This document shows positions 1 through 59,243 of a DNA stretch of 59,243 bases, piece after piece (position 1 is the stretch's first letter; every line of letters begins with the position of its first letter). This DNA comes from Helicobacteraceae bacterium (lineage in GTDB: Bacteria; Campylobacterota; Campylobacteria; Campylobacterales; Sulfurimonadaceae). Made by a program: the position numbers and the translations under genes. The DNA lies in assembly GCA_021163845.1 (NCBI GenBank), contig JAGGTH010000053.1:1-59243 (forward strand). Reading direction: 5' to 3'. Below the pieces are notes generated by a model. The model saw only the letters and a list, made by a program, of their open reading frames with translations. It was not told the DNA's origin and ran no database searches.

Positions 1-924
1 ACACATCTCTTCAAACATCTCCTCGCTCTCACCTGGATGCCCGACGATAAAGCTGGTGCGTAAAAATGAGTTTGGAAGATTTTTCATCGTCTCTAAAAGC
101 TCGATCGTTTTTGCTTTGCCAAAACCACGCTTCATAATGCGTAGCATCTCATCGTTGATGTGTTGGATCGGCATATCAAAATAGTTATGAAAGATCTTGC
201 TTTTGCCGATTTTCTGAATTAGGGAAAGGGATGTAGTGGATGGATAGAGATAGAGGATACGCGCTGACTTTACACCCTCGATCAGCTCGATGCGCTCTAT
301 AAGCAAACTTAAGCCATCTTTGATATTTTGATCGCGTAAAAACGAAGAGCTGTCTTGTGAAACAAAAGAGAAATCATAATACCCTTTTGCTACAAGACCT
401 TCAACCTCTTTGGCAATAGAATCTAAAGAACGAGAGTTGAGCTTGCCTTTAAAAGAGGGGATCGCACAAAAACTACACGCTTGGTTACACCCCTCTGAGA
501 GTTTGATATACGCATGGTAACTCGAACCAGTCACAACACGCTCGGCACCATCGATGAGAAACACTTCATCAGAAAAACGACTCTTTTTCTCTTGTAAGAG
601 CTCATCTATTTTGTCATAATCACCTACACCTGTAAAGATATCCACCTCAGGCATCTCTAAAGCGAGCTCTTCTCTATAGCGCTCCGAGAGGCATCCTGCC
701 ATTACGAGAACGGAGTCCTCTTTTCTCGCTTCATGCAAAGCTAAGACAGTGTTCACAGACTCCTCTTTTGCTGCATCGATAAACCCACAGGTATTGACGA
801 TGATTACATCCGCATCATCCGCACTTTGTGTAAGTTCAAAGCTTTGGAGTTTGCCCATCATGACCTCTGTATCGACAAGATTTTTTGTACATCCCAGGGA
901 GACTATGTGAAGTTTGTTGCTCAT
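1..924 (-). CDS. rimO: Ribosomal protein S12 methylthiotransferase RimO (3' end outside window)
   Basis: RimO is a radical-SAM enzyme that adds a methylthio group to a conserved Asp of ribosomal protein S12. The first 308 codons are present; the TRAM domain lies beyond the window edge. The N-terminal half carries [10 protein letters not shown] (Cys12), NTCGFIDA and AGCLSERY, the three cysteine sites of the UPF0004 domain. The radical-SAM motif CNQACSFC lies near residues 140-147. The VDTEVMMG context after the first motif favours RimO over MiaB. The start is ATG at 924, divergent from the next gene. A TATAAA box lies about 8 bases upstream of the ATG, so any leader would be very short. Confidence 0.93.
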
Positions 925-962
925 TTGACCACTTTATAAAAAATTTGAATGCAATTATACCG

Positions 963-968
963 TATAAT
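963..968 (+). promoter_or_regulatory. -10 box (TATAAT) of the BaiN-like flavoprotein gene, possibly leaderless
   Basis: A perfect TATAAT ends 6 bases before the ATG at 975. A start site 6-7 bases downstream of the box would fall on or next to the ATG, giving a leaderless or nearly leaderless mRNA. No good -35 box is visible, which is common in Campylobacterota. The antisense side of this gap carries the rimO promoter. Confidence 0.5.
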
Positions 969-974
969 ACGAGT

Positions 975-2126
975 ATGAAAATATACGATGTTTTAATTTT
1001 AGGCGCGGGTGCGAGTGGCTTGATGTGTGCTGCATATCTAGAGAGATCTTTGGATGTAGCTCTTGTTGATTGTAATGAAAAAGTAGCAAAAAAGCTCAAA
1101 ATTTCTGGTGGAGGAAAGTGTAATATCACCAATGTAGAGGTCGATATGAGCCACTACGATTCTACAGATGAGGCTTTATCTCATGCCCTAGATATTTTTT
1201 CTAAAGAGGATCTTCTCTCTTTCTTGGCAGCAAATGGGCTTAAACCTGAGATTCGCAAAGGGCGTTACTATTTTTGTAAAAACAGCTCTGATGAGATCAT
1301 CGAGATACTCAAAGAAAAAACACAAGGGGTAGAGCTCCTTTTAAATCATGAGGTTCTGCAAGTAAAAAAAGAGAAAGAATATTTTGATGTTTATACCCAA
1401 AAAGGCTTGCTTCACGCTAAAAAAGTGGTCGTGGCAACAGGGGGAAAAAGCTATAAAACTCTAGGTGCGAGTGATATTGGCTTGGAGATTGCAAAAAGCT
1501 TTGCTTTGGATGTAGTTGATTTTAGCCCTGCTTTAGTAGGGCTGACTGTACAAAAAGAGCAGTTTTGGATGAAAGAGCTCAGTGGACTTAGTTGTTATGT
1601 AGAGGTACGAGTTGCGGGGAAAAATATCTATGAAGAGATGCTCTTTGCCCATAAAGGGATCAGTGGTCCAGCTGTGCTTTCTGCCTCTTTGTATTGGCAA
1701 AAAGGAAGTATAGAGATAGATTTTTTACCAAAACAAAATATACTCAAACTTCTTGAGGGGAGTAAAAAGTTGCTGAGTTCTGTGATCCCATTACCAAAGA
1801 GACTCGCAAAAGCCTTGCTTGAAGCTTTGGATGTAGAAGATGGAGCGTGTGATAAAATAGGCAAAGAGCAAAAAGAGAAGCTCTTGAAGATCCACAATTA
1901 TGAATTTGCCCCTGCGGGCAACTTTGGATTTTCCAAAGCAGAGGTAAGTCGTGGCGGTGTCGCACTTCATCAGCTCAACGCCTACACTTTGGAAGCTTTG
2001 GATGTAGAGGGGCTCTTTTTTATAGGCGAAGTCGTGGACATCACAGGAGAACTCGGTGGCTATAATTTTCAATGGGCATTTAGTAGTGGTGTGGTTTGTG
2101 CAGAAGATATTAATGCAAATAGTTAA
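975..2126 (+). CDS. BaiN/YhiN (HI0933) family NAD(P)/FAD-dependent oxidoreductase
   Basis: This 383-residue protein starts with a dinucleotide-binding site, GAGASG at residues 10-15, followed by the family-specific KISGGGKCNITN at 42-53. The C-terminus has the flavin-contacting GEVVDITGELGGYNFQ typical of HI0933-like flavoproteins. The family is widespread, but its physiological substrate is generally unknown; some gut members reduce bile-acid intermediates, which cannot be inferred here. I chose ATG 975 because an upstream extension to 885 would run into the divergent rimO start and across the -10 box. The segment EALDVE occurs twice near the end and carries GGATGTA both times. Confidence 0.88.
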   Translation: MKIYDVLILGAGASGLMCAAYLERSLDVALVDCNEKVAKKLKISGGGKCNITNVEVDMSHYDSTDEALSHALDIFSKEDLLSFLAANGLKPEIRKGRYYFCKNSSDEIIEILKEKTQGVELLLNHEVLQVKKEKEYFDVYTQKGLLHAKKVVVATGGKSYKTLGASDIGLEIAKSFALDVVDFSPALVGLTVQKEQFWMKELSGLSCYVEVRVAGKNIYEEMLFAHKGISGPAVLSASLYWQKGSIEIDFLPKQNILKLLEGSKKLLSSVIPLPKRLAKALLEALDVEDGACDKIGKEQKEKLLKIHNYEFAPAGNFGFSKAEVSRGGVALHQLNAYTLEALDVEGLFFIGEVVDITGELGGYNFQWAFSSGVVCAEDINANS

Positions 2127-2191
2127 GAGTTTTTTTAATATAACCGATCTAAAAATGTTAGAGATTTAGCTTTGCTTTAGCTCAATGGGGA

Positions 2192-2197
2192 TATAAT
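2192..2197 (+). promoter_or_regulatory. Probable -10 box upstream of the Ig-like lipoprotein gene
   Basis: TATAAT lies 41 bases before the lipoprotein ATG, in a 112-base gap that follows the flavoprotein gene. TTTGCT at 2171-2176 could be a weak -35 box with a short 15-base spacer. Confidence 0.4.
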
Positions 2198-2238
2198 CGT
2201 TCCAAATTACAAAAAAAAATTCAAAAAAGTGAGTTTCT

Positions 2239-4086
2239 ATGATTTTGAGAAATTTGTTAGCCACAATTTTTATTGCCTTCCTTTTAATAGGGTGTGGTGA
2301 TAATAATAGCGAAGGTGACACGAGCGGATCAGCTGTGGCAGGAGTTGAAGATAACACTGCAGGTGATACATCTGATAATACGATATCTGTAACAGATGAA
2401 GAGCTTATCCAACTAAGCTTTAAAAATACTAGTAGTAGTATATTAACCACAAATAATCAGGTTGTGACCATTGAAGTGCAAGCTTTTGATAACGACAATG
2501 CACCTTATAGTGAGGGGAATATTAAAGTAGTATTTCCTAGTAAAGCTATTACGGGGAGTACTGATGTTGGATCATTTGATGCCCCTGAAAAAGAGCTAGA
2601 AAATGGTAAAGCAATATTCCAATACACAGCGCCTGATAATTTGCAAGCGAGAGTAAATGCAGGGGATACAGGAAGTGTATTTGGTTTCTACCATACAGCA
2701 GATAAAAATGATACGCTTCAAGCCTATACTTTTACTTATGCTCCCGAAGCAGCGCAAATAACTTTAACTGATTATGAACTTAAAAGTTCACATGAAAGTT
2801 CTACTATGGGCTTAGAGAGTACGAAGCATCTCTCTTTTTATGTACAAGATAAAAATGGAAATACTTTAGAAGATGGCTCTATTACATCTATTAATATTGA
2901 GCTTTTAAATCCAAGTTTTGCGATTTTAAAAGATACAAGTGGACGAGAAGGCACCTCTTTAGCTTTTTTAGCAAAAAATAATGTTTCTGTTAGTTTAGTA
3001 AGTGATAAAAAATCTGGTATTGTGCCAGTAAAAGTGACGGCTTCCTTTTTAGATATTAATGGAGATCCGCGTACGCTAAGCTCAACTTTTAGCGTCATTA
3101 TTTTATCGGGACCACCTACTGCGATGAGTTTATCATACAGTAGTACAAGGAATGAACAAGCTAGAGCGAAGTTTGTCGAGCGGTGGATTTTAAGTGTTAC
3201 TGACAAGTATAATAATCCAGTAAACACTAATCCAACTGTTTCTATGGGGATGATTGCTGGATATGCTACAAGTGGAATAGCTAATTCTAACCCAAAAGAT
3301 TACTTATATTATGAACCGACAACTTACTATAGTTCTATTGATGGACAGATTGTTGAAAATGGAGTAGCTGATCAATTTGTTTCAAGTACAGCTGTTTTTG
3401 GAAATGTAGATTTGAATAATGATATACTAGTCACTTTTGGGCAAGGCTACTCTTTCAATGCATCTGGAAAGTGGGATTTTACGAGAGTGAATAACACTAC
3501 CTTAGAACTTATTGATAATTTTGAAGGGAGCAATACGAATCAACTTGCTTTTGCTGTTGGACATAACTTTCGTGATGAGATGTGTCGCTTTGGAAAAAAA
3601 GCTTTAGGTATTGTCTATCCTAAAGATAGTATATTTACGATTGACAGTACAGGCTCAATGACAATTGAAGTTGAATATGACTATTATCTTGTTGGGAAAA
3701 ATGTTGTGCTGTGGGCTAACATAGTAGGTAATAATAATGCAAATGCTGAGGGCACTGAAACTGTACGTATAGGACACGCGCAACTTGAAAATTTACGAGG
3801 TCTTGGAATCGATGATATTACTCATACTATTACGGCTGGAATAACTGGTGTTTTTCGCTATTACTTACGTATTTCTGAAACGGCAGAATGGTATAGAAAT
3901 GCAAATTTTGGTTATAAAAAAGATGTTACTGGCTCTGGTAATGCTGCAACTGTAACTACTTCGGAGTTAAATGGAGTTGATTCTTGTATTGAAGATGGTA
4001 TAGCATATGTTGATATCAATGTTACAAGTGCGGGATCGAATGGTAGTGTAAATATTACACAATTATTAGTTGGTGATGAATTCTAA
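2239..4086 (+). CDS. Putative lipoprotein with Ig-like (Big-1-like) repeats
   Basis: The protein has 615 residues. It opens with a lipoprotein signal peptide whose lipobox is LIGC at 16-19, followed by a Ser/Thr/Asn/Asp-rich linker to about residue 60. The body has at least two or three beta-rich repeats of the kind seen in invasin/Big-1 domains: a stretch like VVTIEVQAFDNDNAPYSEG, then FYVQDKNGNTLEDGSI, then SVTDKYNNPVNTNP. These resemble the usual 'V-x-D-xx-GN-P-V' strand signature. No catalytic motif is visible. It probably sits on the outer membrane and has a structural or adhesive role, which is inference. The downstream beta-barrel gene is 24 bases away and probably co-transcribed. The region looks more AT-rich than its neighbours. 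Confidence 0.7.
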   Translation: MILRNLLATIFIAFLLIGCGDNNSEGDTSGSAVAGVEDNTAGDTSDNTISVTDEELIQLSFKNTSSSILTTNNQVVTIEVQAFDNDNAPYSEGNIKVVFPSKAITGSTDVGSFDAPEKELENGKAIFQYTAPDNLQARVNAGDTGSVFGFYHTADKNDTLQAYTFTYAPEAAQITLTDYELKSSHESSTMGLESTKHLSFYVQDKNGNTLEDGSITSINIELLNPSFAILKDTSGREGTSLAFLAKNNVSVSLVSDKKSGIVPVKVTASFLDINGDPRTLSSTFSVIILSGPPTAMSLSYSSTRNEQARAKFVERWILSVTDKYNNPVNTNPTVSMGMIAGYATSGIANSNPKDYLYYEPTTYYSSIDGQIVENGVADQFVSSTAVFGNVDLNNDILVTFGQGYSFNASGKWDFTRVNNTTLELIDNFEGSNTNQLAFAVGHNFRDEMCRFGKKALGIVYPKDSIFTIDSTGSMTIEVEYDYYLVGKNVVLWANIVGNNNANAEGTETVRIGHAQLENLRGLGIDDITHTITAGITGVFRYYLRISETAEWYRNANFGYKKDVTGSGNAATVTTSELNGVDSCIEDGIAYVDINVTSAGSNGSVNITQLLVGDEF

Positions 4087-4110
4087 AATAAAGCAAAGGA
4101 TAATAAGAAA

Positions 4111-4680
4111 ATGAAAAAAATAACTGCAGCACTTTGTGCAACATTATTGTGTGGATCATTGGCACTTGCTGATGATGTGAAATCTTTAATAGGCTTTGAG
4201 GGTGGCTATAGCGAGCTTGGTATCTCAAATGATGCAACAGGGGCAACGGCATATGATGAAACAGAGAGCTTCGCACACGGTGGGATCAAAATAGGGGCAG
4301 AGAGTAAAAACTATAGATTTTTCTTAAGTGGAAGATATTATGATGTTGCAGATTTTGAACACCTCACAACAATGGGTGCAGAACTGCAATATCTGATGAA
4401 CTTTACGAGCTGGATGAATATGTATTTTGGTGCTAGTATAGGTATTATGGATGCAGAGTTTAAAGATACATCAGCTGCAAAAAGAACACTCTCAGATATG
4501 TATTATGGTGGGGATGTTGGATTTAACTTTCATCTTGGTGACTCTGTAGATCTTGAGATAGGTGCTAGAGTGATTGATATTCAAGCAGATAATACTGTAG
4601 GTGGAGTCACTTACACACTCGATCCAATGATCACAGGATATGGAAGCTTTATCTTTAAATTTAACTTGGATGATATCTAA
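4111..4680 (+). CDS. Small outer-membrane beta-barrel protein
   Basis: The protein has 189 residues, a clear Sec signal peptide (cleavage probably after SLALA near residue 20) and no cytoplasmic-type motif. The mature part alternates polar and hydrophobic residues in strand-length blocks rich in Gly, Tyr and Phe, for example FEGGYSELGI, YRFFLSGRYYD, YYGGDVGFNFHLG. It ends with GYGSFIFKFNLDDI, close to a terminal aromatic beta-signal. It resembles opacity/OmpW-like small barrels, but I do not recognise the family. It probably forms an operon with the preceding lipoprotein. Confidence 0.7.
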   Translation: MKKITAALCATLLCGSLALADDVKSLIGFEGGYSELGISNDATGATAYDETESFAHGGIKIGAESKNYRFFLSGRYYDVADFEHLTTMGAELQYLMNFTSWMNMYFGASIGIMDAEFKDTSAAKRTLSDMYYGGDVGFNFHLGDSVDLEIGARVIDIQADNTVGGVTYTLDPMITGYGSFIFKFNLDDI

Positions 4681-4701
4681 AAAAGAATAGATTGAATATC
4701 G

Positions 4702-4776
4702 TGGTGTTCGAGAGAGGATTTGAACCTCCGACCACTTCGATGTCAACGAAGTGCTCTACCCCTGAGCTACCCGAAC
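4702..4776 (-). tRNA. tRNA-Val (anticodon GAC)
   Basis: The reverse strand folds as a full cloverleaf of 75 nt including an encoded CCA. The acceptor stem GTTCGGG pairs with CTCGAAC with one G-T pair. The anticodon stem CTTCG/CGAAG encloses loop TTGACAT, giving anticodon GAC (complement of 4742-4744). The T loop is GGTTCAAATCC. GAC reads Val codons GUC and GUU. Confidence 0.96.
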
Positions 4777-4899
4777 TTTTTGAGTAGCGTATTTTATCCA
4801 ATAATTCTTAAAATATTTTGATTTTTTATAAACTTACAAAACTGTTTGAATTTTCCAATAACTCCCCAATCTTTACTTTTAATTTAGGTATAGTAAGTG

Positions 4900-4905
4900 T
4901 ATAAT
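4900..4905 (+). promoter_or_regulatory. Probable -10 box of pckA
   Basis: TATAAT lies 51 bases upstream of the pckA ATG, with AT-rich sequence where a -35 box would be. The start codon is preceded by a good Shine-Dalgarno sequence, AGAAGG, at about 4944-4949. The 180-base gap between tRNA-Val and pckA holds nothing else I recognise. Confidence 0.45.
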
Positions 4906-4956
4906 TCCACCTACTAATAAATGTTTATTACATTTAAAAATGCCAGAAGGTAAATT

Positions 4957-6537
4957 ATGAATTTGACAGAGTTAGAAGAATTAGGCTTAAAAAATGTCGG
5001 AGAAGTTTTTCATAACTTAAGTTATGACGAATTGATTCAGCATGAGCTTGATAAGGGTGAATGTAGGATGACCAAAAGTGGTGCTACAGCAGTTGATACA
5101 GGTATTTTTACTGGTCGTAGCCCAAAAGATAAATATTTTGTAAACGCAGATCCATCCAATAAGTATATCGCTTGGGGTGATGTAAATCAAAAAGTAGATG
5201 CAGCAGTTTTTGCAGAACTTTTAGAGGTAGCACGCAAAGAACTATCAAACAAAGATCTTTATGTAACCGATGTGTTTTGTGGTTCAAGTCCTGCTTCAAA
5301 AAGATCTGTACGTTTTGTCTCTGAGATAGCTTGGCAGTCTCATTTTGTGAAAAACATGTTTATCCGTCCTACATCTTCTGAACTCGAAGTATTCCAACAA
5401 GATTTTACTGTTCTTAATGCGTGTAAAGCGGTAAACGATAAATACAAAGAACATGGACTTCACTCTGAAGTATTCGTTATGTTTGATGTAGAGAACAATA
5501 TCGCAATTATCGGTGGTACTTGGTACGGTGGTGAGATGAAAAAAGGTATTTTTTCAATGATGAACTACTGGTTACCACTCGAGGGTAAACTCCCAATGCA
5601 TTGTTCTGCAAACGTAGGGGAAAATGGTGATACTGCTCTTTTCTTTGGACTCAGTGGAACAGGAAAAACAACACTCTCTACAGATCCAAAAAGAAGACTT
5701 ATCGGTGATGATGAACATGGCTGGGATAATCATGGAGTTTTTAACTTTGAGGGTGGATGCTATGCAAAGGTGATTAACCTTGATGAAAAAAGCGAACCAG
5801 AGATCTACCATGCCATTCGTAAAGGAGCACTTTTAGAAAATGTTGTGCTTAGCGAAGAGGGTGAAGTTGATTACGAAGATGGAAGTAAAACAGAAAATAC
5901 ACGTGTCTCTTATCCGATAGAGCATATCGAAAACCATGAGCCAACACTTGGTGCTGGACATCCTGAAAATATCATCTTTTTGACAGCAGATGCTTTTGGA
6001 GTACTTCCCCCTGTTTCTAAGCTTACAAAAGAGCAGGCAATGTATTATTTCTTGAGTGGATATACTGCAAAAGTGGCAGGAACTGAGCGTGGGATCACTG
6101 AGCCAGTAGCGACATTTTCTGCGTGTTTTGGAGAAGCGTTCTTACCACTTCATCCAACTGTCTATGCAAGACTCCTTGGGGAAAAAATAGACCAGCATGA
6201 TGTACATGTTTATCTCGTAAATACAGGATGGACAGGTGGAGGATATGGTGTTGGAAAACGTATGAGTATTAAAGATACACGTGCATGTATCAATGCTATC
6301 CTTGATGGAAGTATCAAGAAAAGTGAGTTCCATACAACAACGACATTTAGACTTGAGGTTCCAACAACTTTAGGTGACATTAATCCAGATATTTTGAATC
6401 CTAGAAATGCATGGGCTGATAAAGCAGAATTTGAAAAAGTAAGAGATAAACTTGCTTCAATGTTTATCGAAAACTTTAAGAAGTATGAGACGGATGATCA
6501 TGAGTTTGATTATGCGACAGCTGGTCCTAAACTTTAG
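4957..6537 (+). CDS. pckA: Phosphoenolpyruvate carboxykinase (ATP)
   Basis: This enzyme interconverts oxaloacetate plus ATP with phosphoenolpyruvate, CO2 and ADP. The 526 residues match the usual length. The kinase P-loop [11 protein letters not shown] lies near residues 230-240, preceded by the substrate-binding [10 protein letters not shown] and followed by IGDDEHGW with the metal-binding Asp. The N-terminal [13 protein letters not shown] and the later [14 protein letters not shown] are also family hallmarks. In an autotrophic epsilonproteobacterium it would link reverse-TCA intermediates to sugar synthesis; that role is inference. It is transcribed alone and its 3' end faces the dedA-uvrB operon. 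Confidence 0.97.
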
Positions 6538-6551
6538 GACTCGCTTCGTAT

Positions 6552-7118
6552 TTAGTTAGTTCTTTTCTTGGTGGCTTGTGTGAGATAGATCCATAAAGCT
6601 CCACCAAAGATGACAAGTATAAGAGGAGCGATCCAAGGTTTATCTGCGATCGTCTCAGCTAATTTAACTAAAAATCCTCCAGAATAATAACTTCCAAAAC
6701 CAACCACTAAAGCCCAGATGCCAGCACTAAAAATATTTAAAATTGCAAATCTCTTAAAATCATATTTCGTCAGTCCGATCGCAATTGGAATGAGCGTTTT
6801 GATGCCATATACAAATTTTTGAAAAAGAATGATCCAAGAGCCGTATTTTTTCATAAGCATATGTGAAAGTGCAAGTTTACGACGATGTTTGCGTATCCCT
6901 TCCATCATCATACTTTTTTGGTAACGAGCCATATAAAAGAGTAAAAAGTCTCCAAGTGCATTGGCGACAAAAGCGATCATGATAGAGAGACTCAAATCCA
7001 TTTTTCCCATAAAAGAGAGTACAGCTGCCCCAACAAGTGCGACAAATCCGCCACCGAGTGAATATAAAAAAAGTCCTATATAGCCATAAGTTGCTAAATT
7101 ACTAAACGTATCTTCCAT
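6552..7118 (-). CDS. DedA/VTT-family inner-membrane protein
   Basis: This 188-residue integral membrane protein has the family-typical re-entrant and transmembrane segments: residues about 12-38, 45-62, then 120-160 and 165-182. Around residue 100 it has FQKFVYGIKTLIPIAIG, which matches the DedA 'F-x-R-x3-P' region, although the conserved Arg is replaced by KFVYGIK. DedA proteins are linked to membrane homeostasis and recent work implicates some in lipid-carrier or phospholipid flipping. It follows uvrB with a 7-base gap and is probably co-transcribed with it. Confidence 0.85.
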   Translation of the reverse strand: MEDTFSNLATYGYIGLFLYSLGGGFVALVGAAVLSFMGKMDLSLSIMIAFVANALGDFLLFYMARYQKSMMMEGIRKHRRKLALSHMLMKKYGSWIILFQKFVYGIKTLIPIAIGLTKYDFKRFAILNIFSAGIWALVVGFGSYYSGGFLVKLAETIADKPWIAPLILVIFGGALWIYLTQATKKRTN

Positions 7119-7125
7119 TGTGTTC

Positions 7126-9108
7126 CTATAGTTGTTTTATTTTTGCGATTTCATCACGAAGGCGTGCAGCTTCTTCAAAGTTAAGCTCTTTGGCTGCTTG
7201 CTTCATTTTAAGCATCAACTCTTTTGTGAGTGCTTTACGTTCTGATGCAGGCATTTTATCGAGTTTTTTATGCTTTTGGTAGAGTCCACCGTGATCTTCT
7301 ATTTTGAGGTTTTCATCAAGTTTTCGAATGGTCGTGGTTGGAGTAATTCCATACTTTTTATTGTGCGCCTCTTGTACCTCTCTTCTTTGCGTGGTAACAT
7401 CGATCGCCTTTTGCATCGATTTTGTGATTCTATTGGCATACAAAATAACACGACCATTAGAGTTTCTAGCTCCCCGTCCGATAGTTTGAATAAGAGATGT
7501 CTCACTTCGTAAAAATCCCTCTTTATCAGCATCAAGAATGGCTACAAGACTCACCTCAGGCAGGTCAAGACCTTCACGTAAAAGATTGATACCAATGAGC
7601 ACATCAAACTCCCCGATACGAAGTGAACGGATAATTTGGTTTCTCTCAATGGTATCGATCTCTGAGTGCATATACTGCACTTTTATCCCAAGATCTGCGA
7701 GATACTTACTGAGTGCTTCTGCCATTTTTTTTGTCAGAACAGTAATCAGAACGCGTTCCCCTTTGACAACAATACCTTTGATCTCATCGTGGATATCTTC
7801 CACTTGATTGTCGGAAGGTTTTATCTCGAGTATAGGATCAAGCAAACCGGTAGGACGGATTATCTGCTCTGCTTTAACACTTGAGAGCTCTAGTTCATAT
7901 GCTGATGGGGTTGCTGAGACGAAGAGATAGTGAGGAGCTTTATTGATATACTCATCGATCATGAGAGGGCGATTATCTAAGGCACTTGGAAGCCTAAATC
8001 CGTAATCCACAAGTACCTCTTTACGAGCACGGTCTCCTGCATACATCCCACGATATTGTGGGAGTGAAACATGGCTTTCATCTACAATGACAAGATAGTC
8101 CTTATGATGGAGTTCAAAATAATCAAGCAGAGTGTAAGGAGCTTCACCCGGTTTTTTATTTGTTAAAAGCCTTGAATAGTTTTCTACCCCCTTACACATT
8201 CCCGTGGTTTGAAGCATCTCTAGATCAAATTCAACGCGCTGTTTGAGGCGCTGATATTCGACAAGTTTTCCCTCTTTTTGAAAATAGGCGAGTCTCTCAT
8301 CAAGCTCCTCTTCGATCCGTTTGATAGCAACTGCCATCTTTTCCTGGGAAACTGAAAACTGACTTGTGGCATAGATAGTGAATTGCTTATGCTCTTCGAG
8401 ACGCTTATTATCGATAATATCAAAGGTATAAATAGACTCGATCTCATCTCCAAAAAACTCAATGCGAATCGCTTCTTGCTCAAAGTAGGGTGGGTAGATA
8501 TCGATCGATTCCCCATTGACACGGATATGCCCACTGTCAAAATAGGTATCGTTACGGGAGTATCCCATCTCTACAAGACGAAGAAGAAGCTTTTTTTGCG
8601 CGATCTCATCCCCAACGGCGATAGATTGCACCATGTTTTCATACTCCTCTGGATCCCCTAAACCGTAGTTTGCAGAAACAGAAGCGATCACAATCACATC
8701 ATCATAGCTTAGAAGATTGGCTGTCGAAGAGAGACGTAGGCGCTCAAGCTCATCGTTGATAGCAGAATCTTTTTCGATAAAAAGATCCTGTCTAGGGATG
8801 TACGCCTCAGGCTGATAGTAATCATAGTAAGAGACAAAATATTCGACATGGTTATTGGGGAAAAATTGGCGAAATTCACTGTAGAGCTGTGCTGCAAGTG
8901 TTTTGTTGTGTGTCATGATAATGGTTGGCATCTGCACGTTCTCAATGACACGAGCCATAGTGTGCGTTTTTCCACTTCCTGTTACCCCTTCTAGGGCTTG
9001 GTAACGATTGCCCTTGAGGATCGAATCACTTAAAACTTCGATCGCTTTAGGTTGGTCTCCGGCTGGTTGATAGTCTGATACGACTTGAAATGGTGTTGTT
9101 TTTTTCAT
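7126..9108 (-). CDS. uvrB: UvrABC system protein B
   Basis: UvrB is the damage-verification helicase-like subunit of nucleotide excision repair. The 660 residues include Walker [11 protein letters not shown] near residues 43-52, the beta-hairpin region [12 protein letters not shown] near 92-103, and motifs V/VI with [20 protein letters not shown] and IGRGARN. The C-terminal UVR domain ([15 protein letters not shown]), which binds UvrC, is present. ATG 9108 is preceded by a TATAAT box only 7 bases upstream and no Shine-Dalgarno sequence, suggesting a leaderless message. Confidence 0.98.
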
Positions 9109-9115
9109 ATACGCA

Positions 9116-9121
9116 ATTATA
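9116..9121 (-). promoter_or_regulatory. -10 box (TATAAT) of uvrB, possibly leaderless
   Basis: On the reverse strand TATAAT is followed by 7 bases and then the uvrB ATG. Initiation at the usual distance would put the 5' end of the mRNA at or next to the A of the start codon. The 33-base gap to the DUF1622 gene contains no ribosome-binding site. Confidence 0.5.
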
Positions 9122-9141
9122 ACTAAAAGAGGGTTTAGAAA

Positions 9142-9492
9142 CTATGCTTTATTTTTCTCGCTTTGCCATGGCCATCTTCCCTCTACTTCGAGGAAAAGAG
9201 TAATATTCAAAAAAGTACGCATTAAAATAATGAGTGCGAGAATAGATACATTTTGGAGTGTATTTTCTACAACAACCGTGCGTATAATATCTCCAGCGAT
9301 GAGAAATTCCAGTCCAAGCATAATAGAGCGACCAAGTTGTCTTTTATATGTATGGTAAGCTTCTCCCTCTTCTAGGTGTTTGAACGTATTCAGATAAGTA
9401 TAAGTGGAGACGATAGAGCCTAGCAAAACAACAAGAACGCCAAATGCTTCTATACTATAACCAATAGCAGAAATTATTTCTGAGAAATTCAT
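9142..9492 (-). CDS. DUF1622 family membrane protein
   Basis: This 116-residue protein has three hydrophobic segments at about residues 10-32, 56-75 and 80-100. Between the first two is a conserved polar stretch, YHTYKRQLGRSIMLGLEFL, and the end is EVEGRWPWQ. These match the DUF1622 family of small inner-membrane proteins of unknown function. It is divergent from the small coiled-coil gene at 9602 and upstream of uvrB on the same strand, but uvrB has its own -10 box. Confidence 0.8.
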   Translation of the reverse strand: MNFSEIISAIGYSIEAFGVLVVLLGSIVSTYTYLNTFKHLEEGEAYHTYKRQLGRSIMLGLEFLIAGDIIRTVVVENTLQNVSILALIILMRTFLNITLFLEVEGRWPWQSEKNKA

Positions 9493-9601
9493 AAGACACT
9501 TTCATAAAGAATTTTAGTAATAAATATAGTAGCATAGATGTTTTGAATTTAGTTTGATTTTTTGTGATAGAATTATGTTTTCAAAGAGAATAGGATAATA
9601 A

Positions 9602-9829
9602 ATGGATAATCAAAGTACGTTAGAAAAGTTAAGTGAAAAAGTATCAGAAATTTTACAAAGATATAACGCTGTGCATGAAGAGAATGAGCTTTTGCGTTCA
9701 GAGCTTGTAACACTCAAAGCAGAAAAAGAGATCAAAGACCAAGAGATCGAGAGACTTTTAGAGCAAAATACTATGAAAGACTTGGAAATAGAAGAGATAG
9801 TCAATAAAATAGAAAGTATCATAGGGTAG
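9602..9829 (+). CDS. Small coiled-coil protein (ZapB-like?)
   Basis: The 75 residues are almost entirely a predicted coiled coil with heptad-spaced Leu/Ile from about residue 8 to 70 and many Glu and Lys. No other domain is visible. A clear Shine-Dalgarno sequence (AGGATAATAA) precedes the ATG. The next gene starts 5 bases after the stop and looks ZapA-like, so one reading is a ZapB/ZapA-type cell-division pair; that is inference from shape and position, not sequence identity. Confidence 0.7.
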   Translation: MDNQSTLEKLSEKVSEILQRYNAVHEENELLRSELVTLKAEKEIKDQEIERLLEQNTMKDLEIEEIVNKIESIIG

Positions 9830-9834
9830 AGTTG

Positions 9835-10053
9835 ATGAGCAAAAAGATAGGCTTGCGTATTGCTGGAAGACCATTTGATGTAGATGTTGAAGAGCCTTTT
9901 ATGTCTTTTTTGAAGCAACAGATGGGAAAAGATTTTAACCTTGATGGGAATAATGAAGTTAAAATTCTTCTCCAAGCCTATGTGAGAAAAAACCATGAAC
10001 TTTTTCTACAAGAGCAGAAAATAAAAGAGATGATAAGAAAATTAGAGCAATAA
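9835..10053 (+). CDS. Small ZapA-like protein
   Basis: The protein has 72 residues from ATG 9835; a TTG three bases upstream is less likely. The N-terminus KKIGLRIAGRPFDVDVEE resembles the ZapA opening pattern (beta-strand, Gly-Arg, aromatic, beta-strand), and the C-terminal half is a Glu/Lys/Gln-rich helix ending MIRKLEQ. ZapA binds FtsZ and stabilises the Z ring. The match is short and the call tentative. It is closely coupled to the preceding coiled-coil gene. Confidence 0.6.
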   Translation: MSKKIGLRIAGRPFDVDVEEPFMSFLKQQMGKDFNLDGNNEVKILLQAYVRKNHELFLQEQKIKEMIRKLEQ

Positions 10054-10121
10054 GATGATATTTTAGAATATTCTAAGTTTTGGGTGCTATAATTTCACCC
10101 TCTCAATTAGAGAAACGGTGT

Positions 10122-10198
10122 GCGCTCATAGCTCAGCTGGATAGAGCACTGGTTTGCGGTACCAGCGGTCGGGCGTTCGAATCGCTCTGGGCGCACCA
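10122..10198 (+). tRNA. tRNA-Arg (anticodon GCG)
   Basis: A complete 77-nt cloverleaf with encoded CCA. The acceptor stem GCGCTCA pairs with TGGGCGC. The anticodon stem CTGGT/ACCAG encloses loop TTGCGGT, so the anticodon is GCG (10156-10158). The D loop has the A20 that arginyl-tRNA synthetase recognises in most tRNA-Arg. GCG reads CGC and CGU; in most bacteria this box is served by an ACG tRNA edited to inosine. Confidence 0.93.
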
Positions 10199-10267
10199 TA
10201 TTTACTTTATATAAACCCTCCCAAAAACAACCAAACACTTACAAAACAAAAACTTCGCAAAAAAAGC

Positions 10268-10296
10268 TTGTTATTTGAAATTTATTCAGCTATACT
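10268..10296 (+). promoter_or_regulatory. Promoter of the cold-shock gene
   Basis: TTGTTA (10268-10273) and TATACT (10291-10296) are separated by exactly 17 bases, a good sigma-70 arrangement. The start site would be near 10303, giving a 5' leader of about 143 bases. Confidence 0.65.
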
Positions 10297-10302
10297 CTCA
10301 TC

Positions 10303-10445
10303 ATAGAAAGATGATTTAGAGTTGCATCTTTGGCTAGTTTTATATTGATGACCTTTCGTTAGCAGTACATTTCCACCAAGTAGAAACTTCTTATTATATT
10401 TTCGACCACACTATTTGGTGTGTATTTAAAACAAAAGGTCTAACA
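10303..10445 (+). promoter_or_regulatory. Long 5' leader of the cold-shock gene with RBS-pairing potential
   Basis: Genes of the cspA type often have long leaders that refold with temperature. Here GACCTTT (10350-10356) is perfectly complementary to AAAGGTC (10434-10440), which contains the ribosome-binding site 5 bases before the ATG. A second small hairpin, CACAC/GTGTG (10408-10423), lies between them. This would allow a structure that hides the start region. The fold is by eye only. Confidence 0.5.
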
Positions 10446-10664
10446 ATGGCAGATATCGTAAACGGAACAGTTAAATGGTTCAACAGTGAAAAAGGTTATG
10501 GGTTCATCGAACAAGAAAACGGAGGAAAAGATGTATTCGTACACTTTCGCCAAATCAATAACCCAGGTTATGGTCGTGTTTCTTTAGACGAAGGTCAAAA
10601 AGTAACTTTCTCAGTAGGAGAAGGTGAAAAAGGTCCTCAAGCAGAGAACGTTACACCAATGTAA
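10446..10664 (+). CDS. Cold-shock domain protein
   Basis: The 72 residues form a single cold-shock domain (OB fold) that binds single-stranded RNA and DNA. The RNP1-like motif KGYGFIE (about 19-25) and RNP2-like motif DVFVHF (about 32-37) are intact, after the usual [11 protein letters not shown] opening. A perfect bidirectional terminator follows the stop codon. Confidence 0.97.
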
Positions 10665-10670
10665 TCTTCG

Positions 10671-10695
10671 TAAGAGCGATTCTTTCGCTCTTACA
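10671..10695. terminator. Bidirectional terminator between the cold-shock gene and trpA
   Basis: A perfect 10-bp stem, GTAAGAGCGA (10671-10680) with TCGCTCTTAC (10686-10695), encloses a 5-base loop. It lies between two convergent genes, 7 bases after one stop and 24 bases after the other, so it can serve both. The flanking T runs are modest. Confidence 0.8.
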
Positions 10696-10718
10696 TCTTA
10701 ACTCCCTCCTCCAATTTT

Positions 10719-11459
10719 CTAACTATTAATCTCATTTTTTATAATATTCGCTAACTCAGAACACTTCTTTATCTTTTGTGTATAGTTGAGTGATTCATCT
10801 AAAAGTATCTCAATAAAAGCACTTCCTACAATAACTCCATCTGCACCTTGTACTTTTTGGCGTGCTGTTTTTTGATTGACGCCAAAACCAACATAGATAG
10901 GTGTTTGTGTATATTTTTTGATAGATGCTAAGAAAGGTTGGAGGTCCTCAGCCACTCCCGAACCTGTGATCCCAGTATAAGCGACCATATAAATAAATTT
11001 TTGTGCGTGTGTGATGATATCCTGGATTCTTTGTTCACTATCTGTTGGGGCAACAAAACTAATGTTTGCAAAATCATTTGCATCAAAGAGCTCTTTGTAT
11101 CTAAGACTCTCTTCGTGTGGCAAATCTGGGATAATAAGACCATTTACACCTAAAGAGCGTGCTAGAGGGATCAGCTTGTTCAAATCTTGTTGGTAAAAGC
11201 TATTAAAATAACCCATCCAAAGTGTATCAATATGGGGTGCTACAGCTTCTGATATCTCAAGAAGATGAGAAAACTTGAATCCATTTTCAAGAGCTTTGTG
11301 GTTTGCGAGTTCTATAAGTGGACCATCTGCTACAGGATCAGAAAAGGGAACACCCAATTCAAGAGTATCTACACCGTTTTGTGAGAGAGCAAGAGCGAGA
11401 TCTATACTAAAAGATTTTTCTGGATATCCAGATGTTATATATGCGACTAAATTTTTCAA
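10719..11459 (-). CDS. trpA: Tryptophan synthase alpha subunit
   Basis: TrpA cleaves indole-3-glycerol phosphate to indole and glyceraldehyde 3-phosphate. The 246-residue TIM barrel has LELGVPFSDPVADGPLIE near residues 36-53, which carries the catalytic Glu and the usual ADGP, then PDLPHEES, YMVAYTGITGSG and the phosphate-binding VGFGV and GVIVGSAFI. It stands apart from other trp genes here and follows an Hpt-domain gene by one base, so the two share a transcript. Confidence 0.96.
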   Translation of the reverse strand: MKNLVAYITSGYPEKSFSIDLALALSQNGVDTLELGVPFSDPVADGPLIELANHKALENGFKFSHLLEISEAVAPHIDTLWMGYFNSFYQQDLNKLIPLARSLGVNGLIIPDLPHEESLRYKELFDANDFANISFVAPTDSEQRIQDIITHAQKFIYMVAYTGITGSGVAEDLQPFLASIKKYTQTPIYVGFGVNQKTARQKVQGADGVIVGSAFIEILLDESLNYTQKIKKCSELANIIKNEINS

Positions 11460-11460
11460 A

Positions 11461-11862
11461 TTATTTTTCCATATCTGGGATTTTAAGTAAAGAGTAATTT
11501 ATTTTACTGAGTTTATTGTCTAGTTTTAAGTCATCCTGCCACTTGGCAAACATATCGCTAATATTGAGAAGCCATGTAATAGTCTCATCATTTATTGGCG
11601 TCTCTGTATTGCGGAGTATCTCTAGCTCGTCTTCTACAAAAGCTGCAAGCCTAGACATCGGTATGAGTTTTAAAAAACCTGAAGCAGATTTGATGTTGTG
11701 AAAGACACGAAAAAGTTCGTTGACGCTTCTTTTATAGCTGTTTGGTTTGTTCAGATCCAAGATCATCACCTCCATACTCTCAACCATCATCGCGTAGTGA
11801 TCTAAAAATTCATCTACAATCTCGAAATCAAAGTTAGCATCAAGATCACTTCGTACACCCAT
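11461..11862 (-). CDS. Histidine phosphotransfer (Hpt) domain protein
   Basis: The 133 residues are predicted all-helical. FRVFHNIKSASGFLKL (about residues 51-66) matches the Hpt signature H-x2-K-S/G-x-S/A, with the phosphoacceptor His at about 55. Such proteins relay phosphate between receiver domains of phosphorelay or chemotaxis systems. No kinase or regulator is adjacent, so its partner is unknown. The ATG at 11862 has AGGAG upstream and its own TATAAT box, which separates this gene plus trpA from the ATP-grasp cassette. Confidence 0.82.
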   Translation of the reverse strand: MGVRSDLDANFDFEIVDEFLDHYAMMVESMEVMILDLNKPNSYKRSVNELFRVFHNIKSASGFLKLIPMSRLAAFVEDELEILRNTETPINDETITWLLNISDMFAKWQDDLKLDNKLSKINYSLLKIPDMEK

Positions 11863-11887
11863 AAAATAAATCTCCTATATGGAGTGG

Positions 11888-11893
11888 ATTATA
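11888..11893 (-). promoter_or_regulatory. -10 box for the hpt-trpA transcript
   Basis: TATAAT on the reverse strand lies 25 bases before the hpt ATG. The leader contains AGGAG, which could pair with CTCC just upstream through a short CTCC-ATATA-GGAG hairpin. Confidence 0.5.
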
Positions 11894-11899
11894 GCATAT

Positions 11900-12847
11900 T
11901 TAAAACCAATTTTGGCGTAGCACAAAGTCGATTCTGTTTTTCGGATCTGGATCGATCTCTTTTATCTTTTCGATCTCTTTGAGTCGTGGCACAAGTCCTG
12001 TAGCATTGGCAACTTGTATCGAGAGACCTGGTCTTGCATTGAGTTCGAGGAGCATCGGTCCACGGTTTTGATCGATCACGATATCGGCTCCAAGATAGCC
12101 CAGTTTTGTCATCTCATAGCACTTGCAAGCAAGCTCTAGAAGTTCGTGCCAGTTGGCTATCTCTATCTCAGAGAGCTTGTTTTTGGTGTCTGGATGTACA
12201 AGTACTTTAGACTGCTCCATGACCGCATGGGAAGCTTGAGCATTTTGAAGATTGATACCCACGCCCACGGCACCTTGGTGCAGGTTTGCTTTGCCATCAG
12301 AGAGTTTTGTCGCAAGCCTAAGCATTGCCATCACCGGATAGCCACGAAAGATGATGATACGAATATCTGGAACACCCTCATAAGAGTAGCTCTTCAAAAG
12401 AGAATCAGCAATAATCAAATCTTCACAGATCGCTACATCCGGAGTTCCGCTCAAAGAGTAGAGTCCTGCCAAGATATTGGTAACATGGCGCATTAGAACT
12501 TCAACAGAGACTTTTTCTCCATTTGCTTTGACAAATAGCTCTTTTTCGCGTGAAGCGATCACCATGATTCCCTTGCCACCAGATCCTCTTGCGGGTTTGA
12601 GTACAAATGCATTAAGTCCTTCAAGACGCTTTTGAAGTTCCCCTACATCGTGTTGTCTTGAAAGTGTAAAAAAAAGTTTAGGGGTATTGATCCCCGCTTT
12701 TTGCGCTAAAAGTTTTGTTTTGAGCTTGTCATCTACAAGAGGATAGAGTTTTCTATCATTATATTTTGAGATATAGTTGACATTTCGTGCATTCATCCCC
12801 AAAATACCGAGTCTCTTGAGTGTCTTAAAAGAGGTGAGAAAAGGCAT
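11900..12847 (-). CDS. RimK-like ATP-grasp alpha-L-glutamate ligase-related protein
   Basis: The protein has 315 residues. ATP-grasp features are visible: the flexible loop FVLKPARGSGGKGIMV near residues 76-91 and the C-terminal metal/ATP site MLLELNARPGLSIQVAN near 268-284. The family (RimK-related ligases) joins an amino acid, usually Glu, to a peptide or protein carboxylate. The start overlaps the stop of the upstream 7TM gene by one base (TAATG), so translation is coupled. The three-gene neighbourhood matches a conserved predicted peptide-tagging cassette; substrate and tag are unknown. Confidence 0.88.
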   Translation of the reverse strand: MPFLTSFKTLKRLGILGMNARNVNYISKYNDRKLYPLVDDKLKTKLLAQKAGINTPKLFFTLSRQHDVGELQKRLEGLNAFVLKPARGSGGKGIMVIASREKELFVKANGEKVSVEVLMRHVTNILAGLYSLSGTPDVAICEDLIIADSLLKSYSYEGVPDIRIIIFRGYPVMAMLRLATKLSDGKANLHQGAVGVGINLQNAQASHAVMEQSKVLVHPDTKNKLSEIEIANWHELLELACKCYEMTKLGYLGADIVIDQNRGPMLLELNARPGLSIQVANATGLVPRLKEIEKIKEIDPDPKNRIDFVLRQNWF

Positions 12848-14355
12848 TAATTATCCTTGAATTCTCTAAAGCGATAGAGTTCAAAGAGTCTATATCCTGT
12901 ATAACGACCCATGAGCATCATCAATGCAAGTACGATAAGGTTAAGCTCTGGAAAATTAAAGCTCAGATGCCCAATAAGTGTACTTTGCATCACCAAGTAC
13001 GCGATCGTCGCGACAAACAAGCTTCCAAAACCTTGTATCAGTACCTCTTTCGCACCATCCTCTTCCCATAAAATGGACATTCTTTCTATGGTCCAAGCTA
13101 AGATAATAATAGGAAAAACAGCAACGGTCATTCCTGTATTGAAACCTAGGTTGTGCCCAACAACACTTGCTGTGACAATGATAAAAATAACGATGATAAT
13201 TGTGGTCGCTATCCTTGAGACGAGCAAGAGATTGAGGTGGGAGAGATAACTTCGTATCATGAGCCCGACAGCGACGATCATTATAAAAGTGATGAGACCT
13301 GGTAAAAGGGTGGTTTGTAAAAATGCCATCGCAATGAGAACAGGCATAAAAGTTCCGGATGTACGAATCCCTATAAGCAAGCGCATCAACACAGTGATAA
13401 GCGCACCCATTGGCAAAAGAAGAAGCATCTTAAAGATACTTTGCTCTTCGATAGGAAGAGAGTGGATACTAAAGAGTCCAAAAACAGAATCATCATAATG
13501 TGCCATTGCAAGCTCTAGAGCTGGCATATTTTGCTCTACCATAGAAAAACTCACCTTCGCATTGGACCCACCTACAAGCTCTATAAGAGAACCTCCCCTT
13601 TGCCAAAGGAAAAAATCTTTCTCAATATTTTGTTTTGCAGTCATTGCATCAAAGAGCATCCATCTATCTTGATGGTAGATCTCTATCATAGGGGTGAGGC
13701 TTTGATTGCGACGCGCATCTTCGAGGAGCAGCCCCATAGCGACACGGCTTTTTACTCCCGCTTCATTCAATATCGCATTGATTACATCCACTCTTTTTTT
13801 ATTTAGGAGAAGCAAAGAGGAACTCTCTTGCATCGATACACTTGAGAAGAGTTTGATGAGTTCACGTGTGAGTGTTTCATCGTTGCTTGAGCGAGCGAGT
13901 GCTTTTTGCAAGAGGTCTTGTTTTGCAAGCTCTTCTGCTTTTGTCCAGATGATCTCTGGATATTGCGGGAGATATTCAAGGGCTTGGGATGTAGCATCAC
14001 TTTGATCTTGTGCAATCTGTATTTTATAAAAAAGAGTTTGTTTTGAACTCGCTTCGCGAATACTCCACTGGGCTCTTTTTTGTGTCGCATCATGAACGAC
14101 ACTAAAGCCGTATCCTGCTGAGGAGCTTTGTTCAAAGAAAATTTTATATCCTGGAATTTTATCTGGGATGTTGAGGGATACTAAGATGGGGGTTTTTTTC
14201 TCAGGTTCAAATTCTACTTTTGCTTCTATAAGCCAAACAGACTTACTTTGCCCCGGGACAAAAGGGATCTGTGTATGATAATGGCGCTCGTAAGCAATAA
14301 AACATCCCAAAGCGATCAGGGCGGATACTATAAAATAAAAGGTATATTTAATCAT
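12847..14355 (-). CDS. Inactive transglutaminase-like protein fused to 7 transmembrane helices
   Basis: From ATG 14355 the protein has 502 residues: an N-terminal membrane segment (about 5-25), a periplasmic region to about 290 that includes a transglutaminase-like part (DVINAILNEAGVKSRVAMGL), and a C-terminal membrane half with about seven helices. This matches the 'UUP1' inactive transglutaminase/7TM family that travels with RimK-like ligases. I chose ATG 14355 over an upstream start at 14394 because GCAGGA sits 6 bases before it and it overlaps the upstream stop codon by 8 bases. It may sense or present a periplasmic substrate, which is inference. Confidence 0.85.
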   Translation of the reverse strand: MIKYTFYFIVSALIALGCFIAYERHYHTQIPFVPGQSKSVWLIEAKVEFEPEKKTPILVSLNIPDKIPGYKIFFEQSSSAGYGFSVVHDATQKRAQWSIREASSKQTLFYKIQIAQDQSDATSQALEYLPQYPEIIWTKAEELAKQDLLQKALARSSNDETLTRELIKLFSSVSMQESSSLLLLNKKRVDVINAILNEAGVKSRVAMGLLLEDARRNQSLTPMIEIYHQDRWMLFDAMTAKQNIEKDFFLWQRGGSLIELVGGSNAKVSFSMVEQNMPALELAMAHYDDSVFGLFSIHSLPIEEQSIFKMLLLLPMGALITVLMRLLIGIRTSGTFMPVLIAMAFLQTTLLPGLITFIMIVAVGLMIRSYLSHLNLLLVSRIATTIIIVIFIIVTASVVGHNLGFNTGMTVAVFPIIILAWTIERMSILWEEDGAKEVLIQGFGSLFVATIAYLVMQSTLIGHLSFNFPELNLIVLALMMLMGRYTGYRLFELYRFREFKDN

Positions 14356-15172
14356 TGACGTCCTGCTTTTTAAGTGGTGAGAGATCTTTGCCACTTACAT
14401 CCACAAGCGCAATATCTTTGAGGACATTTCTCCCAATGAGAATAGCAAAATCCATATGGTCTCGATTGGTCAAAGTAAATTCACTGAGGTCTGAAAAATC
14501 ACCAATATTGAGTTTAAGCTTGACAACTATTCTTCTGTCGTAGCCATCAGGGAGGGATGATTGAATAATTTTGACATAACGAGAAATTTTGGTCTCAATG
14601 GTATGTGAGGTATTGCTTTTTCTATCGAAGAGGGTAAACTTAACCCATTTTTTTCCATCTCTTTCAAACTCCTCTACATCCCTAGCATCAATAGATGAAG
14701 TGTCTGCTCCTGTATCAATGCGAGCCCGAAGTGTGATGCCTGGAGGCTGTATAAATACATTCTCTTCTTGACCCAAAATGAGCTTGCCTTGCAGTTTTGA
14801 AACCTCTTTTTTATCTTTGTAAACAATCACTTGCTTTGGTTTGCTTTTAGCAAGTTGCTGCTCTAGAAGTGCTCGTGTTGCGTTTTGCTCACTCTGAAGA
14901 TTGTGGAGTTGTTGCTCAATGGAAGAAAAAAACTCTTTTTGTTGGAGAACAAGATGTTCAAGAGACTCTTGTCGCTTCTGAGCATTTTTTGCCTGTCTCT
15001 CTTGAAGTGATTGCTCTAAAGTCTCTATTTTTGTATTTATCTTTTCAATATCAGCTTTGGAACTGTACAATTGAGAGCTGCTACATCCACTCAAAAAGAG
15101 AAAAAAAGTTGAGAATAAAATGGTGTGTAATATGCTGTGATTCAAAAAGTATGTCCTTGTTTTTTTTAGCAT
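14348..15172 (-). CDS. Retropepsin-like aspartic protease lipoprotein (RimB/'ATP-dependent zinc protease' family)
   Basis: The protein has 274 residues. A lipoprotein signal with LSGC near residue 30 leads to a coiled-coil segment (about 38-110), then a PF05618-type domain. The aspartic protease signature ARIDTGADTSSI near residues 150-161 has the DTGA catalytic loop, and FAILIGRNVLKDIALVDVSG forms the C-terminal half. Family names mention zinc and ATP for historical reasons, but the sequence is retropepsin-like. It is the first gene of the ATP-grasp cassette and may process the product of the ligase, which is inference. Confidence 0.85.
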   Translation of the reverse strand: MLKKTRTYFLNHSILHTILFSTFFLFLSGCSSSQLYSSKADIEKINTKIETLEQSLQERQAKNAQKRQESLEHLVLQQKEFFSSIEQQLHNLQSEQNATRALLEQQLAKSKPKQVIVYKDKKEVSKLQGKLILGQEENVFIQPPGITLRARIDTGADTSSIDARDVEEFERDGKKWVKFTLFDRKSNTSHTIETKISRYVKIIQSSLPDGYDRRIVVKLKLNIGDFSDLSEFTLTNRDHMDFAILIGRNVLKDIALVDVSGKDLSPLKKQDVND

Positions 15173-15228
15173 TATATTGTAAGAATCCCAACAAAGTATT
15201 AAATAAAGCTTTGAGAGAGTTGCTCTTG

Positions 15229-15234
15229 GTATAA
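15229..15234 (+). promoter_or_regulatory. Probable -10 box of panB-ruvB
   Basis: TATAAT lies 62 bases before the panB ATG, in the 124-base gap between divergent transcripts. No clear -35 box is seen. Confidence 0.4.
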
Positions 15235-15296
15235 TTACAAAAAATTTCGTTAAAATTCTCGGTACGTAAATTTATTTCAAAGAAAAGAGTTTCTCA

Positions 15297-16088
15297 ATGA
15301 CAAAGAAAATGACAGTGACATCGATACAAAAAGCAAAAGGACAAACTCCTCTTGTAATGATAACAGCGTACGATGCTCTTTTTGCAAAACTTTTAGAACC
15401 AAGTAGTGATATGCTTTTGGTTGGAGATAGCCTCAATATGAGTTTTGCGGGACGTAGTGATACTCTCAGCGCAACGATGGATCAGATGATCTATCACACA
15501 CAAGCTGTATGTCAAGGTGCACCTGAGAGCTTTGTGGTATGTGATATGCCTTTTGGCACCTATACTACCAAAGAGGAAGCTTTAAAAAATGCACTCCGTG
15601 TGTATCAAGAGAGTGAAGCGGACAGTGTGAAGATCGAGGGGGGAGCAGACAAGGCTGAGATTATTGCATATCTTACATCCAATGGTATCGCTGTCTGTGG
15701 TCATATCGGGCTTTTGCCTCAGGCTGTGCGTAGTGAAGGTGGCTATAAGGTAAAAGGGAAAAATGAGCATGAAGCACTCAAACTCATAGAAGATGCACGT
15801 GCTGTGGAAGAGGCTGGAGCTTTTTGCATGGTGATCGAGGGTGTTAAAGCAGATGTGGCGTGTGAAGTGGCAAATAGTGTCAAAATTCCCGTCATCGGGA
15901 TTGGAGCGGGCAAAAATGTCGATGGTCAAGTGCTTGTTTTTTCAGATATGTTAGGTCTTTTTGAAGCTTTTACCCCTAAGTTTGTCAAAAAATATCTTGA
16001 TGGAGCAGGAGTTGTCAAAGAGGCTGTGGCAGCGTATGCAGATGAGGTGAAAAAGAAACAATTCCCTCAAGATATCCACACCTATTAG
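15297..16088 (+). CDS. panB: 3-methyl-2-oxobutanoate hydroxymethyltransferase
   Basis: PanB transfers a hydroxymethyl group from methylene-tetrahydrofolate to 2-oxoisovalerate to make ketopantoate for pantothenate and CoA. The 263 residues show the family order: MITAYDALFAKLLE, LLVGDSLNMSFAG (metal-binding Asp), CDMPFGTY, SVKIEGG with KIEG near 110, and CGHIGLLPQ. The catalytic Glu lies in VIEGV, and IGIGAG follows. It precedes ruvB by 12 bases, the order known from Helicobacter. Confidence 0.97.
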   Translation: MTKKMTVTSIQKAKGQTPLVMITAYDALFAKLLEPSSDMLLVGDSLNMSFAGRSDTLSATMDQMIYHTQAVCQGAPESFVVCDMPFGTYTTKEEALKNALRVYQESEADSVKIEGGADKAEIIAYLTSNGIAVCGHIGLLPQAVRSEGGYKVKGKNEHEALKLIEDARAVEEAGAFCMVIEGVKADVACEVANSVKIPVIGIGAGKNVDGQVLVFSDMLGLFEAFTPKFVKKYLDGAGVVKEAVAAYADEVKKKQFPQDIHTY

Positions 16089-16100
16089 GATGATATATTG

Positions 16101-17114
16101 ATGGACCGAATGGTAGAGATAGAAACATTTTCTCAAGAGGAAGAGTCACATGAAATTAGACTTCGTCCCGATGCGTGGAATGAGTATATAGGGCAAGAAC
16201 AGATCAAAAAAAATCTCTCTGTTTTTATACAAGCGAGCAAAAAACGTGAAGAAGCACTCGATCATGTTCTCTTTTATGGACCTCCAGGTTTAGGCAAGAC
16301 AACACTCGCTCTTATCATTGCCAATGAGATGAATGCCAATATAAAGGTCACCGCTGCTCCTATGATAGAAAAGAGCGGAGATCTCGCGGCAATTCTGACG
16401 AATCTAGAGGAGGGGGATATCCTTTTTATCGATGAGATTCATCGCCTCTCACCTGCGGTTGAAGAGATCCTTTACTCCTCTATGGAGGATTACCGCATCG
16501 ATATTATTATAGGGAGTGGTCCTGCTGCACAAACGGTAAAGATCGACTTGCCACGATTTACTCTTATTGGGGCGACTACGCGTGCGGGGATGCTCTCGAA
16601 CCCACTTCGTGATAGATTTGGGATGAGCTTTCGTATGCAGTTTTATAACTCTGATGAGCTCTCAAAAATTGTGCGTCAAGCATCACTCAAACTTGGCAAA
16701 GAGATCGTGCATGAAGCTTCTTTAGAGATCGCAAAACGAAGCCGTGGCACGCCTCGTATAGCCTTACGCCTTTTACGTCGTGTTCGAGATTTTGCGGATG
16801 TAGTAGGTGAAGAGAGTATTGAACACGCACGTGCAAAGTACGCACTTAATGAGCTTGGGATCAATGCCCACGGTTTTGATGAGATGGACTTGCGTCTGCT
16901 TAACCTTTTAGTCTCAGCCAATGGAAGGGCGATGGGGCTTAGCACTATTGCAGCCTCTTTAAGTGAGGATGAGGGAACGGTAGAGGATGTACTTGAGCCT
17001 TATCTCATCGCAAATGGTTATTTGGAACGCACAGCAAAAGGGCGGCGTGCTACGCGCAACACTTATGAGGTTTTAAATATGCCTCCACCACTTGAAGAGG
17101 GGAATATGCTCTAA
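16101..17114 (+). CDS. ruvB: Holliday junction branch migration DNA helicase RuvB
   Basis: RuvB is the AAA+ motor of RuvAB. The 337 residues from ATG 16101 carry Walker [13 protein letters not shown] near 58-69, Walker [12 protein letters not shown] near 105-115, sensor 1 [18 protein letters not shown], and the C-terminal winged helix with [21 protein letters not shown] lies 10 bases upstream of the chosen ATG; a TTG three bases earlier is less likely. The stop overlaps the start of the next gene (TAATG). Confidence 0.97.
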
Positions 17115-18166
17115 TGAAACCTCAATATTTTGTAGCGATACTCTTTGCTACTTCACTCTATTGGATGTATCTTCTGTATGCTCCTTTTGTTTTGGGGATC
17201 ATTATTGCTGCGCTTCTAGCGATCTCAACATCGAATGTGCAAGATTTTTTTGAAAAGCACCTCAAGTCGAAGTTTTGGGCGGCACTGTGTTCGAGTTTTT
17301 TATTAGCGGTTTTATTTTTTGTACCACTTGGCTATTTTTTGGTCACACTCACGATGAAGCTCAATGCGATGGATCCGATCGTCTTTACCAATATAGAACT
17401 CACCATCAAAGAGTTTGTAGCCAATCCTCCTGAGTATCTCTCTTTTTTGAAGCGCTATGCGATCGATGCGATCGATGAGATCAATATGAACTCTATGGCG
17501 ACCTATGCGCTCACCATGACAAAGGATGTAGGAGCTTTGAGTGCGATGTATCTCAAAAACTCTTTTTTGGTGATCATCTTTTATTTCTTTGCGCAGTATA
17601 ATGGTGCTTTTGTGGTTGATCTGCTTAAGCGTGTCGTGCAGATGTCTGTAGATGAGACGACACTCTTGGCAAAAGAGCTCTCTTCTGTGATGAGTGTTGT
17701 GTTTTACTCTATCATCGTCAATGCAATGTTTCAGGGCGTTCTCTTTGGGGTGGCGATCTCATTTATGGGCTATAATGGGCTTTTGTTTGGGATCATGTAT
17801 AGTTTTGCATCCCTTGTTCCTGTTGTGGGTGGAATCATTATGTGGCTTCCATTTATGCTCTATGAATTTTCTATTGGTAATAGTGCAAATGCGATATTTA
17901 TAGCGCTCTATACAGTGATCATGATCTCTATTATTGCAGATACATTTATCAAACCACTGATCATAAAAGAGATCAATTCACGTCTTTTAAAAGAGGATGA
18001 TGCACGGATGAATGAGCTTGTGATCTTCTTTGCAATTATCGCAGGGCTTACAACTTTTGGATTTTGGGGAATGATACTCGGACCTGCTATTACAGCATTT
18101 TTCTTGACTATTTTAAAACTTTTTGAAGCACGTACGAAAGAGTGCTCGCAAAATCAAGAGCGATAG
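17114..18166 (+). CDS. AI-2E/PerM family transporter
   Basis: This 350-residue polytopic membrane protein has about seven to eight hydrophobic helices, a large soluble loop at about 80-150, and the family-typical SFASLVPVVGGIIMWLP near 230-246 and FIKPLIIKEINSRL near 277-290. Members are called AI-2E or PerM permeases; some export autoinducer-2, others may carry ions. The substrate here is not inferable. Translation is coupled to ruvB. Its 3' end overlaps the convergent lpxL by 13 bases. Confidence 0.88.
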   Translation: MKPQYFVAILFATSLYWMYLLYAPFVLGIIIAALLAISTSNVQDFFEKHLKSKFWAALCSSFLLAVLFFVPLGYFLVTLTMKLNAMDPIVFTNIELTIKEFVANPPEYLSFLKRYAIDAIDEINMNSMATYALTMTKDVGALSAMYLKNSFLVIIFYFFAQYNGAFVVDLLKRVVQMSVDETTLLAKELSSVMSVVFYSIIVNAMFQGVLFGVAISFMGYNGLLFGIMYSFASLVPVVGGIIMWLPFMLYEFSIGNSANAIFIALYTVIMISIIADTFIKPLIIKEINSRLLKEDDARMNELVIFFAIIAGLTTFGFWGMILGPAITAFFLTILKLFEARTKECSQNQER

Positions 18167-19038
18167 ATCTCAGGGTGATCCCCTTTAAAACGTCTATGGA
18201 GCCAAAACCAAAATTTTGGTTCTTTACGTATGAGTGAGGCGAGCCAATCAGCTTGGTCTTGGGTTGCTTTGAGGATATCCTTTGCTTCATCTTCACTTTT
18301 TTCTACAGGGATCTCATCAAAGATCTGTAAAGTATAATTCTCTTCATCATCGGTGTGCATAGCCACAGGGATGATGGCCGCATCAAATTTTCTAGCGAGA
18401 TAAGCGGGGGTAGAGGTTTGGCGCAGAGTTTTTCCCATAAATTCAATAATGACACCCTCTCTTTGGTTGATATTAGTATCGATAAGAATGCCACAAGCTC
18501 CCCCTTTTTTAAGGTTTCGTATGAGGGGTTTGACGATGTTTGTTTTTTCCATAGAAGTGTTGCCAAAACGATCACGTGATTCTATCACCCACTCTTCATA
18601 GGCCTGATTTTTCATTTTTTTATACACGGCAATGAGAGGTTCAATAAACGCAGCGATGCTTGCGCCACCGAGTTCCCAAGAACTATAGTGGGTAGTAATG
18701 TAAATGATGGGGCGTCCTTGTTCATGTACTCGTTGAACTGCTTGAAGATTACTGATCGACACTCTTTTAGCTAACTCCTCTTTGCTCATATGGCCTAACT
18801 CCATGAGATGAAGAAAGTTAAGTGCTAGATTTTTAAAGGCATATTTTGTTATATCTTTTTTTTCTTTGTATGAGAGTGTGTCTTCAAAAAGAAAGTCAAG
18901 ATTTTGATAGGATGTTTTTCGATATTTAAAAGAGAGTAAATAACCCATAGATCCCAAAAAAAAGAAGAAATTTTTTCTCCAATTTCGTGGGAGCTGCATT
19001 AAAAGTTTTTCGAGGAATAAAAAGAGTTGAAATCCCAT
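18154..19038 (-). CDS. lpxL: Lipid A biosynthesis late acyltransferase (LpxL/HtrB family)
   Basis: This inner-membrane enzyme adds a secondary acyl chain to the lipid A precursor. The 294 residues have an N-terminal hydrophobic segment and the catalytic HX4(D/E) motif as THYSSWELGG near residues 116-125. GVIIEFMGKTLRQTSTPAYLA and AIIPVAMHTDDEE follow, as expected of the family. A TATAAT box and AAGGA precede the ATG. It is monocistronic, divergent from the PDC-domain gene. Confidence 0.92.
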   Translation of the reverse strand: MGFQLFLFLEKLLMQLPRNWRKNFFFFLGSMGYLLSFKYRKTSYQNLDFLFEDTLSYKEKKDITKYAFKNLALNFLHLMELGHMSKEELAKRVSISNLQAVQRVHEQGRPIIYITTHYSSWELGGASIAAFIEPLIAVYKKMKNQAYEEWVIESRDRFGNTSMEKTNIVKPLIRNLKKGGACGILIDTNINQREGVIIEFMGKTLRQTSTPAYLARKFDAAIIPVAMHTDDEENYTLQIFDEIPVEKSEDEAKDILKATQDQADWLASLIRKEPKFWFWLHRRFKGDHPEIYRS

Positions 19039-19120
19039 AGTGATAGTATCCTTTAATCTAAACTAGAATTATAACAGAAACATTTTGGTATACTTTCATC
19101 AATTTTTTAACAAGGGTGAA

Positions 19121-20032
19121 ATGAAGATGGTTCCATCAGATATTCAGGACTTCTCACAGGGTCGAACGAAAGCCCGAGCTTATTTTTGTTATCTTTTTTC
19201 CAAAAATATTCCCAATAGACTCCCCTCTATTAGCAAAGAGATGGTAGTTCCGCGTCTTTTAAAGATCAAAGCTGATTTAGAAAATCTCGATGGGGTATAT
19301 TTGCTTGATCCGCAGGGTGTTCAAATCTCACCAACCTATAGACAACATCTACAGGTGGATGGAGATATAGGAAAAATACTCGCAGATAGAGCTTATTATT
19401 ACCGTGCTGTACGTGAGGGAAGATGTACGATCACTGATCCATATCCTTCACTTATGACGGGGGATTTGTGCGTAACGGCATCGCAACCTATCTATGATGA
19501 TAGCGGTACTTTAAAGTACATCGCTTGTTTGGATATGCCTTTTGATGAGGTGCTTAAAATCACCCATCTTAATACCTTGGATACTTTTTTTACGAAACTT
19601 TTTAGATACTCTTATGCCCTTTTCGCTTTTGCTTTGATCGCGGTTGCTTTATTGCTTTTTGTCAATGGGATACAAAGTTTTTTTGTGTATGAGATCTCCG
19701 CGACCCATTTTGAGGCCAAGAATGTTTTTGAGGCGACCATCTTGCTTACACTCTCCTTGGCAATTTTTGATTTGGCGAAGACGCTGATCGAAGAGGAGAT
19801 CATGGGGCGCGATAGGGAGCACAATATTTCTGGCCCTCATAAAACAATGGTTCGCTTTTTGGGTTCGATCATTATCGCACTCTCTATTGAAGCGCTTATG
19901 CTTGTCTTTAAATTTGCAATTACAGATCCCGAAAAGCTAATGTACGCAATGTATATTGTAGGTGGGGTTGCGATGCTCCTCATAGGACTTGCAATTTATA
20001 TAAAATTTACAAAACTAAAGATTGATCAATGA
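19121..20032 (+). CDS. PDC/Cache sensor-domain membrane protein
   Basis: The protein has about 303 residues. The N-terminal half is a PDC/Cache-like sensor: GVYLLDPQGVQISP, then DRAYYYRAVREGRCTITDPYPSL, ending in ASQPIYDDSGTLKYIACLDM. The C-terminal half has four membrane helices (about 175-300). No output domain is visible. I chose ATG 19121 because a TATACT -10 box at 19089-19094 lies downstream of the longer possible start at 19085, and AAGGG precedes 19121; ATG 19127 is an alternative. The stop overlaps the hisH start by 4 bases (ATGA). Confidence 0.78.
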   Translation: MKMVPSDIQDFSQGRTKARAYFCYLFSKNIPNRLPSISKEMVVPRLLKIKADLENLDGVYLLDPQGVQISPTYRQHLQVDGDIGKILADRAYYYRAVREGRCTITDPYPSLMTGDLCVTASQPIYDDSGTLKYIACLDMPFDEVLKITHLNTLDTFFTKLFRYSYALFAFALIAVALLLFVNGIQSFFVYEISATHFEAKNVFEATILLTLSLAIFDLAKTLIEEEIMGRDREHNISGPHKTMVRFLGSIIIALSIEALMLVFKFAITDPEKLMYAMYIVGGVAMLLIGLAIYIKFTKLKIDQ

Positions 20033-20640
20033 TAGCAATAGTAGATTATAATATGGGAAATCTTGCGAGTGTACAAAATGCATTTGCCTCTTTGGGATGT
20101 AATACAGTTATCGAGAGTGATCCAGCAAATTTTCATAAATATGAAAAACTGATACTTCCTGGAGTAGGTGCTTTTGGTGATGCAATGGAGCATCTCAAAG
20201 AGCGTAATATGGTGGAATCTTTGCGTGCGTATGCGGCAAGTGGAAAACCGATGCTTGGAATCTGCTTGGGGATGCAACTGCTCTTTGAATCGAGTGAAGA
20301 GTTTGGTTCAAATGAAGGTTTAGGGCTTATTAAAGGGCGTGTGGTCGCTTTTGATACGACTAAATTTGATGAAAAGCTCAAGGTGCCACACATGGGTTGG
20401 AACAGGATGTTTACAAAACAACATCCCCTTTTTGAGGGGTTGGATGAGGAGCATTACCTCTATTTTGTTCACTCCTTTCACGCAGTATGTGACAACGAAG
20501 CGGACAGTATTGGAAAAACAGTCTATGGATATGAGTTTACATCCGCAGTTGCGCACGATAACGTGATGGGGATTCAACCACACCCAGAAAAAAGCCATAA
20601 AAATGGGCTTAAAATATTAGAAAACTTTATAGCACTTTAA
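20029..20640 (+). CDS. hisH: Imidazole glycerol phosphate synthase, glutaminase subunit HisH
   Basis: HisH releases ammonia from glutamine and channels it to HisF. The 203 residues have the class-I amidotransferase nucleophile in [11 protein letters not shown] (Cys near 84), the oxyanion region [10 protein letters not shown], and the His/Glu pair in [13 protein letters not shown]. It is followed 19 bases later by hisA. The rest of the histidine pathway is not in this window. Confidence 0.97.
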
Positions 20641-20659
20641 GAGAAAAGGATTTATTGAG

Positions 20660-21370
20660 ATGACACTTTACCCAGCGATTGATTTAAAAGACGGCAAAGC
20701 AGTTCGCCTTACAAAAGGTTTGATGGAAAGCGCGAAGATATATTCAGATGAGCCGTGGAGTTTAGTGAAAAAATTTGAAGAGATGGGAGCCCAGTGGGTA
20801 CACTTGGTAGATCTCAATGGAGCTTTTGCAGGGGAGCCAAAAAATCTTGAGCAGATCATCAAGATTCGCGAAAACTGTAATGTGAAGCTTGAGCTTGGTG
20901 GTGGTATTCGCGATGAAGTGACAATTCAGAAGATGCTAGATATTGGGATCGATAGAATTATTTTAGGTTCTATCGCAGTTAAAGATCCAGCTTTTGTTAA
21001 AGAGATGGCAGCAAAGTACCCTATCGCTGTAGGGATAGATGCGATTGATGGTTATGTGGCTGTTGAGGGTTGGGGTGAAGTGAGCACCATGCGCGCGACA
21101 GATCTAGCAAAAGAGTTCGCAAATGCTGGGGTTGAAGCGATTATTTGTACAGATGTTGGCAAAGATGGTACATTAAGTGGTGTAAATGTCGATTTTACTT
21201 TAGAGATTGCTCGTGCAAGTGGTGTAGCTACTATTGCAAGTGGTGGTGTAAAAGATGAAAGTGATGTTATGGCACTGATTCAGACCAAAGAGGTCGAGGG
21301 TGTCATTATAGGTAAAGCTTACTACGAGGGGAACATAGACCTTGAAAAACTATTCGCAAAATTGGGTTAA
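20660..21370 (+). CDS. hisA: ProFAR isomerase HisA
   Basis: HisA isomerises the phosphoribosylformimino intermediate of histidine synthesis. This 236-residue TIM barrel has the catalytic Asp in [14 protein letters not shown], the phosphate site ELGGGIRDE, and the second catalytic Asp in [14 protein letters not shown], then ASGGVKDE and [12 protein letters not shown] weak Shine-Dalgarno sequence lies upstream and it is probably co-transcribed with hisH. Confidence 0.97.
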
Positions 21371-21419
21371 TGGAAAAAAAAACAAAATTTTGATAAGATT
21401 AGTGACAAAATTATGTAAA

Positions 21420-21425
21420 TATAAT
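21420..21425 (+). promoter_or_regulatory. Probable -10 box of the cheY-prmA-ftsH operon
   Basis: TATAAT lies 17 bases before the cheY ATG, followed by the Shine-Dalgarno AAAAGGA. The cheY-prmA-ftsH genes are tightly spaced downstream. Confidence 0.45.
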
Positions 21426-21442
21426 AATGAAAAGGATTTCAA

Positions 21443-21817
21443 TTGAAATTACTTGTAGTTGATGATAGTTCTACAATGCGCCGTATTATTAAGAATACTC
21501 TCGCTCGTTTGGGATATAAGGATATTTTAGAGGGTGCTGATGGCGTTGAAGGTTGGGAAGCTTTGGATGCAAATCCAGATGTAGAGATGCTTATTACTGA
21601 CTGGAACATGCCCGAGATGAATGGACTTGAGCTTGTGAAGAAAGTTCGTGCGGATCAAAGATTTGTGGATATGCCTATTATTATGGTTACAACGGAGGGT
21701 GGTAAAGCGGAAGTTATCACAGCTCTTAAAGCAGGTGTCAACAACTATATCGTGAAGCCATTTACTCCACAAGTTTTAAAAGAGAAACTTGGTGCTGTAA
21801 TGGGTGTTACGGAGTAA
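21443..21817 (+). CDS. cheY: Chemotaxis response regulator CheY
   Basis: The protein is a single receiver domain of 124 residues. The acidic pocket Asp7-Asp8, the phosphoacceptor Asp53 (LITDWNMPEMNG), the Thr in MVTTEGGKAE and the Lys in YIVKPFTPQ are all in place. Phosphorylated CheY binds the flagellar switch. The gene order cheY-prmA-ftsH is the same as in Helicobacter pylori. Its stop overlaps the prmA start by one base. Confidence 0.96.
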   Translation: MKLLVVDDSSTMRRIIKNTLARLGYKDILEGADGVEGWEALDANPDVEMLITDWNMPEMNGLELVKKVRADQRFVDMPIIMVTTEGGKAEVITALKAGVNNYIVKPFTPQVLKEKLGAVMGVTE

Positions 21818-22644
21818 TGCAAGGGCATTACTATGAGTTGGTAGTAAAAGTCTCTTCTCATCAAGACTTATATACCGACTTTTTGAGTGATACACTTCCT
21901 ATCGGATTTGAAGAATTTGATGGTGGGTTTATTGTTAGAAGTGAAGAGTCTCTAGAGACCATCGTTTGGGGACTTGAACAGTTTACTGAAGCTTTGCAAA
22001 AAGCTTTGGGTGAGACAATAGAGCTTGAGTGCACACAGCAAAAATTAGAAAATAGTGATTGGGTTGAGGCGTATCAAAAAAGTATCGAACCGATTCAGAT
22101 CGACACTTTTTACATCCATCCAACATGGGAACAACCCAAAGAAAACCTCATAAATATAGCTCTTGATCCTGCTCTGGCTTTTGGAACAGGGCATCACCCT
22201 ACAACCGCAACATCCCTCAAAGCGATAGGAAAATATGTCAAAGCTAATGATAATGTTTTGGATGTAGGATGTGGAAGTGGTATCTTAGGGATCGGTGCAA
22301 TGAAGCTCGGTGCTATCGTAGATGCTTGTGACACAGACCCTGTTTCGGTGAATAACTCTCAAGAGAATGCAACTATTAATGGACTTGTATTTGCAAGTAT
22401 TTGGGAAGGTTCTTCTTCATTAGCCAAAAAGCGATACGATGTCGTCGTCGCGAATATTGTCGCAGATGTGTTGATCTTTATAGCGAATGATCTTAAAAAA
22501 GTTCTCAAAGAAGATGGTATACTTATCTTATCGGGGATTCTTGATAAGTATGAAATAAAAGTCTTGAATTCTTATAAAGATTGTGAGATGATAGAGCGTA
22601 TAGCTCAAGAGGAATGGGTGACGCTCATTTTAAAGAAAAAATAG
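21817..22644 (+). CDS. prmA: Ribosomal protein L11 methyltransferase
   Basis: PrmA trimethylates ribosomal protein L11 using S-adenosylmethionine. The 275 residues have a divergent N-terminal substrate-recognition domain (to about 110), the family hallmark ALAFGTGHHPTTATS near 124-138, the AdoMet motif LDVGCGSGILGIGA near 148-161 and NIVADVLI near 211. Translation is coupled to cheY through TAATG. Confidence 0.95.
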   Translation: MQGHYYELVVKVSSHQDLYTDFLSDTLPIGFEEFDGGFIVRSEESLETIVWGLEQFTEALQKALGETIELECTQQKLENSDWVEAYQKSIEPIQIDTFYIHPTWEQPKENLINIALDPALAFGTGHHPTTATSLKAIGKYVKANDNVLDVGCGSGILGIGAMKLGAIVDACDTDPVSVNNSQENATINGLVFASIWEGSSSLAKKRYDVVVANIVADVLIFIANDLKKVLKEDGILILSGILDKYEIKVLNSYKDCEMIERIAQEEWVTLILKKK

Positions 22645-22657
22645 GAAGATACAAACT

Positions 22658-24637
22658 ATGTCAAAAAAAGAACAAAACAATCCAAACAATGATGATAATA
22701 ATAACTTTTTTAATAAAAATCCACTTATAACATTTGCAATATTTTCAGTTGTTATTATTCTGCTCTTTAAAGCTTTAGTTGGTGAAAACCAAGGCGTAGA
22801 TGGACTGAGTAGTACTAATACACGAACAAAAGCAGTAAGTTATTCTGAGCTCAAAAAACTTGTAGACACTAAAAGTGTGGATAATGTTCAAATCGGTCAG
22901 ACATATATCAAAGCATTTTCTAGTGATGGAAAAACGATGTATACGACAAGAATTGTCAAAGGGGATACAAAGCTTGTTGAAGAACTTGATAAACAAGGGA
23001 TAGAATACACTGGCTTTAGTGAAACAAACTGGTTTACAGAGATGTTTGGATGGCTTTTACCATTTCTTATTATTATCGGAATCTGGATGTTTTTTGCAGG
23101 ACGTATGCAAAAAAGTATGGGTGGAGGACTCCTTGGTATGGGAAACTCCAAAAAAATGGTAAGTTCTGAAAAACCGAAAACAAAGTTTGATGATGTAGCG
23201 GGTGTCGAAGAAGCGAAAGAGGAAGTACAAGAGATCGTAGACTTCTTAAAATACCCTGGTCGCTATGTTGAGATCGGAGCAAAGATACCAAAAGGTGTTT
23301 TACTTGTGGGAAGTCCAGGAACTGGAAAAACACTTCTTGCAAAAGCTGTTGCAGGGGAAGCGGATGTTCCATTTTTTTCTGTCAGTGGTTCGAGCTTTAT
23401 TGAGATGTTTGTTGGTGTTGGAGCTGCGCGTGTGCGTGATCTTTTTGAGCAAGCAAAAAAAGATGCCCCAAGTATTATCTTTATTGATGAGATCGATGCA
23501 ATAGGAAAAAGTCGTGCAGCTGGTGCTATGATGGGCGGAAATGATGAACGTGAACAAACACTCAATCAGCTCCTCGCAGAGATGGATGGTTTTGGGACAG
23601 ATACTCCAGTTATTATCTTAGCGGCAACGAATAGACCTGAAGTACTTGATCAAGCACTTCTGCGTCCAGGACGCTTTGATAGACAAGTGCTTGTGGATAA
23701 ACCAGATTTTCAAGGACGTGTGAAGATCCTTAAAGTGCATATGAGAAGTGTAAAAATGGATGATGATGTAGAGATCGAAGAGATCGCTCGTCTTACCGCA
23801 GGACTCGCAGGAGCTGATCTTGCAAATGTTGTCAATGAAGCAGCACTCCTTGCAGGGCGTAAAAGTCAAAAAACTGTGAAGCAACAAGATCTTTATGAAG
23901 CAGTGGAGAGAGCGATCGCAGGACTTGCAAAAAAATCTCGTCGTATCAATCCAAAAGAGAAAAAAATAGTTGCTTATCATGAGAGCGGACATGCACTACT
24001 CGCTGAAACGACAGATGGAGCGAAAAAGGTCTCTAAAGTTTCTATCGTCCCTCGTGGTCTTGCTGCACTTGGATATACGCTTAATAAACCTGAAGAGGAT
24101 AAGTTTATGATGCAACGTCATGAGCTTATGGCGGAAGTGGATGTACTTCTTGGCGGTCGTGCTGCTGAAGAAGTGTTTATCGGTGAGATCTCTACGGGTG
24201 CAGGGAATGATCTAGAACGTGCGACAGAGATCATCAAATCAATGGTGCAAACCTATGGTATGACGGATGTTGCGGGACTTATGGTCTTGGAAAAAAGTAG
24301 ACAATCCTTCCTTGGTGGTGGAGGGCAGGCTACTCGTGAGTATAGTGATGAGATGGCGCGTGATATGGATATGTTTATCAAAAACACCCTTCAAGAGCGC
24401 TATCAAACTGTATTGGAACGCTTAGAACAGTATCGCGGTGCTATCGAAGATATGGTTGCACTTTTGTATAAAAAAGAGAATATTGAAGGGCAAGAGGTTC
24501 GTGATATAATTATAAACTTTGAAAAAGAAAATAACATAGAATCAAAAGTAGCACATCCGAGTGATCATATAGCGGATGAACTTAAAGAGGATGCTACCAT
24601 GACCAAGAACAAAGAGCAAAGCGATGATGAAAAATAA
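22658..24637 (+). CDS. ftsH: ATP-dependent zinc metalloprotease FtsH
   Basis: FtsH is the membrane AAA+ protease that degrades misfolded membrane proteins and regulatory targets. The 659 residues show two membrane segments (about 20-40 and 130-150) around a periplasmic domain. Walker [12 protein letters not shown] lies near 211-221, Walker [12 protein letters not shown] near 271-281, and the SRH as [20 protein letters not shown]. The zinc protease site is HESGH near 435-439. A polar Asn-rich N-terminus precedes the first helix. Confidence 0.98.
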
Positions 24638-25265
24638 CCTTTTCCCAGTAGCAAAAGAGGGATGGAACAAAATAGGCTATAGTTTCCTTGCATTTGTTAT
24701 TGCAGTGGTCCTTGATTTTGATTTTTTACAATTTATCTTTTTTCTGCTCACTCTTTTTCTTGTATATGTGTATAGAAATCCAGAAAGAATGTCTCCTCAC
24801 TTTCAAGCCGGGAGTGTTGTGAGCCCAGTAGATGGAATAATTACAGCAATAGAAGAGATTGAAGAAGAGGGATACAGTTATAAAATAATAATCGATACAG
24901 GCTATTTAAACGTATCTGTTTTAAGAGCTCCCTCTACGTCTAAAGTACTCGAGACTAGTGTATTGCATGGCGCGAGACTTCCTCATGCTTATCAACTTTC
25001 AAATAAGCTCAATGAACACACAATAATTGTGTTTCAAGATAGACAAAAAAACAAAATCAAAGTACTTCATAAGCTCAAACAAAGTTTCGATACCTTACAT
25101 ATGGATCTTTTAGCTACACAAGAGGTGACGCAAGGTACTCGTTACGGTGTTATGATTTATGGAACTACGACTCTTTATTTACCGCAAAATTTTAGAATGG
25201 ATATTAAGGTTGGAGACGAGATCTCTGCGAGTGATACGCTTATAGGCTATTTTTCCAAAAAATGA
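24624..25265 (+). CDS. Phosphatidylserine decarboxylase-related protein (HP1070-like position)
   Basis: The 213 residues have two N-terminal membrane segments and a PSD-like beta domain: RNPERM, then VVSPVDGIITAIEE, LNVSVLRAPSTSKVLET, and TRYGVMIYGTTTLYLP. The layout matches the short (archaeal-type) PSD proteins. In those, cleavage occurs at Gly-Ser in the segment that here reads YGTT, so the pyruvoyl-forming Ser is replaced by Thr. It may be inactive or differently processed. It overlaps ftsH by 14 bases and pssA by 4 bases; Helicobacter pylori has an uncharacterised gene in the same place. Confidence 0.8.
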   Translation: MMKNNLFPVAKEGWNKIGYSFLAFVIAVVLDFDFLQFIFFLLTLFLVYVYRNPERMSPHFQAGSVVSPVDGIITAIEEIEEEGYSYKIIIDTGYLNVSVLRAPSTSKVLETSVLHGARLPHAYQLSNKLNEHTIIVFQDRQKNKIKVLHKLKQSFDTLHMDLLATQEVTQGTRYGVMIYGTTTLYLPQNFRMDIKVGDEISASDTLIGYFSKK

Positions 25266-25987
25266 AAACTAGACCGAGAAATCTAGCTTACATTCTCCCA
25301 AATATCTTCACTGCTGCATCCATTTTTACAGGTATCTTTAGCATTATGAGTGCTATCAGTGGGCAGTTTGATAAAGCTGCTTGGTTGATTCTTTTGTCTC
25401 TTGTTTTTGATGGGCTTGATGGCAGGGTTGCACGTTTGACCAATACTTGTTCTCGTTTTGGGATCGAGTTTGACTCTTTAGCTGATATAGTGGCTTTTGG
25501 AGTTGCTCCTGCACTTTTGATGTATCTTTATGTGGGTGATGAGTTTGGTCGCTTTGGTATCGTCGCTTCAGCTCTATTTGTGATATTTGGTGCTGTACGC
25601 TTGGCTCGTTTCAATGTAAGTACATCTCAAGGGGAGCCTTCCGTTTTTATCGGGATACCTATCCCTACTGCTGCCGTATTTATCTCCCTTTTGGTCTTGC
25701 TTTTTCAAAAGTATTCTCTCCGTGCGGACTATGGAGTTATTATTTTAGTTTTTGCACTTATTCTCTCTTTTTTAATGGTGAGTAATATTCGCTATCCAAG
25801 TTTTAAAAAAGTCGATACAAGTGCAAAAAATACGATGAAATTATTTGTTGCGGTTCTCTTTATAGCGCTAGTTATCTTTATCTACCCTATTGAGGGATTT
25901 TTGCTCTTCTTTGTTCTTTATATCTTGTACGGAGCGATTCGAGCATTAGCTTTATTTTTCAAACGTCTCGTAAAAAAAGCTTCTTAG
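25262..25987 (+). CDS. pssA: CDP-diacylglycerol--serine O-phosphatidyltransferase
   Basis: PssA makes phosphatidylserine from CDP-diacylglycerol and serine. This 241-residue membrane protein carries the CDP-alcohol phosphotransferase motif: DGLDGRVARLT followed by GIEFDSLAD, which gives the D-x2-D-G-x2-A-R-x8-G-x3-D-x3-D pattern (residues about 49-71). About six to seven hydrophobic helices follow. It is translationally coupled to the PSD-like gene upstream. Confidence 0.96.
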   Translation: MKTRPRNLAYILPNIFTAASIFTGIFSIMSAISGQFDKAAWLILLSLVFDGLDGRVARLTNTCSRFGIEFDSLADIVAFGVAPALLMYLYVGDEFGRFGIVASALFVIFGAVRLARFNVSTSQGEPSVFIGIPIPTAAVFISLLVLLFQKYSLRADYGVIILVFALILSFLMVSNIRYPSFKKVDTSAKNTMKLFVAVLFIALVIFIYPIEGFLLFFVLYILYGAIRALALFFKRLVKKAS

Positions 25988-28332
25988 TTTTTCTTCTCTT
26001 CTTCTTGTTTAAGAACAAGGAGGGTATTTAAATCGATATCAAAATTAAAATATTCAGAATTAAATCCACTATCTCCAATATGGGAGAGCTGAATGACCGC
26101 CCCTTTGTTATTCTTAACCTGCAGATATAGAAGACCTAGTGCATATCTACTCTCGAGATATTGAGAGTCTTTGAGCTTAGAGAGTTCCAAAAGAGCAATT
26201 GCATTTTCATGATGTCCTGCTGCAGTGGATGCAACGGCACCTAAAAAGAGGGTATGGGAGTCTTGAATTTTGAGAGTATCAATCATCTGGTTATAGAAGG
26301 TATAAGATTCTTCAAAGTTTTTATTATACAGAGCAGCCAGTGCAAGTGCATCTGTAATCTCATGGGTGTACTCAGTTGTGGTCGCGAGAAGATCTTTAAG
26401 CTGTTTTATAAGATAGTAAAGACGCCCAGTTATAAGGTTTTGTTGAATGTAAAGATATCTAGTGATACGTGGACCAAAATAAAGATCATCGAAATGGAAA
26501 GATTGATCATTTAGATAGTTAAGTACTTCGTAGGCATATTCTTTGTTTTTTAGATTTTTAAAATGTGTATCTATATAGATTAAATGGGGCAAAATGTCGT
26601 TGGGTAGAAGAGCGATAAGTTTTTTTGCTGCTTCTTTTGCTGCATTATCATTTTCTAAAAGAGTAGCGATTATTACATCCATAGCAAGATAGAGAGGTCT
26701 TTGCTTATCATCTCTTTGAAGCCATTCTGAACTGGCAAAAAAATTGTTTTCGCTGATTTGAATCAAGGTTTTGTAGAGGATGATCTCTTCATTTTCCTCC
26801 TCATTTGCTATCGCTTCACTCAAAAAAGATTTCATCTTTTGGTTTTCTTGATGGATCAATTGACCTGTCATCACAGCATAGATCCCTGAGAGGTAGTTTT
26901 TTGCGTCTAAATGATAAGAGCGTAAGAAATGTTTATGTGCATCTTGCATATTGCCAAGTTGTGCATAGGTGAGTGCGAGATTATAATGAAGAATCGAGTG
27001 TTTAGGCTGGAGTAAGACAAGTTTGGCTAACTCTTTATTGGCTTCTCGAATACGAAAGTCAAGAGCTTTTTGAATTGCATTTGCTATCCCCTTGTTGACG
27101 CCTGAAGAGGAGATACTTCTCTTCAGATACTCTTTTGCAGAGTCTATATTATCAATAAAGATATTCGCATTTCCTTTTCGGATGTAGCTAATTGTTTGAT
27201 CTGCATTAAATATCTTGTAAGGAGAGAAATAAAAGAGCTTTTGGTAATTTACAAATTTACTTTTAGAGATGATATTTCTATATCTGTTTTGCGCTTTGTT
27301 TGTATCAAAAAGGGAATTTTTGAGTGTTACTTTGATAGGATAGGGTTTATAAACATCTTCTCCAAACATATCCGTGACATTATCTATCTCTTTACTTGCA
27401 GTACCAACTCTTCCTGCTTTGAGGTTCACAAGAGCGAGTGCTACTTGGGCTTTGATCGGTTCTATATTTTTTACAAGTGCATCTTCTAAATACTTGATCG
27501 CAAGGGTAAGATCTCCTATACGTGCATATAAAAGACCAAGACTAAAGCTGTCACGAGGGCCAGGAGTACTTTCCATTGCTTCTATTGCAGCATAGTTGTT
27601 TGAATAGAGTGCATTGATCCTTGCTGAAAGGTTATTTTGAACTGATTCATACTCTTTGGATGTAGGGTTTTTGAGGGCACTTAAAGCTTCAAAATAGTTG
27701 TGTTTATAATAATTGATAAGCGTATAGTAGTAAGAGTATAAGGGAGATTGCATCTCGTTTGGCAGATAGGCGTATGCAAGATCGATATAGTAATGGAAAC
27801 TTTTTTCATCTTCGAGGTGCAGGGCGCATACGGCTGCATTGATAGCGCTAACACAGCTTTTTTCGTTATTTTGGATTGCTCGCTTAAATGTGGATAGCGC
27901 TGTATCGTATTGTTTGTCTTTGAGCTGTGCGACTCCAAGATTATATAAAGAGATCACCTCACTATAGTGTGCGATTTTTTCATAGAGCACAAGCGCTTCG
28001 GTTTTTGAACCACTAGAATAGAGATAGTTTGCCTTGGCTATCATCTGCTCAAGTCTTGTTGGCTCTATTTTTTCGATAGTTTTTTCTTGGAGTTTTTCTT
28101 CGATATGATCGAGGCTTTGGATCTGTTCTGGCTGTGAAGGGGATGAGAGGAGCAAAATTAAAAGCAATAGAAGAAGTAAAGCCCCAAGGGAAGCGCCAAT
28201 AATGATGATAAGTTTTTTGCGGGAGATCTTGGGATGTTTGGCTGTAGAGAGCTCTTCATCTTGAGGATGGGCTGTAAAATCAGCGGCATCACTCTCTTCA
28301 ATGATAATTATGTCTTCTACAGGCTCAGCCAT
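25984..28332 (-). CDS. Large membrane-anchored TPR-repeat protein
   Basis: The 782 residues start with an acidic cytoplasmic tail (to about 38), one strong membrane helix at about 40-64, and a long region of tetratricopeptide-like helical repeats to the end. Typical repeats are ALVLYEKIAHYSEVISLYNLG, LHYNLALTYAQLGNMQDAHK and ESRYALGLLYLQVKNNKGA. It should face the periplasm if the acidic tail is cytoplasmic. No enzyme motif is visible. TPR proteins of this kind often act as scaffolds for envelope or motility machines, but nothing here identifies the partner. Its end overlaps pssA by 4 bases in a convergent arrangement. Confidence 0.8.
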   Translation of the reverse strand: MAEPVEDIIIIEESDAADFTAHPQDEELSTAKHPKISRKKLIIIIGASLGALLLLLLLILLLSSPSQPEQIQSLDHIEEKLQEKTIEKIEPTRLEQMIAKANYLYSSGSKTEALVLYEKIAHYSEVISLYNLGVAQLKDKQYDTALSTFKRAIQNNEKSCVSAINAAVCALHLEDEKSFHYYIDLAYAYLPNEMQSPLYSYYYTLINYYKHNYFEALSALKNPTSKEYESVQNNLSARINALYSNNYAAIEAMESTPGPRDSFSLGLLYARIGDLTLAIKYLEDALVKNIEPIKAQVALALVNLKAGRVGTASKEIDNVTDMFGEDVYKPYPIKVTLKNSLFDTNKAQNRYRNIISKSKFVNYQKLFYFSPYKIFNADQTISYIRKGNANIFIDNIDSAKEYLKRSISSSGVNKGIANAIQKALDFRIREANKELAKLVLLQPKHSILHYNLALTYAQLGNMQDAHKHFLRSYHLDAKNYLSGIYAVMTGQLIHQENQKMKSFLSEAIANEEENEEIILYKTLIQISENNFFASSEWLQRDDKQRPLYLAMDVIIATLLENDNAAKEAAKKLIALLPNDILPHLIYIDTHFKNLKNKEYAYEVLNYLNDQSFHFDDLYFGPRITRYLYIQQNLITGRLYYLIKQLKDLLATTTEYTHEITDALALAALYNKNFEESYTFYNQMIDTLKIQDSHTLFLGAVASTAAGHHENAIALLELSKLKDSQYLESRYALGLLYLQVKNNKGAVIQLSHIGDSGFNSEYFNFDIDLNTLLVLKQEEEKKN

Positions 28333-28395
28333 TTTTTCCCTTGTTATAGCGCTTTTTTCTATACGTTAGATAGCAAAAAAGGTGCCAAGTATATT

Positions 28396-29658
28396 CTAGA
28401 AGTGTGGAGTGAGATAAGGCTCTAGAACTTTTGGAATACGAATGGAACCATCTTCATTTTGAAAGTTCTCCATGATCGCGACAAGTGTACGTCCAACAGC
28501 CAAAGAGGAGCCGTTGAGTGTATGTACCATCGTATTTTTCTTGCCATCTTTGTACCGAATCTTTGCACGTCTTGCTTGAAAATCTCTTGTGTTGGATACT
28601 GAAGATATCTCTCTATAGGTGTTTTGTCCAGGGAGCCACACCTCAAGATCTACAGTATAGGCAGCTCCAAAACCGAGATCTCCTGTACAAAGAGTCACAA
28701 GTCTGTGTGGAAGCTCTAAGGCGGTGAGTAGATCTGAAGCACACGAGACCATCTCATCAAAAACCGCTTCACTTTGCTCTGGAGTAGTGAGTGAGACGAG
28801 TTCAACTTTATGAAACTGGTGCTGGCGGATCATCCCACGTGTGTCACGTCCTGCAGCTCCCGCTTCTTTTCTAAAACATGAAGTATAAGCTGTGTGTTTC
28901 AAAGGCAAGTCACTCTCTTTGAGGATCTCATCTTGGTAGAGGTTTGTCACTGGTACTTCAGCAGTTGGGATCAAAAAGAGCTCTTGATCTTGCACTTTAT
29001 ACAGATCCTCTTCAAACTTTGGAAGCTGTCCTGTTCCCTCGAGCGCTGCACGATTGACCAGAGCTGGAACACTCACCTCTTCAAATCCACGGCTACGGTT
29101 AAAGTCAAGCATAAAGTTGATAAGCGCGCGTTCTAATCTCGCACCCATTCCAAAGCTCACACTAAAGCGGCTCGTCGCAAGTTTGACTCCACGTTCAAAA
29201 TCGATCCAGCCATTTTGTTCTGCTAACTCCCAGTGCTCTTTTGGAGTAAAGCTAAATGTTGGAGGAGTGAGTACTTTTTTGATCTCTATATTACTCTCTT
29301 CATCTTCTCCGTCTGGCACAGAATCATCAGGAGTATTAGGAATAGCCATAGCAAGAGTTTCTAGCTCCTCTTGCTTGAGTCTTTGGATCTCAATAGCATC
29401 AGCGATTTTGAGCTTATTTGCATCTACTTTTGCTTTGAGCTCTGTGACATCTTTTCCCTCTTTTTTATAGATACCAAACTCTTTACTCATACTATTTTGC
29501 GCTGCTTGGAGTGTCTCGTAGTCTATTTTTGCGACTTTGAGCTCTTCGTTTTTAAGGCGCAATTCTTCAATAAGTGTTGCATCGACCCCTTTGCGCAGGA
29601 GTTTTCTCTTTAGCTCAGCAAAAGCATCATCGTTGTGAAGTAGTTTTAAATCAATCAT
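28396..29658 (-). CDS. serS: Seryl-tRNA synthetase
   Basis: SerS charges tRNA-Ser (and tRNA-Sec where present). The 420 residues begin with the long coiled-coil arm (about 25-105), followed by the class-II core. Motif 2 is seen in [20 protein letters not shown], the serine site in [10 protein letters not shown], and motif 3 in [17 protein letters not shown]. The start is ATG 29658. It is 45 bases downstream of metF and probably on the same transcript. Confidence 0.98.
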
Positions 29659-29703
29659 AATCTTCCTAATCTCTTGTGAAATTTTTTGTTTTTCTGCTCG
29701 CGA

Positions 29704-30621
29704 TTATAGCAAAATATCTTTGGCTATTTGAAATTGGTTCGCGGTCATAAGGTGGATCTTGGGATGTAAGGCTTTGATCTCTTCAAAAAGAGTTTTACTC
29801 AGCTCAAAGCCCACCTTATACTCTTCCTCTTCCCCTTGTGCATGTGCAAGACGAAGTTTTTCCAGCCAGATCTGTGGGACATTGATCCCTGGAACATGGG
29901 CCGAGAGAAACTGTGCGGTGCGAAACTTCATGATAGGAAAAAGCCCCATAATAAGTTCCGCTCGTTTTTGATCAGGGCAACACTCATAATTTGCTTTGTC
30001 CAAAAGATCGAGTAAAAGTTTTGCATTTTCTACGTCATACACAGGTTGGGTGATGATCCCCAATGCACCGTGTTTGATCTTTTTTTGCATCTTTTTTTGG
30101 AGTGTCTTTGGATTTTTTGCAAAGGAGTTGACCACGGCAAAGGGATAAATAGGCTTGGGATGTAGCATGAGTGGCTTACCTGCATAGTTGATACCACTAT
30201 TAAAACAAGTGATCATCTCTAAAAGTAGGGTGCTATCTCCCTCAAAAACACCCTTGACATGAGGTTGATCTGAAATAGTTGCCGGATCACCTGTAAGTGC
30301 TAAAATAGCGCGAACATCTACTTCATTGGCACCAAGAAGGTCTGATTGCAGGGCTATTTTGTTGCGATCTCTCATACTCATAGTCGCGATGACGGGTTTA
30401 TTGAAATGATCTTGGAGCATTTTTGCCGCAAAAAGTGCATTGTATTTGAGCTTTGCAAGAGGATTGTCGGTTGTAGAAAAACCATCTACCATATTATGCA
30501 GCCCAAGTGCCTCTATCTTCTCTATGACGGGGAGAAACTGAGGGGAATGCGATGGGGTTGTCTCAAGGGTAATGTATGTGCCATTTTTTAATTTATCTAT
30601 GAGTGTATCAAACAAAAACAA
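29704..30621 (-). CDS. metF: Methylenetetrahydrofolate reductase family protein
   Basis: This 305-residue barrel aligns in general features with MetF: the N-terminal Glu in ITLETTPS, DGFSTTDNPLAKL, ILALTGDP near 108-115, and IITQPVYDVENAKLLL. It is a divergent form seen in Campylobacterota; the alternative would be another flavin- or folate-linked TIM barrel. MetF supplies methyl-tetrahydrofolate for methionine. The gene contains two copies of the TTGGGATGTA word, both encoding Leu-His-Pro-Lys. Confidence 0.82.
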   Translation of the reverse strand: MFLFDTLIDKLKNGTYITLETTPSHSPQFLPVIEKIEALGLHNMVDGFSTTDNPLAKLKYNALFAAKMLQDHFNKPVIATMSMRDRNKIALQSDLLGANEVDVRAILALTGDPATISDQPHVKGVFEGDSTLLLEMITCFNSGINYAGKPLMLHPKPIYPFAVVNSFAKNPKTLQKKMQKKIKHGALGIITQPVYDVENAKLLLDLLDKANYECCPDQKRAELIMGLFPIMKFRTAQFLSAHVPGINVPQIWLEKLRLAHAQGEEEEYKVGFELSKTLFEEIKALHPKIHLMTANQFQIAKDILL

Positions 30622-30633
30622 GTCCTAAGTCGG

Positions 30634-30651
30634 TATAATTCCGCAATTATA
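30634..30651. promoter_or_regulatory. Overlapping divergent -10 boxes for metF and serB
   Basis: TATAAT on the forward strand (30634-30639) serves serB and TATAAT on the reverse strand (30651 to 30646) serves metF. The two transcripts are divergent from a 69-base gap, so the promoters must share or compete for polymerase. Confidence 0.5.
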
Positions 30652-30690
30652 ACAAAAGACTTCTTGCAAGAAGTCTAAAGAGAGTATTAT

Positions 30691-31320
30691 ATGTTGAAAC
30701 TGGCTGTATTTGATTTTGATTCCACCTTGATGGATGGAGAAACGATCGATTTTTTTGCCGAGGAGCTTGGGATTGGTGAGCAAGTAAGCCGTATCACCGA
30801 AGAGGCGATGAGTGGAAGACTTGATTTTTTTGAGTCTTTGCAACAACGGGTCCAACTGCTCAAAGGGCTTGATTATAGTGTGGTCGAAAAAGTAGCACAT
30901 AATCTTCCTTATATGAAGGGTGCAAAAGAGACCATAGCTGAGCTCAAAAAACGTGGTATGACGGTGATCTGTTTTAGTGGTGGTTTTCGTGATGCTACAG
31001 GCTATGCGAAAAATATCTTAGGCTATGATGCAGATTTCTCTAACGTGCTGCACCAAAAAGATGGCAAGCTTACAGGTCTTGTAGGTGGCGATATGATGTT
31101 TTCCCACTCCAAAGGGGATATGCTCCAAAGACTTCAAGCGATACTGGGAATAAGTGAAGAAGAGACACTTGTGTGTGGTGATGGGGCAAATGATCTTTCA
31201 ATGTTTGCGCATGCTGGCACACGTGTCGCGTTTTGTGCAAGAGAGATCCTGCGTAAAGAGGCAAATATTATTATTGAAACAAAAGATCTCACACAGATCT
31301 TAGAAAAATTAGAGGATTAA
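30691..31320 (+). CDS. serB: Phosphoserine phosphatase
   Basis: SerB dephosphorylates phosphoserine in the last step of serine synthesis. The 209 residues carry the HAD motifs: motif I FDFDSTLMDGE near 8-18, motif II CFSGGFRD near 92-99, and motif III/IV with SKGDML and GDGANDLSM near 163-171. This single-domain form lacks the N-terminal ACT domain of some relatives. It is followed 3 bases later by a small conserved gene. Confidence 0.94.
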   Translation: MLKLAVFDFDSTLMDGETIDFFAEELGIGEQVSRITEEAMSGRLDFFESLQQRVQLLKGLDYSVVEKVAHNLPYMKGAKETIAELKKRGMTVICFSGGFRDATGYAKNILGYDADFSNVLHQKDGKLTGLVGGDMMFSHSKGDMLQRLQAILGISEEETLVCGDGANDLSMFAHAGTRVAFCAREILRKEANIIIETKDLTQILEKLED

Positions 31321-31323
31321 AAT

Positions 31324-31644
31324 ATGTTAGAAAGTACAGTGTGGAGACAATACCACGATGAAAATAATTTTAGAGAGCTTTTAAGCCCTCTGTGTAATGT
31401 AGATGTGATCGATATGATCGAAGATGACAAAGATCTCTATAATGTCATCAAAGCAAAACTTACCAAAAAAGAGCTCAAACTTCTTGCGATGGATCTTGCA
31501 AGTGTTGGCGACGAGGCTTTAAAAGAGGCGTTTTCTTACGATGCTGATGCTCTGCAAAAAGCAAAGTTCAAACTTTATAAAAAGCTCAAGCAAGATAAAT
31601 TTCGCCTCTCCCTCAAAGCTTCTTCAACTGATTACGAAGAGTAG
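31324..31644 (+). CDS. Small hypothetical protein downstream of serB
   Basis: The 106 residues are predicted mostly helical and charged, with no membrane segment or signal peptide. I do not recognise a domain. It starts 3 bases after the serB stop, with AAAAT upstream but no strong Shine-Dalgarno sequence, and should be co-transcribed with serB. The segment LTKKELKLLAMDLASVGDEAL could form an amphipathic helix pair. Confidence 0.65.
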   Translation: MLESTVWRQYHDENNFRELLSPLCNVDVIDMIEDDKDLYNVIKAKLTKKELKLLAMDLASVGDEALKEAFSYDADALQKAKFKLYKKLKQDKFRLSLKASSTDYEE

Positions 31645-31661
31645 AGCGTTCAGATATTTTT

Positions 31662-31694
31662 TGTAACCAAAGTGTAATCAAGCTCCATTAGAAT
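31662..31694 (+). promoter_or_regulatory. Pho-box-like direct repeat and -10 box of the pst operon
   Basis: TGTAACC (31662-31668) and TGTAATC (31673-31679) are direct repeats 11 bases apart, the spacing of PhoB/PhosR half-sites. TAGAAT (31689-31694) follows 9 bases after the second repeat, the normal position of a Pho-activated -10 box. Phosphate-starvation control of pst is well established in other bacteria. Confidence 0.6.
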
Positions 31695-31724
31695 TCCCCA
31701 TCTAATAAGTACACGGAGTTTACA

Positions 31725-32762
31725 ATGAATATGAAAAAATCTGCTACGGCACTCTTGGCTGTAGCTTCTCTTTGGGCGAGTGCCTCTGCAAACGATCAAA
31801 TCAGAATCGTTGGTTCTTCTACAGTTTACCCATTTACAAGTTATGTTGCTGAAGAGTTAGGTGCGATCACTAATTTTGCTACGCCTGTTGTTGAATCTAC
31901 AGGAAGTGGTGGTGGAATGAAAATATTTTGTGCTGGTGTTGGTCTTGACACTCCAAGCTTTACAAATGCTTCACGTGCGATGAAACCAAAAGAGTTTGAA
32001 ACATGTCAGAAAAACGGTGTAACAGAGATCACTGGACTTATGGTGGGATATGATGGGATCTCAATCGCACAAAGTAAAGAAAACCCAAAACTCAACCTTA
32101 CAAAAGAGCAGATCTTTTTAGCACTAGCGCAAGAGGTTCCTAGCAAAGATGGAAAGTCTCTGATTGCAAATCCGTATAAAAAGTGGAGCGACATCGATGC
32201 ATCTCTTCCAAAAAGAGAGATCCGTATGATCGGGGCACCTTCAACGTCAGGAACACGTGATTCTTTCGATGAGATGGTGATGGAAAAAGCATCTAAGAGT
32301 TTTCCAATTTATGGTGGAAAATATAAAAAGATCAGAACAGATGGTGCCTACATTCCAGGGGGTGAAAATGACAACCTGATCGTACAGCAACTTGCACAAG
32401 ACAAAGATGCGCTCGGATATTTTGGATATAGCTTTTTAGAAGAGAACCACGATAAGATCGCTGGCGTAACACTTAATGGTGTAGAGCCAACGGCTGAGAA
32501 CATTGCGGATGGTTCTTACCCTGTATCTCGTAGTATGTTTGTCTATATGAAAAATGCTCATATCGGAAAAATTAAAGGTGTATCAGAGTTTATTGAACTT
32601 TATGCAACAGAGTCTATGATAGGTCAAAGAGGAGTTCTAAGAACTATAGGACTTATCCCTATGCCAAAAGAGATGCTTAAAAAAGTACAAACTTCTGTAA
32701 AAAACAAAACGCTTTTAACAAAAGAGATGGTTGAAGCGCATACAATTTTACCTCTGAAATAA
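31725..32762 (+). CDS. pstS: Phosphate ABC transporter, periplasmic substrate-binding protein PstS
   Basis: PstS captures inorganic phosphate in the periplasm. The 345 residues start with a signal peptide (to about Ala22). Phosphate-contacting segments are visible: VGSSTVYPFTS near 29-39, ESTGSGGGMK near 60-69 and APSTSGTRDSFDE near 170. The phosphate-rich operon pstSCAB-phoU follows on the same strand. Confidence 0.96.
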   Translation: MNMKKSATALLAVASLWASASANDQIRIVGSSTVYPFTSYVAEELGAITNFATPVVESTGSGGGMKIFCAGVGLDTPSFTNASRAMKPKEFETCQKNGVTEITGLMVGYDGISIAQSKENPKLNLTKEQIFLALAQEVPSKDGKSLIANPYKKWSDIDASLPKREIRMIGAPSTSGTRDSFDEMVMEKASKSFPIYGGKYKKIRTDGAYIPGGENDNLIVQQLAQDKDALGYFGYSFLEENHDKIAGVTLNGVEPTAENIADGSYPVSRSMFVYMKNAHIGKIKGVSEFIELYATESMIGQRGVLRTIGLIPMPKEMLKKVQTSVKNKTLLTKEMVEAHTILPLK

Positions 32763-32774
32763 GGGTTTTACAAA

Positions 32775-33737
32775 ATGATAAACTCTAGCGCAAAAAGAAG
32801 GGACTTGATAGAATCACTCATCAAGTCTGTTCTTATTTTTGCGGCATTTATATCCGTACTTACTACTTTTGGCATCCTCTTTTCCATTATCTTTGAATCA
32901 GTCCATTTTTTTCAAAGAGAGAGTATTTTAGATTTTTTATTTGGCACTGAATGGAATCCTGATACAGCATTTTTATCTGGTACTGCTAGAGGGGCTGAGG
33001 ATGTAGCCAGTGCTCAGTTTGGGGCTGTTCCTATTTTTGCAGGAACCTTTTATATCACATTTATCGCGATGGCAGTGGCTGTGCCTATTGGTCTTTTTAG
33101 CGCGATCTATATGTCAGAATATGCATCTACAAAAGTTCGTAACATCATCAAACCTACACTTGAAGTCTTAGCGGGAATCCCTACTGTTGTTTATGGTTTC
33201 TTTGCAGCGATCACAGTTGCTCCTTTTTTGGTAGATCTTTTTGCGACTTTTGGGATGGAAGCATCTTACAGAAGTGCTTTGGGTGCAGGTGTTGTGATGG
33301 GGATTATGATCATTCCTATTATCTCAAGTTTGAGTGATGATGTGATCAACTCTGTTCCGCATAATATGAGAAATGGAGCGCTTGCACTTGGGATGAACAA
33401 GGCAGAGACCATAAAATTTGTTGTCCTTCCCTCAGCAATGCCAGGGATCATTGCAGCTGTTTTGCTTGGTGTTTCCCGTGCGCTTGGTGAGACGATGATC
33501 GTTGTGATGGCAGCGAGTTTGCGACCAAACCTTACGATGAATCCTTTAGAGGACATGACAACGGTTACTGTAAAAATTGTGGAAGCTTTAGTTGGAGATC
33601 AAGAGTTTGACAGTTCCTTGACACTTTCCGCTTTTGCACTTGGACTGGTCTTATTTGTGGTGACTCTTATTATCAACATTGTATCGATCGTGACCATTAG
33701 ACGTTATCACAAAAAATATAAAATCTCGAACTTATAA
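32775..33737 (+). CDS. pstC: Phosphate ABC transporter permease PstC
   Basis: This 320-residue inner-membrane protein has six predicted helices. The permease EAA loop appears as ALALGMNKAETIKFVVLPSA near 205-224, followed by RALGETMIVVMAAS, a PstC hallmark. It is 12 bases after pstS and pairs with PstA to form the channel. Confidence 0.95.
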   Translation: MINSSAKRRDLIESLIKSVLIFAAFISVLTTFGILFSIIFESVHFFQRESILDFLFGTEWNPDTAFLSGTARGAEDVASAQFGAVPIFAGTFYITFIAMAVAVPIGLFSAIYMSEYASTKVRNIIKPTLEVLAGIPTVVYGFFAAITVAPFLVDLFATFGMEASYRSALGAGVVMGIMIIPIISSLSDDVINSVPHNMRNGALALGMNKAETIKFVVLPSAMPGIIAAVLLGVSRALGETMIVVMAASLRPNLTMNPLEDMTTVTVKIVEALVGDQEFDSSLTLSAFALGLVLFVVTLIINIVSIVTIRRYHKKYKISNL

Positions 33738-33745
33738 GGCTTGCA

Positions 33746-34924
33746 ATGGAGACGAAAATCAATAAAAATAATAATTTTTATATCCCGCAGATAGAAAAAA
33801 GAAACAAACAATCAAAGCGTTTTCGTTTGTATGCACTGAGTGCGGTTGTGCTCTCTTTGTCCTTTTTGGCTTTTTTTCTTATTGATATTATCAAAGCGGG
33901 TATTCCTGCTTTTACCCAATCGTCGGTTAAAATTGAGATCAGTATAGATGAAGAGACGGCAAATAATCCTTATGGGATATTAGAACGGGATATGAGTCGC
34001 TTGGTAAGTCGCGCATGGTTGCGCTCTTTTCCAAAAGAGATCGAAGCACATCCTGAGTGGATAGGAACGACGCAAACTTTTTGGGCACTTCTCAATGCTG
34101 AAGCAGATCAGTATCTCAAAGGAACTCAAAGTAAGCTCAAAGAGAATCAAAAAAGTAAACTCGATGCTCTTTTGCAAGAAGGACTTATTGAGCGAAAGTT
34201 TAATGCAACATTTTTCTTTACAGGAGATTCTAAAATCCCTGAAAATGCTGGATTTTATGCGGCGATAGTGGGCTCTGTTTTGACAATGCTCGTCACTATG
34301 AGTCTTGCCGTACCTATTGGAGTAATGACAGCGGTGTACTTAGAAGAATTTGCTCCAGATAATAAGCTCACGCAGATTATTGAGATCAATATCAATAACC
34401 TTGCAGCGATCCCATCGATTCTGTTCGGGCTTTTAGGACTTGCGATCTTTATCAATTTTTTTGGGGTACCACGAAGCTCTCCACTGGCTGGTGGTATGAC
34501 ACTCGCACTGATGTCGCTTCCTATCATTATTGTTAGCTCTAAGGCAGCGCTTAAATCAGTACCTGCGAGTATTCGCCAGGCAGGGTATGCTCTGGGGCTT
34601 ACAAAATGGCAAGTGACAAAAGATCATGTACTTCCACTTGCATTTCCTGGGGTGCTCACAGGATCTATTATCGCTCTAGCACAAGCGATGGGGGAGACAG
34701 CTCCACTTATTATTGTTGGGATGATCGCTTTTGTTCCAGATCCAGTGACGAGTCTTACATCCGCAGCGACAGTGATGCCCGCACAGATCTTTACATGGTC
34801 AGGGATGCCTGAACGTGCGTATATAGAAAAAACAGCAGCAGGGATTATGGTGCTTCTAACAGTGCTTATCTCGCTCAATACAATAGCAGTATTATTAAGA
34901 AAGAAATTTGAGGTGAAATGGTAA
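33746..34924 (+). CDS. pstA: Phosphate ABC transporter permease PstA with enlarged periplasmic loop
   Basis: The 392 residues are about 100 longer than typical PstA because of a soluble segment (about residues 55-160) between the first and second membrane helices. The loop is rich in charged residues (for example [13 protein letters not shown]). The permease signature appears as [20 protein letters not shown], followed by [12 protein letters not shown]. It partners PstC. The stop codon overlaps the pstB start region. Confidence 0.93.
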
Positions 34925-35682
34925 TGGATGTAAAAGTAAAAGTAGACAAACTTAACCTTTGGTATGGAACGAATCAGGCACTCCATGATATCAGTATTGA
35001 TCTCTATGATAATAAGATCACAGCACTTATCGGGGCATCTGGATGTGGAAAATCTACTTTTTTGAGATCTCTTAATCGTATGAATGATCTCGTTGAGAGT
35101 GCAAAGATCCAAGGAAACGTCATCGTCGATGGAAAAAATATTTATGATAAAGACATTGATGTAGTGAGTGTGAGAAAACGTATAGGAATGGTTTTTCAGC
35201 AACCCAATCCTTTCCCAAAATCGATCTATGAAAATGTCGCTTACGCACCACTTAAGCATGGAATTGTTAAAAAAGGGAGTGATTGTGATGAGCTTGTCGA
35301 GAGTTCGCTCAAAAGTGCGGGGATTTGGGAAGAGGTTAAAGATAAACTTCAAGCTCCAGGAACTTCGCTTTCGGGTGGACAACAGCAACGTTTGTGCATC
35401 GCACGTACCATTGCGGTCAAGCCAGATGTAATACTCATGGATGAGCCTACAAGTGCACTTGACCCTATCAGTACAGAAAAGATCGAAGCATTGATGCTTG
35501 AACTTAAAAAAAGCTATACAATTGTTACTGTAACGCATAATATGCAACAAGCCGCGCGTATTGCCGACCATACAGCTTTTTTTCACTTAGGGGAACTTGT
35601 GGAGTATGATGAAACAGAGAAGATATTTGTCAACCCTAAACTCAAAAAAACAGAAGATTATATTACAGGGAGATTTGGATAA
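34918..35682 (+). CDS. pstB: Phosphate ABC transporter ATP-binding protein PstB
   Basis: The 254 residues have Walker [13 protein letters not shown] near 37-48, the signature [13 protein letters not shown] near 149-161 and Walker [14 protein letters not shown] near 169-181, as expected of PstB. GAGGTGA precedes the ATG. Two in-frame starts, 34918 and 34924, are six bases apart; the second overlaps the pstA stop by one base (TAATG). Confidence 0.96.
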
Positions 35683-36350
35683 TGTTAAAGGTATATGAGG
35701 AAAAACTCAAAGTTATTAAAGGCGATATTTTAGAAATAGGCTATGAGGTTTTAGATGCACTAGAACTTTGTCTTAGAGCTTTACAACAAAATCATATTTG
35801 TGATTTGAGTAATATTGAATTAAGTGAAAAAAAAATCCTTGCAAAGTCTAACGATATTGATAATAATATTGTGACGACACTTGCACTGTATTCACCTGAA
35901 GCCAAAGATCTCAGACATCTTGTCTCCTATCTTAAGCTTACAAATGAGCTTGTGCGTACAGGTGCGAATGCTAAAGATTTTGCGAAAAAGTTCAAAAAAT
36001 CTTTTACAGATGATCTTAATACGAATATGATCTTAGAATACACCATCCCGCTTTTAAGATCGGCATTGCTTTCACTTAAAACAGCACTTTCTATAGTTGA
36101 TGAGGTCGATGCAAAGCATATCCAAGAGAAGTATCGCCGTGTTGTAGTAGAGGAGAGTAAAACAGATGATATCTTCTCTATGATAGAGAAAAATATTCTT
36201 AAGCTCATTGCTCAAAACCTTGATCTCTCCAAAGAGTATTTTGATATGCTTAAAGCATTACGTCGCTTAGAAAAAATTGCAGACAGATCGGTATCTATTG
36301 CAAATTTACTTCAGTTTGCACAAGTGGGAGGGGATATCTCCCAATCATAA
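35682..36350 (+). CDS. phoU: Phosphate-signalling protein PhoU
   Basis: PhoU links Pst activity to the phosphate-sensing kinase. The 222 residues form two helical repeats with the usual acidic metal-binding patches, such as NDIDNNIVT near 52-60 and the LEKIADRSVSIANL motif near 195-208. The start overlaps the pstB stop by one base (TAATG). No phosphate sensor kinase/regulator pair is in the window. Confidence 0.92.
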   Translation: MLKVYEEKLKVIKGDILEIGYEVLDALELCLRALQQNHICDLSNIELSEKKILAKSNDIDNNIVTTLALYSPEAKDLRHLVSYLKLTNELVRTGANAKDFAKKFKKSFTDDLNTNMILEYTIPLLRSALLSLKTALSIVDEVDAKHIQEKYRRVVVEESKTDDIFSMIEKNILKLIAQNLDLSKEYFDMLKALRRLEKIADRSVSIANLLQFAQVGGDISQS

Positions 36351-36381
36351 GAATAATGTGAGATAAAGAGAGTCCTCAAAA

Positions 36382-38100
36382 TCAATTCTTGAGAATGACT
36401 TTAAAGCTTACTCTTCGAGAAAGCTCTTTCTCTTCTTTCTCTTCAAAACTTATTTTTTTGGCATAGCTCAAACCGCTCCCCTTGAGGATCTGTGTCAGCC
36501 AATTTTGCATCTCTTTGTTTTGTGTTACAAAAAGATAGCTAAGTGTTGCAAAAGAGCGATTCATAGAGAGCTTTTCGTTTTTGAGATATCGTTGTGTAAA
36601 GTCTACATCTCCCCACTCACTTGAAGTATGTCCATTTATCTCGAGAGTTTGAATCTGATCTTTGTATCTATACAAAAGAGCAAGAAATTTTTTAGAGAAA
36701 TGATCCAAAAAGAGCTGTTGTTCTTCTGTGAGCTGATACTCTCCCACTTCAAAATACAGATCTTGACTATTGAGCTCAATCGTAAGGTTTCTTGTAATCG
36801 TGATCTTTTCTTCTCTGAGCTCTTCTAAAAACTCTTTTTGAAGTGCTTTGTAAATCTGTTCATCGTCAAGTGCCCTTTGTGCGAGGGTACAATCTTGAGT
36901 GATCTTAGTGATCCACATATTTGCCTCTTGAGAATTTGGGTCTGTAAAGCTTCCTGCTGCTACTATATCTGAGTTGTGCAATACACTCAACGCATTAAAG
37001 CTATCATACGCCTCATCCCCAAAATGCTCTTGGCAAATAAGGTTGAAGTTTTTGTCCATATGGACAAAAAGTCCATCAGTATTTTCTTTGTCTTGAACAC
37101 TTCCTACTCCTACGATATTGGAGTTTGAAAGCTCTTTAATATCTACGAGGGTACTTGAATAGGTGGTGCTAAATGTTTTGTTTGCTAGGATCGTATAATC
37201 TTGGTCAAAGTGGATAAGCTGAATCTGCTTTTTGCCTTGCATATCTTGCTTGTTTGCTGCAAGTACAAAGGTATTGTTGCGAAGTTTGAGTAGTTTGTGG
37301 GGCTGAAGACTCTCTTTGGCTTCAAGCTCATGAAGCCAAATCTTATCCCCTGTTTCATTGACGCGTGAAAGAACAATGTTTTTTTGTCCATTGCTATGTG
37401 TAACACCTACGAGTACGATCGATCCATCATTAGCCTCTATCGCATCGACACCGTAATCATCTTGGGATGTACCATATTTTTTGCTCCACACAAGCGTTCC
37501 ATTTTTACTAAATCTCGTGAGGTAGATATCATTGAGTCCGAGTCCCGATTGAAATATTTTCTGGTGGGTATTACGTGTACTAGCTGATGTCCCTATAGCA
37601 AGGACTCCACCATCTTTGAGTGAGATGAGTTTGCTGAGGGAGTCATAATTTTTGCTTCCAAACTCTTTTGAAAACTCTAGCTGTGCTTCCGCATTGAGCT
37701 TCATAAGCAGCAAAGAGCCATCTTGGGTGGTTCCACCAACCATATAGCCATTTGTAGGAGTTTTAAGGAGTGAAAGTGCCTCATTGAACTTTGGAAGCTT
37801 ATAGGCTTTGTCTTGGATGATATTTGCTTTGTTGTCAATTGTGATGAGATGGATATTCGAGCCATATCTATTGGATGTATGGCGGAGGTACTCAAAAGGG
37901 TCTGTAAATGTTTGAGAGGCTTGTGTATTGTTTTTATTGAAGCTTTTTGATATCCCTATGGCACTGATCGTTCTATCATAATCTTGTGTCACACTATGGA
38001 GTGAACTTGGGTACTCTCTATTGAGCACTAAAGAAAAATCAGAGGAGTTGGCTTGAAGTAAAAGTGGAAGAAAGAAAAGTGAAAGTGTTATTTTTTTCAT
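36382..38100 (-). CDS. Secreted beta-propeller-like protein with OmpA-like C-terminal domain
   Basis: From ATG 38100 the protein has about 572 residues. A signal peptide (LSLFFLPLLLQANS) leads to about eight repeats of roughly 45-50 residues with the pattern DGG(V/I)LA(I/V)G, for example SLKDGGVLAIGTSAS, EANDGSIVLVGVTHS, LRNNTFVLAANK and SNIVGVGSVQ, which resembles a beta-propeller. The C-terminal 130 residues look like an OmpA peptidoglycan-binding domain (YFEVGEYQLTEEQ, LEINGHTSSEW, NEKLSMNRSFATLSYL). It is probably periplasmic and anchored to peptidoglycan. A GTG 18 bases further upstream is less likely. Confidence 0.78.
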   Translation of the reverse strand: MKKITLSLFFLPLLLQANSSDFSLVLNREYPSSLHSVTQDYDRTISAIGISKSFNKNNTQASQTFTDPFEYLRHTSNRYGSNIHLITIDNKANIIQDKAYKLPKFNEALSLLKTPTNGYMVGGTTQDGSLLLMKLNAEAQLEFSKEFGSKNYDSLSKLISLKDGGVLAIGTSASTRNTHQKIFQSGLGLNDIYLTRFSKNGTLVWSKKYGTSQDDYGVDAIEANDGSIVLVGVTHSNGQKNIVLSRVNETGDKIWLHELEAKESLQPHKLLKLRNNTFVLAANKQDMQGKKQIQLIHFDQDYTILANKTFSTTYSSTLVDIKELSNSNIVGVGSVQDKENTDGLFVHMDKNFNLICQEHFGDEAYDSFNALSVLHNSDIVAAGSFTDPNSQEANMWITKITQDCTLAQRALDDEQIYKALQKEFLEELREEKITITRNLTIELNSQDLYFEVGEYQLTEEQQLFLDHFSKKFLALLYRYKDQIQTLEINGHTSSEWGDVDFTQRYLKNEKLSMNRSFATLSYLFVTQNKEMQNWLTQILKGSGLSYAKKISFEEKEEKELSRRVSFKVILKN

Positions 38101-38152
38101 AAGGATACTTTTTTTCACTTAGTAAGCAAAAAATATTCCTAGTTGAATAATA

Positions 38153-38166
38153 GGGGTTTCATCCCC
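38153..38166 (-). terminator. Possible terminator of the rpsF-ssb-rpsR operon
   Basis: On the reverse strand GGGG-ATGAAA-CCCC forms a short GC-only stem 28 bases after the rpsR stop, followed by TATTATT. It is short and the T tract is interrupted. Confidence 0.3.
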
Positions 38167-38193
38167 ACAAAAAAGAGGGGGAAGAAAGAAAAC

Positions 38194-38457
38194 TTATCTT
38201 AAGTTCTCAAATGGTGCAGTTACAACTGCTTTTCTTGTTACAGTGTAAGGAACAAGTGCAGCTGCACGCGCTCTTTTGATCACTGCAGTGATCATATCTT
38301 GGTGACGTTTACAGTTTCCTGTAAGACGACGTGGCATGATTTTATATCTTTCTGAAAGAGAAAAACGTAGTGCTCCTACATCTTTATAATCCATAAAATC
38401 AACTTTAGCTTCACAATATTTACAATATCTTTTTTTGTATTTTCTTTTTTCTGACAT
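38194..38457 (-). CDS. rpsR: 30S ribosomal protein S18
   Basis: The 87 residues match S18: [16 protein letters not shown] near the N-terminus, then [16 protein letters not shown] and RAAALVPYT. It is the third gene of rpsF-ssb-rpsR, the standard bacterial order, in which S6 and S18 bind 16S rRNA as a pair. Confidence 0.98.
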
Positions 38458-38483
38458 GGTATTACCTTTTTATTATCTATTTT

Positions 38484-39041
38484 CTAAAACGGAATTTCAT
38501 CTTCATCAATATCGATCTCTGGAACAGAGTTGCTATTTGGCATCTGGCGACTTTGTGCTTGCGCATTTTGATAACTTGCTTGGCTTGGTGCTTGGGTATT
38601 TCCATAGCTTTGTTGCTGGCTCGGCTGTTGATAGCTCTGCTGGCTTCCTTGCTGTGGAATATAAGATTGCTCTTGGTTCATATCACCTTGTGGTGCATTG
38701 TAAGAACCTTGATTATCCCCTTTTGAATCAAGCATTTGCATAGTCTCTACCGTCACAGAGTGCTTGGAGCGTTTCTGTCCGTTTTGATCGACCCATTGTT
38801 CAAAGTTAAGTCTTCCTTCTACAAGAATTTTACTTCCTTTACGAAGGTATTGGTTCGATACTTCAGCGCTTCTTCCAAAGAATGTGATGTCTACAAAACA
38901 TACTTCCTCTTTTTTTTCACCATTGCTAGTGAACTTACGGCTTGTAGCAATTGCAGTTTTTGCAATTCCCATTCCACCTTGAGAGTATCTAAGTTCGATG
39001 TCGCGAGTTAAGTTCCCAACTAAAATAACTTTGTTGTACAT
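38484..39041 (-). CDS. ssb: Single-stranded DNA-binding protein
   Basis: The 185 residues have an N-terminal OB fold (MYNKVILVGNLTRDIELRY, then VDITFFGRSAE and ILVEGRLNFEQW), a Gln/Ser/Asn-rich linker (about 112-170) and the acidic tip DEDEIPF that recruits DNA-repair and replication partners. It is transcribed between rpsF and rpsR. Confidence 0.97.
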   Translation of the reverse strand: MYNKVILVGNLTRDIELRYSQGGMGIAKTAIATSRKFTSNGEKKEEVCFVDITFFGRSAEVSNQYLRKGSKILVEGRLNFEQWVDQNGQKRSKHSVTVETMQMLDSKGDNQGSYNAPQGDMNQEQSYIPQQGSQQSYQQPSQQQSYGNTQAPSQASYQNAQAQSRQMPNSNSVPEIDIDEDEIPF

Positions 39042-39074
39042 GAGTTTCCTTTACTTGTTTAAGCGTAATGCTTA

Positions 39075-39530
39075 TTACTCTGCTGCTGCTTCTGTTGTTT
39101 CTGTTACTGGAGCTTCTTCTGCCACTGGAGCCTCTTCTGCTGCTGGAGCCTCTTCTGCTGCTGGAGCAACTTCTTCTTTTGCTGCTACAGTTTCAGTTTT
39201 GTTTGCTTTAGTTACAAGATCGTTCCATGCTTTGATCTCACGGTTTGTATCGTATTTGATCGTTACAAAACGAAGAAGCTCTTCATTGATACGGAATCTT
39301 CTTTCTATTTCAGAAATTGCTGATGGAGCAACTGTATAGTAGATAACATGGTAATAACCACGCTCATTTTTGTTGATTGGGTATGCTAATTTTCTCATTC
39401 CCATTGCGTTTGTTGCTGCAATTTCGCCACCGTTAGAAGTGATTACCTCTTCAATAGCTGCGATTGTAGCTTGAATCTCTTCTGCTGTTAATGTTGGTTT
39501 TACGATTACTAAGTTTTCGTAATTTCTCAT
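39075..39530 (-). CDS. rpsF: 30S ribosomal protein S6 with Ala/Glu/Pro-rich tail
   Basis: The first 105 or so residues are normal S6 (NYENLVIVKPTLTAEE, RKLAYPINKNERGYYH, then ELLRFVTIKYD). The remaining about 45 residues are low-complexity, made of EEAPAA-type repeats encoded by 18-base tandem copies. Extended S6 tails occur in other bacteria. AAAGGAG lies upstream of the ATG. The protein pairs with S18 from the same operon. Confidence 0.96.
   Translation of the reverse strand: MRNYENLVIVKPTLTAEEIQATIAAIEEVITSNGGEIAATNAMGMRKLAYPINKNERGYYHVIYYTVAPSAISEIERRFRINEELLRFVTIKYDTNREIKAWNDLVTKANKTETVAAKEEVAPAAEEAPAAEEAPVAEEAPVTETTEAAAE
39107..39160 (-). repeat. 18-base tandem repeat in the rpsF tail
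   Basis: Three copies of an 18-base unit starting CTGGAGC (39107-39124, 39125-39142, 39143-39160) encode the EEAPxA/V repeats of the S6 tail. The second and third copies are identical. A fourth partial copy follows at 39161. Confidence 0.8.
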
Positions 39531-39556
39531 AAAATATGATCTCCTTTTGGTATGTC

Positions 39557-39572
39557 GCTTCGCTGCGGAAGC
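39557..39572 (-). promoter_or_regulatory. Hairpin in the rpsF leader
   Basis: On the reverse strand GCTTC-CGCAGC-GAAGC forms a 5-bp stem with a CCG-containing loop edge, about 27 bases before the rpsF ATG and just upstream of AAAGGAG. rpsF leaders in several bacteria bind the S6:S18 pair for autoregulation; this may be the equivalent element, but the full consensus is not evident. Confidence 0.3.
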
Positions 39573-39758
39573 ATTTGTTTCCCTTACGGATCTGTATATA
39601 TCTTCGTGTAATTACTAAAGATACAAAGAGAAAGGAACTTGGAATGATACATTAAAATTACTTAAAAATCAATGACATAAAAACTTTGCAAATTGCAATG
39701 AAATAGAAATATTTTTCTTTTTAGGATATAGTTCTCTTTTATAATTTTTGGAGAATCA

Positions 39759-40766
39759 ATGGCAAAAAGAAAGAAAAGTACTACAAAAAATAGCTCAAAA
39801 ATTTTAACATATATTGCATGGTTTTTAGCTTTTGTCGCTATGGGTATGAGTGCTTTGGTCGCAGGGTACTATTTTGGATATGAAGATGCAAAAAAAGAGC
39901 TTGTAAAACAGACACAAGTAGAGCAGGAAAAAAGACTCTCAGTTCTTAAAAAGCTTGAAGAATTAAGTGCAAAAGAGACAAAGAAAAACGATGAGATCTC
40001 TCGTCTTAAAGAGGTCTTGAAAAAAGAGACAGATAGTTATTCAAGTGCATCTCATGAGTATGATGATGCTCCTGTGGTCGTTCCTCCTAAAAGATTAAAG
40101 AGAGAGATCAAAAGTATTGTGCAAAAGCCAAAGCTCGCGATCATTATTGATGATATCTCAGTCCAGTCTCACGTTAATGCTATCAAGAGCCTGAATCTTC
40201 CTATCACGATGTCTTTTTTACCCCCATCTCCCCAGCGTCCAAACTCTGCAAAACTCGCAGCCAAAGAGGATGTCTATATGGTGCATCTACCTATGGAAGC
40301 GCAAAGCTTTAGTGCCGAAGAGCCAAATACCCTTCGGGTAGATGATTCTCAAAAAAAGATCTCTCTTACCATTAGCAATATCAAGCAAATGTTCCCAAAA
40401 GTAGAGTTTATCAATAACCATACGGGAAGTAAGTTTACATCCAATGAGATTGCGATGAATAGACTCGTCTTTGCGCTTAAATCCCAAAATATCAACTTTA
40501 TCGATAGCCGTACAACAGCGCAAACAAAAGCTCCCAAGGTGATGAAAAATTACGGTCTGCGTTACACGGCACGTGATATCTTTTTGGACCATGAGATGGA
40601 GAAGACCTACGTGAAAAAGCAGATCAAAAAAGCGATCAGGTTAGCAAAAGCTCATGGAAGTGCTATAGCGATAGGGCATCCGCACGCTAATACTATCATG
40701 GCTCTTAATGAATCAAAAAGTCTTTTTAACGAGGTAGAGTTGGTTTATGTAAATAAACTCTACTAA
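39759..40766 (+). CDS. Divergent polysaccharide deacetylase (COG2861) family protein
   Basis: The 335 residues have a membrane anchor at about 17-38, a Lys/Glu-rich coiled-coil segment to about 100, then a NodB-like barrel: LAIIIDDISVQS near 125-136, DVYMVHLPMEA, FINNHTGSKFTS and SAIAIGHPHANTI. Metal-ligand Asp and His residues are present in these motifs. The family is thought to act on cell-envelope polysaccharide. TATAAT at about 39740 and GGAGAA precede the ATG. It is followed by dprA after 11 bases. Confidence 0.85.
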   Translation: MAKRKKSTTKNSSKILTYIAWFLAFVAMGMSALVAGYYFGYEDAKKELVKQTQVEQEKRLSVLKKLEELSAKETKKNDEISRLKEVLKKETDSYSSASHEYDDAPVVVPPKRLKREIKSIVQKPKLAIIIDDISVQSHVNAIKSLNLPITMSFLPPSPQRPNSAKLAAKEDVYMVHLPMEAQSFSAEEPNTLRVDDSQKKISLTISNIKQMFPKVEFINNHTGSKFTSNEIAMNRLVFALKSQNINFIDSRTTAQTKAPKVMKNYGLRYTARDIFLDHEMEKTYVKKQIKKAIRLAKAHGSAIAIGHPHANTIMALNESKSLFNEVELVYVNKLY

Positions 40767-40777
40767 AGCCCAATAAT

Positions 40778-41557
40778 ATGATACAAACTATAGACTTTCT
40801 TATCCCAGAACTTGAAGTTATGAAAAAATATCCAAAAGAGATATTTTATAAAGGGGATATAAGACTCTTAGACAGAAAGAAGGTTTCTCTTGTTGGCAGT
40901 CGCAAACCCAATCAATATGCGAGACAACTCACACACGATATCGCATCAAAATTATCTCAAGCGGGAGTTTGTATCGTCAGTGGTGGTGCTATCGGGGTTG
41001 ATGCAATATCTCACAAAGCTGCTGGGGCTAACAATACCATCATGGTTGCAGGAACTGGGCTTGATAAAAGATATCCTGCAATCAATAAAAATATTATCCA
41101 AGAGATAGAAAAAGAGGGCTTGGTTCTGAGTCAGTTTCCATCAGGTGTGCCATCGAATAGATACAACTTTCCTCTTCGTAATGAACTCCTTGTCGCTTTA
41201 GGGGATATTCTTGTAGTCACTTATGCAGATAACAATTCTGGAACTATGAGAAGTGTAGAATATGCTTTGAAAATGGGAAAAGAGGTATATGTCCTAGCCC
41301 ATAGAATAGGTGAAAGTGAGGGGACAAACAAACTTCTCAGTCAAGGACTTGCCAAAGCGATATACGATATAGATGAGTTTGTCTCTAGGTTTGGAGATCT
41401 CAAACAAAAGAGTACTATTCAAAAAGATGAGTTCTTAGAATATTGCCAAAAAAATCCAAGCTATGATGAAGTCCTCGCAAAATTTGCTGCTAAGGTCTTT
41501 GAATATGAGCTAAGTGGAAAAATAGCTGTAAAGAATGGGAAAATTCAACTTTTATAG
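40778..41557 (+). CDS. dprA: DNA-processing protein DprA
   Basis: DprA loads RecA on incoming single-stranded DNA during natural transformation. The 259 residues show the Rossmann core: VSLVGSRKPNQYAR near 31-44, IVSGGAIGVDAISHKAA near 66-82, AGTGLDKRYPAINK and PLRNELLVALGDILVVTYAD. The C-terminal part may be a small winged helix. Its presence is consistent with natural competence; see the TTGGGATGTA finding. Confidence 0.92.
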   Translation: MIQTIDFLIPELEVMKKYPKEIFYKGDIRLLDRKKVSLVGSRKPNQYARQLTHDIASKLSQAGVCIVSGGAIGVDAISHKAAGANNTIMVAGTGLDKRYPAINKNIIQEIEKEGLVLSQFPSGVPSNRYNFPLRNELLVALGDILVVTYADNNSGTMRSVEYALKMGKEVYVLAHRIGESEGTNKLLSQGLAKAIYDIDEFVSRFGDLKQKSTIQKDEFLEYCQKNPSYDEVLAKFAAKVFEYELSGKIAVKNGKIQLL

Positions 41558-41670
41558 ACTTCTGTTTAATAAGTTAAAGTTATTTATTAATCTTACATAA
41601 TAAGCGATATGTTACTTTTTTTAAGATAGTGTCAAGCTTGATCTAACCGAGTTTTTCCAAGGATATTGGC

Positions 41671-42648
41671 ATGACAATAGACGAGCTTAAAAAATACGAC
41701 GGTAAAAATGGTGCGAAAGCTTATATCGCTTATAAAAACGTGGTCTATGATGTGAGTGATAGCCCACTTTGGAGTGGGGGTGAGCATGAAGGGGAACATC
41801 ATGCTGGGGTCGATCTTACCGAAGAGCTCGCCCATGCACCCCATGGCAGTGAAGTTTTTAAAGAGCTTCCAGTGGTCGCTACACTTGAGGGTACTACAAA
41901 AACGCAAGAAGATCGAAGTGATGCACCCCAACCTTTAAAATCAAAACTACGCGCTTGGTATAAAAAATATCATCCACATCCCGCAACAGTCCATTTTCCC
42001 ATTGCGTTACATCTTTTTGCTACTGGTATGGATGTGTTGTTTTTAATCACACCTACAAAAGCGTATGCTCTCGGGGTGTTTTACTCCTTTTTTGTTGCGA
42101 CGGTGATGGGCTTTGTTGCGATGATTCCTGGGATTTTAAGTTGGTGGATCAATTATGACTTTTCTATGGCGAGAGCATTTGTGATCAAGCTTGTCGTCTC
42201 TATTATTACTCTTCTTTTGGGACTTGTTGCTCTTGCTATCTATTATGAAAACCCACATGCTGTGTATGAATATTCGCTTGAGGGGATCCTCTATCATGCG
42301 ATTGTCCTTATTACAGGATTGAATGTAATAATCCTCGGCTATTACGGTGGAAAAATCACTTGGGGTTATGGTAAAAACAAAACGCTTACAGAGGAGAATA
42401 AAGAGGCTGTCTCTGTAGCCAAACATGAAAAGAAAGTATCTCAAAATAGTAGCTCTCAAAGTATCTCTATCTTGATAGGGGGTGCAGCAGGTACTGGGAT
42501 CGCCACACTTGAAAAGATCCTGAGCGATGCATTTAAAGCGAGTGGCTTTTATATTTTTTCTACAAAAGAGTATATGTCTCGCGTGAGAGGGGGAAGTAAC
42601 ACAACGCTGATACGAATCTCAGATACCCCTTTGCAAGCTCCATGTTGA
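41671..42648 (+). CDS. Cytochrome b5-like/DUF2231 membrane module plus start of 2-oxoacid oxidoreductase gamma domain (ends at in-frame UGA)
   Basis: The 325 codons before the UGA hold three parts. Residues 1-75 resemble a cytochrome b5-like heme domain ([14 protein letters not shown] and the His-rich [18 protein letters not shown]). Residues about 90-225 are a DUF2231 membrane domain with [14 protein letters not shown] and four helices. Residues 263-325 begin a pyruvate/2-oxoglutarate:ferredoxin oxidoreductase gamma domain ([37 protein letters not shown]). The UGA at 42646-42648 cuts this domain and the same frame resumes at once. Reading through would give an 818-residue protein ending at 44127. 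AAGGA precedes ATG 41671. Confidence 0.8.
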
Positions 42649-42689
42649 GAGGTCGATATCTCGATTGCTTTGGATGGTGATGCTCTCAA
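42645..42689 (+). other. In-frame UGA with a hairpin starting at the UGA (SECIS candidate)
   Basis: TTGAGAG (42645-42651), which contains the UGA, is perfectly complementary to CTCTCAA (42683-42689), giving a 7-bp stem that closes a 31-base apical part. Bacterial SECIS elements are hairpins of similar size that include or directly follow the UGA. The inner part pairs only irregularly, so this is suggestive and not diagnostic. Whether the organism makes selenocysteine cannot be seen here. Confidence 0.25.
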
Positions 42690-44127
42690 ACATATGCAGC
42701 CAAGATGCAATGAGAAAACGATTGTCTTTGCAGATGAAACCTTTGGCGAGAAGGGGGATGAACTCATCTTGCTTGCAATGAAAGAGAGTGCAAAAAAGTT
42801 TGGGAATGCAAAATATGCAAACACTTATATTTCAGGAATTCTATTTGGATTTTTGCGTATCGATAAAAGTTTTTTGATCCAAAGTATTACAGAGCATTTT
42901 AAAGAGGATGAAGTCAATAAAGAAGTAGCCGAATTGGGCTATGAAGAGGGTCATAAGCTCGAAAATAAAAGTTTCGAAAAACTACCAAACACGGATAACG
43001 AGCTCGTACAAAAACTTCACCTCATGGATGGCACGACAGCGTGTGGATTTGGTTTTTTAGCTGGTGGATGTAATATGATCACCTCCTATCCGATGTCTCC
43101 CTCTACAGGTGTACTCAACTTTATGGCATCAATGTCAAAAGAGTTTGACATAGCCCTAGAACAGAGTGAAGATGAGATAGCATCTTTGCATATGGTGCTT
43201 GGTGGATGGTATGGGGGTGCACGAGCGATGACGACAACATCAGGCGGTGGTTTTGCTCTGATGGGAGAAGCTTTGAGCTTGTCTGGAATGAGTGAAACCC
43301 CCGCTGTGATCTATCTTGCACAGCGCCCAGGACCCGCTACTGGGCTGCCTACGAGAAGTGAGCAGGGTGATCTGAACATGGGGATCTACTCTGGGCATGG
43401 TCCTTTTCCCCGTGCGGTATTAGCACCAGGTTCACTCCAAGAGTGTATAGACTACGCCTATCTTGCATTTGAACTAGCGGATCGTTTTGCGATCCCTGTT
43501 GTTGTGCTGAGCGATCAATATTTGGCTGATTCTGTCTCTATGATAGAAGATGTAGATTTTGCCTCGTATGAACAACGTAGATATAGTGTGAAAACAGAGG
43601 AGGGCTATCAGCGCTATGCAGAGACAAAAAATGGTATTAGTCCAAGGGGCATTCCAGCATTTGGAGATGGAGTGATATGCTCTGTGGGTGATGAACATGA
43701 TGAGAGAGGGCAGATTACGGAAGATTACAAGATGCGCGAGCAGATGGTTGCAAAGAGAGCTCGTAAAAAAAGCGAACTCATTAAAGAGGCGATAGTCCCT
43801 GAGGTGATAGGGGAGGGAGATATTGCGATCATTGGTTGGGGCTCGACCAAAGGAAGTATCGCAGAGGTCTTGGACAATCTCAAAAATCCTCGTCTAGCAC
43901 AAGTGCACTTTACTTGGGTCTATCCCCTCTCAAAAGAGCAATTACAGGTACTTAAGAAGTTCTCTTATCTTATTGTTGTAGAGAATAATGCAGAGGGTGC
44001 ATTTGCCGATCAGTTAAAACTTCATGATCTGAAAATTCACAAGCAGATCTTACAATCCAATGGTTTTAATTTCTTTGTCGATCAGCTAGGCCCAATGATA
44101 GAAGAGTCACTAAAGGAGATCTTATGA
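42670..44127 (+). CDS. 2-oxoacid:acceptor oxidoreductase alpha subunit, portion after the UGA
   Basis: This reading frame is the same as that of the preceding segment. It contains the rest of the gamma domain (to about residue 115) and the complete alpha (pyrimidine-binding) domain: DGTTACGFGFLAGGCNMITSYPMSPST, then ALEQSEDEIASLHM and GLPTRSEQGDL. These are shared with KorA-type subunits of pyruvate or 2-oxoglutarate oxidoreductases. The frame's first possible start is TTG 42670, then ATG 42694, neither with a good ribosome-binding site, which argues against independent initiation. Its stop overlaps the beta-subunit start by 4 bases. Confidence 0.82.
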   Translation: MDGDALKHMQPRCNEKTIVFADETFGEKGDELILLAMKESAKKFGNAKYANTYISGILFGFLRIDKSFLIQSITEHFKEDEVNKEVAELGYEEGHKLENKSFEKLPNTDNELVQKLHLMDGTTACGFGFLAGGCNMITSYPMSPSTGVLNFMASMSKEFDIALEQSEDEIASLHMVLGGWYGGARAMTTTSGGGFALMGEALSLSGMSETPAVIYLAQRPGPATGLPTRSEQGDLNMGIYSGHGPFPRAVLAPGSLQECIDYAYLAFELADRFAIPVVVLSDQYLADSVSMIEDVDFASYEQRRYSVKTEEGYQRYAETKNGISPRGIPAFGDGVICSVGDEHDERGQITEDYKMREQMVAKRARKKSELIKEAIVPEVIGEGDIAIIGWGSTKGSIAEVLDNLKNPRLAQVHFTWVYPLSKEQLQVLKKFSYLIVVENNAEGAFADQLKLHDLKIHKQILQSNGFNFFVDQLGPMIEESLKEIL

Positions 44128-44975
44128 GTCAGTTATTTGATAAAGAGGATGTGGATGTAGCGTGGTGTAAGGGATGTGGAAACTTTGGCATTTTAAAACT
44201 TCTCAAAGAGGTGCTTGAAGAACTCGAAGTGAAAAAGAATAGTACCGTCATAGTCTCTGGAATTGGGCAGGCGGCGAAGACCCCTTACTACATAGATGCA
44301 AATATGTTTGGAGTACTTCACGGTAGAGCGCTTCCTGTTGCTACGGGAGTTAAGCTTAGCAATGAAAATCTTTGCGTGATCGCTGAGGGTGGAGATGGTG
44401 ATATGTATGGTGAAGGAGGCAATCATCTGATCCATACGATCAGACGCAACCCTGATATTGTCCATATTGTCCACAATAATATGGTCTATGGTCTTACAAA
44501 AGGGCAGGCTTCACCTACAAGTCAAAAGGGTTTTGAGACAAAGGTGCAAGTAGAGGGTGTGAAAAATGAGCCTTTTAATCCCTTGGCGGTCGCGCTTTCT
44601 TTAAAAGCAGGGTTTGTATCTCGTGTGAATATAGGCGACGCTGAACATGCCAAAGAGGTTCTCAAAGAAGCTTTTAGACATCATGGCTATGCCCTCGTAG
44701 ATATTTTGCAGCCTTGTGTGACATTTAACAAAACAAATACCTACCATTGGTTCAAAGAGAATACGTACACTTTAGATAAGTCTTATGATGCAGGTGATTT
44801 TGAAGGGGCGGTGAAAAAATCTTTTGAGACACTTCCTATGCCTATTGGTGTTTTGTATAAAAGTAGAAAGAATACGCCCACATTTGAGCAGGAGATAAGG
44901 GGCGAAGATGCCAAAGCACTCCACTCTGTGACGCATGATATCGCTAAGATTCAAGAGTTGTTTGAGGGGTATTAA
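44124..44975 (+). CDS. korB: 2-oxoacid:acceptor oxidoreductase beta subunit
   Basis: The 283 residues bind thiamine diphosphate. AWCKGCGNFGIL near the N-terminus and the TPP/Mg motif EGGDGDMYGEGGNHL near 90-105 are intact, followed by NMVYGLTKGQASPTS, the family-specific loop. It overlaps the alpha subunit by 4 bases (ATGA). The exact 2-oxoacid is not inferable; the symbol reflects the KorAB-like two-subunit architecture. Confidence 0.88.
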   Translation: MSQLFDKEDVDVAWCKGCGNFGILKLLKEVLEELEVKKNSTVIVSGIGQAAKTPYYIDANMFGVLHGRALPVATGVKLSNENLCVIAEGGDGDMYGEGGNHLIHTIRRNPDIVHIVHNNMVYGLTKGQASPTSQKGFETKVQVEGVKNEPFNPLAVALSLKAGFVSRVNIGDAEHAKEVLKEAFRHHGYALVDILQPCVTFNKTNTYHWFKENTYTLDKSYDAGDFEGAVKKSFETLPMPIGVLYKSRKNTPTFEQEIRGEDAKALHSVTHDIAKIQELFEGY

Positions 44976-44981
44976 GAGCGA

Positions 44982-46010
44982 CTATAAGATAAGCATCGCA
45001 TCACCATAAGAGTAGAAGCGATATTTTTTCTCGATCGCCTCATGGTAGAGTTCCAGTGCTTTTTCAAGCCCTACAAAAGAAGACACAAGCATCAGCAGGG
45101 TCGATTTTGGGAGGTGGAAGTTTGTGAGTAGATGCGTTGCGCGGATCGGTTTGTTGTTGGGATGTAAGAAAAGATTCGCTTCTCCGCTGAGTTTGTCTGA
45201 GTTGCGCGCATAGTACTCTACTGTTCTTGTAGCCGTTGTTCCAACGCAGAGGATATCTTTGTCAGAATCGAGGAGCTTTTTTGCCTCTTTTGAGATCTCG
45301 TAATATTCTGAGTGCATCGGATGGTCTGTGATCTTATTCACCTCTACGGGCTTAAAAGTACCACTTCCTACATGCAGGGTCACATAGGCGTGGTCGTGAT
45401 TTTCACATACTCTTTTGTGTTGGGCTGGAGTGAAGTGTAAGGATGCAGTAGGTGCCGCCACAGCTCCTTCATTTTTGGCAAAAACACTTTGGTACTCACT
45501 AATATCCTCAGCATTGTCTTCTCTTTGGATGTAAGGGGGAAGTGGCACGTGACCGATCGTATCGATGATAGGTAAAAGTTCTTCAAAGCGAAGCTTTTTA
45601 TTGTTTTGGTAGAAGTTCACAGTACGACTCCCATCTTCATGGAGTGTTATCACCTTGGCTGTGAGTGCATTCTCAAAATGCAAAAGCGTTGCTTCTTTGA
45701 CCTTCCCACGAATGTAGACATTGAGATCATAACTATTTAGAGGACGGTTGAGTAGAAGCTCGATCTTGCCTCCACTTGGCTTGTGTCCAAAGAGTCTTGC
45801 TTTGATCACTTTAGTGTCGTTGAAGATAAGCGCACACTCTTTTGGGATAAACTTTTCAAAATCTTTAAAAGTGGTGTGGGTGATGGTGTCATTTTGTCTG
45901 TTATAGACGAGAAGTTTTGCGCTATCTCTTGGAGATGCAGGGTGGCTAGCTATAAGCTCTGAGGGGAGCTCAAAGTTATAGCTAGCGGTGAGAAGCTCTT
46001 TATTGCTCAC
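44982..46010 (-). CDS. queA: S-adenosylmethionine:tRNA ribosyltransferase-isomerase
   Basis: QueA forms epoxyqueuosine in tRNA from AdoMet. The 342 residues show YNFELPSELIASHPA and PRDSAKLLVYNR at the start, then PLPPYIQREDNAED, GAVAAPTASLHFT and THLLTNFHLPKSTLLMLVS, all family-typical. It overlaps the tatC stop by 11 bases. Confidence 0.97.
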   Translation of the reverse strand: MSNKELLTASYNFELPSELIASHPASPRDSAKLLVYNRQNDTITHTTFKDFEKFIPKECALIFNDTKVIKARLFGHKPSGGKIELLLNRPLNSYDLNVYIRGKVKEATLLHFENALTAKVITLHEDGSRTVNFYQNNKKLRFEELLPIIDTIGHVPLPPYIQREDNAEDISEYQSVFAKNEGAVAAPTASLHFTPAQHKRVCENHDHAYVTLHVGSGTFKPVEVNKITDHPMHSEYYEISKEAKKLLDSDKDILCVGTTATRTVEYYARNSDKLSGEANLFLHPNNKPIRATHLLTNFHLPKSTLLMLVSSFVGLEKALELYHEAIEKKYRFYSYGDAMLIL

Positions 46011-46809
46011 TTTTTTTCTCTACACTTGTTGCCACTTCATCTTCTGCATCTTCTTCATCTTCCTCTTCAAGCGGTGGTGCAGGATTGACAAGACGCACGA
46101 TCAAAATAGAGATCCCATAAAGGATCACAAGTGGTCCAGCCATGAGCATCTGTGTGAGCACATCCGGAGGTGTTAAAAGTGCTGCAACGATAAAAATGAT
46201 AACAACAGCATATTTAAAAAAGTCACGCATCTGTCTATCATCTACCATCCCTAAAAGAGCGAGAAAGTAAGCAAATATAGGAAGCTCAAAAGCAAGTCCA
46301 AAACCAAACATGATCTTGGTAAAAAAGCCTACGTAGTCTTCTATATTGATAAGTGGTGTAAATTTAAAAGAACCAAAGGTGATAAGAAAATCAAAACCAA
46401 AAGGGGTGACGATGTAGTAGGCAAAAAGCACACCCACAAAGAACATTCCTGTTCCACCTACGATAAATGGGATGATCATCTTTTTCTCATTTGCATAAAG
46501 ACCTGGTGCGATAAACATCCAGATCTGCGCAAGTATGATAGGCAGGGATGCTAAGATCGCAGCAAAAAAAGAGACTTTGAGTGCGACAAAGAAAGCTCCA
46601 CCCACTTGGTTTGTCGTGACCATTCCATCCGCAGCGTGAAGTGATTTTTTCCCCACTTCTATCAATGCGACATTCAGAGGCTCTACTATCCAGTTAAGTA
46701 TTGGTTCGTGGAAGTAAAACATCACAAAAAACATAACGATAAGGCTCGCTACCGAGATCCCTAGTCTTTTTCTAAGTTCAATTAAATGGGGTCGTAATTC
46801 ATCAAACAT
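46000..46809 (-). CDS. tatC: Sec-independent protein translocase TatC
   Basis: TatC is the receptor for twin-arginine signal peptides. From ATG 46809 the protein has 269 residues with six membrane helices; MFDELRPHLIELRKRL matches the conserved amphipathic start and FIAPGLYANEKK the conserved loop. The C-terminus is acidic (EEEDEEDAEDE). It overlaps tatB by 8 bases. A longer TTG start at 46845 would lie inside tatB and is unlikely. Confidence 0.96.
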   Translation of the reverse strand: MFDELRPHLIELRKRLGISVASLIVMFFVMFYFHEPILNWIVEPLNVALIEVGKKSLHAADGMVTTNQVGGAFFVALKVSFFAAILASLPIILAQIWMFIAPGLYANEKKMIIPFIVGGTGMFFVGVLFAYYIVTPFGFDFLITFGSFKFTPLINIEDYVGFFTKIMFGFGLAFELPIFAYFLALLGMVDDRQMRDFFKYAVVIIFIVAALLTPPDVLTQMLMAGPLVILYGISILIVRLVNPAPPLEEEDEEDAEDEVATSVEKKSEQ

Positions 46810-47197
46810 CTTTGTTCTCTTCTTTAGCTGGTGATTTTTTCTCAAAAGTTATTTTTTCAGGTTCGCTTGGAACTTTTGGAGTCTCTTTTTTAGGTGTGCC
46901 TGTCATCACGTCATCTTTGATCTTTGTGAGTTCTGAGCCAACATCTGTAAAGCTTGTCGCTTTGTTGAGATCTTCACTTGCTTTGAGGAGCTCTTTTTTA
47001 TAAGCGAGCGCTTCCTCTTTGATATCTGCAACATTCATCTCTTGCTCTATAGAATCTTTGACCGATCCTATTGTTTTTTTTGCACTTCTAAAAAACTTTG
47101 CTATTTCGACCATAGCGCTTGGAAGCTTGTCGGGGCCTAAAAATAAAATGGCGATAACTGCTATAATTAAAATCTCTGTGAAGCCTAAACCAAACAT
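46802..47197 (-). CDS. tatB: Sec-independent protein translocase TatB
   Basis: The 131 residues have a short N-terminal membrane helix (about 4-21), the conserved FLGPDKLP hinge and an amphipathic helix (VEIAKFFRSAKKTIGS), then a charged tail. Length and tail favour TatB over TatA. It is coupled to tatC. Confidence 0.93.
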   Translation of the reverse strand: MFGLGFTEILIIAVIAILFLGPDKLPSAMVEIAKFFRSAKKTIGSVKDSIEQEMNVADIKEEALAYKKELLKASEDLNKATSFTDVGSELTKIKDDVMTGTPKKETPKVPSEPEKITFEKKSPAKEENKDV

Positions 47198-47255
47198 AGT
47201 AAACCTTGTAGTAAATAAAGTGTGTGATTTTAACGAAAGAATGATTAAAAAATCT

Positions 47256-48311
47256 TCAAGACGATAAAAAGAGTGTAATCTCGTCGGCTAAAAGATAGTC
47301 TGGATTGTAATAAAAGCCATCTTGGGATGTAAGCTTCTTTTTTTCTACAAGGAGCTCGGCTTTGTTTTGTTCTTGGGATGTAAGAAGAGAAGCATCCACT
47401 CCTACACACGATCGAAACCCTAAAAAGATCTTCTCCATCTTACTATCTTCAAAAGTAAGCTCTTCGCTTTCATATTCGCAGGGTTTTTGGATGTAGCGCT
47501 CTATATCTTTGCTTGGATAAAATCTTTGCTTGTCAAATTTGCCAACAGCACCACTTCCCAGACCAATATAGTCTTTGTATTGCCAATATCCAAGATTATG
47601 TTTACTTCGGTACTTTCCAAAATTACTGATCTCATACTGTTCAAAGCCATGCGACTGTATCGCATTAAAAAACCATTGAGTACTACTAAGTCGCTCTTTG
47701 GACATAGAGGGCTTTTTCTCAAATGGGGTTCCCTCTTCGATGGTCAGAGCATAGGCGCTGATGTGATTGATAGGAAGAGCAAAAGCTTGTTCGAGATCTC
47801 TCTGTAGTAACTCTTGTGTATCCCCGTAGGTCGCGTAGATAAGATCTAAAGAGATGTTTTTGATTCCTACATCCCAAGCATCTTTGATCGCGCGACGTGC
47901 GTCATTGCTTGAGTGAGCACGGTTAAGAACTTTGAGTTTTTTGGTATCAAAAGATTGCACGCCAAAGCTGATACGATTGACCCCAAGCTCATACATCCCA
48001 AGAAGCCACTCTTTTGTTGCGCTGTTTGGATTGGCTTCGGATGTGATCTCACATCCATCTTGCAGATAGGGCGTGATATATTCAAAGATCTTTTTATACA
48101 GATTGGGTGCTACTGTGGAGGGTGTGCCACCACCTATAAAAACAGATTCGATAGAGTTTGCTGTGGCTTGAAATCTTTTGAGTTCAAACTCTAGTTGCAC
48201 AAAAAGCGCATCCATATATTCCTCTTTGAGTTCAAACTTATCAACATAAGAGTTAAAAGCGCAGTAGTGGCATTTGGAATCACAAAATGGGATATGTATA
48301 TATAAAAGCAT
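47256..48311 (-). CDS. hemW: Radical SAM heme chaperone HemW (HemN-like)
   Basis: HemW binds heme and a [4Fe-4S] cluster. The 351 residues start LLYIHIPFCDSKCHYC, with the CxxxCxxC radical-SAM motif near 10-17, then FIGGGTPSTV, ITSEANPNSAT and RISFGVQSFD. True HemN is longer at the N-terminus. ATG 48311 is preceded 5 bases upstream by TATAAT, so the message may be leaderless; a TTG two codons upstream is less likely. Three copies of TTGGGATGTA occur in this gene. Confidence 0.92.
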   Translation of the reverse strand: MLLYIHIPFCDSKCHYCAFNSYVDKFELKEEYMDALFVQLEFELKRFQATANSIESVFIGGGTPSTVAPNLYKKIFEYITPYLQDGCEITSEANPNSATKEWLLGMYELGVNRISFGVQSFDTKKLKVLNRAHSSNDARRAIKDAWDVGIKNISLDLIYATYGDTQELLQRDLEQAFALPINHISAYALTIEEGTPFEKKPSMSKERLSSTQWFFNAIQSHGFEQYEISNFGKYRSKHNLGYWQYKDYIGLGSGAVGKFDKQRFYPSKDIERYIQKPCEYESEELTFEDSKMEKIFLGFRSCVGVDASLLTSQEQNKAELLVEKKKLTSQDGFYYNPDYLLADEITLFLSS

Positions 48312-48316
48312 GTGCA

Positions 48317-48322
48317 ATTATA
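48317..48322 (-). promoter_or_regulatory. -10 box (TATAAT) of hemW, possibly leaderless
   Basis: The box ends 5 bases before the ATG on the reverse strand. No Shine-Dalgarno sequence fits in between. Confidence 0.5.
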
Positions 48323-48364
48323 GCTAAAGAAAAAGTGGAGGGGATGTAAAAAGCGCGAAGCTTT

Positions 48365-49489
48365 TTACTTGGAGTTGAGATCTTTGAGCGTGTCGATAAT
48401 CTCATCCATTTTACTACTGATATTTCCAACTTCATCAGAGATGTCATTCACCTCTTGGGCATTTTTATTGAGTGAGTCAGAGCTGTCTGAGATAGATTGG
48501 ATCAGTACATTGGTCGTTGCAGCGGTCTCAGCAAGAGATTTTTGTGTACGCTCTGCGAGCTTTCTTACTTCATCTGCGACTACGGCAAAACCACGCCCAT
48601 GCTCTCCCGCACGTGCTGCTTCGATAGCCGCATTGAGCGCGAGAAGGTTGGTCTGATCTGCAATATCTCCGATGGTTGCGAGAATCTCTTTAGTTTCGTT
48701 GGCGTTAGAGACGAGCGTTTGGAGTTGATCGACCATATCGTTCTCTTTATGGGAGACATCTTGGATTCTTCGTACAGCTTTTGTGATCATGTTCTTGAGC
48801 TCTAAAATAGTCGTATTGGTGACCTCATTGATCGTGCTATTGAGCTTTTGGGAAGATTCCATGATCTGAGATTTTGTATCTTCATTCTCCTCTTGCATAT
48901 CTTGAAGAGACTGACCAAGAAGATTGATGTTTTCTAAAAGTTCAGCCATTTTAGCTTCTACATTGATCTTGCTACGGGCATCAAAGTTTCCATTTGCAAA
49001 GTTTTGCAAAGTTGTGATCGCGTTGTCAATATTTTTTTCAGAAAAATCAAGCATATTGTTCATACTGTTACGAAGAACGTGTACATACGGAGTCTTTGAA
49101 TCAGAACTAATGCGACATGAATAATGCCCTTTGGCTACTTTATCCGCTAAAAGAACCATTTCTCCAGCTACTTTTGTATCAGTAAGCGTAGAATTTTGGT
49201 AGGTTGTAATAAGTTTATTGAGTGTTTTTTCTACCTCATTTGTAGTTTTTGGATTGATCTCTATTTTATTTCTCTTATATTCCATCATTGCGATAAGTTG
49301 GCGTCTTTTTTTGTCGATCTCTTCATTTTTCCCTAAACCAGCTCCTCTAAGTGACTGGAGTGCTAAAACGAGTATAAAAGCAAGAGTCGCAAGCGCAACA
49401 TGTACAATAATAGAATCACTGAAAAAGAAAGAAGCGATTAATATCCCAAATACGAAAATTATTGCTATATTTTTTTGTATATCGTTCAT
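48365..49489 (-). CDS. cetA: Methyl-accepting chemotaxis signal transducer, CetA-like
   Basis: The 374 residues begin with two close membrane helices (about 8-45) and no periplasmic sensor domain, then a HAMP-like/linker region and an MCP signalling domain with the hairpin tip [20 protein letters not shown] near 287-306. Together with the PAS gene just upstream it matches the CetA/CetB energy-taxis receptor of Campylobacter jejuni, in which the PAS protein carries the sensor. The gap between the genes is 10 bases. Confidence 0.85.
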
Positions 49490-49499
49490 TGAGTGTGTC

Positions 49500-49883
49500 C
49501 TATCTTAGAGTTTTGTAAAGATTCTGAGCTTCTTGGATCTCTGGCTCAGTCGCTTTTCTTCTACATGACATATATGTCGTTTCATTCGTGTGAGGATCTT
49601 TCATCGGATAAACAGTTGCATAAACCCAGTAGTAGCCACCGTCTTTTGTTTTGTTTTTAACATAGCCTGTCCAGACCTCTCCCCTTTTGACCGTTTCCCA
49701 GAGATCTTTAAATGCCGCCTTTGGCATATCTGGATGACGAACAACATTGTGAGGTTTTCCCACAAGCTCTTCGAGTGTATACCCAGCTACCTTACAAAAG
49801 TCATCATTTGCGAACTTTATAATCCCTTTAGCATCTGTTTGAGATACTAAAAAGTCGTCATCCTTTAATATATACTCTTGCAT
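49500..49883 (-). CDS. cetB: PAS-domain energy-taxis sensor, CetB/Aer-like
   Basis: From ATG 49883 the protein has 127 residues, nearly all one Aer-type PAS domain: [20 protein letters not shown], then [33 protein letters not shown] and the [14 protein letters not shown] strand. Aer-type PAS domains bind FAD. GGAAGA lies just upstream of 49883. An upstream ATG at 49928 lacks a ribosome-binding site and is only 10 bases from TATAAT (49944 to 49939), so I prefer the shorter form. Confidence 0.86.
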
Positions 49884-50080
49884 TATGTCTTCCAATTGTG
49901 ATTTTATTTTAACTGTTATATTAGCCATATAAAGATTAATTATAACTTTACTTATGTGATAAAAATGTTATATATTTTCTATGCAAGAATTGTTCGCGAC
50001 ATTTTGCGATATTCTTTGAAAATTAGATTATTTTAATACCATTTTGAGTACAATTTCGACATTAAATATTAGGTGATTCT

Positions 50081-50551
50081 ATGGGTAAAAAAGATTTATA
50101 CCGTCCTAATGTAGCTATGATCATTGTCTCTCATAAATATCCTGAGCAAAAAGAGCTTTTTATCGCGCAAAGAAATGATTTGTTGGATATCTGGCAATTT
50201 CCACAAGGTGGTATTGATGAGGGAGAAGAGGTCAAAGTGGCACTTTTTCGGGAGCTAGAAGAGGAGATAGGTACAGGTAAGGCAAGTATTGTCGGTGAGT
50301 ACCCAGAGTGGATATCGTATGATTTTCCTCCAAAGATAGCAAAGAAAATGACCCCTTACAAAGGGCAAACACAAAGATATTTTTTGCTAAAATTAGAGAA
50401 AAATGCGCAGATCAACTTGGATACACACCATCCTGAGTTTAGTGATTATAAGTTTGTGAGTGTAGATGAAGCATTGCAGATGAGTGCACATTTTAAAAAA
50501 CCTGTGTATGAGAGAGTGATCTCTTACTTTAAAGAAGAGGGCTATTTATAA
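50081..50551 (+). CDS. rppH: RNA pyrophosphohydrolase
   Basis: RppH removes pyrophosphate from mRNA 5' ends to trigger decay. The 156 residues carry the Nudix box GGIDEGEEVKVALFRELEEE plus IG near residues 46-67, and the RppH-typical YRPNVAMI and WQFPQGG before it. TACAAT at 50049-50054 may be its -10 box. It is followed 12 bases later by lysC. Confidence 0.95.
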   Translation: MGKKDLYRPNVAMIIVSHKYPEQKELFIAQRNDLLDIWQFPQGGIDEGEEVKVALFRELEEEIGTGKASIVGEYPEWISYDFPPKIAKKMTPYKGQTQRYFLLKLEKNAQINLDTHHPEFSDYKFVSVDEALQMSAHFKKPVYERVISYFKEEGYL

Positions 50552-50563
50552 GGTGAAAAGAAT

Positions 50564-51775
50564 ATGTTAATAGTACAAAAGTTTGGTGGTACGAGTGTTG
50601 GTGATTTGGAGCGTATCCAAAACGTAGCAAACCGTGTGAGTAAAACAAAAAAACAAGGCAATGATGTTGTGGTAGTTGTCTCGGCTATGAGTGGAGAGAC
50701 AAACAAGCTTATCTCTTATGCAGAGCATTTTTCACAGACTCCTTCAAGAGCTGAAATGGATATGCTTTTAAGCTCGGGTGAGCGTGTAACTGCTTCTTTG
50801 CTTGCTATCGCACTCAATGAGATGGGGCATGATGCTGTTTCGATGACAGGACGCAAAGCGGGTATTGTCACAGATAGCTTGCACACAAAAGCGAGAATTG
50901 AAGAGATAGACCCAACAACGATGCGTGCTGCACTCAAAGAGGGCAAGATCATTGTTGTCGCAGGTTTTCAAGGGGTTTCTCTTGATGGAAATGTCACAAC
51001 GCTCGGACGTGGGGGAAGTGATCTCTCCGCAGTGGCGATCGCTGGAGCACTCGAAGCGGATCTATGTGAGATATATACGGATGTAAGTGGTATTTTTACA
51101 ACTGATCCACGTATCGAGCCAAAAGCGAAAAAGCTTGAGAAGATCTCTTATGATGAGATGCTCGAACTCGCAAGTTTAGGAGCAAAAGTACTTCAAAATA
51201 GATCCGTAGAACTCGCAAAGAAACTCAACGTCAATCTTGTTACACGAACAAGCTTCTCTGAAGAAGAGGGAACATTAATTACCAAGGAAGAAAACATCAT
51301 GGAACAACCATTAGTAAGCGGAATCGCTCTGGATAAAAATCAAGCACGTATCTCTTTGATGGGTGTCAAAGATAGACCTGGAATCGCTTCTGAGATCTTT
51401 AACAAACTTGCTCAGAGTGAAGTAAATGTGGATATGATCATCCAAAATAAAGCGCATGATGAGACGACAAATATCGACTTTACTGTGCCAAAAGGGGATC
51501 TTCACGATGCAAAAGCTGTGGTAGATGCATTTATCCAAACAGGAGATATTAAAGATGATTCTTACAATGAAGATATCTGCAAGGTCTCTGTTGTAGGTGT
51601 AGGAATGAAGTCCCATACAGGTGTTGCTGCAAAAGCTTTTAGCGCTATGGCGAGTGAAAATATCAATATCAATATGATCTCAACATCCGAGATCAAGATC
51701 TCTATGGTGATCGATGAAAAGTATGCAGAACTTGCTGTAAGAAGTCTTCATAGTATCTACAACCTCGATAAGTAA
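50564..51775 (+). CDS. lysC: Aspartate kinase, with possible internal start for a beta subunit
   Basis: LysC phosphorylates aspartate, the first step to lysine, threonine, methionine and diaminopimelate. The 403 residues have the kinase motif VQKFGGTSVGDLERI, the AlaPhe-rich SGERVTASLLA and TLGRGGSDLSAVAI, then two C-terminal ACT domains (about 260-400). An internal ATG at 51299 (codon 246) has AAGGAAG 8 bases upstream and would yield a 158-residue ACT-domain protein, the arrangement of alpha2-beta2 aspartokinases. The gene precedes hobA as in Helicobacter. Confidence 0.96.
   Translation: MLIVQKFGGTSVGDLERIQNVANRVSKTKKQGNDVVVVVSAMSGETNKLISYAEHFSQTPSRAEMDMLLSSGERVTASLLAIALNEMGHDAVSMTGRKAGIVTDSLHTKARIEEIDPTTMRAALKEGKIIVVAGFQGVSLDGNVTTLGRGGSDLSAVAIAGALEADLCEIYTDVSGIFTTDPRIEPKAKKLEKISYDEMLELASLGAKVLQNRSVELAKKLNVNLVTRTSFSEEEGTLITKEENIMEQPLVSGIALDKNQARISLMGVKDRPGIASEIFNKLAQSEVNVDMIIQNKAHDETTNIDFTVPKGDLHDAKAVVDAFIQTGDIKDDSYNEDICKVSVVGVGMKSHTGVAAKAFSAMASENININMISTSEIKISMVIDEKYAELAVRSLHSIYNLDK
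51284..51301 (+). promoter_or_regulatory. Internal ribosome-binding site and ATG within lysC
   Basis: AAGGAAG (51284-51290) lies 8 bases before an in-frame ATG at 51299 that begins the ACT-domain half. This is the place where aspartokinases of the alpha2-beta2 type start the beta subunit. Confidence 0.45.
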
Positions 51776-51784
51776 GCTCTTTTG

Positions 51785-52336
51785 ATGTCTTCTGATTTTG
51801 CCCAATGGAGCTTGGACGCGATACGTTCTGAGGAGGGAAGTTTAAGCTGGCTCGAAGAGCAACGCTTTGACTGGACCACCACAACTTCGCAAGCACTTGA
51901 GCAGATTCTCGCTGGCAAAACGATCATCCTCGTAACAGATGCCAAAAGAAAGTGGCTTGAGACCTACATCCTCAGCTCACTTAACTCTTCAACACAAGAG
52001 CGTCCTCTCTTACCTATTGTAAGTATTGATAGTATCTACTACCATTATAATAATGTGAGTGGAGGGGAGATGATCGATATTGTAGATGATATGATCTCTA
52101 TCTCTTATAAAGAAGATTGCTTTTTTTGGTATATCGGAAAAGGGGATGATAAAAGAGCTGATGTTGCAAAAAGAAGAGACAATAGTTACTTTTGGATCTT
52201 TGATGAAGATTATCATAACTCTTTTACACTCAAATCTTACGATCCACTTTTGGATATCAAGCTTTTACAGCTTTTTCGTCTTTTTAACGCCTCCCTTAAT
52301 GCTGCCATGTTTGGAGAGGTAGATGTCGCGTCTTGA
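51785..52336 (+). CDS. hobA: DnaA-binding replication regulator HobA
   Basis: HobA is a Campylobacterota-specific tetramer that binds DnaA domain I and promotes assembly at oriC. The 183 residues have the SIS-like alpha/beta composition of that family, with FAQWSLDAIRSEEGSLSWLE at the start and KTIILVTDAKRKWLETYILS near 45-64. I chose ATG 51785; a TTG lies three bases upstream. Its place between lysC and holB is the Helicobacter order. Confidence 0.92.
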   Translation: MSSDFAQWSLDAIRSEEGSLSWLEEQRFDWTTTTSQALEQILAGKTIILVTDAKRKWLETYILSSLNSSTQERPLLPIVSIDSIYYHYNNVSGGEMIDIVDDMISISYKEDCFFWYIGKGDDKRADVAKRRDNSYFWIFDEDYHNSFTLKSYDPLLDIKLLQLFRLFNASLNAAMFGEVDVAS

Positions 52337-52940
52337 GAATTTGCAAGGCTATATTCTTATAGCTTCGGATGTAGATGCAGAGTATGAAAGACTCAAAGAG
52401 GAACTTCGCCCACATCGTGTAGTAGGATTTATTCGAGAGAAGTTTCTTGTTGAAGATGCTAAAGCAGTGATCGCTGAGGCGTATATCAGTGAAGCGGATG
52501 TGAAATATATTATCCTCGGTGCTTATGAATTTAACTCTGTCTCGCAAAATGCTTTGCTCAAAGTGCTTGAAGAACCTCCACGGAATATAGAATTTATTCT
52601 CATAGCTCCTACTAAGTCTGGTTTGCTCCCAACGGTGCGCTCACGTCTTCCAATGCGCAAAGGGGAGACCTCTCATATCATAGGTAAACTCGATATCAAT
52701 CTCGCTCGAATAGATTACGCACAGGTATTTGCATTTTTAAAAGAGCATGCGCGGATCAAGCGTGTCGAAGCCAAAGCACTCGTAGAAGCTCTTTATCATA
52801 GAGCAACGGTTGTGGATAAGCTCATCTTAAATGAACTACAACTTGAAAACTTTGATAAAGCCTATCGACTCTTGGAACTCAATGCAAGAGCGCAAAGTGT
52901 ATTAGCGATGCTTTTGATGAGTTTTGTACAGGAGAGATAA
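52323..52940 (+). CDS. holB: DNA polymerase III delta' subunit (short form)
   Basis: HolB is part of the clamp loader. The 205 residues keep the sliding region around SVSQNALLKVLEEPPRNIEF and the RSRLP sensor segment, but no Walker A site or zinc module is visible, as expected of delta' in this group. It overlaps hobA by 14 bases, with GGAGAGG upstream of the ATG. Confidence 0.88.
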   Translation: MSRLENLQGYILIASDVDAEYERLKEELRPHRVVGFIREKFLVEDAKAVIAEAYISEADVKYIILGAYEFNSVSQNALLKVLEEPPRNIEFILIAPTKSGLLPTVRSRLPMRKGETSHIIGKLDINLARIDYAQVFAFLKEHARIKRVEAKALVEALYHRATVVDKLILNELQLENFDKAYRLLELNARAQSVLAMLLMSFVQER

Positions 52941-52941
52941 G

Positions 52942-54084
52942 ATGCAGGTGGAAAAACTATCCAATACGATTGATATAAAAAAATATCTCTTTCATCTTGG
53001 TGTCGATGGTGGTGGGATAGATATCCTCGCTTCCAAGGCTAGTTCTCATCTTCTTTTGATACGCGGGATGCATGTAGGTGCTGCGAATATTCTCAAACAA
53101 GATGCCCTCTCTATTGGTGCTGATCTGGCCGTACCGCGTGGAACGGTGATCGCTAAAGAGAAGTATGTAGATTGTCTTTTAATTGCAACACAAAAACAGC
53201 TTCAAACCCTTGCACGCAAAGAACTCGCACAACCTTTTGGTCTCAAAGAGCTTGCTAAAAGATTCAAACAATATGCTAGTGTGCAAGCACCTCGGAATGT
53301 AGAGCTTATGGGTGTACTCAATGCCAACGATGATAGCTTCTTTTCCCAGAGTCGTTTTGAAGCAAAGAATGCACGTGAAAAGATTGAGAAAATGATAGAA
53401 GATGGTGCAGATATCATAGATATCGGCGGTGTCTCATCGCGCCCTAACTCTATAGTGGTGAGTCCTAAAGAGGAGCTTGCGCGTGTCAAAGAGATCTGTG
53501 ATATTATCAAAGAACACAAGCTTTATGAAAAGGTCAAATTTAGCCTTGATAGCTATGAGCCCTCGGTGATCTCTTATGCACTTGAGAGTGGCTTTCATAT
53601 CATCAATGATATTACAGGACTCACAAACGATGCTGTGTGTAGCTTATGTGCGCAGTACAATGCAAAAGCGGTGATCATGCATATGCAAGGAACGCCTCAG
53701 ACGATGCAAAAGGCACCTCATTATGAGAATATCCTCACTGAGGTGGGTGCTTTTTTTGAACAACGAATTCAAAAAGCAGAGTCGTTTGGGATCAAAGATA
53801 TTATCTTGGATGTAGGGATAGGTTTTGGAAAAACACTTGAGCATAACTTGATGCTCTTGTGCCATCTAGAGCACTTTTTGGTCTATGATAAGCCTCTTTT
53901 AGTTGGGGCTTCTAGAAAGTCTATGATCGATGCGATCAGTCCTTCAAAAATAGAGGAGAGACTAGGGGGAACTTTAGCGATCCACCTTGAGTCTTTGCGA
54001 AATGGAGCCTCTATCATTCGAGCCCATGATGTAGCCGAGCATCATCAGGCGATCAAAGTCTATCAGGCTATGCATAGCCTATAG
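52942..54084 (+). CDS. folP: Dihydropteroate synthase with N-terminal extension
   Basis: FolP joins p-aminobenzoate to dihydropterin pyrophosphate for folate. From ATG 52942 (AGGAGAG 5 bases upstream) the protein has 380 residues. The first 115 or so form an extra domain typical of Campylobacterota FolP. The synthase follows: LMGVLNANDDSFFS (the usual form is NVTPDSFSDGG), GADIIDIGGVSSRP, DSYEPSV, NDITG, VIMHMQGTP, DVGIGFGKTLEHN and RAHDVAEH. An ORF could begin at 52924 but would overlap holB by 17 bases without a better ribosome-binding site. Confidence 0.93.
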   Translation: MQVEKLSNTIDIKKYLFHLGVDGGGIDILASKASSHLLLIRGMHVGAANILKQDALSIGADLAVPRGTVIAKEKYVDCLLIATQKQLQTLARKELAQPFGLKELAKRFKQYASVQAPRNVELMGVLNANDDSFFSQSRFEAKNAREKIEKMIEDGADIIDIGGVSSRPNSIVVSPKEELARVKEICDIIKEHKLYEKVKFSLDSYEPSVISYALESGFHIINDITGLTNDAVCSLCAQYNAKAVIMHMQGTPQTMQKAPHYENILTEVGAFFEQRIQKAESFGIKDIILDVGIGFGKTLEHNLMLLCHLEHFLVYDKPLLVGASRKSMIDAISPSKIEERLGGTLAIHLESLRNGASIIRAHDVAEHHQAIKVYQAMHSL

Positions 54085-55725
54085 CATGATCCCTTTGATC
54101 ATATAAAAGAGTATTGCAGCAAGCGTCGCAGCAGCAGGTACAGTGATAATCCACGCGGCTACAATCTTTTTGATGGCATCTCTTTTGACAAACTCAACTT
54201 TTTTAGCTTGTTTGATCGTCTTCTTGCTTGATTTGATAAGCTTCTCTTCATCTGCGATCAATTTATAAAGGTCTACGATTCTTTCATAGTCCTCTTTTGA
54301 TTTTGCCTCTTTCGCTTCAAGGTTTGAGAGTTCTGCTTCATACGCATGGAGGGTTCTTTTCTCATCTTTGATCATGTTGATCTTATTCTCTATTGTTGTA
54401 CTCTTGTCTGTTTTTTCAAGCCACTCACGTAAAAAACCAACACCAAAAACCCCACCGATAGCAATGTGAGTAGAACTAACTGGAAGTCCAAGCTGGGAAG
54501 CTACGATAACAGTGATCGAAGCAGCCATAGCGATCGAAAAAGCTCTGATCTGGTCAAGCTCTGTGATCTCACTCCCTACCGTTCTAATAAGCTTTGGTCC
54601 ATATAAAGCAAGACCAAGAGCAATACCTAAAGCTCCCACACCCATCACCCATAATGGAATAGAAGCTTTTGTAGAGATACCACCATGGATGATCGCATCA
54701 TTGATCGCTGCGAGTGGTCCAATAGCATTTGCAACATCATTCGCTCCATGTGCAAAGCTTAATAGTGCAGCTGCAAAAATCAAAGGGATCGTAAAAAGTG
54801 TATTCACTGATTTTTTAGTATTTTCTAAGCCTCTTGCGCGGGAGCGTAATCTTTTGCGAACTGTAAAATAAGTGATCAAAGCAATAGTAAGCCCAACTAG
54901 CGCTGCAGTAAAAAATGATGGCTTGGATACCACCTCAAAAGAGAAAAATGGGAGAAGGTTGAGGGACTCAATGATGTTTGGCCAAATCTTTTTAAGACCC
55001 TTAAGGATAAGATAAGTAACAAAAGCCCATGCCATAATAGAGACAAAAACAGGGACCCATTTTTTTGCTGAAGTAACTTTGTCTTCTTGAAACACAATAG
55101 ATTTTTTGATCGAAAACAAAAAAGCGGCCGCGATTAGACCACCTAAAACAGGAGAGATGACCCATGAAGCGGCGATCTGTCCCATCGTTCCCCAAGAAAC
55201 GATGCTAAATCCTGCAGCAGCTATTCCCGCTCCCATTACACCACCTACGATTGAGTGTGTTGTAGAAACAGGTGCGCGCATCATTGTCGCAAAATTGAGC
55301 CAGAGTGCGGCAGCCAAAAGTGCCGCCATCATTGCCCAGATAAATGGGTCTGCATTGCCATGAAAAGTAGAGATATCAATAATCCCACCCTTGATCGTCT
55401 TGACAACTTCCCCACCTGCAATTATAGCCCCTGATGCTTCGAAAATAGCAGCGATGATGATCGCTGTTGTCATGGTCAGCGCGCGGGAGCCTACGGCAGG
55501 TCCGACATTGTTAGCAACATCGTTTGCTCCGATATTGATCGCCATATATGCACCGATAAGCGCAGCGATCGCTAGGAACATATTGTTTGGAATTCCGCCA
55601 TTGCTGAGAAAACTGTAGGTTAGAACACCAATCATAAAAAACAGAGCAAAACCTAAGCGAGTTAAGTCTGCGCCACTTTTTTTGAGTGCCTCTTTTTCTA
55701 ATTTTTTTATTGTACGGATCTCCAT
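54079..55725 (-). CDS. PiT-family inorganic phosphate transporter
   Basis: The 548 residues have two PiT repeats with the signatures NIGANDVANNVGPAVGSRA (N-terminal) and SFAHGANDVANAIGPL (C-terminal), in about ten to twelve helices. A cytoplasmic coiled-coil segment (about 425-515, rich in Glu and Lys) precedes the last helix. PiT carriers import metal-phosphate using the proton or sodium gradient; some import sulfate, so the substrate is likely phosphate but not certain. The 3' end overlaps folP by 6 bases in a convergent arrangement. Confidence 0.92.
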   Translation of the reverse strand: MEIRTIKKLEKEALKKSGADLTRLGFALFFMIGVLTYSFLSNGGIPNNMFLAIAALIGAYMAINIGANDVANNVGPAVGSRALTMTTAIIIAAIFEASGAIIAGGEVVKTIKGGIIDISTFHGNADPFIWAMMAALLAAALWLNFATMMRAPVSTTHSIVGGVMGAGIAAAGFSIVSWGTMGQIAASWVISPVLGGLIAAAFLFSIKKSIVFQEDKVTSAKKWVPVFVSIMAWAFVTYLILKGLKKIWPNIIESLNLLPFFSFEVVSKPSFFTAALVGLTIALITYFTVRKRLRSRARGLENTKKSVNTLFTIPLIFAAALLSFAHGANDVANAIGPLAAINDAIIHGGISTKASIPLWVMGVGALGIALGLALYGPKLIRTVGSEITELDQIRAFSIAMAASITVIVASQLGLPVSSTHIAIGGVFGVGFLREWLEKTDKSTTIENKINMIKDEKRTLHAYEAELSNLEAKEAKSKEDYERIVDLYKLIADEEKLIKSSKKTIKQAKKVEFVKRDAIKKIVAAWIITVPAAATLAAILFYMIKGIML

Positions 55726-55788
55726 AACAACCTCTTTGGAAAATTTTGTGTAATTATACCTTGAAGAAGTTTAGTTATGGGTTAGAGT

Positions 55789-56253
55789 TTAGACTTTGTG
55801 GAGTTCGTATTTTGTGTAGATATCGATCGCTTCTTCGGAGTTTGAATAGCTGAGTACTTCACGTATGAGCTTTGCTGCCTCAGCCCGATTACCACCCGCT
55901 TCACCCATTGCATAGATCTCTGCAAGGGTTATTTTCGCACTTGCTTCTCCCGCCTGACTTGCGGGTAAAAGATAGTATGCAGCTTTGTCAAAGTCTTGAG
56001 GTACACCCATAGCATTTGCATAAGCAAATCCAGCACTTACTTGAGCAGGAGTGATACCTGCCTCTGCTGCGATAGTATAATAGTGAGTAGATTTTTTAAA
56101 ATCACGCTCTATACCCTCACCATTATAATACATAACACCCAGAGCAAATGCACACTTTGCCTCGCTCTCATTTTGGATTAAATATTCAAAAGCTTCTTTA
56201 TGTTTCCCTGCTTCATAAGCATTCATTCCAGCGTTGTAATAATCGATTGCCAT
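55789..56253 (-). CDS. Sel1-like repeat protein
   Basis: The 154 residues contain about four Sel1-type helical repeats, with the motifs GVMYYNGEGIERDFKKSTHY, AGFAYANAMGVPQDFDKAAY and LAEIYAMGEAGGNRAEAAK. There is no signal peptide. Such proteins act as protein-protein adaptors. It starts directly at the stop of the cyclophilin gene and is probably co-translated with it. Confidence 0.82.
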   Translation of the reverse strand: MAIDYYNAGMNAYEAGKHKEAFEYLIQNESEAKCAFALGVMYYNGEGIERDFKKSTHYYTIAAEAGITPAQVSAGFAYANAMGVPQDFDKAAYYLLPASQAGEASAKITLAEIYAMGEAGGNRAEAAKLIREVLSYSNSEEAIDIYTKYELHKV

Positions 56254-56802
56254 CTATTTGTTTCCTTTGATATAGGCTTTAATGATCTCTTGACGCTCTT
56301 GGGGTCTATCTCCACCACTTCGGCCAAGAGTCGGTACAGATTCTAGTTTTCTGATAGTCTGCATTGATTCTTGTGTTGCCTGACCAAAGATAGTGTGGTA
56401 GCCGTTGAGCCAAGGTGTCGTATTTGTGGTGATAAAAAACTGACTTCCATTTGTATGGGGGCCTGCATTTGCCATAGCGAGAATGCCCGCTTTGTCAAAT
56501 ACTTTGCCTTGAAATTCATCTTTGAATTTTCCTCCCCAAATACTCTCTCCACCCATACCACTTTCAGTTGGATCACCACCTTGGATCATAAAGCCTTTGA
56601 TAATACGGTGAAAAGCTATACCATTGTAGTAGCCATTTTTGACATGAGTCGTGAAGTTCTCAACTGCAAGGGGGGCAATATCAGAGAAAAGATGAAGCTC
56701 GATATTACCTTGTGTAGTTTCAAGTATGACAGTTTGTTGTGTACTTTGCCCACTGAGTTGAAGAGTTAGACAGAGAGTTAATAAGAGAAATATTTTTTTC
56801 AC
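56254..56802 (-). CDS. Periplasmic cyclophilin-type peptidyl-prolyl isomerase
   Basis: The 182 residues begin with a signal peptide ([16 protein letters not shown]) and contain the cyclophilin core: [34 protein letters not shown] with the catalytic Arg, GSQFFITT and LNGYHTIFG. The start overlaps the msrB stop by 4 bases (ATGA). It should assist folding of secreted proteins. Confidence 0.95.
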
Positions 56803-57200
56803 GACTCTTCACTTTCTTCAAAAGTCAAGCAAACAGAATTGATACAGTAGCGAAGACCTGTTGGTTCTGGTCCATCAGGAAAAACATGCCCTAAATGTGC
56901 ATCACAAGTACTGCAACGCACTTCAGTTCGAATCATTCCATGACTTATATCCTTGATCTCAGTAATGGCATCTTCGATCGATTCATAGTAGCTTGGCCAG
57001 CCTGTTCCCGAATCAAACTTTGTATAGGATTCAAAAAGAGGCGCATCGCAACACACACATCTATAAATTCCATCTTCACTATGGTGATAAAACTCTCCAG
57101 AAAAAGGAGCTTCTGTGCCATGTTCACGACATACCTGATAGGCGAGGGGGCTAAGTTGTGCTTTCCACTCTTGTGGAGTTTTGCTGATTTTTGTACTCAC
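56799..57200 (-). CDS. msrB: Peptide methionine-R-sulfoxide reductase
   Basis: MsrB repairs oxidised methionine. The 133 residues have the two zinc-binding CxxC pairs (CVCC and CSTC) and the catalytic motif RYCINSV near 120-126, plus [11 protein letters not shown]. No signal peptide is visible. The gene start overlaps the previous gene's end by 50 bases on the same strand, an unusually long overlap. Confidence 0.95.
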
Positions 57201-58686
57201 TTTGAAATTCCTTTATCACTTCACACTCTTCTTCATAGACCAGATAGAGTGAATCTGTTGCTATATATTTTGCATAGTCTAGACGCATTTTTTCTGTTTG
57301 ACAGATATCTAGCAAGATCACAAACTTTGCATGAAGACCGCTTATCTGCTCATAGGTAGATAAAACAAGAGAGTCGAGTTTTTGATCGATTAAATTTTTA
57401 GAACTATCTAATAATATAGCTTTATCCCTGATAAAAAATTCGAGGTCGTCATTTAATTTCTCTTTACTTAAGCTATTTGAAACAACGAGGATATCTTTGG
57501 CATCATGTTGTTTGAGAATTTTCGCTATGAGGTGAAGTGTTTTAGCAAGTTCATTTCCTTGTTCAAAGAAAACCTGGGTGTGCAAACTATGATATATCTC
57601 AGAGAACACAAAATCGGTATCTTCCTTTTCTTGGTTTGTGACAAGTAAAAGGGTAGATTTTTCTTGAATATGATGCAAATAAGCGATGAAGTTTTCTCCA
57701 AGAAGTTCAGAGTCATCACAGAGTATCAAGTCAGAGATATGAAAGCTACTTTTCATAAGCCTGTCTTCGATAACAAGGGTGTCCTCTACTAAAGGTCTTT
57801 TGAGCTTTGAAAGATGCTTATTAACTAACTCCAGTGGAGTGATAATATGAATCGAAGTGATGTCGAGTTCGACAATAGCATGTTCTATAGTATTGATAAG
57901 CTTTTGTTTGAGGATATCACAAGCGAGCGTTGTTGGTTCAATAATAGTGATATCAAGATGAGGATTTTTGAGTTTTTCAAAAATTGCCTTGAGAAGAAGC
58001 ACACTCGTTTTTCCTCCACTTGTTTTAGAGAAGAGAGTATGATGGGATGTAAGCTTTGCATCGATAAAATCTCTTTGTTCTTGTGTACATAAGCTTAAAG
58101 TTCCATCATCATGACAGATGATATACTGGATCAGTAGATTTCCAATAATATCAGCTACTTTTGGGAGTGTTGGCGTAGCTTTTTTTACATCTCGTAGCTT
58201 TTGGAGTATCGAGTCTTTTGAACTGTCGTTGAACATTACGCGTTCACGGGGTAAAAGCTCTTTGAATGAAATATCTAAGTGCTCATATTCATCAGCATTT
58301 AAATTTTCCATTAAAAGGAAATTGAAGATCTCTACGCCATCTGTATGTGTGAGCTCATTGAATTTTTTCTTGATAAACTCATGGGTGTTTTCAAATGAGA
58401 GTGATTTGTCTGAGACCTCTTGATTCTTTGCCTTTGTGATGGTTGCATTTTTTAAATCATCATAGGACCATTCTTTGTATTCAAACAGATAAAGACCACG
58501 ATTGGGATCCAAGATAAAGAGTGGGACAAAAAAGGCTTTGTTGTGATGAAAGATCGTTTTGTTCTCAAACAAAAGAAGCTTTTTCTCTTCGCATATCTCT
58601 TTTAGCTTTTTGACAAGTAAAGAGTCTGGAAGTTGAAGGTCTTGTTTGTTTTTTTTAAAGAGTGAGTTAAAGAATGTAAAATTCAT
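57151..58686 (-). CDS. NERD-like nuclease/degenerate superfamily 1 helicase protein
   Basis: The 511 residues start with a NERD-like segment ([20 protein letters not shown] near 52-71), a nuclease-related domain with an acidic-Lys pattern. A P-loop follows near residue 223 ([12 protein letters not shown]), a Walker-B-like ILCDDSELL near 313 and a motif-V-like [16 protein letters not shown] near 465. This order resembles NERD/UvrD-type helicases, but the canonical GxGKT and DExQ forms are altered. It is probably a degenerate or divergent helicase. Nothing around it points to a specific pathway. Confidence 0.62.
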
Positions 58687-58729
58687 GAGGAAAGATTTAA
58701 TTTGTCGTCAAATGACGACAAATTAATAA

Positions 58730-59014
58730 TTATTTGCCAGCTGCAACACGGTCTTTAAGACCTTTACCAGCTTTAAATTTAGGAACCATTTTATCTTGAG
58801 TCGTATAAGTTTTATCAGTACCTGGAACTTTACCACTTTTACCTTTTTGTAAAGATGATTCAAAACTTCCGAATCCAACTAAAGAAACATTTTCTTTTTT
58901 TACAAGTGCTTCAGTTACAGCATCTGTAAATGCTTTAATAGCTGCTTCAGCTTCAACTTTAGTTTTGTAATTACCGCTAGCTTGTACTAATTCAACGAAT
59001 TGAGCTTTATTCAT
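58730..59014 (-). CDS. hup: HU-family DNA-binding protein
   Basis: HU bends DNA and shapes the nucleoid. The 94 residues start MNKAQFVELVQASGNYKTK and contain the DNA-arm region VSLVGFGSFESSLQKGKSG and a basic C-terminus, the HU/IHF fold. AAGGGTA precedes the ATG. The 229 bases beyond it to the window end hold its promoter region, with no other feature I recognise. Confidence 0.96.
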   Translation of the reverse strand: MNKAQFVELVQASGNYKTKVEAEAAIKAFTDAVTEALVKKENVSLVGFGSFESSLQKGKSGKVPGTDKTYTTQDKMVPKFKAGKGLKDRVAAGK

Positions 59015-59243
59015 AAATTTACCCTTGGATTAAAATTTTGTGAAACTACTCCCCACTAGACCCCAAAAGCCTTTGTATGTGGCAAATAATTCAGCTACGG
59101 ATACTTTATAGTTTATTTCCTTAAATGTTTCTTCTTTTTAGTAAAAAGTGTCAATAAATGTGAAAAATTTGTTTTTTTACCCCCATATTTACTACCTTTG
59201 AGGAGATATTTAAAAGAGAAGTCGAATTTTTTATAGATAATTA

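Follow-up and report, generated by a model that had tools for sequence, protein, structure and literature searches.

The cassette of three overlapping genes on the minus strand of the window (the 59,243-nucleotide stretch of Helicobacteraceae contig JAGGTH010000053.1, assembly GCA_021163845.1, analyzed here) is almost certainly an rloABC operon. In Pseudomonas, this system controls hypoosmotic tolerance, cell shape, and biofilm formation (Lormand et al. 2025, PMC12239564). The kind of system is known; the additions made here are a stalked lipoprotein form of RloA and a group of sister cassettes in which RloB has an intact catalytic triad. The literature searched contained no papers on either, although earlier notice in Iyer (2009), which Lormand et al. 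and the authors of PMC12096838 both cite, is possible, and the words “lipoprotein” and “coiled” are absent from the main text of Lormand et al. (PMC12239564). A sequence-only reading of the window had presented the cassette as a predicted peptide-tagging or peptide-modification system, which was overtaken by its naming and genetic characterization in 2025 (as described in the available text of PMC12239564).

According to the same text, P. aeruginosa has three RloA peptidases that are redundantly required under hypoosmotic stress, the hypoosmotic growth defect of rloA mutants is rescued by losing rloB or rloC, and the rlo phenotypes extend to cell shape and beta-lactam (PMC12239564). In vitro, RloA cleaves chains of eight or more glutamates and also internal glutamate runs, and the portions of the paper available state that its authors found no genome-encoded substrate (PMC12239564). 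The published epistasis makes it very likely that RloA acts on the product of RloB and RloC. Disruption of an rloB homolog in Shewanella vesiculosa leads to overproduction of vesicles of uneven size (PMC12096838), in keeping with an envelope role of Rlo. In Pseudomonas, Rlo bears on survival of osmotic stress, on cell shape and biofilm, and on tolerance of beta-lactams. The window offers a simpler test bed, with one secreted retropepsin where P. aeruginosa has three that are redundant, and with a cassette whose three genes moved together.

Gene structure of the cassette

The first gene, rloA (14348–15172), encodes a 274-aa secreted retropepsin-like aspartic peptidase in lipoprotein form (PF05618, 4e-36). 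It is followed by rloB (12847–14355), encoding 502 aa with one transmembrane helix, a transglutaminase-fold domain, and a 7TM domain (PF14400, 4e-44; PF14402, 9e-103), and by rloC (11900–12847), encoding a 315-aa RimK-related ATP-grasp ligase (PF14397, 2e-91; TIGR02291). All of the Pfam matches are above the Pfam cut-offs. The adjoining ends overlap by 8 bases (rloA/rloB) and 1 base (rloB/rloC), exactly as the sequence-only reading claimed, and these overlaps suggest that the three genes may be translated jointly. The rloC start lies 1 base inside the rloB stop. For rloB we chose the ATG start that overlaps the rloA stop by 8 bases, although a GTG at 14394 would give a longer reading; the choice is supported by a 4-base overlap at the same place in all six Campylobacterota loci compared.

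The window cassette shares with RloABC of P. aeruginosa its gene order, the domains of all three proteins, the catalytic DTGA, and the polyglutamate contacts. It differs in that its RloA is a predicted lipoprotein with an ∼74-residue helix and without the cysteine pair, and in that the genome has one secreted retropepsin, not three. The NCBI Pseudomonas-level models for RloA and RloB are not passed by the window proteins; for NCBIfam RloA1, RloA2, and RloA3, the scores are 73, 77, and 104 (103.6) bits against cut-offs of 280, 250, and 210.

A predicted stalked lipoprotein retropepsin

RloA begins with a signal peptide and lipobox LSGC (15083–15172, minus strand, read from the sequence), and the predicted lipidated residue, Cys30, falls in a column that is invariant in 26 of 26 aligned RloAs. 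Lipoproteins are sorted according to whether Asp occupies position +2. Here the LSGC is followed by SS, with no Asp at +2, as expected of outer-membrane lipoproteins, and we infer that RloA is probably anchored in the outer membrane. In the AlphaFold2 model, the protein consists of a single helix spanning residues 34–107 (14852–15073, minus strand; ∼11 nm if straight), a linker modeled with low confidence, and the retropepsin domain, with pLDDT values of 91–98 across residues 41–100 of the helix. The window stalk has a modest heptad-like periodicity (3.5 residues, z 2.6), and such periodicity occurs at p ≤ 0.05 in 41 of 85 long RloAs. Two stalk helices might pair and so present a dimeric protease.

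The retropepsin domain (14384–14779, minus strand) carries the DTGA active site at D153 and matches the solved RloA structures 9g59, 9g58, and 2pma by Foldseek (E 9e-11 to 2e-9). By spacing and alignment, its R151, R198, R214, and R237 correspond to K46, R92, R114, and R137 of P. aeruginosa RloA, which contact both halves of the polyglutamate chain, with R114 and R137 reported as essential (available text of PMC12239564). All four symmetric contacts are kept, K46 being replaced by Arg.

There is no cysteine in the window RloA domain. A cysteine pair is termed conserved in periplasmic RloA enzymes (PMC12239564, in the text available), and its absence here places the window protein in a subclass other than the short, disulfide-stapled Pseudomonas type. 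Of 137 retropepsins collected, 4 had no readable motif and 133 were classed (one of which, from locus L160, is a RimB). A lipobox with at least 60 residues before the active site was found in 90 of the 133, and two or more domain cysteines in 23. Only one protein (L179) has both, and its lipobox call sits in an apparently 5′-extended reading; two others (L199, L210) belong to the long class by eye but were missed by the filter. Thus, RloAs of the long class tend to have lost the cysteine pair. Judged from these sequences, the predicted stalked lipoprotein is the form of RloA in most of the loci examined. The RloAs of Succinivibrionaceae and Endozoicomonas (L067, L068, L076–L079, L082, L086, L087) are longer, at 387–457 aa, and carry much sequence beyond the active site.

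RloB and RloC

The periplasmic transglutaminase-fold domain of RloB (model residues 37–278; 13522–14247, minus strand) matches structure 3isr (Z 13.6, rmsd 4.2, 218 residues aligned), with the Cys and His of the catalytic triad missing. The 7TM domain (12859–13590, minus strand) is defined by its profile match to PF14402, and many residues of the transmembrane part are conserved. The AlphaFold2 model of RloB has a mean pLDDT of 81; in structure comparison of the 7TM fold, the best VIA-align rows were NqrD and an AcrB half, with Z ∼7, within the tool's stated background.

RloC passes NCBI TIGR02291 with 408 bits (cut-off 314) and keeps the motifs NLHQG and ELNARPG, the E-N-P-G type common to RimK. 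It lacks the ∼65 N-terminal residues of RimK, is 24% identical to it, and fails the RimK cut-offs (NF007764, 22.5 vs. 331 bits; TIGR00768, 53 vs. 143 bits). A true RimK is encoded separately in the genome; it adjoins RimB and passes the RimK model with 366 bits, so the ribosomal job is already taken. The sequence-only reading had named a ligase that modifies only a ribosomal protein as evidence against itself, and on this check the ligase appears not to be just a ribosomal modifier. Its specificity for glutamate would follow from kinship with RimK.

RimB–RimK is a close parallel, in that it also combines a retropepsin with an ATP-grasp glutamate ligase, and the window genome has both types; unlike Rlo, RimBK works in the cytoplasm on ribosomal S6 and lacks a 7TM partner. 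As far as the source available goes, RimK tags S6 and RimB removes the tag, between them the two enzymes synthesize and cleave poly-alpha-L-glutamate up to 28–36 units long, and in P. fluorescens RimB stimulates RimK to produce this polymer (PMC11957791). Across the window's genome there is no run of seven Glu codons, so an acidic substrate of RloA is likely to be made after translation. On balance, we somewhat favor a glutamate chain as the product of RloB and RloC.

Conservation and linkage

The statement that the same gene combination recurs in other bacteria was borne out. We compared 88 loci, a set that leans to close relatives: besides the window, it comprises 80 loci from named genomes and 7 that came from a phylum search. 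The order A-B-C is found in 87 of them, the exception being L090, whose contig starts before A, and such regularity indicates that the arrangement is not chance. A more even sample of 349 Pseudomonadota genomes contained 58 with the 7TM gene, from which 57 loci were taken. The ligase adjoins the 7TM gene in all 145 loci (88/88 and 57/57); cassettes without a ligase, also named beforehand as counterevidence, numbered 0 of 145. RloA is adjacent in 49 of the 57 sampled loci. The 7TM protein and ligase therefore appear to form a core that can occur without the protease. Among 298 Campylobacterota genomes, RloB is found in 8, and RloC above cut-off in exactly those 8.

A conserved fourth partner, which the sequence-only reading proposed to search for, was not found among genes up to four positions on either side, clustered across the 88 loci. 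The commonest upstream neighbors, cmoB (29 loci) and cmoA (21), which are tRNA-related, were taken as inherited gene order, and the remaining clusters are confined to one or a few related genera. In L096 and L097, a second, RimB-sized retropepsin gene lies ∼4.8 kb from rloB, in L097 beside a weak ATP-grasp match.

Acquisition of the cassette

The cassette (approximately 11897–15245, the right end set by eye) lies between an Hpt-domain gene (PF01627; 11461–11862, minus strand) and a gene on the plus strand (15297–16088) that we take, from its sequence, to be panB. The relatives compared within the genus were the 24 best matches of a search across 41 genomes, one of them the window's own; in 23 of the 24, trpA-Hpt-panB-ruvB is contiguous, with an Hpt-panB gap of 55 to ∼240 bases. 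In the window, this gap is filled by the 3.3-kb cassette, the left edge of which is the rloC stop codon. The 24th relative (L138) is represented by a short contig with a Rieske-like ORF (by eye) beside Hpt in place of panB, from a genome with 8% contamination. Another member of the genus (L091) has rloABC elsewhere, with ∼60% RloB identity. In a 65-row RloB tree, five Campylobacterota rows, the window's among them, form a clade nested within Pseudomonadota rows, and at least two changes are required for the phylum. Gain by lateral transfer is the simplest reading. Composition gave no signal of foreign origin (G+C 40.8% for the cassette, 39.5% for the window).

Cassettes without an adjacent RloA

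RloA is not adjacent in 8 of the 57 sampled Pseudomonadota loci. In five of these (L162–L166), the RloB and RloC genes overlap, and the next gene encodes a TPR protein that carries a helix at its N-terminus. Four of the five contigs extend beyond this gene and encode a signal-peptide protein there; in three of the four (all but L166), it ends in an aromatic motif of the kind found at the C-terminus of outer-membrane barrels. The barrel-like assignment rests on signal peptides, C-termini, and a clear strand pattern in three of six proteins, the Pfam matches being below cut-off. A PepSY-like gene is present in at least four of the five loci.

Two of the RloBs of L162–L166 were scanned, and both match the transglutaminase core of the active type (E 1.6e-16, 8e-18). 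The Cys-His-Asp triad is intact in 5 of 5, compared with 0 of 140 other RloBs. A PF05618 protein is absent from four of the five genomes, and the only one in the fifth is beside a RimK. It should be noted that the active-triad RloBs belong to a single clade, found in 5 of the 78 genomes of one class, and so probably reflect one evolutionary event. These cassettes share with that of the window the RloB and RloC homologs and the overlapping genes; they differ from it in having no retropepsin, an intact triad, and the extra TPR and barrel-like genes. The presence of the triad where RloA is absent suggests that RloA and the intact RloB domain may serve the same function and act on a common product. 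If so, the swap predicts a shared product, and the place to look for it is between the membranes. The iron-stalk sfz cluster of Zetaproteobacteria was considered as an explanation of the TPR/barrel cassettes and set aside, since its genes, as described in the available text, differ (PMC8250860).

Of the remaining loci, L160 and L161 have a short 7TM protein that lacks the transglutaminase-fold domain; its gene is flanked by an upstream barrel-like gene on one side and an ATP-grasp gene on the other. Their genomes have no linked RloA, and the only retropepsin adjoins a RimK; in L160, this RimB–RimK pair is just upstream of the 7TM locus. L189 has neither an adjacent RloA nor the triad, and its genome has an unlinked secreted retropepsin.

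A possible pathway and its alternatives

The placement given in the sequence-only reading, with the ligase in the cytoplasm, the protease and 7TM protein in the envelope, and a product that may cross the membrane, seems right to us. Whether a glutamate chain is made by RloC, brought to the periplasm by RloB, and trimmed by an envelope peptidase is a question on which we are evenly divided. In such a pathway, RloC would join L-glutamates in the cytoplasm into an acidic chain, either unattached or carried by a small acceptor; the 7TM part of RloB would carry or present the chain to the periplasm, where the dead transglutaminase-fold domain would hold it; and RloA would cut it, which, given the epistasis in Pseudomonas, would prevent build-up and envelope damage. 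The predicted helical arm, if RloA is held in the outer membrane, would have the length to extend towards the inner membrane. In the sister cassettes, where RloA is absent, the Cys-His-Asp domain of RloB would itself do the trimming. For the step in which RloB moves a glutamate product across the membrane, our support is tentative, falling slightly short of even.

RloC could instead polyglutamylate one membrane or envelope protein, with RloA reversing the tag and no free chain exported; the target may be RloB itself, the C-terminus of which is expected to face the cytoplasm. The tagging of S6 by RimK and its reversal by RimB (PMC11957791, text available) offer a precedent, RloA also cleaves internal Glu runs (PMC12239564, likewise), and the ligase and 7TM gene are never apart. 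Yet the RloB C-termini beyond the conserved ELxRF stretch vary, with no Glu-Glu end in 16 compared, no linked partner moved along with the three genes, and, with RloA periplasmic and RloC cytoplasmic, passage of the tagged part through the membrane would still be required. We consider this explanation unlikely. It is improbable that the cassette attaches amino acids, later trimmed by RloA or the RloB domain, to a peptidoglycan precursor or stem peptide, with a wall defect as the phenotype: RloA needs at least eight contiguous glutamates in vitro, unlike wall peptides (available text of PMC12239564), and RimK-type kinship dominates in RloC (408 bits for TIGR02291; the best bacterial D-Ala ligase model scores 28 bits). 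That weak match to D-Ala-D-Ala ligase models, together with the shape and beta-lactam phenotypes of P. aeruginosa (PMC12239564, same text), is what speaks for a wall substrate. A dead enzyme domain on a 7TM anchor with many conserved transmembrane residues would also suit a periplasmic sensor that binds a ligand and switches RloC, RloA removing the ligand; the full triad of the sister cassettes would be needless for a pure sensor, and we regard this as very improbable.

Returning to the chain-export pathway, a broader version of it, somewhat unlikely in our view, is that RloB and RloC are an invariant poly-amino-acid synthase/exporter core, a third polyglutamate route beside PgsBCA and RimBK, with exchangeable periplasmic processing and exit parts. 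These parts, if the proposal is true, would be a stalked or free retropepsin, or the Cys-His-Asp peptidase of RloB with TPR and outer-membrane barrel conduit. PgsBCA/CapBCA resembles Rlo by analogy only, as a ligase, a polytopic membrane protein, and a hydrolase for a glutamate polymer, with a similar SGxxxPxLIA-type motif; the Rlo ligase is an ATP-grasp enzyme, whereas that of PgsBCA/CapBCA is Mur-ligase-like. RloB has no hmmscan match to PF14102 (CapC). In hhalign comparisons with tandem-CapC proteins (three, later six) and nine decoy membrane families, the CapC match to the 7TM domain falls in a plausible register (E 0.03–0.14), yet not above the decoys (0.017–0.6), one of the nine families scoring better. 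CapC neighborhoods and the TPR/barrel cassettes have no protein in common by blastp. The tandem-CapC proteins (L234–L239) are ∼1,050–1,080 aa in length with two CapC domains, and downstream, where the contig allows, are genes of ∼800–830 and 270–320 aa, then a large secreted-looking protein.
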